In this document: piece after piece, positions 1 through 64,000 of the stretch
Layout: the number at the start of each line of letters is the position of its first letter
Numbering within the stretch: position 1 is the stretch's first letter
NCBI RefSeq assembly: GCF_000313565.1
Contig: NZ_HE578925.1
Location: forward strand, 1 to 64,000
Length of the DNA: 64,000 nt
Reading direction: 5' to 3'
DNA from: Dielma fastidiosa
GTDB taxonomy: Bacteria > Bacillota_I > Bacilli_A > Erysipelotrichales > Erysipelotrichaceae
The notes under the pieces: model-generated
Seen by the model: only the letters and a program-made list of their open reading frames with translations
What the model was told of the DNA's origin: nothing
Databases searched by the model: none
Position numbers and translations under genes: made by a program

Positions 1-41
1 TTATATCTTAATCAGGAATAAAAGACACCCCTTATTTATGA

Positions 42-47
42 TATAAT
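42..47 (+). promoter_or_regulatory. -10 box (TATAAT) of the Smr-tex promoter
   Basis: A perfect TATAAT lies 18 bases before the first start codon. No convincing -35 hexamer is visible at 16-18 bases upstream. The ribosome site GGGAGG follows at 55-60. Confidence 0.45.
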
Positions 48-64
48 AGTGGCTGGGAGGCATT

Positions 65-316
65 ATGCGAAAAACAATTGATCTACATGGCTGTTTGACA
101 TCACAAGCCAAGGCATATCTTTTAAAAACATTAGACAGCTGTCCTTCATCAGTGAATGAGCTGGTTGTCATTCATGGCTCCAATCATGGTGATAAATTGG
201 CTCAGCTGGTCCGCAAACAAATCAAACATCCGCGTATCAGCAAGATATTTCTGACAATGAATCCAGGTGAAACCATTCTTGAGCTTAAGGCTGTCAAGAC
301 TGGAACAAAAAAATAA
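65..316 (+). CDS. Small Smr-domain protein
   Basis: An 83-residue protein that is essentially one Smr (MutS2 C-terminal-like) domain. It opens with the DLHG motif at residues 6-9 and carries the loop VVIHGSNHGDKL near residues 34-45, corresponding to the HGxGxG-type loop of Smr domains. Stand-alone Smr proteins are thought to bind or nick branched DNA or RNA. The first glycine pattern is HGSNHG rather than HGKGxG, so nuclease activity is uncertain. ATG at 65 follows GGGAGG at 55-60. The gene sits 36 bases before tex and may be cotranscribed. Confidence 0.7.
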   Translation: MRKTIDLHGCLTSQAKAYLLKTLDSCPSSVNELVVIHGSNHGDKLAQLVRKQIKHPRISKIFLTMNPGETILELKAVKTGTKK

Positions 317-352
317 AAGCATTATAATCATAGAGAGAAAAGAGGTAGCAGT

Positions 353-2497
353 ATGGAACATTTAATCGCGCCGATCGCGAAAGAACTTAATATATCAGTA
401 AATCAAATTAAAAGTACATTAGCTTTGCTTGAAGAAGGCAATACAGTTCCTTTTATCGCCCGTTATCGCAAGGAGATGACAGGGGGACTTGATGAGGAAC
501 AGATCCGTGTTATTTCTGAAAAATATGAATATCAGGCGGCGCTTACCAAGCGTAAGGAAGATGTCGCCAGATTGATTGAGACACAGGGTAAATTGACCGA
601 TGAAATCAAGGCGCAGCTGGCAGCCTGCACAAAGCTGAGTCAGATTGAAGATATCTACCGTCCTTATCAGCAGAAACGCAAAACAAGGGCAACGGATGCC
701 GTGGCTAAGGGGCTGAAACCCTTTGCTGAATGGATGCTGACGCTGCCTAAGCAGGGCAATGTCGAAAATGAAGCGGCAAAATATCTCAATGAAAAGGTTA
801 CAACGGCTGAAGAAGCGTTGCAGGGAGCCAGAGATATACTTGCGGAAATGGCAAGCGATGATTTAGAAATACGTAAAAAGCTACAGGACAGCATGAATAA
901 TTACGGTAAAATCGTAACTAAGGAAAAGAAAAAACATGAGGATGAGCGCAAGGTTTATAAGATGTATTATGATTTTACGAGCCGGGTGATTTCCATTCCG
1001 AATCACTGTATCATGGCAATGGATAGGGCGGAAAAGGAAAAGGTAATTACCGTATCCATTCAATTTGATGAGCAATACTGTATCAATTGGGCAATCCGCC
1101 GGTTTACTAAAAACCGTGAGAGCATCGTAAAGGAACAGATCGAAATGGCGGTGACTGACGGCATTAAGCGGCTGGCTATTCCATCAATTGAAAATACGAT
1201 CCGCGCTGAATTAAGTGAACGTGCGCAGAAATCAAGCATTGATGTATTCTCGATGAATCTTGAACGTCTGCTGCTGCAGCCGCCAATGAAGAACAAGACG
1301 ATTCTCGGCTTTGATCCGGCGTTTAGAACCGGCTGTAAATTAGCGGTCATCGATAAGACGGGGAAGATGCTGACGGTCAGTGTTATTTATCCGCATCAGC
1401 CCAATGCGAGAGTTCAGGAAGCTAAGCGCATTCTGCTTGATTTATGTACCCGCTATCCAATTGATATCATCGCTATCGGCAATGGTACAGCCTCACGTGA
1501 AAGTGAGAAGTTTGTTGCTGAATTTATCCGTGAGAATAAATTGAATATAGCTTTTACCATGGTATCGGAAGCCGGAGCATCAGTATATAGTGCGAGTAAG
1601 CTGGCGCGTGAGGAATTTCCGGATCTGCATGTGGAACAGCGCAGTGCGATTTCGATTGCCCGCCGTATCCTTGATCCGCTGGCAGAGTTAATTAAGATTG
1701 ATCCGCAGTCAATTGGCGTTGGTCAGTATCAGCATGATCTGCCAGCCAGTCAGCTGAAACAGCGGTTGGATTTCGTAGTGTCTAAGGCTGTTAACCTGGT
1801 AGGTGTCAATGTGAATACAGCCAGTCCGGAGCTGCTTAAAAATGTATCCGGTTTGAGTGCTGCCAGTGCGAAGTCCATTGTTGATTATCGTGACAGCAAC
1901 GGTGGTATCAGCAGCCGTAAGGAATTAATTAAAATACCAAAGATTGGCGCCAAGAGCTTCCAGCAGGCTGCCGGATTTTTACGCATTGAGGACGGCAGTG
2001 AAATTCTTGACCGTACAAGCATCCATCCGGAGAGCTATGATGCCGCTTATCATGTATTGAAAGAGCTGACTGTTGATCCGCAGCAGATTGGGTCCTTACA
2101 GGCTCAGGAAAAGGCTGCCGGCGCTGATCGTGAACAATTAATGAAGGTATGCGGACTTGATGAATATACATTAAATGATATTTTAGAAGCGATTGCCGCA
2201 CCGCTGAGAGATTATCGTGACAGCTATGATGCACCGCTTCTAAGAAGTGATATTTTGGAGATGGAAGACTTAAAGGTTAATGAAAAACTGGAAGGAACTG
2301 TTCGTAATGTTGTGGATTTCGGTGCCTTTGTCGATATTGGCATGCATGAAGACGGACTGGTACATATCAGCAACATGAGCAAAGAGAAGTTTTCACATCC
2401 AAGTGAAATTGTATCCGTCGGTGATATTATTACGGTTTGGGTAAAGAAAATCGATGAAGAAAAGCAGAAGGTTCAGCTGACGATGCTGGAGCCATAA
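353..2497 (+). CDS. tex: Tex family RNA-binding transcription accessory protein
   Basis: A 714-residue protein of full Tex length. The N-terminal helical region is followed by a YqgF/RuvX-like RNase H-fold segment (FDPAFRTGCKLAVID near residue 320), a helix-hairpin-helix segment (NVNTASPELL near residue 485) and a C-terminal S1 domain (residues about 640-714, beginning LEGTVRNVVDFGAFVDIG). Tex binds nucleic acid and affects transcription and translation in the cytoplasm. ATG at 353 follows AGAGGTAG. The SGNH hydrolase gene begins 10 bases after its stop, suggesting an operon. Confidence 0.95.
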   Translation: MEHLIAPIAKELNISVNQIKSTLALLEEGNTVPFIARYRKEMTGGLDEEQIRVISEKYEYQAALTKRKEDVARLIETQGKLTDEIKAQLAACTKLSQIEDIYRPYQQKRKTRATDAVAKGLKPFAEWMLTLPKQGNVENEAAKYLNEKVTTAEEALQGARDILAEMASDDLEIRKKLQDSMNNYGKIVTKEKKKHEDERKVYKMYYDFTSRVISIPNHCIMAMDRAEKEKVITVSIQFDEQYCINWAIRRFTKNRESIVKEQIEMAVTDGIKRLAIPSIENTIRAELSERAQKSSIDVFSMNLERLLLQPPMKNKTILGFDPAFRTGCKLAVIDKTGKMLTVSVIYPHQPNARVQEAKRILLDLCTRYPIDIIAIGNGTASRESEKFVAEFIRENKLNIAFTMVSEAGASVYSASKLAREEFPDLHVEQRSAISIARRILDPLAELIKIDPQSIGVGQYQHDLPASQLKQRLDFVVSKAVNLVGVNVNTASPELLKNVSGLSAASAKSIVDYRDSNGGISSRKELIKIPKIGAKSFQQAAGFLRIEDGSEILDRTSIHPESYDAAYHVLKELTVDPQQIGSLQAQEKAAGADREQLMKVCGLDEYTLNDILEAIAAPLRDYRDSYDAPLLRSDILEMEDLKVNEKLEGTVRNVVDFGAFVDIGMHEDGLVHISNMSKEKFSHPSEIVSVGDIITVWVKKIDEEKQKVQLTMLEP

Positions 2498-2507
2498 GGA
2501 GGACAGC

Positions 2508-3137
2508 ATGAATCAAAGAGAATTACAAGATCGCTGTGAGGCATATCAGGTTGATAAAATCATGCAGATTCAAGCATGGGGTGAACAAGCGCATGAGGGC
2601 TCATTCGTCTTGTTGGGTGATTCACTGATCAATCGTTTTGATGAACATCTGCTTGACATAAACAAAGAGGTTATAAACTGCGGGATTGATGGCGCTACTT
2701 CGCAGACCTTGTATTTAGTGCTTGACTCAGTGATTCGTATGAAGCCGGACAAAATCATTTTTTTGATTGGCACAAATGATCTTGATGATGCCCATGAATT
2801 TGACTGTCTGGATATTACGTTTGCGCTTTATAATATGATTTCTTCCATCAGCAGGCAGCTGCGGGCAGTTAAGATCGGTATAATGACGCCGCTGCCAATT
2901 GATGAATCAAGACAAAAGACACGGGCCAGAAACAATCGTACATTAAAAATGCTGGGCAATGAAATGATGGCCTTAAAGGATGAACTGAATCATGTAGAGG
3001 TGCTTGATCTGTTTGCGTTATTTTCAGATGCGCAGGGCTCGCTGATTGATGAAATGACAACCGACGGCCTGCATTTGAACGCGCAGGGGTATGAGCGTCT
3101 TGCGAATAGACTCAATGAATGGCTGGTGAGTTTTTAG
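2508..3137 (+). CDS. SGNH/GDSL-family hydrolase
   Basis: A 209-residue cytosolic SGNH hydrolase. Block I is LLGDSL (nucleophile Ser near residue 39), block II has the Gly near GIDGAT, block III is GTNDLDD (near residue 88, oxyanion Asn), and block V is DGLHLNAQGY near residue 190 (catalytic Asp and His). These proteins are esterases, lipases or acyl-hydrolases; the substrate cannot be told from sequence. There is no signal peptide. GGAGG at 2499-2503 gives ATG at 2508. Its stop TAG overlaps the GTG start of the next gene by one base. Confidence 0.88.
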   Translation: MNQRELQDRCEAYQVDKIMQIQAWGEQAHEGSFVLLGDSLINRFDEHLLDINKEVINCGIDGATSQTLYLVLDSVIRMKPDKIIFLIGTNDLDDAHEFDCLDITFALYNMISSISRQLRAVKIGIMTPLPIDESRQKTRARNNRTLKMLGNEMMALKDELNHVEVLDLFALFSDAQGSLIDEMTTDGLHLNAQGYERLANRLNEWLVSF

Positions 3138-3568
3138 TGAATGACTATGTAGAAAAAGCGCTCGCTAATCAGCGCAATGGTTATAATTGTGCGCAGGCGG
3201 TTGTCTGCGCTTACGCTGATGCAGCCAATATCAGTGAAGCAGATGCCTATCGCATGGCTGAAGGCTTTGGTTCAGGATTGGCTGGCTGTCAGCTGACATG
3301 TGGTGCCCTGCTGGGTATGGCCATGGTGATTTCGTTGCTGAACAGCTCTGGAAAGCTGGGCGATAAGCAAACCCGCGGCCAAACATACAAGCTGATTCAG
3401 CAGGGACTGAAAATGTTTGAGACCATGAATCAATCGACTCAATGTGCTCAATTAAAGGGGATGGGATCACAGCCGATGCTGCGCAGCTGTCCGGGCTGTG
3501 TTGAAGACAGCGTAAGGATCATTGAGGAGCTTAAAAACAGCTGTGTCTGCAGCGGAAACATGCGGTAA
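3137..3568 (+). CDS. C_GCAxxG_C_C family redox-type protein
   Basis: A 143-residue Cys-rich protein of the C_GCAxxG_C_C family. Visible family features are GYNCAQAV (near residue 15), AGCQLTCGALLG (near residue 50) and the C-terminal CPGC pair. The family is often found beside redox enzymes, but its reaction is not established. I prefer GTG at 3137, directly overlapping the previous TAG, because GGTGAG at 3125-3130 lies six bases upstream; an in-frame ATG at 3119 would give six more residues but a poorer ribosome site. Confidence 0.8.
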   Translation: MNDYVEKALANQRNGYNCAQAVVCAYADAANISEADAYRMAEGFGSGLAGCQLTCGALLGMAMVISLLNSSGKLGDKQTRGQTYKLIQQGLKMFETMNQSTQCAQLKGMGSQPMLRSCPGCVEDSVRIIEELKNSCVCSGNMR

Positions 3569-3673
3569 GCCATGTATTTTATTTGAACACAAAAAAATGA
3601 ATTGTTGGTGCGAAAAATCTTGTCAATTTAATACTTTAACGATAAAATAAGAAGACGTATAAGGAGAACGAAA

Positions 3674-3943
3674 ATGAAAGCTGTAGTAAGTGTTTTGGGT
3701 AAGGATAGTGTAGGGATTTTAGCTAAGGTTTCAAAAGAGTGCGCAGATGTCAACGCGAATGTTTTGGAGGTAAGCCAAAATATTATGCAGGAAATGTTTG
3801 CCATGATTATGATGATTGATATCAGCCATATCAATTGTGATTTTAAGGATTTTGTTGATCATATGTCTGCATATGGTGATCAGAACAATCTGAAAATCCA
3901 TGTGATGCATGAAGATATCTTCAATTCCATGCATCGTATTTAA
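3674..3943 (+). CDS. ACT domain protein (UPF0237 type)
   Basis: An 89-residue single ACT domain beginning MKAVVSVLGKDSVGI, the pattern of stand-alone UPF0237 proteins. ACT domains bind small ligands, typically amino acids, and regulate partners. It is followed 12 bases later by the UPF0210 gene; this ACT/UPF0210 pair is conserved across Bacillota, so the two proteins probably act together. ATG at 3674 follows AAGGAG at 3661-3666. Confidence 0.9.
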   Translation: MKAVVSVLGKDSVGILAKVSKECADVNANVLEVSQNIMQEMFAMIMMIDISHINCDFKDFVDHMSAYGDQNNLKIHVMHEDIFNSMHRI

Positions 3944-3955
3944 CAGGTGAAGCTT

Positions 3956-5314
3956 ATGTTAAATGCTAATGATATTTTACAAACCATCAAAATGATTGAT
4001 GAAGAGGATCTGGATATCCGTACAATAACGATGGGTATTTCTTTGCTTGATTGTGCTGACGCGGATATTGATAAATCCTGTGAGAAAATCTATAACAAGA
4101 TTACTCGCTTAGCCAAGGATTTGGTTAAGACTGGCAATGATATTGAAAAAGAATACGGTATCCCAGTAATCAATAAGCGTATTTCAGTGACACCGATTGC
4201 GATGCTGGCGGCAGTCAGCGGCGGTGATCCTATCAAATATGCTTTAACTTTAGAGCGCTGCGCGCAAAGTGTCGGTGTTAATTTTATCGGCGGTTTTTCA
4301 GCACTTGTTCAAAAGGGCTTTTCAGCTGGTGATTTAGAAGTGATGAACGCGATTCCGCAGGCTTTAGCGCAGACGGATCATGTTTGTGCCTCAGTAAATA
4401 TCGGCTCTACAAAAGCCGGTATTAATATGGACGCAGTTAAGATTATGGGTGAAAAGGTTGTGGAAGCTGCCAAGCTCACTCAAGACCGTAATTGTATCGG
4501 TGCTGCCAAGCTGGTTATTTTTTGTAATGCACCTGAAGATAATCCGTTTATGGCGGGTGCTTTTCATGGTGTCGGGGAAGCTGACTGTGTGATTAATGTC
4601 GGGGTGTCCGGCCCAGGGGTTGTAAGAGCCGCGCTGGCTAAGGCACCAAAGGATCTGCCGATGCATGAACTGGCGGATATTATTAAAAAGACAGCCTTTA
4701 AGATTACCCGTATGGGACAGCTTGTCGGAACAGAAGCGAGCCGCCGGTTAGGTGTGCCTTTTGGTATCGTTGATCTTTCATTGGCGCCGACACCGGCCAT
4801 CGGTGATTCTGTGGCTTATATTTTAGAAGAAATGGGTCTTGAAACATGCGGTACCCATGGTACGACAGCCTGTCTGGCAATGCTTAATGACGCGGTGAAA
4901 AAGGGCGGCGTTATGGCATCAAGCTCAGTCGGCGGTTTATCGGGTGCTTTTATTCCTGTTTCTGAGGATGCCGGCATGATTAATGCAGCCCGCAGCGGTG
5001 CGCTAAGCATTGAAAAACTGGAAGCTATGACAGCGGTATGCTCTGTGGGTCTTGATATGATCGTTGTGCCAGGTGATACACCGGCCGAAACGATTGCGGC
5101 AATTATAGCTGATGAGGCTGCAATCGGTATGGTTAATTCTAAGACAACAGCTGTCCGTGCAATTCCTGCTATCGGTGTCGAAGAAGGCATGGATCTGGAG
5201 TTTGGCGGTCTGCTTGGCAGTGGTCCAATCATGAAAATTAATCGCTGTTCAAGTGCTGTGATGATCAATCGAGGCGGAAGAATTCCGGCTCCGTTGCAAA
5301 GTCTTAAAAATTAA
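3956..5314 (+). CDS. UPF0210 (DUF711, PFL family) protein
   Basis: A 452-residue protein of the UPF0210/DUF711 family, which has a glycyl-radical-like (PFL) fold but no known reaction. Signature stretches are the N-terminal ETIKM-like segment with [26 protein letters not shown], and the Gly-rich C-terminus [12 protein letters not shown] choose ATG at 3956, five bases after AGGTGA, over an in-frame GTG at 3947; the family normally starts just before this point. It follows the ACT gene directly and ends in a strong terminator. Confidence 0.9.
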
Positions 5315-5319
5315 AATTC

Positions 5320-5346
5320 AGCTCTTTTATCAAAAAGAGCTTTTTT
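5320..5346 (+). terminator. Rho-independent terminator of the ACT/UPF0210 operon
   Basis: AGCTCTTTT and AAAAGAGCT pair across a short loop and are followed by a T tract. Confidence 0.9.
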
Positions 5347-5484
5347 AAATGAGTCAGCAAATTTTTTTTACGATTAAATTAAATATTGATAGATAAACAA
5401 AATAACTGGATAATTAACGTTTATGTACTGATTATTGGGCTAAATGTATTTTAACGTTAACTATTACAAGCGGCGGTTAAGCTG

Positions 5485-5513
5485 TTGTAACTTTAAAATG
5501 TAAAGTTTATAAT
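5485..5513 (+). promoter_or_regulatory. Promoter of the SLOG-fold gene
   Basis: TTGTAA (5485-5490), a 17-base spacer and TATAAT (5508-5513) match a sigma-A promoter. It predicts a leader of about 90 bases before the start at 5613. The stretch 5347-5484 is AT-rich and shows nothing else. Confidence 0.65.
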
Positions 5514-5612
5514 AAAAATGAAAGTATCTGAATATCATGAAATAAGGTGAAAATAGTAATCATTGAAAATGATAGGATGATATAAAAATCAATGACTAAA
5601 GGAGACACAATT

Positions 5613-6089
5613 ATGAAACGTACGATCTGTTTTGATGGACCGGTTTACGATCATCTGCAATATGCGAAGGATGAAAATTCAGTGGAATGTCAGCGTATTA
5701 AAAAGGCACTGACAGATAAAATCGACACTTTGATCAAAGAGGGAGAATGTGTGTTTATGAGCGGTGTGCGACGGGGGATAGAGATGTGGACTGCTGAAAT
5801 CGTACTTGAAAAGATGGAAGTGTATCCCAATGTAAGTCTGATCTGTGTCTGTCCTTATGAGGAACAGCCAACCTATTGGAATGAGAATCACCGTGAGCGT
5901 TATTTTACGATTCATCAGCTTTGTACCAAACTGGTAATGCTTAATCGGCATTATGAGAATGATAGCTATCAGAAACTGGATAATTATCTTCTGGAGCATT
6001 GTGATACCATTGTTACGCTGAACAGTGAAGAATCAAGATTGGCAAGAAAAGCGGCGCAAATGAATAAGCTTATTTTAAGCATCGACTAA
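5613..6089 (+). CDS. SLOG-superfamily (YpsA/DUF1273-like) protein
   Basis: A 158-residue protein resembling YpsA/DUF1273, Rossmann-like SLOG proteins thought to bind nucleotides or nucleotide-sugars. It shows FMSGVRRGIEMWTAE (near residue 46) in place of the family's Gly-rich loop and an ICVCPYEEQ strand. B. subtilis YpsA affects cell division and stress, but that role cannot be assumed here. ATG at 5613 has AAAGGAG eight bases upstream; an in-frame ATG at 5592 has no ribosome site. The gene stands alone between its promoter and a terminator. Confidence 0.75.
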   Translation: MKRTICFDGPVYDHLQYAKDENSVECQRIKKALTDKIDTLIKEGECVFMSGVRRGIEMWTAEIVLEKMEVYPNVSLICVCPYEEQPTYWNENHRERYFTIHQLCTKLVMLNRHYENDSYQKLDNYLLEHCDTIVTLNSEESRLARKAAQMNKLILSID

Positions 6090-6091
6090 AT

Positions 6092-6113
6092 AAGGAGGTT
6101 CAGCCTCCTTTTA
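6092..6113 (+). terminator. Rho-independent terminator
   Basis: AAGGAGG pairs with CCTCCTT across a five-base loop, followed by a T-rich tail, immediately after the SLOG-fold gene. Confidence 0.8.
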
Positions 6114-6168
6114 TATTGCTTGTTCCTGTTTTCAGTGCTACTATAAGAGAAACAGGAAGGTGATTTCC

Positions 6169-6642
6169 ATGGATGCTTATGAAGTTGGACTGCAGAAGCT
6201 GTCAGCCTTATTCAGTCAGGATCGGACATTTGTTTTAGCGACAGTGAAGGAATCAAAACCCTCTCAGCGGGTAGTGGATACTTATTATGATGAGGGTGTA
6301 TTCTGGATTGTCACCTATGCTCAGTCAAATAAGGTAAAAGAATTAAGGATGAACCCGCAGGTATCCTTATGTAATTCATTTCATACATTTAATGGTTTAG
6401 CTTATTATGCCGGACATCCGCTTGATGAGCAAAACAAAGATATCCGCGCCAAGCTGATTCAAGTATTTGAGCCTTGGTATTTTGCGCATAATAATGAAGC
6501 GGATAAGGATATGTGTTATGTGCGGATTGAATTAACAGAAGGTTTTTTTCATACTGATGGTTTCGGATATATCATGGATTTTACAAAGCATGAAGCTAAA
6601 ATTATTCCCTTTACTCCGCAAATCAGTCTGTTACCGATTTAG
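6169..6642 (+). CDS. Pyridoxamine 5'-phosphate oxidase-like flavin-binding protein
   Basis: A 157-residue split-barrel protein of the PNPOx-like family: a strand TFVLATVKES followed by the paired-strand VFWIVTYAQSNKVKELRMNPQVSL. Relatives bind FMN or F420 and reduce varied substrates; this one is too generic to assign. An orphan F420-ligase-family gene lies 15 kb away, but no link is shown. ATG at 6169 sits five bases after AAGGTGA; a GTG at 6160 is in frame but less likely. Confidence 0.75.
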   Translation: MDAYEVGLQKLSALFSQDRTFVLATVKESKPSQRVVDTYYDEGVFWIVTYAQSNKVKELRMNPQVSLCNSFHTFNGLAYYAGHPLDEQNKDIRAKLIQVFEPWYFAHNNEADKDMCYVRIELTEGFFHTDGFGYIMDFTKHEAKIIPFTPQISLLPI

Positions 6643-6655
6643 GCAGGTGATGTAA

Positions 6656-6982
6656 ATGCTGATACAAAGCATAGTGGGTGTAATTTGCGGGGGACTTGCA
6701 TTGCTGCTTTTGATTTATTGTATTTTAATGCTGTGTGAAAAAGGCCCGATTTTTACTAATCGTTTTATATGGAGCAGTGAAGCTGAAAAGAAAACCTTTG
6801 ATAAAAAGGCGGAATATCGTCTGGCGAGCATCGTCTACGGCACTCTGGCGTTATTCTTCGCTTTAGAGACGATTTATGTATTTACTTTAGATATGCGGAT
6901 ACTGATCGTAGGATTTTCTTTGATCGGCCTGCTTTTTATCTATTTAATAATTAATGCGGTTAAGTCACAAAGAAAGCGGTAA
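6656..6982 (+). CDS. Small membrane protein, DUF3784-like
   Basis: A 108-residue protein with three predicted membrane segments (about 4-25, 57-78, 82-100) and a loop of charged residues between the first two. The arrangement resembles DUF3784 proteins, but I cannot confirm the family. AGGTGATG precedes ATG at 6656. It lies 13 bases after the PNPOx-like gene and is probably cotranscribed. Confidence 0.55.
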   Translation: MLIQSIVGVICGGLALLLLIYCILMLCEKGPIFTNRFIWSSEAEKKTFDKKAEYRLASIVYGTLALFFALETIYVFTLDMRILIVGFSLIGLLFIYLIINAVKSQRKR

Positions 6983-7004
6983 AGGATTGTTTATAGCAAA
7001 AATT

Positions 7005-7028
7005 AAGTTCGTTAACGAACTTTTTTTA
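7005..7028 (+). terminator. Rho-independent terminator
   Basis: A palindrome AAGTTCG-TTAA-CGAACTT followed by a run of T ends the PNPOx-like transcript. Confidence 0.85.
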
Positions 7029-7036
7029 TTTTATGC

Positions 7037-7064
7037 TTGAATTTTAACAGAGATGGATTATAAT
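7037..7064 (+). promoter_or_regulatory. htpG promoter
   Basis: TTGAAT (7037-7042), a 16-base spacer and TATAAT (7059-7064). The predicted start near 7071 falls inside the CIRCE repeat, the usual position for HrcA repression. Confidence 0.75.
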
Positions 7065-7068
7065 ATCA

Positions 7069-7095
7069 TTAGCACTTAAATATGATGAGTGCTAA
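7069..7095 (+). promoter_or_regulatory. CIRCE operator (HrcA site) before htpG
   Basis: TTAGCACTT, nine bases, GAGTGCTAA: the CIRCE consensus TTAGCACTC-N9-GAGTGCTAA with one mismatch. It overlaps the expected transcription start. HrcA would repress htpG here. Confidence 0.9.
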
Positions 7096-7108
7096 TGGAG
7101 GGATCAAC

Positions 7109-9025
7109 ATGAGCAAAAAGAAAGCATTTAAAGCTGAGTCAAAACGATTACTTGATCTGATGATCAATTCTATTTATACGCATAAGGAAATCTTTTTAAG
7201 AGAATTGATTTCTAATGCCAGTGATGCGATCGATAAGTATTATTATTTATCATTGAGTGATGAGAATATTACGGCAGATCGTTCAGCGCTGAAAATTCAG
7301 CTGTCAGTGGATAAAGAACACCGTACTCTTACCATCAGTGATAATGGTATTGGTATGAACAAGGATGAGCTTGAAGAAAACTTAGGTACGATTGCCAAGA
7401 GCGGTTCTTTAGCCTTTAAGGAAAAAATGGAAGCAGAAGAAAAGAATGATGAGGATGTTGATATCATCGGACAATTTGGTGTCGGTTTCTATTCTGCCTT
7501 TATGGTTGCCAGTGATGTTGTTGTGGAAAGCCGCAAAGCTGGAGAAGAAGAGGCATACCGCTGGGAAAGCAATGCTGTCGATGGCTATACAATCGATAAA
7601 TGTGAAAAAGCGGAGCATGGTACAACGATTACTTTAGTGTTGAAGGAAGACAGTGAAGATGAGAAATATTCACAGTATCTTGAAACCTATGAGATTGAAA
7701 ATCTGATTAAGAAGTATTCTGATTATATCCGTTATCCGATTACAATGTTTGTATCACATGAAGAACCAAAAGAAGAAGGCAGCGAAGAAATGCAGCTGGT
7801 TGTCGAAGAAAAGACATTGAATTCAATGGTGCCTTTATGGAAAAGAAATAAATCAGAGATAACCAAAGAAGAATACAATGAATTCTACAAGAATAAATTT
7901 AATGATTACATGGATCCTCAGAAGGTGATTCACACACATGTGGAAGGCAGTGTAAATTTCGATACCTTACTGTTTATTCCGTCAAAGGCACCTTATAATT
8001 ATTACAGCAATGAATATGAGAAGGGCCTGCAGCTGTATTCACGCGGAGTCTTTATCATGGATAAGGCCAGTGAATTAATTCCGGAATATTTCCGCTTTGT
8101 GCGCGGTCTTGTCGATTCACAGGATCTGAGCTTGAATATCAGCCGTGAAATGCTTCAGCATGACCGTCAGTTAAAAGCGATCGCTTCTAAGATTGAAAAG
8201 AAGATTAAATCTGAATTAGTAAATATGCTGAAGAATGATCGCGAGGAGTATGAAAAGTTCTGGAAGAACTTTGGCCTGCAGATTAAATTTGGTATTTATA
8301 ATGATTATGGTATGCATAAGGAGATGCTGCAGGATCTGCTGATGTTTACATCTTCCCATGAAATGAAGCTGACAACGCTTGATGAATATGTGAGCCGTAT
8401 GAAAGAGGGACAGGATGTTATCTATTATGTAGCCGGTGATAATCTTGATAAATTGGATAAACTGCCAAGTGCAGAACTGGTAAAGGATAAGGGTTATGAA
8501 ATCCTTTATCTGACAGATAATGTCGATGAATTTGCTCTTCAGGTAATGATGAATTATCAGGAGAAGAATTTCAAAAATATCGCTCAAGGTGATTTGAATC
8601 TTGAAAGTGAAGAAGAAAAGAAGGAAATCGAGGAAAAGGCAGAAGAAAATAAAGATATGCTGTCTGATCTGAAGGAAACATTAAAGGATAAAGTAAGTGA
8701 TGTTGTTATTTCAACTCGCTTAAAGAGTCATCCGGTATGTTTGAGTGCCGGTGAGGGTATGAGCTTTGAAATGGAAAAAGTATTGTCCCAGATGCCTGAG
8801 GGTAATCCATACGGTATGAAGGCAACCCGTATTTTGGAAATTAATCCAAATCATCCGATTTTTGAAGCTTTACAGAAGCTGTATGGCCGTGATAAGGATA
8901 AGGTTAAGGATTATGCGGATCTGCTTTATGATCAGGCATTACTAATTGAAGGCTTTGATTTAGATGATCCAATCAGTTTCTCAAATAAGATTTGTAATTT
9001 AATGGTTGATGCAAGTAAAGAATAA
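7109..9025 (+). CDS. htpG: Hsp90-family molecular chaperone HtpG
   Basis: A 638-residue HtpG of usual length. The N-terminal GHKL ATPase domain shows LRELISNASDAIDK (ATP-binding Asn), DNGIGM, GTIAKSGS and GQFGVGFYSAF. The middle domain and the dimerising C-terminal domain follow, ending near GFDLDDPISF. There is no eukaryotic MEEVD tail. It is an ATP-dependent cytosolic chaperone. True start is ATG 7109, after GGAGGG at 7097-7102; an in-frame ATG at 7082 lies inside the CIRCE operator and lacks a ribosome site. Confidence 0.97.
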   Translation: MSKKKAFKAESKRLLDLMINSIYTHKEIFLRELISNASDAIDKYYYLSLSDENITADRSALKIQLSVDKEHRTLTISDNGIGMNKDELEENLGTIAKSGSLAFKEKMEAEEKNDEDVDIIGQFGVGFYSAFMVASDVVVESRKAGEEEAYRWESNAVDGYTIDKCEKAEHGTTITLVLKEDSEDEKYSQYLETYEIENLIKKYSDYIRYPITMFVSHEEPKEEGSEEMQLVVEEKTLNSMVPLWKRNKSEITKEEYNEFYKNKFNDYMDPQKVIHTHVEGSVNFDTLLFIPSKAPYNYYSNEYEKGLQLYSRGVFIMDKASELIPEYFRFVRGLVDSQDLSLNISREMLQHDRQLKAIASKIEKKIKSELVNMLKNDREEYEKFWKNFGLQIKFGIYNDYGMHKEMLQDLLMFTSSHEMKLTTLDEYVSRMKEGQDVIYYVAGDNLDKLDKLPSAELVKDKGYEILYLTDNVDEFALQVMMNYQEKNFKNIAQGDLNLESEEEKKEIEEKAEENKDMLSDLKETLKDKVSDVVISTRLKSHPVCLSAGEGMSFEMEKVLSQMPEGNPYGMKATRILEINPNHPIFEALQKLYGRDKDKVKDYADLLYDQALLIEGFDLDDPISFSNKICNLMVDASKE

Positions 9026-9046
9026 GAGTGGCTGTCCACTCTTTTT
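9025..9046 (+). terminator. htpG terminator
   Basis: AGAGTGG pairs with CCACTCT around CTGT and is followed by TTTTT. Confidence 0.9.
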
Positions 9047-9070
9047 CATCATTATAAAAGGAGCGCCGGG

Positions 9071-9112
9071 ATGGAAAAATCAATAAACCAAGGCAAAAGA
9101 AGTCGATTATGA
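9071..9112 (+). CDS. 13-codon upstream ORF coupled to the RpiR gene
   Basis: A strong site AAAAGGAG (9057-9064) leads to ATG 9071 and a 13-residue basic peptide, MEKSINQGKRSRL. Its TGA overlaps the ATG of the RpiR gene as ATGA. It may be a coupling leader that supplies the ribosomes the regulator gene otherwise lacks. A sequencing error joining the two frames is an alternative. Confidence 0.4.
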   Translation: MEKSINQGKRSRL

Positions 9113-9897
9113 ATAATGCCTATATTCGTCTGCTGGTTTTCTTATATACAGCTGAAAAATCCTCTGTGGATTATGAGATTGCCGTTGTTTTGATGAGGGA
9201 ATATAATCGCTTTCCCAACATACTGATTGAAGATATCGCAAAGCAGGCTTGTACGACAGCTTCAGCAGTTACTAAGTTTTGTCATAAATTAAATTATAAA
9301 AGCTTTAAGGAGCTGCGGAATGACTGTATTTGTGATGAGCAGCTTCAGGTGATTCCTAAACAGCTTGAACTTGCCCAAACCAGCTATAAACAGGCATGTT
9401 TATCTTATTTAGAGCAGGAACAGCATAACCTAGCCTTTTATATGCAGTATCATGATGAAGCAATGATTCAAAAAGCAGCTTCATTGATGCGGGCGGGGAT
9501 GGAAATCGGTGTCTGTTATGCCCCTTACAGCTATACCTGTGTGCATGTGATGCGCAATTATCTGGAGATGTTTCATATTCAGGTACAGGGTGTGCCAAGA
9601 GATCTCGATGAGGATTTTATGGCGTATCGCTTAAAGTCATCAGCTTTGATTTGGCTTATCAGCTTGCAGGGAACATGGATCAAGGAGCATTGGAACTGGC
9701 TGATTAAGCTGAAGGGTGAAGGGAAAACATTTTTAATCATTACTGCTACCTATGAAGAAACATTTAAAGAGCTGACACCTTATATTTTTCCTTTTCAATT
9801 TAAGGATACAATTCTGGATACAGCCGCTCAGATTTCTTGTCTTTTCGTGAAGCTTGCGTTTGCCTATGCGAATTTTCCAAAATTGGAAAAAAGCTGA
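9109..9897 (+). CDS. RpiR/MurR-type transcriptional regulator
   Basis: A 262-residue regulator with an N-terminal HTH_6 domain (residues about 1-75, with LIEDIAKQACTTASAVTKFC as the helix-turn-helix) and a C-terminal SIS-like sugar-phosphate sensing domain (about 110-250). The family controls sugar and amino-sugar genes. It has no convincing ribosome site of its own; ATG 9109 overlaps the stop of a 13-codon ORF. The next gene, a TIM-barrel protein, is a plausible target, though no sugar operon is adjacent. Confidence 0.8.
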   Translation: MNNAYIRLLVFLYTAEKSSVDYEIAVVLMREYNRFPNILIEDIAKQACTTASAVTKFCHKLNYKSFKELRNDCICDEQLQVIPKQLELAQTSYKQACLSYLEQEQHNLAFYMQYHDEAMIQKAASLMRAGMEIGVCYAPYSYTCVHVMRNYLEMFHIQVQGVPRDLDEDFMAYRLKSSALIWLISLQGTWIKEHWNWLIKLKGEGKTFLIITATYEETFKELTPYIFPFQFKDTILDTAAQISCLFVKLAFAYANFPKLEKS

Positions 9898-9950
9898 ACA
9901 GCGTTTATCAAAGACACCTGTTATACTGAAGCTGTAAACAGGAGGTAAAG

Positions 9951-10868
9951 ATGATGAAACGTTTTTTGGATTGTGATTTTTCTGATATGGAGGCAATGAA
10001 TAAAAAAGAATTGCTGGAATCATTAGAGGCAAGTGAGGGACGCGTGTTGATTGCAGAGTGTTCTCTGTGTCATGACAGTTTACTGCCCCCGATTAGCAAC
10101 GCGGAAATCAGTGCGGCATTTGGCGCGGATATTCTTTTATTGAATATGTTTGATGTGAATCATCCACGTATTGACGGAATCCAAGTGGCAGATGACAGTG
10201 AGGTTATTCGTGAATTAAAAAGACTGAGTGGCCGATTGATTGGGGTTAATTTAGAACCCGTTGATCCAAGGGCAGAGACAATGGGTCAAATTAAAGCGAT
10301 CTGTGAAGGCCGGCAGGCTAGTGTGGATACGGCGCTAAAAGCAAAAGCGCTGGGCATTGATTTTATCTTGCTGACCGGCAATCCAGGCACCGGTGTCAGC
10401 AATCAGACAATCATTGAGACGTTGAAAATGATGAAGGAAGCAGTCGGTGATGATGTTGTATTGATGGCAGGTAAGATGCATGCCGCAGGTTCAAAAAGTG
10501 AAGCTGGCGAAAACATTATCACAAAGGATACGATCCGTGCGTTTGTCGAAGCGGGAGCGGATGTCATTTTGATACCAGCGCCGGGTACAGTACCGGGAAT
10601 CACTTTAAATTATGTAAAGGATATGATTGCGTACGCTCATTCTTTAGATGCCTTGACACTGACATCGATCGGCACCTCCCAGGAAGGCGCTGAGGAAGCT
10701 ACGATCCGTGATATTGCCTTGATGTGCAAGATGTGCGGTACGGATCTTCATCATGTAGGTGACGCGGGTTTTGCGCCGGTGGTACCAGAAAGTATTATGA
10801 CATACAGCATTGCCATTAGAGGCAAGCGTCATACATATGCCCGTATGGCAAGATCAATTAATCGATAA
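9951..10868 (+). CDS. TIM-barrel protein resembling PEP phosphonomutase/DUF7916
   Basis: A 305-residue alpha/beta-barrel protein. Beta-strand motifs recur along it: VLIAECSLC, LIGVNLEPVD, DFILLTGNPGTGV, VVLMAGKMHAAGS and ADVILIPAPGTVPG. Similar proteins sit beside PTS or RpiR genes and have been labelled PEP phosphonomutase-like or HAD-like; no reaction is proven. The Gly-rich phosphate-binding type strands near the C-terminus (SIGTSQEGAE) suggest a phosphorylated ligand. GGAGG precedes ATG 9951; ATG 9954 is equally possible. The upstream RpiR regulator may control it. Confidence 0.6.
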   Translation: MMKRFLDCDFSDMEAMNKKELLESLEASEGRVLIAECSLCHDSLLPPISNAEISAAFGADILLLNMFDVNHPRIDGIQVADDSEVIRELKRLSGRLIGVNLEPVDPRAETMGQIKAICEGRQASVDTALKAKALGIDFILLTGNPGTGVSNQTIIETLKMMKEAVGDDVVLMAGKMHAAGSKSEAGENIITKDTIRAFVEAGADVILIPAPGTVPGITLNYVKDMIAYAHSLDALTLTSIGTSQEGAEEATIRDIALMCKMCGTDLHHVGDAGFAPVVPESIMTYSIAIRGKRHTYARMARSINR

Positions 10869-10958
10869 TGCAAGCGGGCTGTCTGATGGTTGTTATTGCA
10901 GAAAGTGACTAAAACTGTTAGAATGAATGTATATATTAGAGAATAAGAGAGGGTTATC

Positions 10959-11636
10959 ATGCAACAATATTTGATAGTTTTAGGGATTTTTGCGATTATT
11001 TATTTAATTTATTATATTTGGAAAAAGAAAAAATCCAATGCTTTAATTGACGAACTTTACAAGGTACTGCTGAATAATGATGAAAAACGGCTGAATGAGA
11101 TCTGTGATTCAAGATTGGCTAAGTTCTTATTTACACCTTATCATTTATATTACTATAAGTTAAATTTCTATACGAAGAATGATAATGAAAAAAAAGCAAC
11201 GGAAATTTTAAAGACTTTGCTGCCTTTAAAGATTCGTGATAAAGAAAAGCTGTCTTTCTTAAATCTAACTTTCCCATATTTCTTAGGTAAGGAAAATAAG
11301 AAGATGTGTGAAGAAATCGCACCGCTGATTAAGACTTTATCCGCTAAGGATAAAAATGCAGAGCTGATCTGCAGTGAAGTTGATTTATTAATGGATATTT
11401 ATATTCATCCTAACCGTGAGAGAATTGCGGAGCTGCGCGCTCTTGCTGATGAGAATGAGGGCGAGGTTAAGGCAATGTATCTTGAACGTCTGGCTATTCT
11501 GTATACGATGCTGGATGAAATGGATAATGCGAAAGCGGCTTTTGATGAAGCGGTGCCATTGGCTGAAAATGCGGCTTATAAGGCGAAGCTGGAATTACTT
11601 GCTGAAAAGATCGGCGAAAAGAAACATAAGAAATAG
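10959..11636 (+). CDS. Membrane-anchored helical-repeat protein of unknown function
   Basis: A 225-residue protein with one N-terminal membrane helix (residues 4-21) followed by a Lys-rich stop-transfer segment and a cytosolic all-helical domain. The C-terminal part (about 150-215) looks like degenerate TPR pairs (MYLERLAILYTMLDEMDNAK). TPR domains bind proteins, so a scaffold role at the membrane is possible but not shown. GAGAGGG precedes ATG 10959. A single-gene unit ending in a strong terminator. Confidence 0.5.
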   Translation: MQQYLIVLGIFAIIYLIYYIWKKKKSNALIDELYKVLLNNDEKRLNEICDSRLAKFLFTPYHLYYYKLNFYTKNDNEKKATEILKTLLPLKIRDKEKLSFLNLTFPYFLGKENKKMCEEIAPLIKTLSAKDKNAELICSEVDLLMDIYIHPNRERIAELRALADENEGEVKAMYLERLAILYTMLDEMDNAKAAFDEAVPLAENAAYKAKLELLAEKIGEKKHKK

Positions 11637-11654
11637 TTATTATAATCAGAAACA

Positions 11655-11692
11655 AGCTGCCCTGAATTTGCTTTTATAGGGCAGCTGTTTTT
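11655..11692 (+). terminator. Rho-independent terminator
   Basis: AGCTGCCCT pairs with AGGGCAGCT, followed by TTTTT. Confidence 0.9.
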
Positions 11693-11741
11693 AAAATATC
11701 AGATATATTACAGATCCAGAATCTGAAAACATGGAGGATTT

Positions 11742-12602
11742 ATGAAATCGATATATAAATCAGCACAGGGAAAGCAAAAAATAATCGATCTATATGATGA
11801 ACAGTTATCGAGACTTAATGTGCCTTATCACGATATTTATATAGCGACCTCCTTTGGTCAAACGCATCTAATTGAAGCAGGGATTCAAGCGGGGCCGCCT
11901 CTGCTTGTATTTCATGGCGGCAATGCGACTACCGCCTATAATTTATTAGCGTGTACGTTTCTGTTGGAGAATTTTCATGTTTATGCCGTTGATACAATGG
12001 GGCATCCCGGTAAAAGTGCTGAAACTACTTTATCGCCTAATAATTATGATTATGGCAAATGGGCAAGTGAAGTGATATCTAATCTTGGATTCCAGAAAAT
12101 ACGATGTTTCGGCGGTTCTTTTGGGGCAGGCATCCTTGCCAAAACGATGTGCGCGGCTCCTGAAAAAATTGAAAAAGCGGTGCTTTATGTGCCATCAGGA
12201 ATAAAGAATGCGCCTGCTATCCATTTAATAAGCATGGCATTGCCAATGCTGTTCTATCGGCTTACACATAAACCGAAATGGTTGATTAAAACCATTTTGC
12301 CAATGGCTGTATCTGAGGAAAACATTGATCATGACGCGCTTGAAACGGCAAAGTGCAGCATTGATAACGCAAGAATCAAAGCGGGGATGCCAAGTGATGC
12401 AGATCCGAATAAAATACGAAAATGTCTCGCTCCTACGCTTGTAATGGCAGGCGAAAAGGATTGTATGTTTCCAGCTGAACGGGTAATTCCACAGGCTGAA
12501 AAAATGCTTGTCAGCTGTACTGCTTATTTATTGGCAGGCAGAGGGCATATGCATAGCTTAACGAAAACTGAGAAACAAATGATTATTCAATTTCTTATGT
12601 GA
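11742..12602 (+). CDS. Alpha/beta-hydrolase
   Basis: A 286-residue alpha/beta-hydrolase fold protein. It has an HGGN oxyanion strand (near residue 51), the nucleophile elbow GGSFGAG (Ser near residue 128), a candidate acid in VMAGEKDCMF (near residue 243) and the catalytic His in GRGHMHSL (near residue 266). No signal peptide. Substrate unknown; many relatives are carboxylesterases. GGAGG at 11732-11736 sets ATG 11742. Confidence 0.8.
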   Translation: MKSIYKSAQGKQKIIDLYDEQLSRLNVPYHDIYIATSFGQTHLIEAGIQAGPPLLVFHGGNATTAYNLLACTFLLENFHVYAVDTMGHPGKSAETTLSPNNYDYGKWASEVISNLGFQKIRCFGGSFGAGILAKTMCAAPEKIEKAVLYVPSGIKNAPAIHLISMALPMLFYRLTHKPKWLIKTILPMAVSEENIDHDALETAKCSIDNARIKAGMPSDADPNKIRKCLAPTLVMAGEKDCMFPAERVIPQAEKMLVSCTAYLLAGRGHMHSLTKTEKQMIIQFLM

Positions 12603-12844
12603 AATAGTACAATTGAAATGATTGTCAGATTAATATCACCGTTTTTTTTATTACTGATTTATTAATAATAGACAAAATATATTATAAAAATTAAAGTTTT
12701 TATTTATTTTAAGCAAAAAGTTAGAATACAATAATGTTATTAAAAGATAGGTAAGGCTGGTATATATCGGGTGGAGATGAGTGCACTTAAATTTGTCTGT
12801 TGAATGCAAATTATTACATTTTAATGAAAATTTACAGAAAATGG
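12603..12844. other. AT-rich intergenic stretch
   Basis: Strongly AT-rich spacer between the hydrolase gene and the histidine-operon promoter. It contains short T tracts but no ORF with a ribosome site that leads anywhere, and no clear hairpin terminator. Confidence 0.5.
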
Positions 12845-12873
12845 TTGACATCCATTTTCTTCAGCGTTATGAT
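12845..12873 (+). promoter_or_regulatory. Histidine operon promoter
   Basis: TTGACA (12845-12850), a 17-base spacer and TATGAT (12868-12873). Transcription should start near 12880, just before the T-box stem I. Confidence 0.85.
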
Positions 12874-12879
12874 TGAATC

Positions 12880-13133
12880 AGAAATAATGTTAAGACTGGA
12901 AAGAGTAGAGCTGGGCGCAGTATAGAGAGCTTTCGTTTGGTGGAAGAAAGCCTGTTTAACAGTTTGAACACATCCACGAGCAGTCAGGGTGAATGAAGTA
13001 ATCCTGAACGGGTCCCTGCATCCGTTATCATGCTAGAGTATGTTTGTACTTGAAGAGGTTGGCATTGTGAGATGTCAATAAAATAAGGTGGAACCACGAA
13101 GTCAGCTTTCGTCCTTAGGATGAAAGCTTTTTT
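12880..13133 (+). promoter_or_regulatory. Histidine-specific T-box leader
   Basis: A T-box riboswitch that senses uncharged tRNA. The T-box sequence AAGGTGGAACCACG is at 13085-13098 and the terminator hairpin AGCTTTCGTCC/GGATGAAAGCT plus T tract at 13104-13133. Upstream, an AGAGAGC...GGTGGAAG stem I pattern precedes GAACACA, in which CAC (12969-12971) is the probable specifier codon for histidine. Uncharged tRNA-His would stabilise the antiterminator and allow the his operon to be transcribed. The specifier fits the downstream genes exactly. Confidence 0.92.
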
Positions 13134-13154
13134 GTATTTAAAGGAGGCATAAAG

Positions 13155-14264
13155 ATGCAATTCAGTATTCCGGAGGGAACCCGCGATCTTCTGCAGCGCG
13201 AGTGCCGAATTAAAAGATTAATGCAGAATCGTATTGAAGCGGTTTTCGAGCGTTGGGGATATGAGGAAATCATTACACCGGCTATTGAATATTATCGGAC
13301 TTATCAGACTGGCTTCATGCTGCCCAAGGATGAGGAGATGTATAAGTTCTTTGATCAGCAGGGACAGATTTTAACTTTAAGGATGGATATGACGGTACCC
13401 ATCGCAAGATTGGTAGCAGCCCGTTTCAAGGATCAGCAGCCGCCGTTTCGTTTTCGATATTGCGCCAATGTCTATAAGGTTAAGGAGCATTTAGCTGGTA
13501 AGCAGAATGAAGTGAGCGACTGTGGGATTGAATTGATCGGCATGAATGAGCAGGAAGGCGATCTGGAGGTGCTGTGCTGTGCGTGTGAGGTGATTGATCA
13601 GCTTTCATTAAAAGACAGTGTGCTTGAGATCGGCAACGTGAATTTTTTTCATCAAGCTTGTTTAGCCTATGGCATTGTGGATGATCAGCAGGCTTTAATG
13701 GCTGAATTGATTGACAGGAAGAATCTGCCGGCCCTTCATGAACAAGTATCCAAGCTGCAGTTGGATGATGCGGGCAAGGCATTCTTTCTGCGGCTGCCAT
13801 GGCTGTGCGGTAAAGCGGATATCTTAGATGAGGCTTTGTCCTATTGCTTCAATGATGAATTGCGTGCAATCGTGCTGGCCTTGAAAAAACAGCATGCGGC
13901 GTTAACGATGTTTAGCGATGCTGCAATTACTTATGATTTAAGTAAGGTACCGCATCTGAATTATTACAGCGGTTTGATTTTTGAGGTTTATGCGCAAGGT
14001 GCCGGCAGTGCGGTAATCAGCGGCGGCCGTTATGATCATCTGATTGAGAAGTTCGGCAAAGCGATGCCGGCGATTGGGTTTTCAATCAAGCTGGATCAGC
14101 TGCTGCCGCTGATGAGTGATGTGAGTGTTAAAAAACATGTTCTGGTATATCCGTTATGTAAACAGGTAGAGGCGTTAAAACAAGCAGCGCTCTTGCGTCA
14201 GCAGGGAATTGTCGAGCTGCGGGTTGATGATCAGGCTGACATTGTATGGTTTGAGGAGGGATAG
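13155..14264 (+). CDS. hisZ: ATP phosphoribosyltransferase regulatory subunit HisZ
   Basis: A 369-residue HisRS-like protein that partners short-form HisG to make ATP phosphoribosyltransferase, step 1 of histidine synthesis. It shows class II motifs: PEGTRDLL at residue 5, motif 2 PFRFRYCANVYK near residue 100, and the histidine-binding segment YYSGLIFEVYAQG near residue 272. The anticodon-binding domain of true HisRS is mostly missing, as expected for HisZ. AAGGAGG precedes ATG 13155. First gene after the T-box. Confidence 0.93.
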   Translation: MQFSIPEGTRDLLQRECRIKRLMQNRIEAVFERWGYEEIITPAIEYYRTYQTGFMLPKDEEMYKFFDQQGQILTLRMDMTVPIARLVAARFKDQQPPFRFRYCANVYKVKEHLAGKQNEVSDCGIELIGMNEQEGDLEVLCCACEVIDQLSLKDSVLEIGNVNFFHQACLAYGIVDDQQALMAELIDRKNLPALHEQVSKLQLDDAGKAFFLRLPWLCGKADILDEALSYCFNDELRAIVLALKKQHAALTMFSDAAITYDLSKVPHLNYYSGLIFEVYAQGAGSAVISGGRYDHLIEKFGKAMPAIGFSIKLDQLLPLMSDVSVKKHVLVYPLCKQVEALKQAALLRQQGIVELRVDDQADIVWFEEG

Positions 14265-14265
14265 A

Positions 14266-14904
14266 ATGAGTCTTTCAATTGCGTTAACCAAGGGACGTTT
14301 AGAAAAGCAGACTGTGGAAAGATTGGCGGCAGCCGGTTATGGCATCGAGGCTTTAAAAGATAAGGGACGTCAATTAGTATTTCAGGATCAGGTTAAGGAT
14401 ATACGCTATTTTCTGGTCAAAGCAAATGACTGCATCACCTATGTGAATCATGGCGTGGCAGATATAGGTGTCGTCGGTAAGGATACTTTGCTGGAAAATA
14501 TGAATGAGACCTATGAGCTGCTGGATCTGAAGATGGGCTGCTGTAAATTTATCGTCGCGGGTTTAAAAGATAAGAACCCTTTAATGAAGTTTGGCCACAT
14601 TAAGATTGGTACGAAATATCCTAACGTATGCCGGGAATATTTTCAAAAAAGAGGTATGGATGTAGAAATTATTAAGATTGACGGTTCGGTGGAACTGGCG
14701 CCGATTTTAGGCTTATGTGATGGTATTGTTGATATTATGGAGACGGGGTCAACGCTCAGGGAAAACGGGCTGGTGGTTTTTGATACCGTTTGTGATTTAT
14801 CGGCAAGATTAATTGTGAATAAGGCCAGCTTTAAATTAAAACAGGCAGAAATTTCACAGCTTTTAGAAGATTTGAAGAAAGTGATGGAGGATGAATCATG
14901 TTAG
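14266..14904 (+). CDS. hisG: ATP phosphoribosyltransferase catalytic subunit, short form
   Basis: A 212-residue short-form HisG, which lacks the C-terminal regulatory domain and needs HisZ. It catalyses ATP plus PRPP to phosphoribosyl-ATP, the first committed step. Visible motifs are the start SLSIALTKGRL, the GVADIGVVGKD loop and the PRPP loop DGIVDIMETGSTLREN near residue 155. GGAGGG at 14255-14260 and ATG 14266 give the family-typical N-terminus. One base separates it from hisZ. Confidence 0.96.
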   Translation: MSLSIALTKGRLEKQTVERLAAAGYGIEALKDKGRQLVFQDQVKDIRYFLVKANDCITYVNHGVADIGVVGKDTLLENMNETYELLDLKMGCCKFIVAGLKDKNPLMKFGHIKIGTKYPNVCREYFQKRGMDVEIIKIDGSVELAPILGLCDGIVDIMETGSTLRENGLVVFDTVCDLSARLIVNKASFKLKQAEISQLLEDLKKVMEDESC

Positions 14905-16175
14905 AGCGAATTAAACAGTCGGAAACAAAAAAGCTGGAAGCATACCTGCGCAGCCGCAGTGATGATTTAAGCTATGAGGTATTAAGTAAAGTGCAGTTAA
15001 TTCTGAGCGATGTGCGTCAGCATGGTGATGAAGCAATCATTCGGTATACGAAAGCTTTTGACGGCATTGAGCTGACTAGCTTAAGAGTGAGTGATGAAGC
15101 GCTTAATGAATGGGCAGCGGCGGCGGATGAAGCGTTTAAGGAAGCAATGACAAAGGCTAAGGATAATATTATAGCCTTTCATGAAGCGCAGAAGCAGAAC
15201 AATTATCTTCAGCAGCAATCCTTAGGTATTTGTTTAGGCCAGCGGGTCCTGCCGTTAGAGCGTGTCGGTGTTTATGTGCCAGGCGGCCGAGCTCAGTATC
15301 CATCAAGTGTATTGATGAATGTTTTGCCCGCTAAAATAGCTGGGGTGAAGCGCATCGTTATGATTACACCGCCCAGCAAGAGCGGTCAGCTTGATCCAAA
15401 AATCGCCTATGCGGCACAGCTGGCCGGTGTCGATGAGGTTTATCTGGCAGGCGGCGCGCAGGGAATCGCAGCACTGGCTTATGGCAGTGAAACCATACCG
15501 CGGGTTGATAAAATTGTCGGCCCGGGTAATATTTATGTGGCAGCCGCTAAAAAGCTTGTCTATGGCACTGTTGATATCGATATGATTGCGGGGCCCAGTG
15601 AGATTTTAGTGATCGCGGATGAGGGGGCAAGAGCTGATTATACAGCTGCTGATTTATTATCACAGGCAGAGCATGATCCAATGGCTTCTGCCATTCTGGT
15701 TACGACCTCATCAAAGCTGGCGGATCAGGTTTGTGAAGAATTGAAACGGCAAAGTGAACAGTTGCCTAAACAGGCTATTATAGCGGAATCATTAAAAGCT
15801 TATGGTAAATTAATTCTCTGTGAGACACTTGCTGATTGTGTGGAGGTTGCCAATGTGATTGCTCCGGAACATCTTGAATTAATGGTTGCCGACCCATGGG
15901 CGCTGTTAGGCTTAGTACGCAATGCCGGCAGTGTATTTCTCGGCTATTACACATGTGAGAGTGTCGGCGATTACTGGGGCGGTACCAATCATGTACTGCC
16001 GACCAACGGTACAGCCCGCTTTGCCAGCGCGCTTTCGGTGGACAGCTTTGTGAAGCGTTCTTCTTTTCTTTACTATTCGAAGGAAGCAATTGAAGCCTAT
16101 GGATCAAAGATTGTAACCCTCGCCGAATCAGAAAATCTGCAGGCACATGCCAATGCGGTCAAGGTGCGGATGTGA
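14898..16175 (+). CDS. hisD: Histidinol dehydrogenase
   Basis: A 425-residue NAD-dependent, zinc-requiring dehydrogenase that oxidises histidinol to histidine in two steps. Diagnostic stretches are VPGGRAQYPSSVLMN, IAGPSEILVIAD, SQAEHDPMA (catalytic and zinc ligands) and GTNHVLPTNGTARF. Overlaps the end of hisG by seven bases and shares its stop TGA with the hisC start. Confidence 0.97.
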   Translation: MLERIKQSETKKLEAYLRSRSDDLSYEVLSKVQLILSDVRQHGDEAIIRYTKAFDGIELTSLRVSDEALNEWAAAADEAFKEAMTKAKDNIIAFHEAQKQNNYLQQQSLGICLGQRVLPLERVGVYVPGGRAQYPSSVLMNVLPAKIAGVKRIVMITPPSKSGQLDPKIAYAAQLAGVDEVYLAGGAQGIAALAYGSETIPRVDKIVGPGNIYVAAAKKLVYGTVDIDMIAGPSEILVIADEGARADYTAADLLSQAEHDPMASAILVTTSSKLADQVCEELKRQSEQLPKQAIIAESLKAYGKLILCETLADCVEVANVIAPEHLELMVADPWALLGLVRNAGSVFLGYYTCESVGDYWGGTNHVLPTNGTARFASALSVDSFVKRSSFLYYSKEAIEAYGSKIVTLAESENLQAHANAVKVRM

Positions 16176-17185
16176 TGAAGACGATTAAAACCTATCAGGT
16201 AACGCAGAGTCAGGGGATCTTATTGAATGCTAATGAATGCGGTGAAAATCTGCCGCTTACCGTTAGAGAAGAAATTGCTCAGGCAGCTCTTGACTTGGCT
16301 TATAACCGTTATCCTGATGATGAATGTAAAGAATTACTGAACGCTTATGCGAAAGTGATGAACCTATCAACAGAACAATTAATTGCCGGCAATGGCAGTG
16401 ATGAATTGCTGGGCTTATTAATCAGTGTTTTGGCAGCTAACAAGAGCGTATTAACCCTTGATCCCGATTTTTCAATGTATGACTATTATGCTTCCGTTCA
16501 TCAGGCCGAACTGCTTAAATTTCAGCATGATCTGCATCGTCCCTTTGATCTTGACGCATTCATTCAGATGGGGAAAAAGGCGGATTTAATCTTATTTTCT
16601 AATCCAAACAATCCTTCCGGCATAGCACTGTCAGCGGCTGACTTATGTCAATTGGTGGAAGCTGCGGCGCCGATACCGGTAATCATTGATGAGGCATATG
16701 CGGAGTTTAATGATGAATCAATGATTGATAAGCTTGCTGTTTATGAGAATCTGATACTCACCCGCACTTTATCCAAGGCTTATGGCTTGGCAGGCTTAAG
16801 AGTTGGCTTCGCCATCAGTAATCCCGCCATGATTCAGCGTTTAAAGGCAGCTAAGGTGCCTTATAATGTGAACAGCTTTTCTCAGCGGGCGGCATCGATT
16901 GTTTTAAAACATGATGAAATCTTCGCACCCCGTACAGCGCAGATTATCCATGAACGGGAAAAGATGCTGGCAGCCTGTCAATCATTAAAGCATTTTACTG
17001 TATATCCTTCTAAAGCTAATTTTATTTATTTCAGAAGCAAAAGAAAAGCAGTCTTTATGAGCCTGCTTGACGATATAAAGATCCGTGATTATAGCGATGA
17101 CGGCTTTCGTATTACGATTGGCAGTCCTGATCAGAATGAGCGGATCATAAGCCTGCTTAAACAGGCGGATAAGGAGATTTTATGA
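16175..17185 (+). CDS. hisC: Histidinol-phosphate aminotransferase
   Basis: A 336-residue PLP-dependent class I/II aminotransferase converting imidazole-acetol phosphate and glutamate to histidinol phosphate. The PLP lysine is in TLSKAYGLAGLRVGF (near residue 205); the substrate and cofactor motifs FSNPNNPSG and DEAYAEF are present. I choose ATG 16175, which overlaps the hisD stop as TGATG; a GTG at 16172 is also in frame. Confidence 0.95.
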   Translation: MKTIKTYQVTQSQGILLNANECGENLPLTVREEIAQAALDLAYNRYPDDECKELLNAYAKVMNLSTEQLIAGNGSDELLGLLISVLAANKSVLTLDPDFSMYDYYASVHQAELLKFQHDLHRPFDLDAFIQMGKKADLILFSNPNNPSGIALSAADLCQLVEAAAPIPVIIDEAYAEFNDESMIDKLAVYENLILTRTLSKAYGLAGLRVGFAISNPAMIQRLKAAKVPYNVNSFSQRAASIVLKHDEIFAPRTAQIIHEREKMLAACQSLKHFTVYPSKANFIYFRSKRKAVFMSLLDDIKIRDYSDDGFRITIGSPDQNERIISLLKQADKEIL

Positions 17186-17763
17186 GAACATGCAAGATGC
17201 AGCGAGTAACAAAAGAAACAAAAATCAGCTGTTCACTCAACCTTGACGGCAGCGGTCAAAGTAAGATTGCGACCGGTATCGGATTTTTCAATCATATGCT
17301 TGAATTATTTGCCTTCCATGCCAATTTTGACTTGGAGCTGATGGCTGATGGTGATCTTGATGTGTGTGATCATCATACGATTGAAGACTGCGGTATTTTA
17401 TTAGGTGAATGCTTTAAAACAGCGTTAGCGGATAAACGGGGAATCAATCGGTATGGTTTTATGAGTCTGCCGATGGATGAAGCATTGGCAAATGTAACGT
17501 TGGATCTGTCAGGACGCAGCTATTTAGTTTATCACTTTGAATTAAAACGTGAACAGATCGGCGGCTTTTCCTGTGAGATGCTTGAAGAATTTCTGCGCGC
17601 GTTCAGCTTTAATGCGGGTATTACATTGCATGTGAATGTTGCCTATGGAACCAATGATCATCATAAGATTGAAGCGGTATTTAAAGGCTTGGGCCGCGCT
17701 TTAAGGCAGGCTGTGCAAATTAGCGGTGATGAGCTGCCCAGCACCAAGGGGTTATTAGCATGA
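17182..17763 (+). CDS. hisB: Imidazoleglycerol-phosphate dehydratase
   Basis: A 193-residue monofunctional IGPD. Metal-binding signatures DHHTIEDCGI (near residue 63) and NDHHKIEAVFKGLGRA (near residue 157) carry the conserved His and Glu ligands. It dehydrates imidazoleglycerol phosphate to imidazole-acetol phosphate. No fused histidinol phosphatase is present, and no hisJ/hisK-type phosphatase lies in this operon, so that step is encoded elsewhere. ATGA overlap with hisC; AAGGAG ribosome site. Confidence 0.97.
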   Translation: MRTCKMQRVTKETKISCSLNLDGSGQSKIATGIGFFNHMLELFAFHANFDLELMADGDLDVCDHHTIEDCGILLGECFKTALADKRGINRYGFMSLPMDEALANVTLDLSGRSYLVYHFELKREQIGGFSCEMLEEFLRAFSFNAGITLHVNVAYGTNDHHKIEAVFKGLGRALRQAVQISGDELPSTKGLLA

Positions 17764-18374
17764 TTGCCGTAATTGATTATGGCATGGGCAATCTGCGCAG
17801 TGTAGAAAATGCTTTAAAGAAGCTCAATGCCGATTATATGATTACCGCCGATAAGGAACAAATCTTGGCCGCGGATAAAATAATTCTGCCCGGTGTCGGT
17901 GCCTTTGGTGACTGTATGCGAAATCTGCGGGAAAATGGTTTGATCGAGGTATTAAATACGGCGGTATTGGATCAGAAAAAGCTCTTCTTAGGGATCTGTC
18001 TCGGTATGCAGGTTCTGTTTGAAAGCAGCGAGGAAGGTGCGCTGACACAGGGGCTGGGCTATCTGAAGGGCAAGGTTGTGAAAATGCAGGATACAAGTGT
18101 TAAGATTCCGCATATCGGCTGGAACCGCCTTGAGTTATGCGGCCAGGATGTGATAACCTCTCTGATTGATGATGAAGCCTATGTCTATTATGTGCATTCT
18201 TATTATGCTTCTGAAATTGATGAGAAGGATCTGCTTGCTTATTCAAATTATGGAACGATGCGCTTATGCGGGTTGATTCGTCATGAGAATATCATCGGTG
18301 TCCAGTTTCATCCGGAAAAAAGCGGTGAGACCGGCTTGAAAATATTAAAATATTTTGTGGAGGAACAAATATGA
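17760..18374 (+). CDS. hisH: Imidazole glycerol phosphate synthase, glutaminase subunit HisH
   Basis: A 204-residue class I glutamine amidotransferase. The nucleophile Cys is in GICLGMQ (near residue 80) and the His/Glu of the triad in QFHPEKSG (near residue 183). It releases ammonia from glutamine for HisF. ATGA overlap with hisB. Confidence 0.97.
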   Translation: MIAVIDYGMGNLRSVENALKKLNADYMITADKEQILAADKIILPGVGAFGDCMRNLRENGLIEVLNTAVLDQKKLFLGICLGMQVLFESSEEGALTQGLGYLKGKVVKMQDTSVKIPHIGWNRLELCGQDVITSLIDDEAYVYYVHSYYASEIDEKDLLAYSNYGTMRLCGLIRHENIIGVQFHPEKSGETGLKILKYFVEEQI

Positions 18375-19087
18375 TCTGTATTCCGGCAATTGATCTGCTT
18401 GATGGACAGGCAGTACGGCTGTTTCAAGGTGATTATGAAAAAGGGGAAGCAGTTGGTGAGGTTGACAGCATTTTAAAGCGGTTGAATCATGCCAAGGCTC
18501 AGCTGCTGCATGTCGTCGATTTGAATGGCGCAAAATGCGGTCAGCGGGTGAATGAGGCATTAATCGCCAAGATTGTGCAGAAGGCTGAAATGCCGGTTGA
18601 GGTCGGCGGCGGTATCCGCACGATGGAAGCCATTGAAGCTTATCTGAACTGCGGTGTAAAACGGGTGATTTTAGGTACGGCAGCCTTAGAAGATGAAACA
18701 TTTTTAAAGGCCGCGCTGGCTCGTTACGGCGATCAGATCGCGGTCGGCGTTGATTGTAAGGATGGTTTTGTCTGTGTGCGCGGCTGGCTATCTGAAAGCC
18801 AGGTCAATTATATTGAATTTGCGAAGCATCTGGAAGCACTGGGGGTTTTGACGCTCATTGTGACAGACATTAAAACTGATGGTACATTACAAGGGCCTAA
18901 TTTGACGATGTTAAAAGCGCTGCGCTCACAAGTATCACTTCAAATCATTGCCAGCGGCGGCATCCGTGACCTTCAAAACCTTCGGGATTTGAAAGCTATC
19001 GGCATGGACGGCGCTATTATGGGTAAAGCGATTTACGCGAATACCATCGATCTTGAGGCAGCAGTTAAGCTCTGCCGGGAGGCTTGA
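18371..19087 (+). CDS. hisA: ProFAR isomerase HisA
   Basis: A 238-residue (beta-alpha)8 barrel isomerase. The two catalytic aspartates are in [12 protein letters not shown] (Asp near residue 8) and [14 protein letters not shown] (near residue 130). Phosphate-binding GGGIR and ASGGI loops are intact. ATGA overlap with hisH, and hisF begins one base after its stop. Confidence 0.96.
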
Positions 19088-19088
19088 T

Positions 19089-19853
19089 ATGCATACAAAA
19101 AGAATAATACCGTGCCTTGATGTTAAGGATGGTCGTGTTGTGAAGGGAATTAACTTCCTTGGTTTAAAGGAGGTCGGCGATCCGGTTGAACTGGCTCGTC
19201 AGTATTATGAACAAGGTGCCGATGAATTAGTGTTTTTAGATATTACAGCGACCAATGAAAAACGGGAAACGATGCGTGAGCTTGTTGAGGCGGTAGCTAA
19301 AGAGATTTTTATTCCCTTTACGGTTGGCGGCGGCATTCGCTCACTCGATGATATAAGAAAACTGTTATTGGCAGGTGCTGATAAGGTTTCATTAAATTCA
19401 GCGGCGGTTTATGACCCGCAATTAATACGCGCTGGTGCTGATAAGTTTGGCAGCCAGTGCATCGTGTTGGCGATTGACGCGAAAAAGCGGTCTAACAGCG
19501 GCTGGAATGTCTATACTCAGGGTGGTCAGAAGGACAGCGGGCTGGATTTGATTGAATGGGTAAAGGAAGGACAGCGGTTAGGTGCCGGTGAGATCTTGTT
19601 GACGAGTATGGATGCGGACGGTACCCAGCAGGGCTATGATCTTGAGATGCTTCAGGCAGTGCAGAAGGTTGCCCGTGTGCCTTTAATTGCATCAGGGGGC
19701 TGCGGCAGCCTTGATGATTTTAAAGCTGTATTCCTTGCAGATGCGGCAGACGCGGCATTGGCGGCTTCGCTGTTTCATTATGGAAAGCTTACAGTCAAGG
19801 AAGTCAAGAATGCTTTGGCTGAAGCGGGAATCGCTGTGAGGAAAAGCCTATGA
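19089..19853 (+). CDS. hisF: Imidazole glycerol phosphate synthase, cyclase subunit HisF
   Basis: A 254-residue barrel that combines ammonia from HisH with PRFAR to give imidazoleglycerol phosphate and AICAR. Catalytic aspartates lie in [14 protein letters not shown] (Asp near residue 11) and [10 protein letters not shown] (near residue 131). Start is ATG 19089, two bases after the hisA stop codon begins; in-frame codons upstream lie inside hisA and do not match the family N-terminus. Confidence 0.97.
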
Positions 19854-20182
19854 TCGAGTTGGATTTTGAAAAGAATCATGGTTTAATACCCGCCATTGTA
19901 CAAGACAGCACAAGCCGGCAAGTGCTGATGCTGGCCTATATGTCAAAAGCCAGTCTTGAACGCACGCTGGCAAGCGGGCTGGCCTGCTACTACAGCCGTT
20001 CCCGTCAAGAACTATGGACAAAGGGAGAAACCAGCGGTCATTATCAGCATGTGGAAGCCATCTATGTTGATTGTGACGCGGATACGCTTTTGCTGCTGGT
20101 CAGACAAGAGGGAGCCGCCTGTCATACCGGTCATCAAAGCTGTTTCTATCGGACAATTAAAGGAGAAGAAAGTGATGAATGA
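19850..20182 (+). CDS. hisI: Phosphoribosyl-AMP cyclohydrolase
   Basis: A 110-residue metalloenzyme opening the purine ring of phosphoribosyl-AMP. Mg and Zn ligands are visible in [13 protein letters not shown] and [11 protein letters not shown]. It is a stand-alone HisI: hisE follows in another frame with an eight-base overlap, not fused. ATGA overlap with hisF. Confidence 0.96.
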
Positions 20183-20498
20183 ATTTGAAAATCTATATCT
20201 TACCATCAAAGACCGCAAACAAAATCCAGAGGCAGGCTCCTATACCGCCTATCTGTTTGATAAGGGCTTAGAAAAAATATTAAAAAAAGTCGGTGAGGAA
20301 GCTTGTGAAGTAGTAATCGCGGCAATGAAAGATGATAAAAGCGAACAGGTGAATGAAGTCTGTGATCTAATGTATCATCTGATGGTACTGCTTGCGCAGT
20401 TAGATATTCCATTGGCTGATGTATGCGAAGAATTAGGCAGACGTTCCGCTAAAACACATAATCTGAAGGCAGAACGCAAACCGATTGAGAAACTGTAA
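20175..20498 (+). CDS. hisE: Phosphoribosyl-ATP pyrophosphohydrolase
   Basis: A 107-residue MazG-like hydrolase removing pyrophosphate from phosphoribosyl-ATP. The signature [21 protein letters not shown] and the EACEVVIAA metal-binding helix are present. ATG 20175 lies inside the end of hisI, preceded by AGGAGAAG at 20161. Last gene of the his operon; no clear terminator follows, so read-through into the PAP2 gene is possible. Confidence 0.95.
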
Positions 20499-20501
20499 AA
20501 A

Positions 20502-20530
20502 TTGATAATTTATCTGAGTTGTGTTATCCT
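20502..20530 (+). promoter_or_regulatory. Promoter-like sequence before the PAP2 gene
   Basis: TTGATA (20502-20507), a 17-base spacer and TATCCT (20525-20530). The predicted start near 20537 would leave only a few bases before ATG 20543, or about 18 before an in-frame ATG at 20555. Confidence 0.45.
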
Positions 20531-20542
20531 AATCACTAAGAA

Positions 20543-21211
20543 ATGAGTGATTGGATGAAATTATTTGAAATGCTGAAAAAATATCGCCGGCAGCTGCTGC
20601 TTACCATGGCTGTCTGTATCTTTTTATTTATTGCCTGTGCGTTGAAGCTGAATCAGCTTTCCGCATTTGATCAGCAAGTCTATACTTTTGTATCACTTGC
20701 AATCTCTAAAACACTGACGCCGCTGATGCGCATGCTGACTGAATTAGGCGGGACGCTGGGCTTAGTTCTTTTATGTGCCATCGGCGCACTGCTTTTAATG
20801 CTAATGAAAAAGCGTGTACTGGCTTGTTTAATGATCAGCAATCTGGCAATAACCGCAGCCAGTAATGTTCTCTTGAAACAGCTTTTCATCAGACCAAGAC
20901 CGATTGGTTACCGGCTGATTGAAATTGATGGCTATTCATTTCCCAGCGGTCACTCGATGGCGGCGATGGCCTTTTATGGCTATTTAATCTATTTGATCTG
21001 GCATAAGCTCGAAGTAAAATGGCAGAAGTATCTGTTTACTTGCTTACTAAGTTTATTGATTGTTTTAATCATGCTGAGCCGTATTTATTTGGGTGTGCAT
21101 TATGCCAGCGATGTGTTAGCCGGCGCGGCTGCGGCATTGGCGATACTGATTTGTTTTACTTCATGTACCAGAAAATATTGTCTGCTTGAATTAAATGATA
21201 AAAAGGACTAA
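20543..21211 (+). CDS. PAP2-family membrane phosphatase
   Basis: A 222-residue integral membrane phosphatase with about five hydrophobic segments. The three acid-phosphatase motifs are clear: KQLFIRPRP (near residue 112), PSGHSMA (near residue 134) and SRIYLGVHYASD (near residue 178). The family dephosphorylates lipids such as undecaprenyl pyrophosphate, phosphatidylglycerol phosphate or phosphatidic acid; the substrate is not decidable. The N-terminus is uncertain between ATG 20543 and ATG 20555. Confidence 0.9.
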   Translation: MSDWMKLFEMLKKYRRQLLLTMAVCIFLFIACALKLNQLSAFDQQVYTFVSLAISKTLTPLMRMLTELGGTLGLVLLCAIGALLLMLMKKRVLACLMISNLAITAASNVLLKQLFIRPRPIGYRLIEIDGYSFPSGHSMAAMAFYGYLIYLIWHKLEVKWQKYLFTCLLSLLIVLIMLSRIYLGVHYASDVLAGAAAALAILICFTSCTRKYCLLELNDKKD

Positions 21212-21232
21212 GATTAAGGCAGAGGTGATCGT

Positions 21233-21487
21233 ATGAGCGAGCTTAGCAAGCTGCCAAATGTCGGCAAGGTATTGGAAGACGCGTTGCTGCAGATTGGTGT
21301 GCATAATGAAGAAGAATTATGTTTAATGGGAGCCAAAACAGCTTTTATTAAAATCAGGGAACAGGTGGATGAGGGAGCCTGCCTGCATATGCTCTATGGT
21401 ATTGAAGGAGCTATTGAAGGAGTTAGAGATAATCTGTTAGCTGATGAGGTCAAACAGGATCTGAAGCAGTTTTTTAAAAACTTATAA
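21233..21487 (+). CDS. TfoX C-terminal domain protein
   Basis: An 84-residue protein consisting of a TfoX_C-like helix-hairpin-helix domain: LSKLPNVGKVLEDALLQIGV, then a helical bundle ending ALEGVRDNL-like. Stand-alone TfoX_C proteins are common in Bacillota; a competence role is not implied without the N-terminal domain. AGAGGTG precedes ATG 21233. Confidence 0.8.
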   Translation: MSELSKLPNVGKVLEDALLQIGVHNEEELCLMGAKTAFIKIREQVDEGACLHMLYGIEGAIEGVRDNLLADEVKQDLKQFFKNL

Positions 21488-21683
21488 TGAAAAATGATCT
21501 GTGGGTAAACCATGGATTATTTTTTTATGTTCTTAAATAAGCTGGATTTGGAGAAATGTGTAATAAATGAGTCAAAAGCTTGGAAAAATGTGTAAAACTT
21601 TAATCGGCTATTAAAAATACTCAGTTAGAAAAACAAAAGAATTCTTGTTAATACATGGTAAAACGTAATTCTTATAAGTATAA

Positions 21684-21719
21684 AAAAATCCAGGCACCTG
21701 TTCAGTGAGCCTGGATTTT
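21684..21719 (-). terminator. Terminator of the F420-ligase-family gene
   Basis: On the minus strand, AAAATCCAGGC pairs with GCCTGGATTTT and is followed by T7. The plus strand also has a short T tract, so it may serve both directions. Confidence 0.85.
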
Positions 21720-21737
21720 ATTGTTTTAAATGGATGA

Positions 21738-22928
21738 TTAATTCGTATAATTATCAAAGTAGCCCTGTACCAATACAATCGGTGTTCCCTTGTCACCAGA
21801 TCCGCTGGTCAAATCACAGAGAGAACCAATTAAATCGGTCAGACGCCGTGGTGTAGTACCCTGGGAAGCCATTGAGCCAACAAGATTATCATCTTTTGAT
21901 TTAATCTTTTCGCTGATGGCAGCTTTTAATGCTTCACCATTCAAATCAGAGAAATCATTGTCTGCCAGATATTTCAGCTTTAATTCATTCGGAGTACCTT
22001 CAAGTCCGTCAGTATAAGCAGGTGATACACATGGATCAGCCAATTCCCAGATTTTGCCGACAGGATCACGGAACGCGCCATCACCATAAACCATAACTTC
22101 GATATGCTTTCCGCAGCCTGCTTTTAATTGCTGCTGAACCGCTTCAACAAACGGCATGCAGTTTCGCGGGAACAGCTTAACGCTCTCTTCGGTGGACTTG
22201 TTTGAACCAAGCAAACCAAATTGCTCATTATAGCCGCTGCCATTTACACTGGCATTCAGGATATCGTCCAAGCCGCATACAACTTCTGCACCGGCTTTTT
22301 TTAGCAGGCGTTTTGTACGCTGGCGGGTATGAATGTCACAAGTCAGAATCCGTTTAGTATAATCAAGAATCACTCTTGGATCATTCGCAAATAGGATTTC
22401 AACCTCAGCACCGCTTTCTTTAATCAGCGAGCTGTAATAATCAACATAATCTACACCAGTAAAGGTATGTTTATTTTCACCGAATAATGCACGGTATTTT
22501 TCTAAGGTCAGTACATCACTGTAAGGGTTGATGCCGGCTTCATCAAGCATATCTAAAGATACTAGCTCATTGCCGACTTCATCACTTGGATAACTCAGCA
22601 TTAATACTACTTTTTTCGCACCCTTGGCAATTCCTTTAAGACAAATTGAAAAACGATTGCGGCTAAGAATCGGGAAAATGACACCGATGGTTTCACCGCC
22701 AAGCTTCTTTCTTACATCTTCGGCAATCGCATCTGTAGACGCATAATTACCCTGTGCTCTGGCAACGATTGATTCAGTAACTGCCACAACATCCTTGTCT
22801 CTTAGTTCAAAGCCTTCTGCTTCTGCAGCTTCAAGTACGCTAGAGGCTACAATGGCTGCCAGATCATCACCCTCACGAATGATTGGACAGCGGACACCTC
22901 TTGATATAGTTCCAACTTTTCTTTCCAT
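21738..22928 (-). CDS. Coenzyme F420:L-glutamate ligase-family protein (orphan)
   Basis: A 396-residue protein of the F420-0:gamma-glutamyl ligase (CofE/FbiB) superfamily. Family-like segments are GVRCPIIREGDDLAAIV at the N-terminus, VVAVTESIVARAQGN, and VMVYGDGAFRDPVGKIWELADP. True CofE adds glutamates to F420-0. Bacillota of this kind are not known to make F420 and no cof/fbi gene is in the window, so it may act on another acceptor. ATG 22928 follows AAAGGA by five bases; seven extra codons upstream lack a ribosome site. Monocistronic with its own terminator. Confidence 0.7.
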   Translation of the reverse strand: MERKVGTISRGVRCPIIREGDDLAAIVASSVLEAAEAEGFELRDKDVVAVTESIVARAQGNYASTDAIAEDVRKKLGGETIGVIFPILSRNRFSICLKGIAKGAKKVVLMLSYPSDEVGNELVSLDMLDEAGINPYSDVLTLEKYRALFGENKHTFTGVDYVDYYSSLIKESGAEVEILFANDPRVILDYTKRILTCDIHTRQRTKRLLKKAGAEVVCGLDDILNASVNGSGYNEQFGLLGSNKSTEESVKLFPRNCMPFVEAVQQQLKAGCGKHIEVMVYGDGAFRDPVGKIWELADPCVSPAYTDGLEGTPNELKLKYLADNDFSDLNGEALKAAISEKIKSKDDNLVGSMASQGTTPRRLTDLIGSLCDLTSGSGDKGTPIVLVQGYFDNYTN

Positions 22929-22987
22929 AAGAATCCTTTCTTGTCTCACGACGTTACAGTATTATTATAAACGAAAAGCGGGTAGGT

Positions 22988-23869
22988 TTACAGATGCAAA
23001 TGCAATTGTTCGACAGTTTTTCGCTGATAGGCATGAATGATGTCTGACATCTTATACAGGATACCGGCTTCATCACAGGCGCTTTTAAATATGGCATAGA
23101 GCCGGCGGGCATTCGGCACCTGACAGTTATAGCTGCTGCCATAGGCATGAATCATCTTCTGGGCAGTGCCAGGGAATAATTCATCTGCTTTCTTTAAATA
23201 ATAATCACGCTGATTATCACGCAGTGTCACACCAAACATTGGATAAATGAAAGGTATCTTATGCTCTTTTGCCTGCTTGACAATCGCTGTTATATTTTCT
23301 GATGTATCATTGATGAAAGGAAGCAGCGGCATTAATAAAATACCGGCATAAATCCCTGCCTCATTCATGGTCTGAAGGGCTTCAAAACGCTTAGAGGATG
23401 GGCAGACATTTGGTTCAATCAGCTTGGCTAAATTATCATCAGCACAGGTAATTGTCATTTTCACGATTGCGCTATTATGTTCGGAAATACTTTTAAGAAT
23501 ATCAAGATCACGAAGAATTAAATCACTTTTAGTCTCTAATGATAAACCAAAACCATAACGATCAAGCAGCATTAACGCTTGCCTTGACAGCTGAAGTTCT
23601 TTTTCAAATGGGTTATATGTATCTGACATAGCACCCATACCGACAACACCTTTAACCCGTTTTCGGCGCAGTTCATTTTCTAATATCAGCAACGCATCTT
23701 TCTTAATCCGTACCGTATCAAAATGATCAATGCCGTAACAGCTGCTTCTCGAATCGCAGTAAATACAGCCATGACAGCAGCCGCGATACAGATTCATATT
23801 ATAATCAACACCAAACCAGCCGGCTTTATAGCTTACATTCTGTAAGATTGACTTAGCGATAATTTCCAT
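22988..23869 (-). CDS. SPL-family radical SAM protein
   Basis: A 293-residue radical SAM protein of the spore-photoproduct-lyase-like family. The cluster motif CX3CX2C lies in RGCCHGCIYCDSRS near residue 33. Further marks are GAMSDTYNPFE and SLETKSDLILRD. Homologues without a sporulation context have unknown reactions. ATG 23869 starts two bases after the stop of the upstream acetyltransferase gene, so the pair is cotranscribed. An upstream in-frame extension would lie inside that gene. Confidence 0.85.
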   Translation of the reverse strand: MEIIAKSILQNVSYKAGWFGVDYNMNLYRGCCHGCIYCDSRSSCYGIDHFDTVRIKKDALLILENELRRKRVKGVVGMGAMSDTYNPFEKELQLSRQALMLLDRYGFGLSLETKSDLILRDLDILKSISEHNSAIVKMTITCADDNLAKLIEPNVCPSSKRFEALQTMNEAGIYAGILLMPLLPFINDTSENITAIVKQAKEHKIPFIYPMFGVTLRDNQRDYYLKKADELFPGTAQKMIHAYGSSYNCQVPNARRLYAIFKSACDEAGILYKMSDIIHAYQRKTVEQLHLHL

Positions 23870-23870
23870 A

Positions 23871-24590
23871 TCAGATTCCCAAGAAGCTTTTAATTTTCTT
23901 TTCTGAATAGATTTCATTGGTAACAAAACAACCATCTTTAAATAACGCATAGGTTGTTACCGGGGATGGACAAGCTTTGGCTTTTTCAAACGTATCGATA
24001 TGGATCAATGTCATAGGGATATTGTTTTCATCCGCAATCTTTTTAAATAACGGCGCATATTGAGCGGTAAACGGACATTGAGCGGTGTAATACAGGCAGA
24101 GTCCTTCTGGCGCTTTTGAACAGTTAAAGGCAGGTAATGGCTGATCATCAAAGGGCAGTGCGGCTAACTCAAAGGGAGCCCAGCTGTCAGCCAGCACAAA
24201 TCCATTTGCTTTCAAAAAGACAGGATCGGAAAGAAAGGGCATTTTCTTCGCTGAGGTTATGGCCGCCAGCCCTGATTTACCTTCAGCTTTTGCTTGGTCA
24301 ATTAATTTTGCGAGTAATTCTTTTCCATATCCGCAGCCCTGATACTTACCGCTGACCCAGAAACAGTCAATGATCATATAATTATTGCCGATTATCGGCA
24401 GCCAAGCCTTTTCAACCGGCATCGCTTCGATAAATACCTTTCCGCTGACATCACCCTTTAAAAAATACAAGCCTTGATCAAGCTGCTGCTTCAGCCACGC
24501 TCTTTTTGCCGCAGTACCTAATTTATTTGAAGTTGCACAGCATAAATGCTCTTTATCGATATTTTCTTTTGTTAGTTGTATGTAATTCAT
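23871..24590 (-). CDS. GNAT acetyltransferase with YoaP-like C-terminal domain
   Basis: A 239-residue two-domain protein. Residues 1-140 are a GNAT domain with the acetyl-CoA loop YQGCGYGKELLAKLI near residue 84. Residues about 160-239 resemble the YoaP-like domain with a thioredoxin-like CPFTAQYAP motif. Substrate unknown. It overlaps the WYL regulator gene by four bases (ATGA) and is followed two bases later by the radical SAM gene: a three-gene operon. Confidence 0.8.
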   Translation of the reverse strand: MNYIQLTKENIDKEHLCCATSNKLGTAAKRAWLKQQLDQGLYFLKGDVSGKVFIEAMPVEKAWLPIIGNNYMIIDCFWVSGKYQGCGYGKELLAKLIDQAKAEGKSGLAAITSAKKMPFLSDPVFLKANGFVLADSWAPFELAALPFDDQPLPAFNCSKAPEGLCLYYTAQCPFTAQYAPLFKKIADENNIPMTLIHIDTFEKAKACPSPVTTYALFKDGCFVTNEIYSEKKIKSFLGI

Positions 24591-25492
24591 TCTTGTTCTC
24601 CTTGATATAATATAGACAGTTCTTTTAATTGACGGCTTATCTCATACCGCAACACACTAGGTTCAAGTAATTCACAGGCATTGCCGAAAGATAATACAAA
24701 TCCAATGATCCAGCTTTCATCAGGAAAGGTTCCAGTAACGATGAAATAGCCGTTTTCATCACGGGTGTAAGTATGCGGATCAAATTCATCAACGACCCGA
24801 AACCCCATGCTTGGATGAATCCTTAAAGTGTAATTAAATTGTTTATCAGGCTTGGGCATCGACGGCAGTTTTGTGATTGGCTTTCTGTTGAAGGTTTCCT
24901 CTAACACTGTCAGATTAATAATGCGTGAAATCTTAAAGAAGCGAAATCCCTGACGTAAATGACAATAGGCATAGATATACCAGGCAGATCCTTTAAAAAT
25001 CAGCTTATAAGGATCGACCGTACGCTCACTTTCTTGACCTTCATTGCTGATATAAGAAAAATGCAGGCATTGGCAGTTGAGAATTGCATTTTTAAATAAA
25101 TTGAATAATTCGTTAGAAGTATCCACAGCCCAGTTTGTAAAGTCAACATGAATCCAATCAACATCAAGATTGGGGAAGAGGGCGGAAAATTTATTTAGAA
25201 CAGAGGATGTGGCAGGATCATACACTTGATTAAAGCTATGGAGGGCAGCCAGAATTTCCTTTTGTTCATCATCGGTAAGATAGGTACGGTTTAATACATG
25301 ATCGTCCATTAAACGAATCCCGCCGCCGCGGCCTTTTTCAGTATACAGCGGTATTCCTGCCGCACTCAGCACATCTAAATCACGATAAATTGTCCGCACC
25401 GATACTTCAAAATGTTCAGCCAGTTCCTGAGCGGTAATTGAACGTCGCTGAATCAGCAGCCAGATTGTTTCAAGATAGCGTTGTAGTTGCAT
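24587..25492 (-). CDS. HTH-WYL domain transcriptional regulator
   Basis: A 301-residue YafY/DeoR-like regulator. Residues 1-55 form the winged helix (TAQELAEHFEVSVRTIYRDL) and residues about 130-215 the WYL domain, with a central VDPYKLIFKGSAWYIYAYC segment. WYL domains sense ligands or DNA damage products. First gene of the operon with the acetyltransferase and radical SAM genes, so it probably regulates them. ATG 25492 follows AGGTGA by five bases. Confidence 0.9.
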   Translation of the reverse strand: MQLQRYLETIWLLIQRRSITAQELAEHFEVSVRTIYRDLDVLSAAGIPLYTEKGRGGGIRLMDDHVLNRTYLTDDEQKEILAALHSFNQVYDPATSSVLNKFSALFPNLDVDWIHVDFTNWAVDTSNELFNLFKNAILNCQCLHFSYISNEGQESERTVDPYKLIFKGSAWYIYAYCHLRQGFRFFKISRIINLTVLEETFNRKPITKLPSMPKPDKQFNYTLRIHPSMGFRVVDEFDPHTYTRDENGYFIVTGTFPDESWIIGFVLSFGNACELLEPSVLRYEISRQLKELSILYQGEQE

Positions 25493-25576
25493 TGTTATCA
25501 CCTGTTGATATTGTAGCACATTAAACTGACAACCCTATGTCATATTAAAAAGAAAAGATTATATCGGTTCATATAA

Positions 25577-26344
25577 TTATTCGTTTGTTTCTATGTGATG
25601 ACGTATTTCAGCTTCATGATTTTGACAAAATTTATAACTTGCCTGCATAAATTTATCAATCGGCATTTGCTGGTACATTTCATATAAGTGATCAAGAATA
25701 CATTTATTATCAATAAATAGTGTGTAAAAATAATCATAGACACACCCAGTCTCAAAATAAGGGTTAATTGAGCTTAATAAAGGGTCACGCATAATTGGGT
25801 CAACAACCATTTCACTTAATATCCATTTTAAATGCGGCGTTTCATATTCTTCAGCTTGATCATGAAAGATTTCTTGCCACACTTTAAACCATATAAAATG
25901 AATGATTTCGTGGATTGCGATGCCGACTGCGCCCTTGTCACTATTTAGATAAAATAAATCGAAGCTATGCTCAGACAGTGAACGAGGACATATTGGATTG
26001 AATGTAATTTTTGCGTTCATATCGTTAAATTCTTCTTCGAGATTTATTTTAAATGCTGACTTTAAAGCTTCGGTAATTTGCGGCAGACATATCTCCCAAT
26101 GGTTTTGATAAGCGATGCGTTTAGCTTTTAACGTATTTTTATTTTCTTCAACCAGTTGTGTGAAAATAGTTCTTAAATATAGTTCTTGATCTTGCTTTTC
26201 TAATTGGTAAATCTTGCTGCGGTCAATTTGCGGAGTGAAAGCAAAGATAGGTTCTGTCCAATAAGCAGTTTGACTGTTATCTAAAAATTGTGAAATACTT
26301 TGAACATTGTAATCGACATCCACTAAGGTAAATACTAGTTTCAT
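25577..26344 (-). CDS. Putative HExxH metallopeptidase-like protein
   Basis: A 255-residue soluble protein with HEIIHFIWF near residue 140, an HExxH zinc motif inside a predicted helix, followed about 35 residues on by WILSEMVVD, where the Glu could be the third zinc ligand. No signal peptide. No family recognised. ATG 26344 follows AAGGAGG by five bases; nine extra codons upstream have no ribosome site. It stands alone, divergent from the RNA locus to its right. Confidence 0.5.
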   Translation of the reverse strand: MKLVFTLVDVDYNVQSISQFLDNSQTAYWTEPIFAFTPQIDRSKIYQLEKQDQELYLRTIFTQLVEENKNTLKAKRIAYQNHWEICLPQITEALKSAFKINLEEEFNDMNAKITFNPICPRSLSEHSFDLFYLNSDKGAVGIAIHEIIHFIWFKVWQEIFHDQAEEYETPHLKWILSEMVVDPIMRDPLLSSINPYFETGCVYDYFYTLFIDNKCILDHLYEMYQQMPIDKFMQASYKFCQNHEAEIRHHIETNE

Positions 26345-26451
26345 AAGGGCCTCCTTAATCAGAATCATTATTAAGATGATTATACCATGCTGCGCCCTTG
26401 TTTGATTTATTTAACATTATTATGCAGGTTGAAATTATTGTTATAAAATAG

Positions 26452-26480
26452 TTGACAAGAGGTAACGAACTGGTTATAAT
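26452..26480 (+). promoter_or_regulatory. Consensus sigma-A promoter of the 26.5 kb RNA
   Basis: TTGACA (26452-26457), a 17-base spacer and TATAAT (26475-26480): a perfect match in both hexamers and the only one in the window. Start expected near 26487. No start codon with a ribosome site and a long frame follows for 600 bases. Confidence 0.9.
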
Positions 26481-26486
26481 TTAATC

Positions 26487-27062
26487 ATAAAGTTAACCAA
26501 AGCTAATTATGGCGGCTGTCACAAGATAAGAATTCCTTCTTTTTTTAGTCATCTGGTTAGAATTGGGTAACTTTTAAAGGAGACTGCTCCAATGCTTGTC
26601 ATCCTAAAAATGCCTTGAAGCAATGATGACCCTCATGAAATCAAATGTTTCTTGGTTTGCCGATGTGTTTTGAACATGAAGGCAGAAATTATCTGGTTAT
26701 ACGCTTTTATATAAAAGGAGCGTCTTGTACCATGATATAAGAAGTTATGATTAAAATTTTGGCAGTAAATCTTCACAGATTCAGCTCAGGGTTATCGTAT
26801 GCTGGTAAAACCTTGTTTAACTCCTATGGATGGGGAGACAGACAATGGGTATGACTGGCAGATACTCGCTTACTTGAGAAAGTCCTAATGATTAACGGTA
26901 TTCCCGAAACCGTTGAGATTTGAATTCTTTACCTTTTGACGCTGAATTTACAAAATTTTTATTCCTGTTTAATCCCGTTTTAGTTTTTTAATTCCCGTAA
27001 ACAAATTTTTATAATTTTTACCCCTTTCTTAAAAAAACGATGTTTAGCCGCATCGTTTTTTT
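26487..27062 (+). ncRNA. Large structured non-coding RNA, family not identified
   Basis: About 576 bases from a perfect promoter to a strong terminator, with no ORF of use on either strand. The two ends of the core pair over a distance of 400 bases: CGGCtGTC (26513-26520) with GACGCTG (26938-26944), AAG with CTT, then AAGAATTC (26528-26535) with GAATTCTT (26922-26929). Inside lie several hairpins: GGAG/CTCC (26579-26590), GTCATC/GATGAC (26598-26630), TGCC..GGCA (26658-26684), ACGCT/AGCGT (26701-26723), CAGGGTT/AACCTTG (about 26787-26815), ACTT-GAGA-AAGT with a GNRA loop (26872-26883) and AACGGT/ACCGTT (26894-26914). It lacks the tmRNA, RNase P and SRP signatures. Size resembles ornate large RNAs such as ROOL, but this is unconfirmed. 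Confidence 0.7.
27031..27062 (+). terminator. Terminator of the 26.5 kb RNA
   Basis: AAAAAAACGATG pairs perfectly with CATCGTTTTTTT across an eight-base loop. It lies six bases upstream of the TATAAT (27069-27074) that probably serves the MerR gene. Confidence 0.92.
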
Positions 27063-27095
27063 CTGTGCTATAATGTTGAAAATGGAGGTCGGCTT

Positions 27096-27950
27096 ATGAA
27101 GATAAATGAACGGATAGAAAGCAGCTTTGATGAGGTTGACCGCTTGGATAATGAACGATTAGATAATTTTTATACGGCTTCACAGGTTTATGAAAGCCTT
27201 GGTTTAAGCCGTGAAACAATCAGATATTATGAAAAGCTTGGATTATTAAGTCCACTGAAGCAGTCAGGGAATAATTATCGGCAATTTACGGTATATGATT
27301 TTCAGCGTTTAATGATCATCGATGCTTTTAAGAAACGCGGCTTTACGGCATCACAAATTTGCAGCTTGATGAGTTTGGATACTCCCGAGGCATTGGCGGC
27401 TGAATTGGCAGGCAAGGCAGAGGAGATTAGAGAACACATGATTTTGCTGGAAAAACAGCTTCATCAAATTGAACAGGATCGTTGCTTTATCAAAGAGCTG
27501 CCTCAAACCTTGCATCAATTTACAATTCGGTCGCTGCCTTTATATCGCGTTTGTTCTGTATTGCCGGCGATTACTAGTTTTGAGGAGTATGCCGATAAAG
27601 TATTAAGTCGCATGGATCTTGATCATGAGGATATTTTAAATAAGCTGATCCGTGTTGTCCATTTTGATCATGAGTCGGGTTATCTCAATTCTCAGATTTG
27701 TGTGGTTGAGCTGGCTGAAACGGCTGAAGAAGGTCAAACGTATCTGCATAGCGGCCGCTGTATTTATTCGGCGGTTGCTTCAGAGATTGGGGAAATGAAT
27801 ACAATGGGAAGAATGTTCGAATTGACTTCATCATGGATCGATGGACAGCAGTTAAGTGATCAAGGGGTTGTTTATATCCGGCCTCGCTGTGTGCTTGCCG
27901 GTAAGCTGCCAGCCTTTTACTATGAATCATGGGTGCCTTTAAATGATTAG
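27096..27950 (+). CDS. MerR-family regulator with GyrI-like effector domain
   Basis: A 284-residue regulator. After an unusual acidic N-terminal extension of about 25 residues comes the MerR HTH (TASQVYESLGLSRETIRYYEKLGLL, about 27-50), a linker helix (about 90-130) and a C-terminal domain (about 145-280) resembling the effector-binding fold of BmrR/GyrI-type proteins. GGAGG precedes ATG 27096. The two flavodoxin-like genes downstream are likely targets. Confidence 0.85.
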   Translation: MKINERIESSFDEVDRLDNERLDNFYTASQVYESLGLSRETIRYYEKLGLLSPLKQSGNNYRQFTVYDFQRLMIIDAFKKRGFTASQICSLMSLDTPEALAAELAGKAEEIREHMILLEKQLHQIEQDRCFIKELPQTLHQFTIRSLPLYRVCSVLPAITSFEEYADKVLSRMDLDHEDILNKLIRVVHFDHESGYLNSQICVVELAETAEEGQTYLHSGRCIYSAVASEIGEMNTMGRMFELTSSWIDGQQLSDQGVVYIRPRCVLAGKLPAFYYESWVPLND

Positions 27951-28004
27951 TCTTGACCTGGGGGTATGAACCACGTTTACACTCTTTATGAAGGATGTGA
28001 ACGA

Positions 28005-28463
28005 ATGAAAACTTTTATTGTGAATGAGTATAAAGAATTAAAAGATTCTGATGTCTATGATTTGCGTACAGAGACATGTAAGGATTGTATCGGATGCTGG
28101 ACATGCTGGCTGAAAACACCGGGCAGATGTGTGCATCATGATTTAGATGCTTATTATCAGTCATTGCTTCAAGCGGATACGTTTTTGTTTTATTTGCGGC
28201 CTAGCCATGATTTTGTCAGCGGCAGAGTAAAGACCTTATTTGATCGTATGATTGTTTTAGGACTGCCTTTTATTCGTTATGACAGCGGCGAATCAATGCA
28301 TTTAATGCGATATAGGAAAAATCCATCAGTTATTGTGCGCTATCTTGATGAATTTTCAGATGCGCAGGCACGCTCATTATTTGTGGAATATTTACAGCGT
28401 GTTTTTTTTCAGTTTGGTATGGAGGTAATTGAAATCAACGCTGATGGAGGACAAGCATCATGA
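28005..28463 (+). CDS. Flavodoxin-fold oxidoreductase-like protein lacking the N-terminal FMN loop
   Basis: A 152-residue protein related to NADPH-dependent FMN reductases and iron-sulfur flavoproteins. It has the Cys cluster CKDCIGCWTC followed by KTPGRC near residues 26-42. The usual N-terminal strand and GSPRxxGNT phosphate loop are absent; the protein starts where the second strand would be. ATG 28005 follows GAAGGATG. It overlaps the next, complete flavodoxin-like gene by four bases, so the two may form a heterodimer. Loss of FMN binding is inferred only. Confidence 0.65.
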   Translation: MKTFIVNEYKELKDSDVYDLRTETCKDCIGCWTCWLKTPGRCVHHDLDAYYQSLLQADTFLFYLRPSHDFVSGRVKTLFDRMIVLGLPFIRYDSGESMHLMRYRKNPSVIVRYLDEFSDAQARSLFVEYLQRVFFQFGMEVIEINADGGQAS

Positions 28464-29101
28464 AAACGATATTTATCAATGGTTCTCCGCATGGCCGTCA
28501 GGGTAATTCTGAAATCTTTATCCGTCAGCTAATGATTGGGATGGATGTTGTATCAGATGTTCTTTATGTCAGTACGCATCAATATGATGAATTGGCGGAT
28601 CAGGCTGCTTTGGCAGATCGGCTGATTTTTGTCATGCCGCTCTATGTGCATGCCATGCCGGGAATTGTCATGAAGCTGTTTGAAGTAATGAAGCCTGCGA
28701 AAAAGGGAGCGCAGATTCTTTTTGTTGTGCAGTCAGGCTTTATTGAAGCGGCTCAGTCAGCCTATTGTGTCAAAGCGCTCAAGCATCAGGCAGCACGGCT
28801 TGGCTATGAATGTTTAGGCGTCGTTGTTAGAGGGAATTCAGCAGGTGTTTCTTTAATGCCTGAAAAAGCGAATCGAAAGCTTTTTGAAGATTTGCAGGCA
28901 CTAGGTCAGCGGTTAGCGGAAACCGGCGAGCTCGATGAGGTGATCGCTGCGCGGCTTGGTGATCCTTATCGGCTGAGCCGTCAAAAGTTATGTCAGCTGC
29001 AGCTTTTATCACGGCTTGGTTTAGGTGATTTATACTGGCAATATATGCTTAGAAAAAACCATGCCTATAAAAAGCGGTTCGATCGTCCCTTTGGCCAATA
29101 G
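28460..29101 (+). CDS. Flavodoxin-like NAD(P)H oxidoreductase
   Basis: A 213-residue flavodoxin-fold protein. The FMN phosphate loop is INGSPHGRQGNSE near residue 6, followed by the flavin contact FVMPLYVHAMPG near residue 57. It lacks the Cys cluster of its upstream neighbour. Overlaps that gene as ATGA; GGAGG precedes ATG 28460. Probably reduces quinones, azo or nitro compounds with FMN, under control of the MerR regulator upstream. Confidence 0.75.
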   Translation: MKTIFINGSPHGRQGNSEIFIRQLMIGMDVVSDVLYVSTHQYDELADQAALADRLIFVMPLYVHAMPGIVMKLFEVMKPAKKGAQILFVVQSGFIEAAQSAYCVKALKHQAARLGYECLGVVVRGNSAGVSLMPEKANRKLFEDLQALGQRLAETGELDEVIAARLGDPYRLSRQKLCQLQLLSRLGLGDLYWQYMLRKNHAYKKRFDRPFGQ

Positions 29102-29162
29102 GTTTGTTTCCAAAAGCTTAAAATCGTGGTAAGCTATTCATAATAAATCATGGAGGTGGCTT

Positions 29163-29954
29163 ATGGCTGTACTGCATATTAATTTTATGTCAGCAGCACT
29201 AGGACGTCAGGTTAATTTTACGGCTGTGATACCTAGTGTCGATTTTGATCATCTAAATATTGAAGAAATGTATAACCCCAAACGAAAGCTGAAGGTCTTA
29301 TGGCTGCTGCATGGCTTTTCAGGAGATGAGAATGATTATCTGACCTTTACCAATGCGGCCCGTTATGCTCAGGATCATCAGCTGGCCTTGATCCTGCCGC
29401 CGGCTGAAAACAGCGGTTATACTGATATTCCCAAGGGGGCTAAATATTTCAGTTTTATCGGTGAGGAGCTAGTCGCTTTCTGCCGTTATCTGTTTCCTTT
29501 AAGTGATCGGCGCGAGGATAATTTTATCGGCGGCTTATCAATGGGCGCGATGGGGGCAATGAAGCTGGCGTTGGCCTATCCTCATCAGTATTCAAAAGTG
29601 GTATTGATGTCCGGCTGTGCTTTTGATTTAGCAGACGGCGGAATGGGAAATGTTGACTGGTTCGGTGATGCTCCACAAGTATTTGGCGGTTCCATTCCAG
29701 GCGGCAGGGAACTGATCGGCACACGTGAGGACGCTTATGCGATGCTGAAGGAGAACGCGGAAAAGCATTGTGAACTGCCTTGTTTTTATATGCGTGTCGG
29801 CAGTAAGGATTTTCTGCTTGATAAGTGCCGTTATGCGAAAGCACAGCTGGAAACGTATGGCTATGAGTTAGATTATGCTGAGATAGAAGGATATGGACAT
29901 GAATGGCGTTTCTGGGATCTGGTTTTGAATGAGGTCATTTCAACATGGCTGTAA
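29163..29954 (+). CDS. Alpha/beta-hydrolase, esterase D/EstA type
   Basis: A 263-residue esterase related to tributyrin esterase EstA and S-formylglutathione hydrolase. The oxyanion segment WLLHGFSGD, the nucleophile elbow GGLSMGAMG (Ser near residue 124), and the C-terminal GYGHEWRFWD (catalytic His near residue 247) are present. Cytosolic. GGAGG precedes ATG 29163. Overlaps the following gene by ten bases. Confidence 0.88.
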   Translation: MAVLHINFMSAALGRQVNFTAVIPSVDFDHLNIEEMYNPKRKLKVLWLLHGFSGDENDYLTFTNAARYAQDHQLALILPPAENSGYTDIPKGAKYFSFIGEELVAFCRYLFPLSDRREDNFIGGLSMGAMGAMKLALAYPHQYSKVVLMSGCAFDLADGGMGNVDWFGDAPQVFGGSIPGGRELIGTREDAYAMLKENAEKHCELPCFYMRVGSKDFLLDKCRYAKAQLETYGYELDYAEIEGYGHEWRFWDLVLNEVISTWL

Positions 29955-30418
29955 TTTATTCAGAAGAAGAAATCAGGCAGCTGATAGCACAGCTTTACGC
30001 ATCAGATGCTAATGCCGGTTACGCGGCTTTGAAGCAGCTGGAAATGATGAGTGAAGAGGGGGCGGCAGTAAGTCTTTACTTAGATGAATTCTTTTCAATG
30101 CTGAATCATAAAAATTCATATGTGCGTAATCGGGGGTTGGTATTGATTGCGGCAAATGCTAAATGGGATAGTGCGCAAATGATTGATGCGAAGCTTGAGC
30201 ACTTTCTCGATCATCTTCATGATGAAAAGCCAATTACCGTCAGACAATGCGTCAAACTGCTGCCGCTGTTAGTAAAAGACAAACCAGAACTTACTTTAAA
30301 AATAACGGCGGCCCTGCGGCAGGCACAGCCCATGGCCTATTCAGCAAATATGCAGAAACTGATTGCTGAGGATATTAAGCAAAGCTTGGCGTTGATTGAA
30401 AATGCCGCTCAGCGATAA
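29945..30418 (+). CDS. HEAT/ARM-like helical repeat protein
   Basis: A 157-residue all-helical protein: NKxSYVRNRGLVLIAANAKWD near residue 55 and ITVRQCVKLLPLLVKDKPEL near residue 100 have the HEAT-repeat spacing. Similar short proteins are sometimes labelled SufBD-like without reason. Function unknown; translationally coupled to the esterase gene. Confidence 0.55.
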   Translation: MAVIYSEEEIRQLIAQLYASDANAGYAALKQLEMMSEEGAAVSLYLDEFFSMLNHKNSYVRNRGLVLIAANAKWDSAQMIDAKLEHFLDHLHDEKPITVRQCVKLLPLLVKDKPELTLKITAALRQAQPMAYSANMQKLIAEDIKQSLALIENAAQR

Positions 30419-30429
30419 TTATAAGCGTT

Positions 30430-30466
30430 AAAAAACACATCTTTCTAAGAAATGATGTGTTTTTAT
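30430..30466. terminator. Bidirectional terminator
   Basis: AAAAACACATC pairs with GATGTGTTTTT; A and T tracts on both sides serve the converging transcripts. Confidence 0.88.
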
Positions 30467-30498
30467 ATTATTGGCATTTTCAAAGGCAAACGATGCAG

Positions 30499-31230
30499 TT
30501 AATAGCGGGATTGATTCTGGATGGCCCACATGATCCAATTCGACCACTCAACGGCTAAATGTTTTTGGTGTTCCTTAAGAATGATTTTTGGACATAAACG
30601 GGGAAATTCGACTAAGGTTCTGACTTCAATTCCCGTGGATGTATCTTTAAATTGATGTCGGACACCGCCGATAATTGTACCGTCTTTGAGCTTCGCAATG
30701 CCTGTTGATTGAAAAGGGTAATCAAAATTTCTAGGTTCTTTTAATCCGGTTTCATCGTTAAACGTGATATAGAATTGAGTAGGAACCGGTGTGCAGCCGG
30801 CGGTTTCAATAACTTCAAGCGTATCGTTTAAGGGTCTTAAAGCATAATGGTCGGGACAGGCAGCAAGATTTGCACGGCGGTGTTCTTCACTGTCTTCTAA
30901 CATCAGCGCGTCAATCACTTTAGAGAATTTTGCTGCTGTAATACCATCAGCCGATAGAATTGTTATCGCCGCCCGCCGTTTGCCGAATGAAAAAACAGCG
31001 GCAAGCTTCATCGCAAACTTGCCAAACGCCAATTTAGTTTTAATCAAAGATGTTATTTCAGCATAGGACATTTCTGCTTTTAGGGTCGTTAAGCTTTCAT
31101 ACAAACGGTCTGTATCATCAGTCATGGGCAATGTTTTCTTAAGATTTTTAAGAACTTTACCGATTCTTTTACGAATCCAAGCCGCTTTTTCCTCTTCGCT
31201 GAATTCTTTTCCATCAATTAATATTTTCAT
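30499..31230 (-). CDS. Conserved-looking hypothetical protein paired with a TetR regulator
   Basis: A 243-residue soluble protein, no family recognised. The first 60 residues are Lys-rich and helical; the second half is strand-rich (FYITFNDETGLKE, TGIAKLKDGTIIGGVRHQFKD). AAAGGAT precedes the ATG at 31230, which lies six bases after the tetR-like stop, so the two form one transcript. Likely the regulator's target. Confidence 0.5.
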   Translation of the reverse strand: MKILIDGKEFSEEEKAAWIRKRIGKVLKNLKKTLPMTDDTDRLYESLTTLKAEMSYAEITSLIKTKLAFGKFAMKLAAVFSFGKRRAAITILSADGITAAKFSKVIDALMLEDSEEHRRANLAACPDHYALRPLNDTLEVIETAGCTPVPTQFYITFNDETGLKEPRNFDYPFQSTGIAKLKDGTIIGGVRHQFKDTSTGIEVRTLVEFPRLCPKIILKEHQKHLAVEWSNWIMWAIQNQSRY

Positions 31231-31235
31231 GATTG

Positions 31236-31802
31236 TTATCCTTTCAATATTTTGTATACCATATTTTTCATCGCATCCAGCGCGTCTTTATTGATTTCTG
31301 TGTTTTCATCAAAGACGCATATTAAGCCATTTAATATAAAACCAGCCGTAATGGAAACATTATTTACATGAAATACATTTTCTGATAACCCTTGTGTCAG
31401 CACGTTTTCTGTTTCTTTCTTTAATTGAGAAATCAGCTTTTCTGTCAGGGCATAATGATATTCACTGCGAAAGGGTGCGCTTGAACGAAGCGGTGCCATC
31501 TTTTCAGCATAATTGAAAAAGGCGGTCAATACAGCTTCTAATTTATCCCATGCGGTAAGCTTTTGATCCTTTAATATTGCTTCAAATACAGCAATTTCCT
31601 GTTGGATGTAGTAATTTAAAGCTTCATCAAGGAATTCATCCTTTGATTTAAAGTAATAATAAAATAAGCCGGTAGCAACCTCTGCCTGTTTCACTACTTC
31701 TTGAATGCTGACTCCTTTTTCACCTGCTTCAAAAAATAATTTAATACCAATATCTAATAATTCTTGCCTGCGTATATCAGGCTTTTTTACGATTCTGCTC
31801 AT
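31236..31802 (-). CDS. TetR/AcrR-family regulator
   Basis: A 188-residue regulator with an N-terminal TetR HTH (about residues 8-55: GVSIQEVVKQAEVATGLFYYYFKSKDE). The C-terminal ligand domain is helical. GGAGG lies six bases before ATG 31802; nine upstream codons lack a site. Two copies of an inverted repeat upstream are probable autoregulatory operators. Confidence 0.92.
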   Translation of the reverse strand: MSRIVKKPDIRRQELLDIGIKLFFEAGEKGVSIQEVVKQAEVATGLFYYYFKSKDEFLDEALNYYIQQEIAVFEAILKDQKLTAWDKLEAVLTAFFNYAEKMAPLRSSAPFRSEYHYALTEKLISQLKKETENVLTQGLSENVFHVNNVSITAGFILNGLICVFDENTEINKDALDAMKNMVYKILKG

Positions 31803-31813
31803 AATATGCCTCC

Positions 31814-31855
31814 ACTGAATATGATTCAATTATAATATACTGAATATGGTTCAGT
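31814..31855 (-). promoter_or_regulatory. Tandem palindromic operators for the TetR regulator
   Basis: ACTGAATATGATTCAAT (31814-31830) and ACTGAATATGGTTCAGT (31839-31855) share the palindrome ACTGAA-N5-TTCAGT. They lie 12 bases before the start codon and flank a TATAAT-like stretch, the normal place for autorepression. Confidence 0.75.
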
Positions 31856-31912
31856 CAAAGATCAGCGCATAAAAAATGCAAGTCTGTTTATTTGACTTGC
31901 ACTTTCTTAATC

Positions 31913-32977
31913 CTATTTTACGACTCTGACCCAATTAAACGGATCTTCAACCTTACCCCATTGGATACCGGTTAATGTATCATAAAGCTTTTGCGTCAGC
32001 TCGCCGGTTTTGAAATCATTGATCGTTACGATATGACCGCGATAATTCAGTTCCCCAATTGGCGAGATTACCGCCGCTGTACCCGTACCGAAAGCTTCTT
32101 CCAGTTCGCCTTTGTCACCGGCCGCCATCAAATCATCGATTGCCAGATGTGTCTCATGAACGGTATAGCCCCAGCTTTTCAGCAGTGCGATGATTGAGTC
32201 ACGTGTTACACCCGGCAGGACAGTGCCTTCAATCGGTGCGGTATAGATTTCATTATTAATTTTAAACATAACATTCATCGTGCCGACTTCTTCAACATAT
32301 TTGCGTTCTACGCCATCGAGCCATAAAACCTGAGTATAACCTAATTTTTCTGCTTTTGCCTGAGCGGCCACGCTGCCTGCGTAATTACCGCCGCATTTAG
32401 TGAAGCCAGTACCACCGCGAACGGCTCTTACATATTCTTCTTCAACATAGATTTTAACTGGATTAACCCCCTCTGGATAATATGCGCCTACCGGTGAGCA
32501 GACAATAACGAAGGTATACTTCTTTGAAGGGTGAACACCAACACTGGCTTCTGTTGCGAACATGAATGGACGAATGTAAAGGGAAGTGCCTTCAGCTGTT
32601 GGAATCCAGTCAGCTTCTACCTTCACCAATTCCTCAACGGCTTGAACAAAGTCAGCTTCCGGGAAAATAGCCATGCAGAGACGTTCATTTGAATTTGCCA
32701 TACGGCGGGCATTCATTTCCGGACGGAATAATAAAATTTCATTCTTAGGTGATTTATAAGCTTTCATGCCTTCAAAGGTTTCCTGTGCATAATGCAGAAC
32801 CATTGAAGCGGGATTTAACATGATCGGCGCATAAGGCTGAATACGGGCATCATGCCAGCCCTGGCCTTCATCCCATTCGCAGACAAACATGTAGTCGGAA
32901 AAGTATTTGCCGAAACCTAAAGCGTTTTGATCGGGTTTAGTCTTAAGATTCTCTGATTTTATAAATTTGATATCCAT
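31913..32977 (-). CDS. ilvE: Branched-chain amino acid aminotransferase
   Basis: A 354-residue class IV PLP aminotransferase making leucine, isoleucine and valine from their keto acids. Marks are HYAQETFEGMKAYK, RPFMFATE, the PLP lysine in GFTKCGGNYAGS (near residue 195) and GTGTAAVISPIG near residue 305. Last gene of the leu operon. AGGAGG precedes ATG 32977; the ribosome site sits inside the end of leuB's intergenic gap of 10 bases. Confidence 0.95.
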   Translation of the reverse strand: MDIKFIKSENLKTKPDQNALGFGKYFSDYMFVCEWDEGQGWHDARIQPYAPIMLNPASMVLHYAQETFEGMKAYKSPKNEILLFRPEMNARRMANSNERLCMAIFPEADFVQAVEELVKVEADWIPTAEGTSLYIRPFMFATEASVGVHPSKKYTFVIVCSPVGAYYPEGVNPVKIYVEEEYVRAVRGGTGFTKCGGNYAGSVAAQAKAEKLGYTQVLWLDGVERKYVEEVGTMNVMFKINNEIYTAPIEGTVLPGVTRDSIIALLKSWGYTVHETHLAIDDLMAAGDKGELEEAFGTGTAAVISPIGELNYRGHIVTINDFKTGELTQKLYDTLTGIQWGKVEDPFNWVRVVK

Positions 32978-32987
32978 GATGTTCCTC

Positions 32988-34058
32988 CTATAATTTTGAA
33001 ACAATTTTATCGCCCATTGCTGAGCATGTCAATTTGATTTTACCTTCTGTATAAATATCCGCTGTGCGGTAGCCTTCATTCAGCACCGCGTTCACCGCAT
33101 CTTCAATCGCCTGACTTTCAGCCTCCATTTCAAAGCTGTATTTCAGCATCATCGCTGCTGATAAAATCGTACCGATTGGATTTGCGATATTCATGCCGGC
33201 AATATCCGGCGCTGAACCATGAATCGGCTCATACATGCCGCGGCTGCCAACACCCAGCGAGCTGGATGGAATCAAACCGATTGAACCGGTAATCATGCTG
33301 GCTTCATCACTTAGAATATCACCGAACATATTTTCAGTTACCACAACATCAAATTGTGAAGGATTTTTGACTAACTGCATCGCTGTATTATCTACCAGCA
33401 TGTCAGTATAGGTTACATCTGGATATTCTTCAGCCAGCCGATGCATTACCTTACGCCATAATCTTGAGGTATCTAATACATTGGCTTTGTCGACGCTGGT
33501 TACATGATGACGGCGTTTGCGGGCAGTTTCAAAGGCAACTCTGCCAACCCGTTCGATCTCATGCTCACTGTAGCTCATAATATCCGTAGCCTTTAATTCA
33601 TTATTTATTTCCTTGGTTTCACGCTCGCCAAAGTAAACGCCGCCAATAAGTTCCCGCACAATCAGCAAATCAATACCCTGAGCGACAATCTCCGGTTTCA
33701 GCGGTGAAGCGGCAGCCAGTACGTCAAAAACCTTAGCTGGCCGAAGATTAGAAAATAAACCCATTTCCTTGCGTATTTTAAGCAATGCTTTTTCCGGGCG
33801 AATCGCGGGATCGACCTGATCCCACTTTGGTCCGCCGACCGCTCCCAACAAGACGCTGTCACAGTCTAAACAGGCAGCTAAACTCGCATCGGGCAGGGAA
33901 GTGCCGAATTTATCGATTGCACAGCCGCCCGCATCAATATAATTATAAGTAAAGTGATGATGATATTTATCGGCAGCAGCATCTAAGACCTTGATGGCTT
34001 CATCGATGATCTCAGGCCCGATGCCGTCACCCTTAATAACAGTAATACGCTTATTCAT
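32988..34058 (-). CDS. leuB: 3-isopropylmalate dehydrogenase
   Basis: A 356-residue NAD-dependent decarboxylating dehydrogenase. Marks are [15 protein letters not shown] at the N-terminus, [14 protein letters not shown] near residue 134, [12 protein letters not shown] near residue 216 and GSAPDIAG near residue 280. AAGGAG precedes the ATG, which overlaps leuD by eight bases. Confidence 0.96.
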
Positions 34059-34548
34059 GAATAGACTCCTTTTTTAATTTATTTATCAGGCCATTGCATT
34101 CAATAATCTCTTTAATAAAATCAGGGAAGGCATTTGCCTGATAGCTTTCATTTTTTGTATGATTGGTTATGATGCCACTGTCAAAATCAATACTGATTTC
34201 ATCACCGGTTTCAATCTTATCGCTCGCTTCTTCACATTCAAGAATCGCTAGCCCAATATTAATTGCGTTGCGGTAGAAGATACGGGCAAAGCTTTTGGCG
34301 ATAACACAGTCGATGCCGCTTGCTTTAATGGCAATCGGAGCATGTTCCCGGCTGGACCCGCAGCCAAAATTATAGCCGCCGACCATGATATCACCAGACT
34401 GCACTTTCTTCACAAAATCCTGATCGATATCAATCATGCATAAGGCGCCTAATTCTTTAGGATCACTCGTATTCAGATAACGGGCGGGAATAATTACATC
34501 AGTATCAATGTTATCACCGTATTTATGTGCCTGACCATGTGCTTTCAT
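34051..34548 (-). CDS. leuD: 3-isopropylmalate dehydratase small subunit
   Basis: A 165-residue aconitase swivel-domain subunit of the archaeal/clostridial short type. It shows [13 protein letters not shown] and the substrate loop [17 protein letters not shown]. Works with LeuC. Starts directly after the leuC stop. Confidence 0.96.
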
Positions 34549-35811
34549 TTACATTACCTCCTTCACATCAGCAATTCTTCCCATGATGCCGCTGGCCGCC
34601 GCGATGGCAGGGGAAGCCAGATAAACCTCAGAATCGACATGACCCATTCGGCCGACAAAATTGCGGTTCGTAGTGGATACACAGCGCTCACCCTCGGCGA
34701 GAATACCCATATAACCGCCCAGACAAGGACCGCAGGTAGGTGTTGAGACGATACAGCCGGCTTCAATAAAGATATCCATATAACCGCGCTTTACACATTC
34801 AAGCCAAATCTTTTGTGTAGCAGGAATAATGATGGCACGTACATCACGATGAATTTTCTTGCCCTTTAATACCGCGGCTGCCGCTTCCATGTCGGAAATT
34901 CTGCCGTTGGTGCATGAACCAATTACGATCTGATCGATTTTTACTTCACCGACTTCATCAATGGTTTTTGTGTTTTCCGGCAGATGCGGGAAAGCAATCG
35001 TAGATTTAATGGTTGATAAATCAAGGTCGATAATTTGATCATACACGGCATCTTCATCCGCTTTATACGTTTTATAAGGACGATTGACACGTTCCTTTAC
35101 ATAAGCTTCAGTAATTTCATCAAACTCAAAGATTCCATTTTTTGCCCCGGCTTCAATCGCCATATTGGCAATACACAAACGATCATCCATGCTTAGATTT
35201 TTTAACCCGTCACCGCTGAATTCCATGGATTTATACAAAGCTCCGTCAACCCCAATCATGCCGATAATATGCAGAATGACATCTTTGCCGCTGACCCATG
35301 GATTTAATTTGCCATGAATATTAAATTTAATGGCAGATGGAACCTTGAACCAGCATTCGCCGCTTGCCATACCGGCACACATATCTGTAGAGCCGACACC
35401 CGTAGAGAAGGCATTTAACGCGCCATAGGTGCATGTGTGTGAATCAGCACCGATAATACATTCACCAGGCCCTACCAAGCCCTTTTCCGGAAGCAGGGCA
35501 TGTTCAATCCCCATAGTGCCGACATCATAGAAATTCGTTACGTCAAAACGTCTGGCAAAGCTTCGGCATTGTTTGCATTGCTGAGCGGCTTTAATATCTT
35601 TATTTGGTGAGAAATGATCCAAAACGATGGATACTTTATCTTTATCAAAAATATCCGTAAAACCAGCTTTCTCAAATTCTTTGATTGCTACCGGTGTTGT
35701 GATATCATTACCCAAAACCATATCTAACTTGGCATTAATCAGCTGACCGGCTGTAACCTGATCCAATCCGGCATGAGCAGCCAGGATTTTTTGTGTCATT
35801 GTCATTCCCAT
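34549..35811 (-). CDS. leuC: 3-isopropylmalate dehydratase large subunit
   Basis: A 420-residue aconitase-type 4Fe-4S subunit. The cluster cysteines are in [11 protein letters not shown] (near residue 300) and [10 protein letters not shown] (near residue 357); DSHTCTYGA and GVGSTDMC are also present. ATG 35811 has GGAGG eight bases away; an ATG five codons in is also possible. One base separates it from leuA's stop. Confidence 0.96.
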
Positions 35812-35812
35812 T

Positions 35813-37477
35813 TTATTTTCCTCCCATTAAACGATTTACCGCCGAGAATAAGGCGATTACACTGGCGGCGATAATATCATCATGAATACCGGCGCCCCAG
35901 TACATCAATCCTTTTTCATCATGGATTCCCACATAAGCAACCGCCTGTGAGGTTGATCCCTTTGTCAGTGCGTGTTCTTTATAAAGCAGATCCTTATAAT
36001 TAATATTTAAGGATGAAGTAATCGCATTGCTTACCGCATCAAGCCGTCCGTTGCCGCGGCCGACAATATCTCTTTTTTCACCGTTCATTTCAATCGTTAA
36101 AGTAACCATCACTTCATTAGTTCTGACAAAATGATAATCCAGCATATGAATCGGCATCGTTTTGTTAAAGTATTCCTGTTTGAAGATTTCAAGAATTTCA
36201 TCACTCTTTAACTCCTGATGGCGATGATCAGAAATACCCTTCATCAGATAACCGATATCCTCACGCATTTCCTTTGGCGTATCATAACCGTATTTTTGTT
36301 CCAGCAGATAACCGATACCGCCTTTGCCTGACTGTGAGTTAATGCGGATAACACCGCCGTCATACTGTCTTCCAACATCCTGCGGATCTACCGGCAGATA
36401 AGGCACGGTCCATGTATCCAGCTGTTTCTCTTCACGCCATTTCATACCCTTGGCAATCGCATCCTGATGACTGCCGGAGAATGCCGCAAACACTAATTCA
36501 CCGGAATATGGCGAACGTTCATATACATGCATACGGGTTACTCGCTCGTATACTTCAATGATTTCAGGAATATTAGTAAAATCAAGATTCGGTTCCACAC
36601 CCTGAGAATACATATTCATTGCCAAGGTGATGATATCTACATTACCCGTACGCTCACCATTGCCAAACAATGTACCCTCAATGCGGTCAGCTCCGGCCAG
36701 CAAGCCCATTTCACTATCTGCAACACCACAGCCGCGGTCATTGTGCGGATGCAGGGATACAATAATATTTTCCCGTTCATGGAGATGATCACACATATAT
36801 TCAATCTGATTGGCATACACATGCGGCATGCTGACCTGAACCGTTACCGGCAGATTGATAATTACTTTATTCTCAGGTGTAGGCTTTAAGACATCAATGA
36901 CAGCATTGCAGATATCAGCCGCAAAATCCATTTCCGTCTGGGTAAAGCTTTCCGGTGAATATTCAAATTGATAATTACCCTTCGTTTCATCAGCAATTGA
37001 CTTAATCAGCTTAGCGCCGTCTACTGCAATCTGGATGATTTCTTCCTTGCTTTTTTTGAACACCTGTTCACGCTGGGCAACAGAAGTAGAATTATACAGG
37101 TGAACGATCGCTTTTTTAGCACCCTTCAAGGCATCAAATGTCTTACGGATAATATGCTCTCTGGCCTGTGTCAGCACTTGAATCGTCACATCATCAGGAA
37201 TCAGATTCTGATCGATCAGCGCTCTTAAAAACTCATATTCAGTTTCACTGGCTGCCGGAAAGCCTACTTCAATTTCCTTAAAACCTACTTTTACCAGCAT
37301 TTTAAAGAATTCAAGCTTTTCCTCAAGGCTCATCGGTATAATCAAACTCTGATTGCCGTCCCGTAAATCAACGCTGCACCAAATCGGCGCATGATCGACG
37401 TAATCCTTTTTAATCCAACGCATCGGTGCGTTTTCTACATTAAAATATGTACGCTGATATTTATTCGCATGTTTCAT
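35813..37477 (-). CDS. leuA: 2-isopropylmalate synthase, long form
   Basis: A 554-residue synthase condensing ketoisovalerate with acetyl-CoA, first step to leucine. It has the HMGL-like barrel start [11 protein letters not shown], the metal site [14 protein letters not shown] (near residue 243) and [10 protein letters not shown], plus a C-terminal LeuA allosteric domain (about 430-554) where leucine feedback binds. GGAGGG precedes ATG 37477. First gene after the T-box. Confidence 0.97.
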
Positions 37478-37493
37478 TTTTATGTCCCTCCCA

Positions 37494-37754
37494 ATAAAAA
37501 AAGCCCAGTCTTATCAAAAAGACGGAGCTTAACACCGCGGTACCACTTTTCTTGATATCAAATTGATATCCTCTCAGCCAGTTTCAAACAAAACTGTTCT
37601 TCAATAACGGGAAGTCCCGACTTCCTTACTCGTTGCCTTTCAGGTTGCAGCTAACGGGCGAGAGCTGGATGTACATGGTACTGCTTCACATCAGCCAGCA
37701 GCTTTCTGTATCCGTTTTCCATCAGCATTTCCCGATCATCGCTTTTTATTTGAT
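37494..37754 (-). promoter_or_regulatory. T-box leader of the leucine operon
   Basis: On the minus strand the T-box sequence AGTGGTACCGCGG (37534-37547) is followed by a terminator hairpin AAGCTC.GTCTT/AAGAC.GGGCTT and T7 ending at 37494. A stem I pattern CAGAAAGC...GATGTGAAGC is present. CTC at 37665-37663 (in CCAGCTCTCG) is a candidate leucine specifier, which fits the leu genes; the specifier loop was placed by eye. Confidence 0.9.
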
Positions 37755-37760
37755 ACTAAG

Positions 37761-37789
37761 AGAATACCCTTGTTTCATGAAAATGTCAA
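37761..37789 (-). promoter_or_regulatory. Leucine operon promoter
   Basis: TTGACA (37789-37784 on the minus strand), a 17-base spacer and TATTCT (37766-37761). Start expected near 37754. Confidence 0.85.
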
Positions 37790-37830
37790 GACTATTTACA
37801 GCTTATTTCATAAATTTACAATAAATGAAA

Positions 37831-38610
37831 TCAATACTCCTTGATGACTCTGATCCAGCAAGTAGTTTTCTTTGGCGGATCATTTTCTTCCACCATAGTT
37901 TTCTTTTCATAAGTGACAGATTTAGGTGACCCTGATTCATGGATGGCTTTGTTTAAAGAACGCTGCCCTGAGTTATTGCTTACATCAATGCCGCATTGCC
38001 AATCAATATTGCCATTATCATACATATCAGCTTCATGAATACAGTCATACTCATCACTGTCACTTTGGACATTGGTAAAATTAGCTTCGGATTGTGAAAT
38101 ATTAGCTTCAATTTCATCATCCATTTGCTGCATCTGTGACTTTTTCACTGGCGTTGGCTGACGTTTTGTGCATGTATCATAATTTGAGCAATCTTTACAG
38201 AATTCATCTTCACTGACCATCTCATCATAAGGATCATCAAAATTTGCACAGAGTGAGTCATCAAATAGATCATAAGGACTTTGATCATCCTCTTTCCAGA
38301 CATGCTGATCCCCGTATTCCTTGATTCTTTCCTTTACCTTATCGAAAGTATCTTCCTCATGATCAATTAAATCATAAGGACTGCGGTCTTGTTCATGCCA
38401 TACTGCGGTTTCATTTTGATCATCATTGACTGAATCCATCGTAGCTTCTTCACCGTCTGCTTCCATCAAATCATAAGGACTGATGTCTTCTTCGCGCCAC
38501 ACCGGCTTTGTCTGAATGGATGGATCTTTTACTTCTTCATCAAGAAATGGCTTAAATTCTTCTTCAAAGTTTAGCTGATCATTATCCAGATCCACATAAA
38601 TTTTATCCAT
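37831..38610 (-). CDS. Acidic protein with three VWxExDxSPYDL repeats
   Basis: A 259-residue, very acidic, apparently disordered protein with no membrane segment. Three near-identical motifs VW[RHK]E..D.SPYDL occur at residues 37-48, 70-81 and 104-115, spaced 33-34 residues. A Cys cluster CKDC..YDTC (138, 141, 147) follows and may bind a metal. The C-terminus turns basic (PPKKTTCWIRVIKEY). No family recognised. AAAGGAG precedes ATG 38610; eight upstream codons lack a site. It is transcribed away from the adjacent membrane-anchored gene. Confidence 0.6.
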   Translation of the reverse strand: MDKIYVDLDNDQLNFEEEFKPFLDEEVKDPSIQTKPVWREEDISPYDLMEADGEEATMDSVNDDQNETAVWHEQDRSPYDLIDHEEDTFDKVKERIKEYGDQHVWKEDDQSPYDLFDDSLCANFDDPYDEMVSEDEFCKDCSNYDTCTKRQPTPVKKSQMQQMDDEIEANISQSEANFTNVQSDSDEYDCIHEADMYDNGNIDWQCGIDVSNNSGQRSLNKAIHESGSPKSVTYEKKTMVEENDPPKKTTCWIRVIKEY

Positions 38611-38823
38611 AACATTCTCCTTTCTTCTACCCATACTATGTAGAAGTAGGCATTTGGTTCATCCTCACTTCATTCTTATTAAGAAATATTTGCTGGCGTA
38701 ATGGGTCTGATAAGAAAAAAATGATATAATTAATTTATAGAAGAAACAAAAATGATATGCGCATGGAAATAAAGCAGCTTTAAGATTGATAGGTTTGAAT
38801 AATTAAAAATTGGAGGGCTTTTT

Positions 38824-40274
38824 ATGAGTAAAGAAAAGAAAAAAATAACCATGTGAACCGTACGCTGGCAATTATCATTATTGCTTCATTTTGTCTGCTT
38901 ATTTTAGCATTTGGTATGAGTCATCCACGAAAGCGTGAAATTCCGGTACTAGAAGATGGCGGCAGTATTTTTATGTCCTATGACGGCCCGGTTTTTCCTT
39001 TGACAAGCAGTGAGGCAGTGCCGGGGATTGAAGTAGTTCGTGAAATTGAATTTGATTTGTCTGATTATGACGTTTCATACGGTTATCGAGGTCTGCGGCA
39101 AAGTAAGATTCATGATTGTTATGTTTTGATGAATACCACAACGGAAGATAAAACGTTTACAGCACTCTATCCATATGTTTCTTCGTTTGATTCTAAGCTA
39201 AATCCAATCATTACAGTGAATGGTAATGAAGCAGAAACAAGGCTGCATAGTGGTATGTATAGCGGTGATTTCAGTGGTGCAGGAAGTAATACAGAAAGCT
39301 TGAATCTAAACGAAATATCCTCATGGGAGGGTTATCAAGCACTGCTTGCTGATGATGCCTATATAGAAGCAGCCTTCAGTGACTATCCAACACTGGATGA
39401 ACCGGTATATGTTTATGAATTCAGTGAGATTAGCGATGGCGGCTCGGATGCCGCTGCTCCAACATTAAGCATAGAATTTTCAATGGATTATAATCAAACA
39501 GCAGTTTTTACTTATGGTTTTAATGGTGGCAGGTTTGAGCCTGAAAATAATTACTCACAGCGCAGTTTCTTCATTCCTGCCAAGGGTGACTATGATTATG
39601 GAATGTTAAGAATGTTGATTGTAATGGGTGATGATATTGCAGCTTATGATATACAGGGCTATCAAAATGGCGGCTGTAAACCCGGCGAGGAAATTGAAGG
39701 AGCAGAAGCTGTCATCAGACGTTATGAAACAACACTAGGTGATATACTGAAAACGATTACCACTGCTCATTATGAACAAAGTATCAGGACTACGGCTGTT
39801 GATGAAGTGGCTCCCTTGATAGCTGGTGGAATTAGTGAAGAAATGTTTTATGGTGAATTATGTCGTGTGTTTAAGCAATATAGTATCATTGGCAATGATA
39901 CAAAAGAAAGGTATCAGACTGGCATGATAGAGGATTTGCTTAGTGATGTTGAGTTTTATAAACGCATTCTGTATGAGGCTTTTGAAATAACTATTCCAGC
40001 GGGTGAGAGTATTAGCGTTGAAGTGGAATTTAAGAAACGTGGAAGCTTTGATTTTGGTGGTACAGGCGGCAGGAATTTCGGTGTTACCGGTTATGATTTT
40101 GTCACTCAACTAGGCTCAGTTCTAAGCTTTAAGGAACAGTCATTGGTATTGAGTAATGATAATGGAATTGAAATTGTAAAACAAAATGTGGGCATTGATC
40201 CTGTTCAAAATCATGCTGAGCTTGATTTAAATGTTGAACACTATTATCTTGAAGTGCGATCAACTGACAAATAG
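38824..40274 (+). CDS. Membrane-anchored extracytoplasmic protein with a one-base frameshift at an A7 tract
   Basis: The main frame encodes 473 residues from GTG 38853: an N-terminal membrane helix (about 4-20) and a large outside domain rich in beta strands, no family recognised. GTG 38853 has no ribosome site. The strong site GGAGGG with ATG 38824 lies 29 bases upstream, in another frame, and reads only ten codons. One extra A in the A7 run at 38839-38845 would join them into a protein starting MSKEKKKNNHVNRTLAI, a normal basic N-terminus. So this is a sequencing error, a phase-variable tract or slippage-dependent expression. Confidence 0.6.
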
Positions 40275-40307
40275 TTTTTATGGAAAATACTGGCATTTCA
40301 CCAAGCC

Positions 40308-40336
40308 TTGACATTTGTGAATGGCTATCTTAAAAT
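40308..40336 (+). promoter_or_regulatory. Promoter of the ABC-F leader
   Basis: TTGACA (40308-40313), a 17-base spacer and TAAAAT (40331-40336), about 35 bases before the leader peptide. Confidence 0.75.
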
Positions 40337-40372
40337 AAGAATATCATTTCTAAAGGAGGTGCAGGGCAAGTG

Positions 40373-40489
40373 ATGATTCGTATGATAGAGAGTACAAAAC
40401 ATAACCAACAGTTAGCGCATGATGCTTTTTGTCGTACGATAACATTCACTGTTTTTCTTGAAAATAGGGACGAGTGCGTCAATTTTTAG
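40373..40489 (+). CDS. 38-residue leader peptide before the ABC-F gene
   Basis: AAAGGAGGTG at 40352-40361 leads to ATG 40373 (or GTG 40370) and a 38-residue ORF starting MIRMIESTKHNQQ and ending RDECVNF. It is not similar to a known protein that I recognise. Its last codons contain GGGAC (40467-40471), complementary to GTCCC (40541-40545) in the downstream hairpin region. Its place suggests ribosome-mediated attenuation of the ABC-F gene. Confidence 0.5.
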   Translation: MIRMIESTKHNQQLAHDAFCRTITFTVFLENRDECVNF

Positions 40490-40502
40490 GGAAAACTTAA
40501 GT

Positions 40503-40570
40503 AAAAAGCCTTGCATCAATATTATTTTATAATTTTGAATGTCCCACTTTTTGCTGGGGCTTTTTCTTTT
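40503..40570 (+). promoter_or_regulatory. Putative transcription attenuator of the ABC-F gene
   Basis: AAAAAGCC (40503-40510) pairs with GGCTTTTT (40558-40565); inside, CCCA (40543-40546) can pair with TGGG (40555-40558), followed by TTTTTCTTTT. GGGAC in the leader ORF can pair with GTCCC as an alternative. Drug-stalled ribosomes on the leader could switch the two structures. Confidence 0.5.
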
Positions 40571-40601
40571 CCCACAATGAATATGGAAAGGAAATTTTAT
40601 T

Positions 40602-42197
40602 ATGACAATACAATTAAATCATGTCATAAAGGCATATACCCAGGATATTGTTCTGGATGATATTACATTGAAAATAACTGATGGTGAACATATAGCTATT
40701 GTTGGTGAAAACGGCTGCGGAAAATCCACCTTATTAAAGGTAATCGCTGGCTTGGAAACGATTCAGGAAGGGGAAGTGCTGATTACTAAGAATACCAGAG
40801 TTGCTTATCTGAATCAGATGTTTGATGCTTATGAAGGAAATGTTTTAAGCTATCTGATGGAAGCTCATGAGGACATTATTAAGCTTCAGCTGCAGCTGCA
40901 GGAATTAGAAGGACAGATGGCCAAAGCTGACGGTCATGAGCTTGAAAAAATATTAGATAAATATGGCAGGCTTCAGGCACGTTTTGAAAGCATGGATGGA
41001 TATCAGGTCATGGTAACAGTGGAACAAATTGCCTGTGGCTTGCAGATCGAGCATTTGCTTCAAAGTGATTATCAGGTGTTAAGCGGCGGCGAGAAAACAC
41101 GGGTGAATCTTGCTAAACAATTGCTGATGAAGCCAGATGTACTGCTTCTAGATGAACCGACGAATCATCTTGACTTTGTTGGGATACGCTGGCTGGAAAA
41201 CTATATTCTGAATCTAAAAGAAACGGTAATCATTGTATCTCATGACCGGACATTTTTGAATCATACGGTTAAGAAAATCTATGAGATTACTTATGGTGAA
41301 TTATCGATGTATATCGGTGATTATGATGCCTACCGCCATCAAAAACAGGAACGGTATTTATTATGGCAGCAGGATTATGAGGAACAGCAGAAGCAGATTA
41401 AAAAGCTGCAGGATGCAATCCGGCGTTTCCGTCAATGGGGACATGAGGGCGATAATGAGAAGTTTTTTAAAAAAGCTAAAATGTTAGAAAAAAGATTGGC
41501 GAATATTGAGCGCATTAAGCGTCCGCAGATATTGACACGGCGTTTTGATGTATCGGTGAAGGAAAAAGAAAGTTATTCGAAGAAAATATTAACGATTCAT
41601 CAGCTTTCGAAGGCCTATGGTGAGAAGCAATTATTTGATCAGGCAGATGCCGATGTCTATTGGCAGGATCGGATTGCTGTCTGTGCTGAGAACGGGCAGG
41701 GGAAAAGCACACTGATTAAAATGATTATGGGTGAGGAAAATGCTGACAGCGGTGAAATCAGTCTTGCGTCCTCTGTGCAGATTGGTTATTTGCCGCAAAT
41801 GATCCTTTTCCCCAAAGAGGAGGAAAGAATTTTAGCTTATGCACAGGTTACGTTAGGCTTAAATGAAGAGGATACGCGAAGATATCTGACACGCTTTGGC
41901 TTTGATCAGGCAGACATGTATAAACGGCTGAAGGTGCTCAGCGGCGGTGAGCGAACCAGATTAAAGCTGGCACTGATATTAAAGCAGGAAGTAAATCTGA
42001 TTATTTTTGATGAGCCGACAAATCATCTTGATTTCACCAGCATTGAAATCATTGAACAGACTTTACAGGAATATACGGGAACCTTATTGGTGGTATCACA
42101 TGATCGTTATTTCATTCAGACACTCTGTGAAAAGGTTTGGCTGATTAAAGCAGGGAAAATAAAAGAATATCTGAATGATACTTGGCTTGATGATTAA
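40602..42197 (+). CDS. ABC-F family ATPase
   Basis: A 531-residue ABC-F protein with two ATPase domains and no membrane segment. Domain 1: Walker A GENGCGKST, signature LSGGEKTR, Walker B LLLDEPTNHLD. Domain 2: AENGQGKST, LSGGERTR, LIIFDEPTNHLD. The inter-domain linker carries the basic stretch RRFRQWGHEGDNEKFFKKAK. ABC-F proteins act on the ribosome, either as translation factors or antibiotic protection proteins. The leader peptide upstream favours a drug-induced protection role, but this is inference. AAAGGAAA precedes ATG 40602. Confidence 0.9.
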   Translation: MTIQLNHVIKAYTQDIVLDDITLKITDGEHIAIVGENGCGKSTLLKVIAGLETIQEGEVLITKNTRVAYLNQMFDAYEGNVLSYLMEAHEDIIKLQLQLQELEGQMAKADGHELEKILDKYGRLQARFESMDGYQVMVTVEQIACGLQIEHLLQSDYQVLSGGEKTRVNLAKQLLMKPDVLLLDEPTNHLDFVGIRWLENYILNLKETVIIVSHDRTFLNHTVKKIYEITYGELSMYIGDYDAYRHQKQERYLLWQQDYEEQQKQIKKLQDAIRRFRQWGHEGDNEKFFKKAKMLEKRLANIERIKRPQILTRRFDVSVKEKESYSKKILTIHQLSKAYGEKQLFDQADADVYWQDRIAVCAENGQGKSTLIKMIMGEENADSGEISLASSVQIGYLPQMILFPKEEERILAYAQVTLGLNEEDTRRYLTRFGFDQADMYKRLKVLSGGERTRLKLALILKQEVNLIIFDEPTNHLDFTSIEIIEQTLQEYTGTLLVVSHDRYFIQTLCEKVWLIKAGKIKEYLNDTWLDD

Positions 42198-42270
42198 ATT
42201 AGAAAATTAGTGGTAATTGTACAGTCGTTTTTATCACTTCGCCATAGAATAGTGCAGGAGGTGAAGGTAA

Positions 42271-42957
42271 ATGACTAAAATTCTTGTTTATGATCAAGAT
42301 AAGAATCTGATGTATAACTTTAATAAGAATGAAGATGATCCAATGCCATATTCTTATGGACGAACCTTGTTAGTCCGTGAATTCCGCGGTTCTTCAAGAG
42401 CGAATGTTTTATGGACGACAACAAGAGCGATGGAAGCATGGAATGACACCCGCCGAACTTATGGCTCAGGGATTCCAGTCGGTTATGCTTTTAAGCGTAT
42501 TTGGGAGGGCGGTCACGGCCAGCAAAGTCAGCATTACGCTGGTGTATCTTTTGATGTCGGTCAGCGGCTGACTGCGGCTCAGCGACGTCAGATTCATCAG
42601 ATTGCCACTAATCTGGGAGTATGGGGTTATGTTGAACCTTTATCAATGACACCGACTTGGGTGCATATGGACCGCCGTTACATTGGCGCGGCCTGTGGTG
42701 GTACTGCTGGCTTTCCAACCTTAAGAAGCGGTAATTCTTCAACCTATGTTTTAGTGCTTCAGGATGCACTGAATGCGTTAGGCTACGGTACTTCTTATTT
42801 GGACGGTATCTTTGGCCCGGCAACCAGAAGCGCATTGGTCACATATCAGCGTAATAATGGTTTAAGTGCTGACGGCATCTGCGGATGTGCGACTTGGCGT
42901 AAAATTGTTGCCATGGTTGTTGGGATTGGCAGAACGCCATCCGTTATAGATTACTAA
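42271..42957 (+). CDS. M15-type peptidase with C-terminal peptidoglycan-binding domain
   Basis: A 228-residue protein. Residues about 60-135 resemble VanY/M15 DD- or LD-peptidases with the zinc ligands in SQHYAGVSFDVG and the WVHMD segment. Residues about 150-215 are a PG_binding_1 repeat (LRSGNSSTYVLVLQDALNALG ... LDGIFGPATRSALVTYQ). No signal peptide or membrane anchor is visible, unusual for a wall enzyme; it could leave the cell by lysis, a holin, or act in a developing spore or be of phage origin. CAGGAGG precedes ATG 42271. Confidence 0.75.
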   Translation: MTKILVYDQDKNLMYNFNKNEDDPMPYSYGRTLLVREFRGSSRANVLWTTTRAMEAWNDTRRTYGSGIPVGYAFKRIWEGGHGQQSQHYAGVSFDVGQRLTAAQRRQIHQIATNLGVWGYVEPLSMTPTWVHMDRRYIGAACGGTAGFPTLRSGNSSTYVLVLQDALNALGYGTSYLDGIFGPATRSALVTYQRNNGLSADGICGCATWRKIVAMVVGIGRTPSVIDY

Positions 42958-43186
42958 GCAGGAAGCAATTCCTGCTTTACATATGTGCTATAAAAGAATT
43001 TTGAATAGTTCACGAGCTTATAATGAAGAAATGAAATTAATTGCTGATTAGGTGCATGAATTTGCATAATCATAATAATTATTTTGAATTGATTGATGTC
43101 AGGGTCATAAAGGACTAGTATTAAAATAAAGATATCAGTATACGTTTTATTACTTTCAGATTTTGTGAAAGAAAGGGGTGAAAGAA

Positions 43187-44458
43187 ATGCTTAAAAAACA
43201 ACTTAAGATAATGACCTGTCTGACTTTGCTGCTGTGTGGGTGCAGCGTGGATACCAATGATTTTGAACCAGTGACCAAGCTTGGTGATTTAGCTAAGATT
43301 GCGAAACAAGAAAGGGTAATTGTTACTGAGGAAAAAGTCAACCCCCAGTCTGTAACAACGCAAAAGGTGACAGAATTACCAATTTTTGAGGTTGAAAGTC
43401 TGTATAATGTAGGATGGAATCTGATGGGGCTTGATCTGTCTGAATTTGATTTATCCGAGAATAAAAATCTGATTTATTCATCCTTTGACACTTTTACTGT
43501 CTGGCCTGATAAGCTGCCGGAAACTTTTGATCCAATTCAAATTATGGAACAGGGTAAAAATCCAGGCTTAGGCATTCGCGCCCTTCATGAACAGGGAATT
43601 ACCGGCAAGGGTGTGAGTATTGCCATTATCGATCAATCCTTGGATGTGAATCATGAGGAATATGCTGATCAGCTGATGCTTTATGAAAAAATAAATGTTT
43701 ATGGTGATGGTATTTCAATGCATGGTCCGGCGGTTGCCAGCTTGGCAGTAGGTAAAAGCATTGGTGTCGCACCCGATGCAAAGCTGTATTTTATAGCCTG
43801 TGATTTTATTGATTACGATGTAAAAACAGATGAAGCCACGATTAATTTTAATTACTTGGCATCTGCGATTGAACGAGTGATTGAAATCAATGAGGTGCTG
43901 CCAAAGAATGATAAAATCCGTGTGATTTCAATATCCAGAGGCTATGGACTTGGTAAAGATGCTGAATTAGGTTCTGATGAATTATATGCCGTCATTGAAA
44001 AAGCTAAATCGGCGGGTATTTTTGTAATTACTGTAACACCAAGTGTAAATTACAGCTTTGATATTAATTTTTTAGGCCGTAAGCTAAATACAGATTCGGA
44101 TCAATTAAATTCGTATACCTTACCTCTGATATGTCAGACAATTCCAGAAGCGATTTGTATTAGAGATGAAACCGTAAATCCAATGATATATGCACCTATG
44201 GATGGACGTACATTGGCTGGTGATGGCGGTGAAAATTCATATACATATCTTTCAACCGGCGGTGCGAGCTGGACAGTGCCATGGCTGGCAGGCATGTATG
44301 CTTTATGTGTTCAGGCGGATCCTGATATGAATCCGGATAAATTCATCAGGAAAATAAATGAAACCGGTGATATCTTAACCTTGGATACCGGCGAAAAAAT
44401 TAAAACCGTAATCAATCCACAGCGGCTGATTGAAGCAATTCAGGCTGATAAAAAGTAA
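43187..44458 (+). CDS. Lipoprotein subtilisin-like protease (S8)
   Basis: A 423-residue extracellular lipoprotein. The signal peptide runs to a lipobox LLCGC near residue 20. The S8 domain has Asp in AIIDQSLDVNHEEY (near residue 150), His in MHGPAVASLAVG (near residue 182) and Ser in TGGASWTVPWLAG (near residue 364), all in place though GGASW replaces the usual GTSMA. There is a long N-terminal region of about 100 residues before the catalytic core. ATG 43187 follows AAAGGGG; GTG 43178 is less likely. Confidence 0.85.
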   Translation: MLKKQLKIMTCLTLLLCGCSVDTNDFEPVTKLGDLAKIAKQERVIVTEEKVNPQSVTTQKVTELPIFEVESLYNVGWNLMGLDLSEFDLSENKNLIYSSFDTFTVWPDKLPETFDPIQIMEQGKNPGLGIRALHEQGITGKGVSIAIIDQSLDVNHEEYADQLMLYEKINVYGDGISMHGPAVASLAVGKSIGVAPDAKLYFIACDFIDYDVKTDEATINFNYLASAIERVIEINEVLPKNDKIRVISISRGYGLGKDAELGSDELYAVIEKAKSAGIFVITVTPSVNYSFDINFLGRKLNTDSDQLNSYTLPLICQTIPEAICIRDETVNPMIYAPMDGRTLAGDGGENSYTYLSTGGASWTVPWLAGMYALCVQADPDMNPDKFIRKINETGDILTLDTGEKIKTVINPQRLIEAIQADKK

Positions 44459-44471
44459 AACTAAATGGATC

Positions 44472-44509
44472 AGGATTCCTTTTCGTAACTCGAAAGGGAA
44501 TCCTTTTTC
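44472..44509 (+). terminator. Rho-independent terminator of the S8 protease gene
   Basis: AGGATTCC pairs with GGAATCCT, extended by TTTTCG/CGAAAG, followed by TTTTT. Confidence 0.92.
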
Positions 44510-44578
44510 TAGTGCTGATGGGTTGGTCTAATTGATTAAAAAATGCTATACTAATTACTGAATGTTAGGGGTGAATAT

Positions 44579-46294
44579 ATGATTAAACGATTTATACAAT
44601 ATTATAAGCCGCACAAACGGCTGTTTATTCTGGATATGATTGCAGCTTTTTTTATTTCCATCTGTGATTTATCCTATCCAATCATAACCAGAGGGATTCT
44701 GAATGATTACATACCTAATCAGCAGCTTCGCTCTGTTGTAGTAGCTGCTATATTGCTGCTTGCCATCTATTTACTGAAATGTCTGCTTGCTTATTTTGTA
44801 CAGTATTACGGACATTTAGTTGGTGTCTATATGCAGGCGGATATGCGGCGTGATGTATTTAATCATCTTCAAAAGCTGCCGTTTTCCTATTATGATGAAC
44901 ATGAAACCGGTACGATTATGTCACGGATGATCAATGATTTAATGGATATATCTGAGCTTGCGCATCATGGGCCTGAGAATCTGTTTATTTCATCAATTAT
45001 GATGATTGGTGCTTTTATTTATTTATGCACGATCAATGTGCAGCTGACGGTAATCATTTTTATCTTTATTCCGATTTTAATTTATTTTGCGATTAAAATG
45101 CGCGCTAAAATGACGGAAGCTTTTACGGAGGCGCGTGTTAAAATCGGTGAGGTAAACGCCAATCTGGAAAATTCAATTTCCGGTATCCGTGTTTCAAAGG
45201 CTTTTACCAACGCGGAATATGAAGAAGAAAAATTTCAGGCTGGTAATAATGCCTTTAAACGGGCCCGTGAAAAATCATATAAAGCGATGGCGCAATTTCA
45301 CAGCGGTACCGGCCTGATCGTCGATCTGCTGAATGTCGTAGTGATTTTGGCAGGCGGTATTTATACTTATTTTGGCGTGATTGAAGTTGCGGATTTTGTG
45401 GCGTATATGCTGTTTATCAATATGTTTGTTTCACCGATTCGCAAGCTGATTGATTTTGTGGAGCAGCTGCAGTCAGGTGCGACAGGGTTCAGCCGTTTCT
45501 GCGAGCTGATGGATCAGGAACCTGAACAGGAAAGCAAAGATGCCCGCAATCTTGAACATGTTGAAGGTCACATTCGTTTTGATAATGTAAACTTTACCTA
45601 TTCTGACGGCAAGGAAGTGCTTCATGATATTAATTTAGATATTCCGGCTGGCAAGACAGTCGCCCTCGTTGGTCCAAGCGGCGGCGGCAAAACTACGATC
45701 TGTCATTTAGTTCCGCGCTTTTATCAGCTTGAAACCGGCACAATCAGTATTGACGGCATCAATATTGAAAATATCTCGTATGAAAGCCTGCGTAAGAATA
45801 TCGGTATTGTTCAGCAGGATGTATTCTTGTTTACAGGTACTATCCGTGAAAATATCGCTTACGGCCGTCTTGATGCCAGTGAAGAGGAAATCATTCAAGC
45901 GGCTAAACGGGCAAATATTCATGACTATGTGATGCAGCTGGAACATGGCTATGATACCCAAATCGGTGAACGCGGTGTTAAACTGTCCGGCGGTCAGAAG
46001 CAGCGCTTGTCAATCGCCCGTGTATTTTTAAAGAATCCGGCTATTTTGATTCTTGATGAAGCTACCAGTGCTTTGGATAATGCGACAGAAATACTGATTC
46101 AGGATGCTTTGGATGAATTATGCAAGGGAAGAACGACTTTAGTTGTTGCCCATCGTCTGTCGACCATTAAAAATGCCGATGAAATTGTGGTAATAACCGA
46201 TCACGGCATTGAAGAGCGCGGCACTCATGAAGAATTGCTTGAGAATAATAAGCTATATACAATGCTTTATAATTCTCAGTTTAAAACAAATTAG
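44579..46294 (+). CDS. ABC exporter half-transporter (MsbA/LmrA type)
   Basis: A 571-residue fusion of a six-helix membrane domain (about 1-310) and an ATPase domain. The membrane part ends with coupling-helix-like AFTNAEYEEEKF. The ATPase has Walker A GPSGGGKTT, signature LSGGQKQR, Walker B ILILDEATSALD and the H-loop VVAHRLSTI. It acts as a homodimer and exports drugs, lipids or peptides; no partner gene is present, so the cargo is unknown. ATG 44579 follows AGGGGTG. Confidence 0.93.
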   Translation: MIKRFIQYYKPHKRLFILDMIAAFFISICDLSYPIITRGILNDYIPNQQLRSVVVAAILLLAIYLLKCLLAYFVQYYGHLVGVYMQADMRRDVFNHLQKLPFSYYDEHETGTIMSRMINDLMDISELAHHGPENLFISSIMMIGAFIYLCTINVQLTVIIFIFIPILIYFAIKMRAKMTEAFTEARVKIGEVNANLENSISGIRVSKAFTNAEYEEEKFQAGNNAFKRAREKSYKAMAQFHSGTGLIVDLLNVVVILAGGIYTYFGVIEVADFVAYMLFINMFVSPIRKLIDFVEQLQSGATGFSRFCELMDQEPEQESKDARNLEHVEGHIRFDNVNFTYSDGKEVLHDINLDIPAGKTVALVGPSGGGKTTICHLVPRFYQLETGTISIDGINIENISYESLRKNIGIVQQDVFLFTGTIRENIAYGRLDASEEEIIQAAKRANIHDYVMQLEHGYDTQIGERGVKLSGGQKQRLSIARVFLKNPAILILDEATSALDNATEILIQDALDELCKGRTTLVVAHRLSTIKNADEIVVITDHGIEERGTHEELLENNKLYTMLYNSQFKTN

Positions 46295-46363
46295 TGACAC
46301 TTTGTTCAGAGTTGTTGCAACTGTTCATAAATCGCTTATACTTAAAAGAAAGAGGTGTTATTT

Positions 46364-46774
46364 ATGAATGAAACAGAAGATCTGAGAAATTTATTGGCAA
46401 GAGCTAAAGAAGATGGTCAGGAATTTTATGTAAGCTCACTAGAAAATATGATTGAAGTTTTGATGGAAAAGGTAGACCGCCTGACTTTAGAAAATCAGGA
46501 ATTAAAGCGCGGTGAATTAGCTTTGGATGAATATCATCTGCGTTTCTTTGAAGAGGCTTATCTGCCTGATCCGGATAATTTTAGTGAAGAAAAGATTACG
46601 AGCTATTTATTAGTTCATGATGAACATTACCGGATTGCTTTTGAAGAGCTTCTGGTATACGGGTATTTAAGAAAACCGGCGAAAGACAGCTTGATAAGAC
46701 TTTATACAGTGCCGAATGAGAAGAAGATGAAGCTGTTGTCAGCCCTTAAGAAAAGACTGCCTAAAAGTGAATAA
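46364..46774 (+). CDS. Hypothetical coiled-coil protein
   Basis: A 136-residue soluble protein with an N-terminal coiled-coil (EDLRNLLARAKE to LTLENQELKRG, about 4-55) and an acidic helical C-terminus. Function unknown. I choose ATG 46364, six bases after AGAGGTG, over GTG 46355. A TTATAC-like -10 lies near 46336. Confidence 0.5.
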   Translation: MNETEDLRNLLARAKEDGQEFYVSSLENMIEVLMEKVDRLTLENQELKRGELALDEYHLRFFEEAYLPDPDNFSEEKITSYLLVHDEHYRIAFEELLVYGYLRKPAKDSLIRLYTVPNEKKMKLLSALKKRLPKSE

Positions 46775-46833
46775 AAGGGCTGTAAAATAAATTAGAATGA
46801 CGTATAATATTAACGGATAAAAAGGAGATATTT

Positions 46834-48216
46834 ATGGCAAAAATTAAGAATGCATGGGAAAAGTATGATGATGCCGCGATGCAGGCGTGCTTTTCTTTTA
46901 ATGAAGAGTATAAGAAGTTTATCAGCAGCTGCAAGAGCGAACGTGAATGTGTAAGCGAAAGTGTGCGGTTCGCAGAAGCAAAAGGCTATCGTGATTTGGA
47001 AGAGGTTATCAAGACTAACGGCAAGTTGTCAGCCGGGGATAAGGTTTATGCGATAAATATGGATAAGGCGCTGGCTTTATTCCACATTGGCAGTGAACCA
47101 TTAGAAGCGGGTATGAAAATTTTAGGCGCTCATATTGATTCACCGCGTATTGACCTGAAGCAAAATCCGGTATATGAAGATAATGAATTAGTTTTATTTG
47201 ATACGCATTATTATGGCGGTGTTAAGAAATACCAATGGGTAACGCTGCCTTTGGCAATGCATGGGGTCGTAGTGAAGAAAGACGGCACTAAAATCAATGT
47301 TGTCATCGGTGAGGATGATTGTGATCCAGTTGTTGGTATTTCTGATTTATTAGTTCACCTTTCAGCTGATCAGCTGCAGAAGACAGGTGCTAAGGTTGTA
47401 GAAGGCGAAGATTTGAACGTATTGGTTGGCAGTATTCCGGCGAAGGATGCGGAAAAGGAAAAATCAAAGGCGGCAATCCTGAATTTGCTGAAAGAGAAAT
47501 ATAATATCGAAGAAGAGGATTTTGTCTCTGCGGAGATTGAAGTAGTGCCAGCCGGCAAAGCAAGAGATTACGGCTTAGATCGCTCGATGGTTATGGGCTA
47601 TGGTCATGATGATCGGGTATGTGCCTATACATCTTTGATGGCTCAGCTGGAAATCGAGGAAACTGATCGGACTTGTGTTTGTCTCTTAGTGGATAAAGAG
47701 GAAGTCGGCAGCATTGGCGCAACGGGTATGCAGTCACGTTTCTTTGAAAATACGGTTGCGGAATTAATGAATTGCATGGAGGCTTATACAGAATTAAAGG
47801 TTCGCCGTGCATTGAAAAATTCAGTCATGCTTTCTTCAGATGTAAGTGCTGCTTATGACCCGAATTATCCAAGTGTTAACGAAATGAAGAATACTGCGTT
47901 CTTCGGTCATGGCTTATGCTTTAATAAATATACCGGTTCACGCGGGAAAGGCGGCTGTAATGATGCCAATCCGGAATTTATCGCTAAACTGCGTGATATT
48001 ATGGACAGCAATGAGGTAACCTTCCAAACTTCTGAGCTTGGCCGTGTGGATCAAGGCGGCGGCGGAACGATCGCTTATATTACTGCACAGTACAATATGG
48101 AAGTTATTGACAGCGGTATCGCGGTTCAGAACATGCATGCACCTTGGGAAGTTGTATCGAAGGCAGATGTTTATGAGGCCTATAAGGGTTATTTGGCATT
48201 CTTAAAAAACGCGTAA
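46834..48216 (+). CDS. M18 family aminopeptidase
   Basis: A 460-residue M18 (aspartyl aminopeptidase-like) two-zinc enzyme removing acidic N-terminal residues in the cytosol. Metal and catalytic sites are visible: GAHIDSPRIDLK (His), GYGHDDRV (Asp), LVDKEEVGSIG (Glu pair), LSSDVSAAYDPNY, and a C-terminal HAPWEVVSKAD (His). The length matches the long M18 group. AAAGGAG precedes ATG 46834. Confidence 0.93.
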   Translation: MAKIKNAWEKYDDAAMQACFSFNEEYKKFISSCKSERECVSESVRFAEAKGYRDLEEVIKTNGKLSAGDKVYAINMDKALALFHIGSEPLEAGMKILGAHIDSPRIDLKQNPVYEDNELVLFDTHYYGGVKKYQWVTLPLAMHGVVVKKDGTKINVVIGEDDCDPVVGISDLLVHLSADQLQKTGAKVVEGEDLNVLVGSIPAKDAEKEKSKAAILNLLKEKYNIEEEDFVSAEIEVVPAGKARDYGLDRSMVMGYGHDDRVCAYTSLMAQLEIEETDRTCVCLLVDKEEVGSIGATGMQSRFFENTVAELMNCMEAYTELKVRRALKNSVMLSSDVSAAYDPNYPSVNEMKNTAFFGHGLCFNKYTGSRGKGGCNDANPEFIAKLRDIMDSNEVTFQTSELGRVDQGGGGTIAYITAQYNMEVIDSGIAVQNMHAPWEVVSKADVYEAYKGYLAFLKNA

Positions 48217-48223
48217 TATAAAT

Positions 48224-48254
48224 AATGAGATGGCTGAAGCTGTCTCATTTTATT
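48224..48254 (+). terminator. Rho-independent terminator
   Basis: AATGAGA pairs with TCTCATT and is followed by a T-rich run after the M18 gene. Confidence 0.85.
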
Positions 48255-48308
48255 TGCAAAGCGCTATAATGAGAATTAAAATAAAAATAGTTAAAGGAGG
48301 ACAATCAG

Positions 48309-48641
48309 ATGGCATTTACAGTAAATATTTATTATACAGGTAAAAATGGGAGCGCAAGAAAATTTGCCCAGGCGATGATTGACAGCGGTATCGTAGAGGA
48401 TATTCGTGCGGAAAGCGGCAATCTGCGCTATGAATATTTCTTCCCAATGGAGGATGAGGAAACGGTGCTCTTAATTGACAGCTGGCAGGATCAGCATGCG
48501 CTTGATCTGCATCATGCTTCACCAATGATGGAACAGATTACGCAGTTAAGAGATAGATATGACCTGCATATGAAGGTAGAACGTTATATTTCAGATGCGA
48601 GTGGGGATGCTGCTTTGAATGATTCGTTCATCAGAGAATAA
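48309..48641 (+). CDS. Antibiotic biosynthesis monooxygenase (ABM) domain protein
   Basis: A 110-residue dimeric alpha/beta-barrel (ABM/YgiN-like) protein. It shows the strand AFTVNIYYTGKNG, the helix ARKFAQAMIDSG, YEYFFPMEDEETVLLIDSWQD and the HHASPMM segment. Proteins of this kind are quinol monooxygenases or stress-linked; the substrate is unknown. GGAGG precedes ATG 48309. Single-gene unit. Confidence 0.8.
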   Translation: MAFTVNIYYTGKNGSARKFAQAMIDSGIVEDIRAESGNLRYEYFFPMEDEETVLLIDSWQDQHALDLHHASPMMEQITQLRDRYDLHMKVERYISDASGDAALNDSFIRE

Positions 48642-48757
48642 AATGCTGACTGACATGAGGAGTGTATGGCATAAACAGCAGCCAGTTTAAGCTTGCCTTG
48701 ATATTGTTTATTTAAGCGGCTATGATAGAAGGTAATAAAAGCAAGGAGAGGGATATA

Positions 48758-49468
48758 GTGAAGGATTATAAACTAATGATTGTCGATGATGAAAGGGATA
48801 TACTGGATTTACTTGCAAGGGCATTAAATATCGAAGGTTTTAAAAATATCATAAAAATAGATAATGGTATCTCAGCAATCGCAAGCTGTTTGGAACAGCA
48901 GCCGGATATAATCATTTTGGATGTAATGCTGCCCGATATGGATGGCTATGAGGTTTGTAAACAAATCCGTCAATTTTCACATTGTCCCATTCTATTCCTT
49001 TCTTCTAAAAATGATGAGCTTGATAAAATATTAGGTTTAGCGGTAGGCGGTGATGATTATGTCACTAAACCATTCAGTCCCAAAGAAGTTGCATATCGTA
49101 TAAAAGCACAGCTGCGCCGTATGGGCTATACTGAAGAGGCATCAAAACCGCATTGGCTGCAAATAGGAAGCCTGATCATCGATGGCGAAGGGTGCCGGGT
49201 AACTAAAAATAATCAGCCTGTTGAATTAACGGCAAGAGAATTTGAAATCTTGTATTATTTGGCACAAAACAAAGGCCGTGTTATCAGCCGGGAACGATTA
49301 TATGAGGCAATCTGGAGTGAAGACAGTTTTGGCTGTGACAATACGATTATGGTGCATATCAGCCATTTGCGTGAAAAGATTGAAGATGATCCTAATGATC
49401 CCCAATACATTCTCACGATGAAGGGCTTAGGATATAAGCTGGTAGAACCCCATGAAAAAGCGAAGTAA
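48758..49468 (+). CDS. OmpR-family response regulator
   Basis: A 236-residue regulator. The receiver domain (about 1-115) has the acidic pocket IVDDE, phospho-acceptor Asp in IIILDVMLPDMDG (near residue 51) and Lys in DDYVTKPFS. The winged helix (about 135-232) ends with TIMVHISHLREKIEDDP. I choose GTG 48758, nine bases after AAGGAG; an in-frame ATG at 48722 has no site. It overlaps the kinase gene by 17 bases. Confidence 0.95.
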   Translation: MKDYKLMIVDDERDILDLLARALNIEGFKNIIKIDNGISAIASCLEQQPDIIILDVMLPDMDGYEVCKQIRQFSHCPILFLSSKNDELDKILGLAVGGDDYVTKPFSPKEVAYRIKAQLRRMGYTEEASKPHWLQIGSLIIDGEGCRVTKNNQPVELTAREFEILYYLAQNKGRVISRERLYEAIWSEDSFGCDNTIMVHISHLREKIEDDPNDPQYILTMKGLGYKLVEPHEKAK

Positions 49469-50864
49469 AAATATCGTATTAAGAATCAGTGCTGTCATAT
49501 CCATTCTTATTCTGCTGCTGACTGCTGCGCTCATGGGTATGGTTTATTATATTTTTTATATTCCAGAACCAGAAGGACTTAGTTTAGCATCATGGCCAAG
49601 TATTTTTACGGATAACTTTGCGGTATGGCTTGATTGTGAAGATGGAGAGCTTAATGTTGAGGCAAAAGGGCTGACCCGATTAGATGAATATGGGTTATGG
49701 ATTCAAATTGTTGATGAAGACGGCTATGAGGTGTTTTCACACAATAAGCCTGAAGATTATCCTAATGCCTACTCACCATCAGAACTGATTTTATTCACCA
49801 AAGATAATTATGATGAAAACTATACACTTTTTGTCAGCAGTTTTGAAGATAAGGGAAATCGTTGGAATTACATTATTGGCTTCCCCTATGCGATTGGAAA
49901 ATATATGCTTTATTACAATGGAGAAAATCTTGGCCGGCTTTCTCCCATCGTCAAGACAGCTATGCTGGCAGCTTTACTGGGGCTGATCTTTTTGGTTATT
50001 GCGGCATGTTTTTGGCTGTCACATCAGCTGTCGAAAATATCTGCTGGCATTAAACAGCTCTCATTGCGTACTTATGAGCCGATAAAAGAGAAGGGTACTT
50101 TTGGTGAGGTTTATAAGGCATTAAACAAAATGGATGATGAAATTAAGCATGCGGATCAGTTAGAGGCAGAGAGTGAACAAGCACGCAGAGAATGGATTGC
50201 CAATATCACTCATGATATGAAAACACCGCTGTCGCCGATTAAAGGGTATGCGGAAATATTATCTCAGGAAACGCTGAATGATGAAGCACTGATACAGGAA
50301 TATGCGTCAATTATTTTAAAGAATGTGAATCATACAGAAAAACTGATTAACGATTTGAAGCTGACCTATCAGTTAGAGTCAGGGGCTTTGCCATTTAACC
50401 CACAAGAAGTTTCTATCATTCACAGTTTGCGGGATTGTATTATTGATATAATCAATGATCCTCAATTCAGTGAAAATGATATAGAATTTGTCAGCAGTCA
50501 GCCGGAAATATACGCGCAAATTGATGAGGCATTGTTTCGCAGAGCGATACAGAACATAATTATTAATGCCTTTATGCACAATCCGCCTAAAACTAAGGTA
50601 GCAGTAACGGTTACCGAGAATGATTGTGAAAAAATAATGATATCTATCCGTGATAATGGCACCGGCATGGATGAGGAAGCATTAGCCAAGCTTTTCAGCC
50701 GTTATTACAGAGGAACGAATACTGAACAAAAGGCAGAAGGCAGCGGTTTAGGTTTAGCGATTGCTAAACAGATAATTCAACTGCACGGCGGTGAAATTAA
50801 TGTGATGAGTCAGCTTAATGAAGGGACAGAATTCATCCTCTTGATTCCCAAATTCACAGCTTAA
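49452..50864 (+). CDS. Membrane sensor histidine kinase
   Basis: A 470-residue kinase. TM1 (about 10-32) and TM2 (about 170-192) flank an extracytoplasmic sensor of about 135 acidic residues. A HAMP-like linker leads to the H-box WIANITHDMKTPLSPIKGY (phospho-His near residue 256), N-box NIIINAFMHNPP, DNGTGMDE and GSGLGLAIAK. Partner of the response regulator immediately upstream. The signal is unknown; the ABC transporter downstream is its likely target. Confidence 0.95.
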   Translation: MKKRSKNIVLRISAVISILILLLTAALMGMVYYIFYIPEPEGLSLASWPSIFTDNFAVWLDCEDGELNVEAKGLTRLDEYGLWIQIVDEDGYEVFSHNKPEDYPNAYSPSELILFTKDNYDENYTLFVSSFEDKGNRWNYIIGFPYAIGKYMLYYNGENLGRLSPIVKTAMLAALLGLIFLVIAACFWLSHQLSKISAGIKQLSLRTYEPIKEKGTFGEVYKALNKMDDEIKHADQLEAESEQARREWIANITHDMKTPLSPIKGYAEILSQETLNDEALIQEYASIILKNVNHTEKLINDLKLTYQLESGALPFNPQEVSIIHSLRDCIIDIINDPQFSENDIEFVSSQPEIYAQIDEALFRRAIQNIIINAFMHNPPKTKVAVTVTENDCEKIMISIRDNGTGMDEEALAKLFSRYYRGTNTEQKAEGSGLGLAIAKQIIQLHGGEINVMSQLNEGTEFILLIPKFTA

Positions 50865-50900
50865 GGTAAACTTAAGGAAGGTAAAAGGTTAATTTAAGAT
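50861..50900 (+). promoter_or_regulatory. Response-regulator-type promoter of the ABC transporter operon
   Basis: TTAAGG at 50861-50866 and 50872-50877 form direct repeats with 11-base period, typical for OmpR-family regulators. The second copy could act as -35; TAAGAT (50895-50900) follows at 17 bases. The predicted start near 50907 lies inside the kinase terminator hairpin. Confidence 0.6.
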
Positions 50901-50939
50901 AGGCAATTTATGCTATTAGCATAGGTTGCCTATTTTTTA
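50899..50939 (+). terminator. Terminator after the two-component genes
   Basis: ATAGGCAA (50899-50906) pairs with TTGCCTAT (50926-50933) with a TGC/GCA inner stem and a T6 tail. A transcript begun near 50907 would lack the 5' arm. Confidence 0.8.
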
Positions 50940-50959
50940 TACCAAGGGAGGTTTTTAAG

Positions 50960-51850
50960 ATGCAGCTTGAATTGCGGAATTTAACAAAACAATATGGAGC
51001 TAAATGTGCAGTTGATGATATTAATGTTGTTTTAAGACCCGGTGTATATGGCTTGCTTGGCGCTAATGGTGCAGGTAAGACAACACTGATGCGAATGATA
51101 TGTAATGTTTTGAAACCCTCAGCCGGCAGTATTTTATTAAATGGAAAGACGGCGGCAGAATTAGGAGAGAGCTATCATGCTCAATTGGGGTATATGCCGC
51201 AGGATTTTGGTTTTTATCCTGATTTTACCGGCCGGGAATTTATGTATTATATGGCAGCGGTGAAAGGGCTTAATGAAAAAGAAGCTAAACATCAAATAGA
51301 ACATCTTCTGCAAATGGTTAATCTGCAGGAAGCGGCAAATAAGAAAATTAAAACATACTCCGGCGGCATGAAGCAGCGATTGGGAATTGCTCAGGCTGAA
51401 TTGAATAATCCTGCTATCCTGATTTTAGATGAACCGACAGCCGGGCTTGATCCTAAAGAGCGTGTGCGTTTTCGCAATCTTATTGCCAATTTTGCTAATG
51501 AAAAAATTGTAATATTATCTACCCATATAGTTTCTGATGTTTCCTACATTGCTGATACCATTCTGATGATGAAAAACGGTAAATTTCTCTTGCAGGAGCC
51601 AATGAATACAATTACCAATTGCATGGAGGGTAAGGTGTGGGAGCTTTTAGCGGCTGAGCATGAAGTAACAGAATACAATGAATGTTTTTCAGTAGTTAAT
51701 CTTCATCATGAAAATGATACTGTACGTTTGCGGATCGTCAGTGACACGGCTCCCTCAGAAAAAGCTGTTAATGTGAAACCAAGTTTAGAAGATTTGTTCT
51801 TATATTACTTTGCGGAAGAAATGCAAAATGAAGGGAGCGGTGAATTATGA
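50960..51850 (+). CDS. ABC transporter ATP-binding protein
   Basis: A 296-residue ATPase with Walker A GANGAGKTT, Q-loop YMPQDFGFYPDFTG, signature YSGGMKQR, Walker B ILILDEPTAGLDP and H-loop STHIVSD. About 70 extra residues at the C-terminus follow the core. It works with the permease that overlaps its stop by four bases. GGGAGG precedes ATG 50960. Confidence 0.95.
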   Translation: MQLELRNLTKQYGAKCAVDDINVVLRPGVYGLLGANGAGKTTLMRMICNVLKPSAGSILLNGKTAAELGESYHAQLGYMPQDFGFYPDFTGREFMYYMAAVKGLNEKEAKHQIEHLLQMVNLQEAANKKIKTYSGGMKQRLGIAQAELNNPAILILDEPTAGLDPKERVRFRNLIANFANEKIVILSTHIVSDVSYIADTILMMKNGKFLLQEPMNTITNCMEGKVWELLAAEHEVTEYNECFSVVNLHHENDTVRLRIVSDTAPSEKAVNVKPSLEDLFLYYFAEEMQNEGSGEL

Positions 51851-53079
51851 AGACCCTAGTAAAATATGAATTTTTAAAAATCCTGCGCAAACCTTCTACA
51901 TTGATCGTGATGGTCGTCAGCGTGCTTTTGACAGCCTTCCTTTTCGGACTGCCAATATTGCAGTATCAAACTTATAATCAAGAGGGTGTACTGCGTGGCT
52001 TGGCGGGAATCGAGTATGAAAAAGCTCTTGCGTCTGAAAATACTGTTGTGCTGAATGATGAATTTGTGCAAGATGTTGTTCAGGAAGTAACTCAGCTTTT
52101 TGCTGATCCGGATAATGTTGGCTTTGACGGCACGGAAAAATTCTTAATCGGTAATGCTTATTGGCAGGATATCGCGCCCAAAGAAAAGCTGCTGCGCTTG
52201 ATTGCGACCAATTACGCCAAGCAAGGAGAATCTGCGGGATATAATCAATTACCTGAATTGAATTTAAGTGAAACAAGCTTCTATGCGGCAAGGGCAGAAA
52301 AGATTGATGCTTTGCTGAATGCTTCGTCCCGCAATCTCTCTGATGCGCAAAAGCAGTATTGGCAGAACTTAAATCAGCATGTTGCTGTGCCGTTTAATTA
52401 TGGATATTATGAAGGCTGGGAAGTAATCTTGACGAGCTTTGAACTTTTAATATTTGCCATCCTCTCAATTTGCATCGGAATCGCTCCTGTGTTTTCCAAT
52501 GAATATCAGATGGGAACCGATGCCCTCATCTTATCTGCAAAATATGGAAAAACAAAATGTGTCAGCGCTAAAATAATCGCCGCATTTCTATTTGCCATTA
52601 TAGCGTTTACTCTGCATATCATCGTTGCTTTTGGCTTGCCGCTTGCCTTTTTCGGATTCGATGGCTGGCAGCTGCCCTTGCAGATATTGGGTACAACCAT
52701 TCCCTATCCTTTCACCTTGCTGCAGATGTGTCTGATCAATACTGGTGTTCTTTATCTTGTATTGATAGCCATGGCTGGCTTAACATTACTGTTATCCGCT
52801 AAGCTGAAAACTCCTTATATGGTATTGGCTATATTAGTGCCTGTTTTATTTATTCCAATGTTTTTGACACCTACGGGAACTCAGGGAATATATAACCAGC
52901 TTTTATTTTTGCTGCCATACCGTGCGATGATGCCTGAATTTGGCAAATATATTTCATATCAGATTGGCGGCTTGGTATTCGATGTTCTTTCTGTAAGGAT
53001 GATAGTTTATCCGATTATAACAATTGTTTTTGTGATATCAGCATGCCATGCTTTCAAAAAGCATCAGGTTTCTGCTTAG
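51847..53079 (+). CDS. ABC-2 type permease
   Basis: A 410-residue membrane protein: TM1 near residues 18-38, then a large extracytoplasmic loop of about 150 residues, then a cluster of about five membrane segments (about 200-400). This layout is that of ABC-2 exporters, often for peptides or drugs. Cotranscribed with its ATPase. Together with the two-component system it looks like a sensing and detoxification module, though it is not the large-loop BceB type. Confidence 0.85.
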   Translation: MKTLVKYEFLKILRKPSTLIVMVVSVLLTAFLFGLPILQYQTYNQEGVLRGLAGIEYEKALASENTVVLNDEFVQDVVQEVTQLFADPDNVGFDGTEKFLIGNAYWQDIAPKEKLLRLIATNYAKQGESAGYNQLPELNLSETSFYAARAEKIDALLNASSRNLSDAQKQYWQNLNQHVAVPFNYGYYEGWEVILTSFELLIFAILSICIGIAPVFSNEYQMGTDALILSAKYGKTKCVSAKIIAAFLFAIIAFTLHIIVAFGLPLAFFGFDGWQLPLQILGTTIPYPFTLLQMCLINTGVLYLVLIAMAGLTLLLSAKLKTPYMVLAILVPVLFIPMFLTPTGTQGIYNQLLFLLPYRAMMPEFGKYISYQIGGLVFDVLSVRMIVYPIITIVFVISACHAFKKHQVSA

Positions 53080-53087
53080 AGGCTCTT

Positions 53088-53447
53088 ATGAAAAAGAAAA
53101 ACATAGTTGGCATGATTATCTTCATAAGTTTATTACTCGCTGCCATTTTTATGCTGATATCCACTAAAGCATCTGAGAAAACATTCGAAGCTGTTATTTT
53201 AAATACTGTTATACAAAGTGATGGGGAAGTACGGCTGATTGTGGAGCGAACAACGCAAATATATGCTGATCCTAATAATTCACTCGCAATCAGCAGTGAA
53301 ACATCATTAGTTGACGAAAAGGGTAATAGGGCAGAGATTGCTGCACTTCAAAGCGGCACTCATGTGAAAGTGAGACTGAAGGATGCATTCATTGAAGAAA
53401 CGCCATTTTATTATCCAACCGTATATGAAATAAGAATCATTAAATAA
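53088..53447 (+). CDS. Small membrane-anchored protein, accessory to the ABC transporter
   Basis: A 119-residue protein with one N-terminal membrane helix (about 6-24) and an outside beta-rich domain (FEAVILNTVIQSDGEVRLIV ... VKVRLKDAFIEETP) that resembles an OB-like or DUF3221-type fold. It follows the permease by eight bases and ends in the operon terminator, suggesting an accessory or immunity role. ATG 53088 follows AGAGG; an in-frame ATG at 53043 lies inside the permease gene. Confidence 0.6.
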   Translation: MKKKNIVGMIIFISLLLAAIFMLISTKASEKTFEAVILNTVIQSDGEVRLIVERTTQIYADPNNSLAISSETSLVDEKGNRAEIAALQSGTHVKVRLKDAFIEETPFYYPTVYEIRIIK

Positions 53448-53452
53448 ACAAG

Positions 53453-53486
53453 AAAAAACGATATAGCTGGACTATATCGCTTTTAT
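53453..53486. terminator. Bidirectional terminator
   Basis: CGATATAG pairs with CTATATCG with A and T tracts at either end, between converging operon and degV-type gene. Confidence 0.88.
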
Positions 53487-53499
53487 ATCTATAAGTTAA

Positions 53500-54336
53500 T
53501 TAGCATTGAATGGCCTGAATGGCGATGCACTGAGGACCTCCCTGGGTAATAAAAGCAGGTGTCAGTTCAAATAATTCAATTCTGATATCTGGAAATGCAG
53601 TTTTTATTTTTGTGAGAATGCCTTCTGCCTGCTCTTTCGCATAGGCATGTGATACACCGATAGAATAAGAGGAATCAATGCCGCGGCGGCGCATATCTTC
53701 AAGAATCATATCGACAGCTTTACCCATGGTACGGGCCAATGCGAATTTTTCAAGACGGCAGCCATCTTCAGTCTGCATCATCACAGGTTTCAGTTTTAAA
53801 ACACCGCCAATTGTTGCAGCTAACGGTGTTAAACGGCCGCCGCGTTTTAAAAAGCTAAAATCCTGAGGTATTAAAAATGAGAAAGCAGAATCAGCCATAC
53901 GCTGAATCTCAAAGAGTATTTCATTTGTATTTTTACCTTCAGCAACTAATTCCATGACTTTATCTACCATGAAACGCTGCGGTGCGCAAAGCGTTTTTGA
54001 ATTAATGACATGTATATTTTCTTTTGAAGCCGCACTATCTTTAGCACTTAACGCTGATTGATAAGTACCGGAAAGACCATCTGCCATACAGATATGAATG
54101 ATTTCATCATTCTGACATTCATCATAGGCTTCCATAAGCATACCAATCGGCGGCTGAGAAGAAGAAGGAATACTTCCTTTTAATACTTGCTCATAAAAGG
54201 TTGGGGTGTCAATATCAACAAATTCCTGATAAGTTTGGTTATTGATTGAAACACTTAATGGGAATACCTTAAAGCCTTTTTCAGCGCCTTCCTGAGGCGT
54301 ATACATGGTTGATGTATCGGTAAAAATTTTATTCAT
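53500..54336 (-). CDS. DegV family fatty-acid-binding protein
   Basis: A 278-residue DegV protein, which binds fatty acids for FakA-type kinases. It starts with IFTDTSTMYTP and has SSQPPIGMLMEAY, DGLSGTYQSA and FLKRGGRLTPLAATIGGVLKLKPVM, the lipid-binding region. ATG 54336 follows AGTGAGAG; ten upstream codons lack a site. FakA is not in the window. Confidence 0.93.
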   Translation of the reverse strand: MNKIFTDTSTMYTPQEGAEKGFKVFPLSVSINNQTYQEFVDIDTPTFYEQVLKGSIPSSSQPPIGMLMEAYDECQNDEIIHICMADGLSGTYQSALSAKDSAASKENIHVINSKTLCAPQRFMVDKVMELVAEGKNTNEILFEIQRMADSAFSFLIPQDFSFLKRGGRLTPLAATIGGVLKLKPVMMQTEDGCRLEKFALARTMGKAVDMILEDMRRRGIDSSYSIGVSHAYAKEQAEGILTKIKTAFPDIRIELFELTPAFITQGGPQCIAIQAIQC

Positions 54337-54497
54337 GATTCTCTCACTTTCTATTATATTTCTCATATGAAATCTGATGTAAAGTAGTATTGAATACTAC
54401 TTTATGTAATTAATCATATCATAAAATAAGGTTTTTACAACCTTAAACTTGCAAATTTCTATAAATAAAGTACAATATGAATGAAATGAGGTTTTTT

Positions 54498-55061
54498 ATG
54501 GAAACAATGGAATTAAAAAAAATGATACATGACACGTTAAATGATCGTGATTTAAGTGTCAGTGAAATACCAGATCTTGATTTATACATGGATCAGATCA
54601 TCAGTTTGATCAATCATGCTTTTGAAGAGAACAAGCGTGATCCTGAAGCTAAGGTTGTTACTAAAACAATGATTAATAATTACACTAAGGAAGGGCTGCT
54701 GCCGCCGGCAAAGGGTAAAAAATATACGCTGGAGCATATGCTGAGGCTGATGATTGTTTTATCAATGAAGAATACACTGTCCTTAGGGGATATTAAAATT
54801 GTGATGCAGAATTTATCGGAGACTGACGATTATAGTGTGGATTCTCTGAAAGATAGTTATACGAGTTATCTTCAGCTGAAGCAGCAGATTCGTGAGTCAG
54901 TAGGTGATGCGATCTGCTGTTTGATTGATGTTGAAATGCTTGATCCGTCACAGAAGAAGGATTTATTATTGCTGCTGCTTGGTTTTACTTCTATGGCTGA
55001 TGAAATGAAGCGGGTCGCGGAGAAGATGATTGATACTTATTTTAAAGGGGAATCAAAATGA
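54498..55061 (+). CDS. DUF1836 protein
   Basis: A 187-residue protein with a MerR-like helix-turn-helix: VTKTMINNYTKEGLLPPAKGKKYT (about residues 53-76) and a helical tail. DUF1836 proteins are common in Bacillota and may bind DNA; function not established. ATG 54498 follows ATGAGG by six bases; ATG 54477 is in frame but has no site. ATGA overlap with the methyltransferase gene. Confidence 0.85.
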   Translation: METMELKKMIHDTLNDRDLSVSEIPDLDLYMDQIISLINHAFEENKRDPEAKVVTKTMINNYTKEGLLPPAKGKKYTLEHMLRLMIVLSMKNTLSLGDIKIVMQNLSETDDYSVDSLKDSYTSYLQLKQQIRESVGDAICCLIDVEMLDPSQKKDLLLLLLGFTSMADEMKRVAEKMIDTYFKGESK

Positions 55062-56410
55062 AGCTGAATCAAAGTTTAAATATTAAAGTCAGGCAGCTTG
55101 CAATGGATGGTCAGGCTTATGTACCAATTCAAGGTGAAACGGTTATACTGAATGGTGTTTTACCTGATGAAGAAGTAAAGGTGACGTTAATCAAACGTAT
55201 TAAAGAGGGTTGGATTGGCAGAGTGGATGCGTTGATCAAGCGTTCGCCGAAAAGAGTTAACAGTGCATGCCCGTACAGTTTAAAATGCGGCGGCTGCGCT
55301 TATCTGCATATGGATTACGCTTATGAGCTTCAGCTTAAGAAACAGCAGCTCATTGATCTTGTCAATAGTCAGGGGCTGCGGCTCAAGGTGCATGATGTGT
55401 GCGGCATGGAGGCTCCCTGTGCTTATCGAAATAAGATTATCATGAGTTTTGGACGGCATGGCAAACAGGTGCAGTTTGGTTTTTATAGTGATTATTCTCA
55501 TGAAATCGTGGATATCAAGAATTGCTTAAATCATGATGAAGTCAGCAATCGCATTCTTCAGACAATTAAAGAGCTGATAATTAAATATCGCGTTGAAATA
55601 TATGATGAAGACCGCCGAACCGGTTTTCTTCGTCATGTTTTGATTAGGCGCGGATTTATGAGTAATCAGACGTTAGTCTGTTTCGTAGGTGCGCAGAAGG
55701 TATGGCCGGGCAGTAAAAATTTTGTGAGTGAATTAATTCAGCGCTGTCCTGAGGTAACAAGTGTGGTTCAGAATACAAATTCAAGAAAAACAAGTGTTGT
55801 GCTGGGCGATGAAGAAAAGATACTATATGGCAAGGGATTTATTATTGATAAATTATTAGGGGTAAAATATACCATATCAGCTAAATCATTTTATCAGATC
55901 AATCATGATCAGACAGAAAAGCTTTATGCCAAAGCGATTGAATTGATGGCTTTAAAGGGTAATGAAATGGTTTATGATATGTATTGCGGAATCGGTACGA
56001 TTGGCATCAGCGCGGCTTCTAAGGCTAAGAAGGTCATTGGTGTCGAAGTCAATCGTCAGGCGGTTGAGGATGCGAAGAAAAATGCGGCTGTGAATCAAAT
56101 TAAAAATGTCGAGTTTGTCTGTGAAGATGCTTCAGCATATATGAAAAAAGCAGCGGCTCAGCGCCGGATGGTAGATGCTGTGTTTATCGATCCGCCAAGA
56201 AGCGGCAGTGATGAGGCTTTTTTGACAGCGTTGGCGAATATGAAACCGAAGCAGATTGTGTATGTGTCATGCAATCCGCAGACGCAGATGCGGGATATTA
56301 AGGTGCTGATGAAATATGGCTATCAGGCAGAGGAATGCTATCCGTTTGATATGTTTCCAAGGACGGCGCATGTTGAGAGTGTTGTGTTGATGTCGCGCAA
56401 AGATAAATAA
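55058..56410 (+). CDS. 23S rRNA (uracil-C5)-methyltransferase, RlmD/RumA type
   Basis: A 450-residue SAM-dependent RNA methyltransferase. The N-terminal TRAM domain (about 1-65) is followed by 4Fe-4S cysteines in CPYSLKCGGCAYLH (near residue 70) with a fourth further on, SAM motif VYDMYCGIGTIGISAA (near residue 308), DPPRSG (near residue 377) and the catalytic YVSCNPQT (near residue 404). It methylates a uridine, probably U1939 or U747 of 23S rRNA; several paralogues exist in Bacillota, so the exact site is open. Confidence 0.93.
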   Translation: MKLNQSLNIKVRQLAMDGQAYVPIQGETVILNGVLPDEEVKVTLIKRIKEGWIGRVDALIKRSPKRVNSACPYSLKCGGCAYLHMDYAYELQLKKQQLIDLVNSQGLRLKVHDVCGMEAPCAYRNKIIMSFGRHGKQVQFGFYSDYSHEIVDIKNCLNHDEVSNRILQTIKELIIKYRVEIYDEDRRTGFLRHVLIRRGFMSNQTLVCFVGAQKVWPGSKNFVSELIQRCPEVTSVVQNTNSRKTSVVLGDEEKILYGKGFIIDKLLGVKYTISAKSFYQINHDQTEKLYAKAIELMALKGNEMVYDMYCGIGTIGISAASKAKKVIGVEVNRQAVEDAKKNAAVNQIKNVEFVCEDASAYMKKAAAQRRMVDAVFIDPPRSGSDEAFLTALANMKPKQIVYVSCNPQTQMRDIKVLMKYGYQAEECYPFDMFPRTAHVESVVLMSRKDK

Positions 56411-56427
56411 AGTGCGAAAAAGTGGCT

Positions 56428-56490
56428 AAAACAAGGGGTTTTCAGTGTTGGGCAGAAGAGTGCTGGATGTCGGAAATCCCTTGTTTTATG
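56428..56490 (+). terminator. Rho-independent terminator
   Basis: AAAACAAGGG (56428-56437) pairs with CCCTTGTTTT (56478-56487) across 40 bases that form further short pairs; T-rich tail. Confidence 0.7.
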
Positions 56491-56979
56491 TCTGTCAGAA
56501 TTTATCTATCATTTTATGTGTGGTAGGTTGAGTTGACAGTACTATTTTTTATGGATTGTGTTGATAGGAGTGATATTTGGAAGGGGAGTTGACAGCAAGA
56601 ATATTTATGAATTGCCCTCTATCCAATCCTTTATACATATATCGGGTGGCAATGGAAGAATAGGACTTCCACTTTTTGCATTTTGATTTAACAGATGATG
56701 GGGATAAATCGTTAGTTTTGTATGTCCATGTATATCCCTATAAAAAGGCCATATTTTCAAAAGGAAGAATATCTTGCCTAATTAGAACGAATATCAAAAA
56801 CATTTTAGCAGCCCAATTACTGATTCCCTTTAGCTGCGTAAATTCTTTTGTTACAGCATTATCATCCAGATATTCTAATTTTCCCAAATTGAGTTATCAG
56901 TAAGAATGGCAACAGTTAATCCTTTGATGTAGAAAACTATTGCATTAGAGGTTCCGATGGATCCAGCCTCCGGCGTTAA
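56491..56979. other. Degenerate gene-poor stretch
   Basis: No intact gene. GAGTTGACAG occurs twice (near 56530 and 56587), each followed by a similar ATTTxTATGxATTG, hinting at a decayed direct repeat. A 75-codon frame at 56676-56903 has no ribosome site and no recognisable product; I treat it as decay. Confidence 0.5.
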
Positions 56980-57117
56980 GATGTACAGCTTGGCCTTTCT
57001 ATCCGTGACTTAGATTTATTCACGATTGGTATGGTCAACGATATGTACTCAGAGAGCAGGAATGATGATTATAAGTTCAAAGAGGTCGCAATGCAGGAGG
57101 ATTTCGACAAATTTTAA
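56980..57117 (+). pseudogene. C-terminal remnant of a phage-type structural or tail-assembly protein
   Basis: An open frame of 45 codons without a start. It reads DVQLGLSIRDLDLFTIGMV and ends MQEDFDKF. The LTIGMV...ND motif and the QEDFDxF end recall small proteins in siphovirus tail gene clusters of Bacillota. No other phage gene is adjacent, so it is a scar. Family recall is not certain. Confidence 0.4.
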
Positions 57118-57144
57118 TGAAAGGTTGCAAATATTAAAAATGTA

Positions 57145-57173
57145 TTGCTATTGTACTTACAAGTGAGTATACT
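57145..57173 (+). promoter_or_regulatory. RelBE promoter with palindromic operator
   Basis: TTGCTA (57145-57150), a 17-base spacer and TATACT (57168-57173). The imperfect palindrome TACTTACAAGTGAGTA (57154-57169) lies between the hexamers, as expected for antitoxin autorepression. Confidence 0.65.
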
Positions 57174-57212
57174 ATAAGTAGAAGAAATGCGTTTTAGAAA
57201 GGAGCGATTACT

Positions 57213-57521
57213 ATGGCAGCAAAATCAGCAAATCTCTATGCCAGAATTGAACCAGAGGTAAAGGAGCAGGCAGAGGGAATTCTTTCTGCACTTGGCATTC
57301 CTGCATCGAATGCAATCAATATGTTCTATAAACAGATTATCCTTCACAGAGGATTGCCCTTTGAGGTCAAGATACCCTCTGCAAGACCATTAGACATGGG
57401 CACTTTATCAGAGGAACAAATAAATGAAGAATTAGAGAAAGGTTATGCGGACATGAAGGATGGTCGTACAAAGCCAGCAAGTAAGGTATTTGCAGACATT
57501 CGCAAGAATTATTATTTATGA
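57213..57521 (+). CDS. RelB/DinJ-family antitoxin
   Basis: A 102-residue antitoxin with the DinJ-type ribbon-helix-helix start (ANLYARIEPEVKEQAEGIL) and GIPASNAINMFYKQII. The C-terminal half is the toxin-binding part. It neutralises the toxin encoded next and represses its own promoter. GAAAGGAG precedes ATG 57213; ATGA overlap with the toxin gene. Confidence 0.92.
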   Translation: MAAKSANLYARIEPEVKEQAEGILSALGIPASNAINMFYKQIILHRGLPFEVKIPSARPLDMGTLSEEQINEELEKGYADMKDGRTKPASKVFADIRKNYYL

Positions 57522-57853
57522 TCTTTGAAATTGAGGTTTCAGAACAGGCGGATAGAGACCTTAGAAATATTTATGAGTATATTGCTTTTGAACTTCAGTC
57601 CCCAGAAAATGCGGCAGGTCAGCTTAACCGACTGGAGGAGGGCATCATGGGACTTGACCAGATGCCTGAGCGTTTTCGTGGATACGAAAAGGAACCGTGG
57701 CACAGTCGAGGTCTGCGCATCATGCCTGTAGATAATTACTGTGTGTTTTACATTCCAGATGCAGAGTATGCTGTCATTACCATAATTCGTGTAATGTATG
57801 GTGGTCGAGATATTGACGCACAGTTAAAAAAGTATACAAATCAGAAGTTATAA
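57518..57853 (+). CDS. RelE/ParE-family toxin
   Basis: A 111-residue toxin with the RelE/ParE fold: VSEQADRDLRNIYEYIAFE, LEEGIMGLDQMPERF, GLRIMPVDNYCVFYIP and IIRVMYGGRDI at the C-terminus. Long alpha-1/alpha-2 helices and VDNYxVFY fit the ParE-like side of the family, so the target (ribosome-bound mRNA or gyrase) is open. Intact, likely active. Confidence 0.9.
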   Translation: MIFEIEVSEQADRDLRNIYEYIAFELQSPENAAGQLNRLEEGIMGLDQMPERFRGYEKEPWHSRGLRIMPVDNYCVFYIPDAEYAVITIIRVMYGGRDIDAQLKKYTNQKL

Positions 57854-57895
57854 GGAGAAGTGAAAACAAATTGTTTACCAAATTAATTTTTCAAA

Positions 57896-58122
57896 ATGGA
57901 AGAAAAAGAATCATATTTTAAGTATCAAATGGATGGATTTAATGATCCAGATTTAGAAAAGTTTCAATTTTATCCTATTCACCTGTGATTAAAAAGGAAT
58001 TTGTACGCAGTAAATCGGAGGAAGAATATATCGATTTATATATTGAAGCGGCAAAAATAATAGCAGAGAATAGTAGGGTTCAAAATACTGTTATAAAGTT
58101 TTATTTTACAAATTTATTCTGA
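57896..58122 (+). pseudogene. Frameshifted small gene of unknown family
   Basis: ATG 57896 opens a 30-codon frame (MEEKESYFKYQMDGFND...) that stops at 57986-57988. A second open frame overlapping it from 57982 continues (PVIKKEFVRSKSEEEYIDLY...) to TGA at 58120-58122. Together they look like one protein of about 75 residues broken by a single indel. Not recognised. Confidence 0.45.
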
Positions 58123-58196
58123 CAGTTAAGTTGTTTCATTTAATAATCACTTCCAAAGGCCATACATTACCAACGCATGTATACACTTCATATAAA

Positions 58197-58228
58197 AATG
58201 AGGATTAATTATTGTATCCTCATTTTTT
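58197..58228 (+). terminator. Rho-independent terminator
   Basis: AATGAGGAT pairs perfectly with ATCCTCATT, followed by TTTT; probably ends the RelBE transcript. Confidence 0.9.
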
Positions 58229-58601
58229 GATTTATTGGCTCTATAACTTTTTTAGGGGTCAACCCACTACCTATAACTTTAGCGGGGTTGTTCAAAAATC
58301 CCTTTAACTCTATGCACAAACTTTATGAGCATATAGGAAGCCGAATGCAGAATGATGATTGGGTATGCTTTTTAGGTATTAATTCATAGAGAAAATAGGC
58401 ATTAGACATAGACGACGGCTGTAATTATAATAGAAGCAATGATTGTAGATGACGAAAGAAGGTTTTGGTAAAGAAGGGTTGATGCGTATGTGAATTACAT
58501 TGAGAATAGAATGTTCTGAATACATTTAAAAATGTAGAAAAATTTGTTTAGGTCTGCAAGCCTATCAACTTGAAATTAAAATTAAAAGGGGGGTAAATCA
58601 A
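58229..58601. other. Gene-free decayed stretch
   Basis: No ORF. A short frame MIVDDERRFW near 58438 resembles the start of a response regulator receiver domain but stops at once; probably a scar or chance. No riboswitch motif recognised upstream of the ECF S-component gene. Confidence 0.4.
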
Positions 58602-59171
58602 ATGAAAAACAATCTTAAGAATTTAACAATTACGGCAATGCTTTTTGCGCTAGGTATGGTGCTGCCGTTCTTTACCGGGCAAATACCGCAGATTGGCGGT
58701 ATGCTGCTTCCAATGCATTTGCCAGTATTTTTATGCGCATTAATCTGCGGCTGGCAGTATGGCCTTCCTATGGCTTTTCTATTACCACTGCTGCGTTCAA
58801 TGTTTTTTGGGATGCCGCCAATTTATCCAACAGCGCTTGCAATGGCTTTTGAATTAGCTGCTTATGCGTTTGTATCTGGCTATTTATATGAAAATTCTAA
58901 ATGGCAGTGTGTTAAAGCATTATATAAATGTCTATGTGTATCAATGATTATAGGCCGTATCGTTTGGGGTATTGCGCAAATACTGCTGCTAAGTATTTCC
59001 GGTACAGCATTCACTTTTCAGGCATTTATTACCGGTGCCTTGCTGAATGCTGTTCCTGGTATCGCACTGCAGCTTATGCTAATTCCTGCCGTGATGGCGG
59101 CCTTGAATCGTGCTAAGGTAGTACCGTTTAAGCATGAGATAAAACAAACAGCAGGCTCAATGGCTAATTAA
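58602..59171 (+). CDS. ECF transporter S component
   Basis: A 189-residue membrane protein with about six segments. The N-terminal ITAMLFALGMVLPFFTGQIPQIG and MLLPMHLPVFLCALICG are typical S-component features. It binds a vitamin or cofactor precursor and docks on a shared EcfAAT module, which is not in the window. Substrate unassigned. AAAGGGGGG precedes ATG 58602. Confidence 0.8.
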   Translation: MKNNLKNLTITAMLFALGMVLPFFTGQIPQIGGMLLPMHLPVFLCALICGWQYGLPMAFLLPLLRSMFFGMPPIYPTALAMAFELAAYAFVSGYLYENSKWQCVKALYKCLCVSMIIGRIVWGIAQILLLSISGTAFTFQAFITGALLNAVPGIALQLMLIPAVMAALNRAKVVPFKHEIKQTAGSMAN

Positions 59172-59468
59172 TGAGTGAAGCAGGGTTAAAAATCCTTTTT
59201 AGCTTAAACGAAAAGGAGGTGAATCAATGATTGTCAGCATGATGCGTGAATGAATCTATCTTTATTTATGAAAGCTTGAAGATATCATGCTTTTTGATCT
59301 TTTGGTCAGTATAAATTAGGTATCACTGCCAGCATTTCTGGGATTTTCTCGCCATAATGTATGGTGCAATTCCTATTACTGCTTCATTTTATAATAGCGG
59401 AATTAAGGAAGATCATTTAATGGAGCAGGTTCAAAGATTAAGTATTATATCAATTAAATAAAAAAGAC
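59172..59468. pseudogene. Decayed coding remnant
   Basis: A strong AAAGGAGGTG at 59213 leads to ATG 59227, which stops after eight codons. A later open frame (YGAIPITASFYNSGIKEDHLM...ISIK) ends at 59460. Several frames would be needed to join them; probably a degraded gene. Family not recognised. Confidence 0.35.
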
Positions 59469-59499
59469 TTGCGCTGGAGTTAACTCCAAGGTGTATAAC
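59469..59499 (+). promoter_or_regulatory. MerR-type promoter of the DUF362/aldo-keto reductase operon
   Basis: TTGCGC (59469-59474), a 19-base spacer and TATAAC (59494-59499). The spacer holds the perfect palindrome TGGAGTTAACTCCA (59475-59488), the classic MerR-family operator and over-long spacer. No MerR gene is adjacent. Confidence 0.85.
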
Positions 59500-59593
59500 T
59501 ATGATGAAGGAGAATCTTTTAAAAACTTCAAAATTCAAAATCTTATTGTTATATTAAAAGTTTAATTTAAGCAAATTTGAAAGGGGACGCGTT

Positions 59594-60472
59594 ATGAAAG
59601 CAAAAGTTTATTTTACACCAGAAATTACAGCAGCCAGTTTGATTAAAATCTATGAGGCATTAGGCAGAAAGCTTCATGGAAAAGTAGCCGTAAAAATTTC
59701 AACCGGTGAACCGGGCGGCCATCATTTTCTGAATCCATTATTAATTAAGGACTTGGTAAAGCAGCTTGATGGTACAATTGTTGAATGTTGTACGGCTTAC
59801 GAGGGAAAACGCATGGATCCAAAGGATCACTGGGAAGCTATTAAACAGCATGGATTCAGTGAAATTGCGCCTTGTGATATTATGGATGAAAAGGGTGAGA
59901 TGGAAATACCGGTTAATGGCGGTTTCCATTTGACTAAAAATATTGTCGGTGAGCATTTTAAGGACTATGATTCATGGCTGATTCTTTCTCACTTTAAAGG
60001 TCATGCTATGGGCGGTTTTGGCGGCGCACTTAAAAATATGAGTATAGGGATCGCATCGACCGATGGAAAGACAAATATCCACACGGCTGGCAAAACATCT
60101 GATCACACAAAGTTATGGGAGAATCTGCCTGAACAGGATGCCTTCTTAGAATCGATGGCTGATGCTTGCAAAGGTGTTGTTGATGCTGTCGGTGAAGAAA
60201 ATATTGTCTACATCAGTGTGGCTAATAATCTGTCTGTGGATTGTGATTGCGATGCTCATCCACATGCACCTGAAATGGCGGATCTTGGTATTTTTGCTTC
60301 ATTAGATCCGGTCGCCTTGGATCAGGCTTGTTATGATGCTGTCATTAATTCGCCGGATTCAGGCAAGGCTGCGCTGATTGAAAGGATGAACAGCCGTCAT
60401 GGTATTCATACTGTTGAAGCGGCCGCCGATTTAAAGCTAGGCAGCCGTGACTATGAAATTATCAATTTATAA
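59594..60472 (+). CDS. DUF362 domain protein
   Basis: A 292-residue DUF362 protein. It shows VAVKISTGEPGGHHFLNP near residue 35, LSHFKGHAMGGFGGALKNM near residue 135 and NLSVDCDCDAHP near residue 215, whose Cys and His could bind metal. No classical ferredoxin domain is fused here; the next gene carries Fe-S sites instead. Function unknown, redox likely. AAAGGGG precedes ATG 59594. Operon with the aldo/keto reductase. Confidence 0.85.
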   Translation: MKAKVYFTPEITAASLIKIYEALGRKLHGKVAVKISTGEPGGHHFLNPLLIKDLVKQLDGTIVECCTAYEGKRMDPKDHWEAIKQHGFSEIAPCDIMDEKGEMEIPVNGGFHLTKNIVGEHFKDYDSWLILSHFKGHAMGGFGGALKNMSIGIASTDGKTNIHTAGKTSDHTKLWENLPEQDAFLESMADACKGVVDAVGEENIVYISVANNLSVDCDCDAHPHAPEMADLGIFASLDPVALDQACYDAVINSPDSGKAALIERMNSRHGIHTVEAAADLKLGSRDYEIINL

Positions 60473-60491
60473 ATAGGATAAGGTGAAATAT

Positions 60492-61586
60492 ATGGAATAT
60501 CGAAGACTTCCCCACGGTGATGAACAAATCAGTGTTATAGGTCTGGGTACCAGCTCATTAGGTGAATCGGACGAATCGGAAATTATTGGTGTTATTGAAC
60601 ATGCGATGCAAAACGGCATCAACTATATTGATTTGGCAGCCGGCCATGCGAAAACATTTGAAGCAGTAGGCAAGGCTATCAAAGGTAAACGTGATCAGGT
60701 CTATCTTCAGATTCATTTTGGCGCTTTATATGATTCCGGAGCGTATGGCTGGAGTACAGATCCTAAGGCAATAAAAAAATCAATCGCCTGGCAGTTAGAG
60801 AAATTAGGGACTAACACGATCGATTTTGGTTTTATACATTGTCTTGATGAAGCGGCTGATCTTGAGGCATTTAAGCGTCATGGCATTATCGAACTGCTGC
60901 TTTCGTTAAAGGAACAGGGTATTGTAAAGCATTTAGGCTTATCTTCACATACACCAGCCTTAGTTCATAAAGTGTTGGATATGAACTTAATCGATATGGT
61001 TATGTTCAGTATTAATCCGGCCTATGATAATCAATATGGTGATTATGCAATCGGTGAAAACAATGAACGAATGAATTTATATCGCCGCTGTGAAAAGGAA
61101 GGGGTGGCTATTTCAGTCATGAAGCCATTCTGCGGCGGGCAGCTGCTGGATGCTAAAAAGTCACCTTTCCATCATGCTTTAAGTGAAGTTCAATGTATTC
61201 AATACGCCTTGGATAAACCAGCGGTTGTTACAGTGTTGCCGGGGGTGCGTAATTTGCGTGATCTGCAAAGCATTTTAAACTATTTGAATGCTTCTGATGA
61301 AGCGCGTGATTATTCTGTACTCGGCTCATTTGAGGCCATCAAGCAGCAAGGCAAATGTGTCTATTGCAAGCACTGCCATCCTTGTCCTGCCGGCCTAGAT
61401 ATTGCGTTAATTAATAAGTATTATGATTTAGCTTTACTGGATGATGAGCTGGCTAAGGATCATTATCATCATCTGGCGAAAAAAGCCAGCGATTGTATAC
61501 AGTGCGCTCATTGTAATACCCGCTGCCCGTTCAGGGTGAATCAGATGGATAGGATGAAAGAAATATCAGCCTATTTTGGTGAGTAA
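60492..61586 (+). CDS. Aldo/keto reductase with C-terminal 4Fe-4S domain
   Basis: A 364-residue protein. Residues 1-270 are an aldo/keto reductase barrel (GLGTSSLG, NYIDLAAGHAK, HLGLSSHTP). Residues about 285-345 hold two Cys clusters, CVYCKHCHPCP and CIQCAHCNTRCPF, for ferredoxin-like 4Fe-4S centres. The canonical catalytic Tyr of AKRs is replaced by Ala-Gly in IDLAAGH, so NADPH reduction may be lost or altered. ATG 60492 follows AAGGTGA; GTG 60483 is in frame. Confidence 0.88.
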   Translation: MEYRRLPHGDEQISVIGLGTSSLGESDESEIIGVIEHAMQNGINYIDLAAGHAKTFEAVGKAIKGKRDQVYLQIHFGALYDSGAYGWSTDPKAIKKSIAWQLEKLGTNTIDFGFIHCLDEAADLEAFKRHGIIELLLSLKEQGIVKHLGLSSHTPALVHKVLDMNLIDMVMFSINPAYDNQYGDYAIGENNERMNLYRRCEKEGVAISVMKPFCGGQLLDAKKSPFHHALSEVQCIQYALDKPAVVTVLPGVRNLRDLQSILNYLNASDEARDYSVLGSFEAIKQQGKCVYCKHCHPCPAGLDIALINKYYDLALLDDELAKDHYHHLAKKASDCIQCAHCNTRCPFRVNQMDRMKEISAYFGE

Positions 61587-61655
61587 GATAAGTTCTAATC
61601 AATTGTATCTTCGATTTAAATGTGTTATTCTACATTTAGAAAGTGAGGTACATTT

Positions 61656-62015
61656 ATGGATAAAACAAGCTTAGATTTTGTGATTGAAAAAACGCATGAG
61701 TTAATGAAGGCATCAACTTGCTGCAATGAATTGAAAGCGGCTGCGCAGGCATGGCTTGATGCTTTAGGAACTGATCATGAGGCAGCTGAAACAGTACGGT
61801 ATTTTGATGTATTGGCAGAAGATATTGAAACTATTGATAATTTAATCGCTTTTGCTGGATCAGACGCTGGTGTACAGTATTTTGGCGCTGAATTGGCCCA
61901 TAATATTGTTGCTCACGGTAAAGAAATCAAAGCGGAAGGGGCTGTATATTGTGACTGCCCGGCTTGCGCGGCTGCTGAATTGATTTTAGCAAAGAAGGAT
62001 AGCTTGCTTAAATAA
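61656..62015 (+). CDS. Small conserved protein with C-terminal CDCPAC motif
   Basis: A 119-residue helical protein. It has CC near residue 22 and the C-terminal YCDCPACAAAELIL. Very similar short proteins in Bacillota are labelled Hsp90 chaperone in databases, though they share nothing with HtpG; the label should not be carried over. Four Cys may bind a metal or Fe-S. GTGAGG precedes ATG 61656. Confidence 0.6.
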   Translation: MDKTSLDFVIEKTHELMKASTCCNELKAAAQAWLDALGTDHEAAETVRYFDVLAEDIETIDNLIAFAGSDAGVQYFGAELAHNIVAHGKEIKAEGAVYCDCPACAAAELILAKKDSLLK

Positions 62016-62208
62016 TGAATACGGAAACACTGATCGTTAAGATTGGTGTTTTTGTTATAATGCGTTCAGAATCCTCAACATGTGATTGCCAGTTATACAA
62101 AATAGTTATTATAAATAATAATATAAGGCGAAATTTAAGAGATATTTAGTTGCAAAACAAAGCCTATATCAGTAATTTGATAGTTAAATTCAGAAAGGAT
62201 AAATGTGT

Positions 62209-62622
62209 GTGCGCATGGCTACAATCATAGATGTAATGCTGTCAATTAAAAGAGAAAGAACCATTCTGTTTTATCATAAGGATACAAATCAATTTGATAA
62301 TTATCCAATATCAAAGACTGAAATGGAGAATCTGACTGATGATGCTTTAATTCCTGAATATGACTATAATAATTTTAGACTGCCATCATACGAAGAGATT
62401 GGTCACAAGGAAATTATGCGTTTGTATGTGAAAGATTGCGTGGAAGATAAAGTAATGAGAACTGCATTATTTAATATTTTAAGAAGAGATGATTATGTGG
62501 ATGCTTTCTTAGAGAAACTACAAGAATTAGCTTTATATGATGATTTTTTAACAATTTGCGGTGATATTTATAATCAAATCTTTGAAGAATGGGCATCCAA
62601 AAATGATTTGCATTTTAGCTAA
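62209..62622 (+). CDS. UPF0158-like hypothetical protein
   Basis: A protein of about 137 residues with an N-terminal strand region, RLPSYEEIGHKEIMRLYVKD near residue 60 and a C-terminal ALFNILRRDDYVDAFLEKLQEL. The layout recalls UPF0158 proteins. The start is unclear: AAAGGA at 62194 favours GTG 62209 (nine bases); ATG 62203 is too close and ATG 62215 rather far. Function unknown. Confidence 0.5.
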   Translation: MRMATIIDVMLSIKRERTILFYHKDTNQFDNYPISKTEMENLTDDALIPEYDYNNFRLPSYEEIGHKEIMRLYVKDCVEDKVMRTALFNILRRDDYVDAFLEKLQELALYDDFLTICGDIYNQIFEEWASKNDLHFS

Positions 62623-62880
62623 GAATTTATTAACATGAAATGGATATGCAGTTTAGATATTAAGTCACTGAGGAAGGTTTGATTGAAATAGTTAATATTT
62701 TACAATTAATTGGAGATGTTTATGACATTTACATAGATTTTGTATTCTTTAAGCATAAGCTTTTTAGCAACTTCCTGTATAATTACATATGATAAAAACA
62801 AGAAAAGGACAAATGAAAACCAGCCTGCAAGGACTAAATTTTTCTTAGGTTTTTTAATGAATATTTCTGTAATCAAACTA
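62623..62880. other. Intergenic stretch before the antiterminator promoter
   Basis: AT-rich. A 64-codon frame at 62740-62934 has no ribosome site and runs through the promoter of the antiterminator gene, so I do not call it. Confidence 0.5.
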
Positions 62881-62909
62881 TTGACAGGCAAATTACACGG
62901 TGCTAGAAT
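62881..62909 (+). promoter_or_regulatory. Promoter of the BglG/LicT antiterminator gene
   Basis: TTGACA (62881-62886), a 17-base spacer and TAGAAT (62904-62909). The spacer begins GGCAAATTACACGG. Confidence 0.8.
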
Positions 62910-62933
62910 GATAGCGTATACAAAATATAGATA

Positions 62934-62986
62934 GGACTGTCACTTCTTTAGAAGGCATAACCTTAATAGCTATTTAGTTATTTTTT
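62934..62986 (+). promoter_or_regulatory. RAT antiterminator site overlapping a terminator
   Basis: GGACTGTCACT (62934-62944) and GAAGGCATAACC (62951-62962) match the ribonucleic antiterminator of LicT/SacY proteins. Its 3' part ATAAC is also the 5' arm of a terminator, pairing with GTTAT (62977-62981) before T6. Binding of the PRD protein would hold the RAT and prevent termination. Confidence 0.8.
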
Positions 62987-63027
62987 AGGGCGCCGTAAAG
63001 AAGTTTTTTTTATAAGGTGGTGAGTGA

Positions 63028-63864
63028 ATGCTTGTTAAAAAAAAGATAAACAATAATTTTGCTATTTGTCTAGACTCAAATGGTCAAGAAATTATTGCTT
63101 ACGGCAAGGGGATAGGTTTTGGTAAAATGCCTTATCAGCTTGAAGATTTAAGCTTAGTAGAACGTACTTTTTATGATATTGATAATCATATGGTATTACT
63201 TGCTAATCAAATACCTGAAAAAACATTTGAAGTTGCAACGAAAATAGTGGATATTGCGAATCTTTATCTAAATAACAGCTTCTCTTCAAATTTGATATTT
63301 TCTTTGGCGGACCATATCACATTTGCAATTGATAGACTCAATAAAGGTATATTTATAGCAAATCCTTTAGGAAAAGATATTAACTTTTTATATGAAAAGG
63401 AACTGCAAGTAGGTCGGATAGCACTTAATATAGTTGAAAATGAGTTAGGTGTTCGACTTCCAGATAAAGAGGTTACAAATATTGCCATTCATTTTATTGA
63501 GGCAGAAGTATATTCAAGCAATACTGCTGAATTTCAAAGTAAAGAACAAGTGATAACTGAAATAATGGATTTGCTTGAGAAAGAGATGGAGATATCAATA
63601 GATAAAAATGATGCAACTTATATAAGATTTGTCACTCATCTGGAATATCTGTTGAAAAGAAGTCCATCTAAAGTGGAAACATCAAGTAAGAATATGCAGT
63701 TGTTTGAGCAGTCAAAAGCAGAATTTACAGAAGCTTATCAGGGGGCTATGTTAATTAGTGATTATATTTATGCAAATCTAAAATGGTTGCCAAACGAAGA
63801 AGAGTTACTGTATTTAATTATACACATTAATAGACTTTGTTCAAAAGCGGATTGTCACCTTTAA
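63028..63864 (+). CDS. BglG/LicT family PRD transcription antiterminator
   Basis: A 278-residue antiterminator. Residues 1-55 are the CAT RNA-binding domain (KKINNNFAICLDSNGQEIIAYGKGIGFGK). PRD1 (about 65-170) has His in LADHITFA and AIHFIE; PRD2 (about 175-278) has His in FVTHLEYLLKR and IIHINRL. These four His are phosphorylation sites for PTS HPr and EIIB. The RAT in its own leader implies autoregulation. A PTS gene is expected downstream, beyond the window. AAGGTGG precedes ATG 63028. Confidence 0.95.
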   Translation: MLVKKKINNNFAICLDSNGQEIIAYGKGIGFGKMPYQLEDLSLVERTFYDIDNHMVLLANQIPEKTFEVATKIVDIANLYLNNSFSSNLIFSLADHITFAIDRLNKGIFIANPLGKDINFLYEKELQVGRIALNIVENELGVRLPDKEVTNIAIHFIEAEVYSSNTAEFQSKEQVITEIMDLLEKEMEISIDKNDATYIRFVTHLEYLLKRSPSKVETSSKNMQLFEQSKAEFTEAYQGAMLISDYIYANLKWLPNEEELLYLIIHINRLCSKADCHL

Positions 63865-63871
63865 GGGCATC

Positions 63872-63917
63872 ACCGGCATATAAAATTCAACTGGATTTTT
63901 TATGTCGGTTTTATTTT
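63872..63917 (+). terminator. Terminator after the antiterminator gene
   Basis: ACCGGCATA pairs with TATGTCGGT (one G-T) across 20 bases that include TTTTTT; T-rich tail. No second RAT could be recognised before it. Confidence 0.7.
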
Positions 63918-64000
63918 GAAACAATATGTTTCATTTTACAAGTATGGAAGCTCTCTCTGAAATATGTTTAAGTATTTTAACAAATCTAAATGAATTTAAA

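Follow-up and report, generated by a model that had tools for sequence, protein, structure and literature searches.

The 64,000-nucleotide stretch of Dielma fastidiosa analysed here (the window, 40.4% GC) carries, among biosynthesis and housekeeping genes, a gene for an acidic protein in which a short motif containing SPYDL occurs three times. What kind of protein is this, and to which cellular process does it belong? The comparisons described below suggest that the SPYDL protein is probably made late in sporulation as a structural component of the spore coat or exosporium.

The SPYDL gene and its motif array

The gene and the three copies of its motif are located as follows.

37831-38610, minus strand: gene of the SPYDL protein, acidic and mostly disordered, 259 aa (translation of the open reading frame, composition, AlphaFold)
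38467-38502, minus strand: motif copy 1, VWREEDISPYDL, residues 37-48, the closest of the three to the single motif of the homologues
38368-38403, minus strand: motif copy 2, VWHEQDRSPYDL, residues 70-81 (translation, motif scan)
38266-38301, minus strand: motif copy 3, VWKEDDQSPYDL, residues 104-115 (translation, motif scan)

The likely start codon is the ATG at 38610, with an AGGAGA ribosome site just 5' of it, and the stop codon lies at 37831-37833. The 259 residues have a pI of 4.1 and a net charge of -44, and the top 19-residue mean hydropathy is -0.28, which leaves the protein without a membrane segment. Translation bears out an earlier note on this DNA, which had described an acidic reading frame with three SPYDL motifs at a period of 33-34 residues: the three copies of VW[RHK]ExDxSPYDL begin with VW at residues 37, 70 and 104, their SPYDL lies at residues 44, 77 and 111, and the two periods are 33 and 34 residues. 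When the protein was shuffled 20,000 times, any 5-mer present three times arose in 5 shuffles, and the actual motif exceeds five residues. Compared in pairs, the copies agree at 9 of 12 residues and, in the DNA, at 24-29 of 36 bases, and the 21-residue spacers between them match in register at 0-2 residues. Out of register, spacer pair 1-2 is alike beyond shuffles (4 of 2000 reach that level), and the likeness in the other two of the three spacer pairs is no better than in shuffles. Since the spacers have diverged and the motif has been kept, the repeated unit is the motif itself and not a longer segment.

The repeats are followed by the C-x2-C-x5-C cluster that had been reported (C138, C141 and C147). 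Of the 'basic tail' described beyond it, a short stretch with a net charge of +3 (residues 141-160) stands, whereas over its full length the C-terminal tail is roughly neutral.

Profile comparisons by hmmscan and hhalign place the protein in no known family, as the earlier note had stated; this holds for Pfam, NCBIfam, PHROGs and the PDB. No domain scored above its cut-off in hmmscan, and the sole Pfam match was to FYVE_2 (PF02318; 16.7 bits against a cut-off of 27.2, E 0.0086), a zinc finger identity that was rejected on that score. NCBIfam and the PDB sequences gave no match, and no PHROG profile matched at E <= 1. In the literature, no paper was found that pairs SPYDL with 'repeat', and the accessible part of PMC11536998 makes no mention of a protein of the SPYDL type.

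Homologues in Traorella

A degenerate DNA pattern (W, two acidic positions and PYDL) was scanned over 272 family genomes and matched two of them, the window's own genome, G000 (three times, all in the SPYDL gene), and G265. Thirteen viral loci matched by pattern encode unrelated proteins, many with PYDF in other contexts. Single-sequence scans of genome contigs and viral contigs found no relative, and a similar scan of 60 related genomes gave, beyond the protein's own genome, two marginal matches (L002, E 0.0046; L003, E 0.034). A C-terminal profile, A2, was built from G000 and G265, and its search over 266 family genomes returned four clear matches, namely the two profile members, G264 (E 1.2e-12) and G266 (E 3.1e-10). 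The next best match had an E of 0.005 and some match at E <= 1 occurred in 94 genomes; with the exception of the four, and perhaps of G151, these are taken for noise. The full profile, A3, found the same four among 294 genomes of the order, with no fifth at E <= 0.01, and its scan of genome contigs identified the three homologues as belonging to Traorella massiliensis and two uncultured Traorella. Two of the five Traorella genomes in the sample, G267 (83% complete) and G268 (79% complete), have no clear match. Neither the pattern scan of 272 genomes nor the C-terminal profile search of 266 found a paralogue or a second motif-bearing protein.

The three Traorella homologues (L051, L052 and L053; 120 aa in T. 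massiliensis and up to 180 aa) carry one W-x3-DISPYD[LF] motif each and the same C-terminus; the motif is kept outside the window's species, as a single copy. All four proteins share the start M[ED]K[VI]Y, W-x3-DISPYD[LF], DMYxNxN, one invariant Cys (C206 in the window protein) and a C-terminus of the form E-x2-T-x2-EE-x2-P-x3-TT-x-W-x-R-x2-K-x-Y (alignment, n=4). A conserved block was recognized in the alignment with the three homologues.

37993-38028, minus strand: conserved block DMYDNGNIDWQC, residues 195-206

The homologues differ from the window protein in having one motif instead of three, in their shorter length, in the absence of the C-x2-C-x5-C cluster and, in one of them, in a GN-rich tract. 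The protein of G265 has 180 aa, contains WSDNDISPYDL and ends much like the window protein; a long GNGNGN/GNGNGS tract precedes its conserved hairpin tail (L005, 1044-1589, minus strand). Gly-Asn-rich tracts are usual for spore-surface proteins. A Pfam search with one homologue gave matches on GN-rich or acidic tracts, all of them under the cut-off.

Predicted structure

AlphaFold2, run on the four-sequence alignment, returned a mean pLDDT of 49, with values below 50 in 178 of the 259 residues. The sole confident part of the model is a hairpin at the C-terminus.

37834-37923, minus strand: conserved C-terminal beta-hairpin, residues 230-259, strands 231-241 and 248-258 (alignment, AlphaFold)

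A Foldseek comparison of this mostly low-confidence model with PDB folds found none at E <= 0.001. The low pLDDT, the conserved motif and the diverged spacers support the view that the protein is disordered and repeats a motif of the docking type. Because the hairpin tail is well conserved and is the only confidently folded part, it is likely to be an anchor, and the motif is likely to be a docking peptide because it alone has been kept between diverged spacers and varies in copy number.

A promoter-like element of the sigma-K form

A promoter-like element precedes the SPYDL gene at a position that is conserved in the homologues.

38633-38658, minus strand: sigma-K-form element ACC-N15-CATAGTAT, 22 nt 5' of the start codon (18-21 nt in the three homologues)

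GAACC-N15-CATAG[TA]AT lies 18-22 nt before the start of all four genes. The available portion of a study of C. difficile describes sigma-E and sigma-K sites with very similar -10 elements and a -35 element that is ATA for sigma-E and AC for sigma-K (PMC3789822). By sequence match, all four genes have a putative late mother-cell (sigma-E/K) promoter of the form AC-N16-CATAnnnT in this place, compared with 0.14% of random window positions. A looser form, AC-N16-[CA]ATAnnnT, which was chosen after the sequences were seen, occurs at 18-22 nt in eight of nine genes (the four SPYDL genes and five genes, described below, that adjoin a peptidoglycan-binding gene), against 0.34% of positions and none of the 56 window ORFs of at least 150 aa; the exception is the gene of G151. 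Since that adjacency partly decided which nine genes were taken, independent evidence on sporulation comes from the four SPYDL genes alone. Directly 5' of the SPYDL gene there is no conspicuous sigma-70-like promoter.

The tight pattern was rejected as a regulon marker, having no excess over the control: the genome as a whole shows no enrichment of GAACC-N15-CATANNNT (3 matches in G000 versus 7 for the reversed control), and ACC-N15-CATANNNT is no commoner in the window than chance (2 found versus 1.95 expected). The argument rests on the conserved position in the homologues, two of which (G264 and G266) are closely alike.

Sporulation genes in the carrier genomes

SpoIVA_ATPase scores over its cut-off in 36 of the 266 family genomes, and these include all four carriers of the SPYDL gene (hypergeometric probability 0.0003, with kinship ignored). 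Sigma-E/K-type sigma genes are likewise present in all four. In G000, the sigK model finds two strong genes of this type (266.6 and 247.6 bits), both below the cut-off of 298.65, as is the B. subtilis control. One of the two is located some 4.4 kb upstream of another sigma gene, in agreement with the sigE-sigG gene order. The SPYDL family changes fast, and all genomes in which it was found here have sporulation genes. The part of the D. fastidiosa description available to us gives a genome of 3.57 Mb with 40.0% GC and calls the species non-sporulating (PMC3746426).

The conserved neighbour

The earlier note had tentatively linked the SPYDL gene to the divergent membrane gene at 38.8 kb. This link fails, because the membrane gene is absent from all Traorella genomes with a SPYDL homologue; it occurs in 4 of the 266 family genomes (G000, G243, G077 and G110), none of them Traorella, and co-occurs with the SPYDL gene in G000 only. 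At the two homologue loci that were read at length (L051 and L053) the neighbours are other genes. The conserved neighbour is instead a gene for a protein with a peptidoglycan-binding domain, PGB.

42271-42957, plus strand: PGB, conserved linked gene with a PG_binding_1 domain (family survey)

PGB is named after this domain, which gives no identity for the N-terminal part of the protein, and AlphaFold yields a mean pLDDT of 32 (three-row alignment, one row lacking the first two residues). It is a sporulation-linked gene, nearly confined to SpoIVA-bearing genomes of the family: 34 of the 266 genomes have it and 31 of these have SpoIVA, the others (G144, G240 and G263) being 66-89% complete. It was found in 3 of 285 genomes drawn from the phylum, all three Erysipelotrichaceae, although the family's share of the 285 is not given. 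Distant second copies occur in several genomes, and in G010 PGB-like genes lie in tandem (L071, 1501-2842, plus strand), the second having diverged to 33% identity with the window's PGB.

G265 has its SPYDL gene immediately beside PGB, in divergent orientation. The same slot is occupied in G151, G242, G244, G029 and G020 by a gene for an acidic, Cys-rich protein of 114-196 aa with a similar tail; apart from these five and G265, the 30 PGB loci surveyed (flanks <= 1.5 kb) show no hairpin-tailed protein. These five proteins (L061, L062, L065, L067 and L068) resemble the SPYDL protein in size and acidity, mostly end in IR[IV]xK-x-[YF] as its tail does (L068 differs), and have the loose promoter form in four of five cases. 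They carry no SPYDL motif, and the likeness is too weak to prove common descent: hhalign aligns their tails with the SPYDL tail at a probability of 42.9% and an E of 2.5e-4, a weak similarity that is suggestive of related tails.

Other features were observed near the SPYDL gene. In the membrane gene (38823-40274, plus strand), the frame from the ATG at 38823 passes an A7 tract and is closed by a stop near 38855. A GTG at 38853 opens the long frame, an arrangement that might reflect slippage, an error or a GTG start. On the other side, a T-box leader (37515-37748, minus strand; RF00230, 94.3 bits) lies between the SPYDL gene and a leuA-like gene, with a sigma-70-like site beside it at 37789-37761, and the leu/ilvE genes seem to be transcribed from a promoter of their own.

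A probable spore-layer protein and its alternatives

The 'scaffold or adaptor' of the earlier note can now be narrowed to a spore-layer protein. Mother-cell synthesis would proceed from the sigma-K-type promoter, and the product, with no membrane segment, would stay soluble until its conserved C-terminal beta-hairpin joined it to the spore surface. The flexible acidic chain would then be exposed, its W-x3-D-x-SPYD[LF] peptides could dock on another coat protein, and Cys and Tyr residues might be cross-linked. The docking peptide would have been amplified to three copies in the window's species, compared with one in its relatives. Pattern and profile scans of the family genomes found no docking partner.

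The same promoter and SpoIVA co-occurrence would also suit a non-structural adaptor that acts at sporulation, a soluble mother-cell protein that delivers clients such as PGB to the forespore without becoming a permanent part of the coat. The multiple motif copies and the linkage to PGB are in keeping with such a role, but in many family genomes no hairpin-tailed protein was detected within 1.5 kb of PGB, so that PGB seems not to need one, and the high Cys content of the proteins adjacent to PGB suggests a cross-linked structure; we regard this adaptor as unlikely. Less likely still is a role in vegetative cells, as a disordered metal-binding or regulatory protein whose Cys cluster would hold a metal. 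The C-x2-C-x5-C of the window protein and the weak FYVE zinc-finger match speak for it; nevertheless, the match falls far under its cut-off, the homologues do not have the cluster, and it is the sigma-K form that is conserved upstream, with no sigma-70-like promoter standing out. The lack of a curated family would further agree with a hypothetical gene derived from a phage or another element and having no role in the cell, which we consider very improbable given that there is no PHROG match, that the viral-contig searches gave no relative, that biosynthesis and housekeeping genes surround the locus, and that the promoter and both protein ends are conserved.

If the SPYDL protein is a coat or exosporium component, its motif may, quite tentatively, dock on a coat-assembly hub that only Traorella and its relative possess, with a tuned copy number and a motif valency that sets the build-up of the spore layer. 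Were this true, the window's gut species, with its SpoIVA and sporulation-type sigma genes, could form spores. To our knowledge, little has been established about coat and exosporium proteins in the large gut family Erysipelotrichaceae, for which the Bacillus and Clostridioides proteins are a poor guide because coats evolve fast. The SPYDL family, its peptide and the linked PGB would offer concrete markers for spore-forming Erysipelotrichaceae, and the protein itself would allow the role of motif valency in the assembly of spore layers to be tested on a small example.

Comparison with known coat and exosporium proteins

The known proteins that the SPYDL protein most calls to mind are coat and exosporium proteins of Bacillus and Clostridioides that are repetitive or rich in cysteine, such as CotG, CdeC and CdeM. 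Comparison by way of the family and PDB libraries shows no sequence similarity between them, and we know of no protein of the CotG, CdeC or CdeM type that carries W-x3-D-x-SPYD[LF] or the hairpin of the SPYDL protein. The general make-up is nonetheless shared, as these coat and exosporium proteins are low in complexity, disordered, rapidly evolving, restricted to lineages and Cys-bearing, as is the SPYDL protein, and their late expression in the mother cell is what the promoter element would predict for it as well. The SPYDL protein is new in its sequence and ordinary in its kind.
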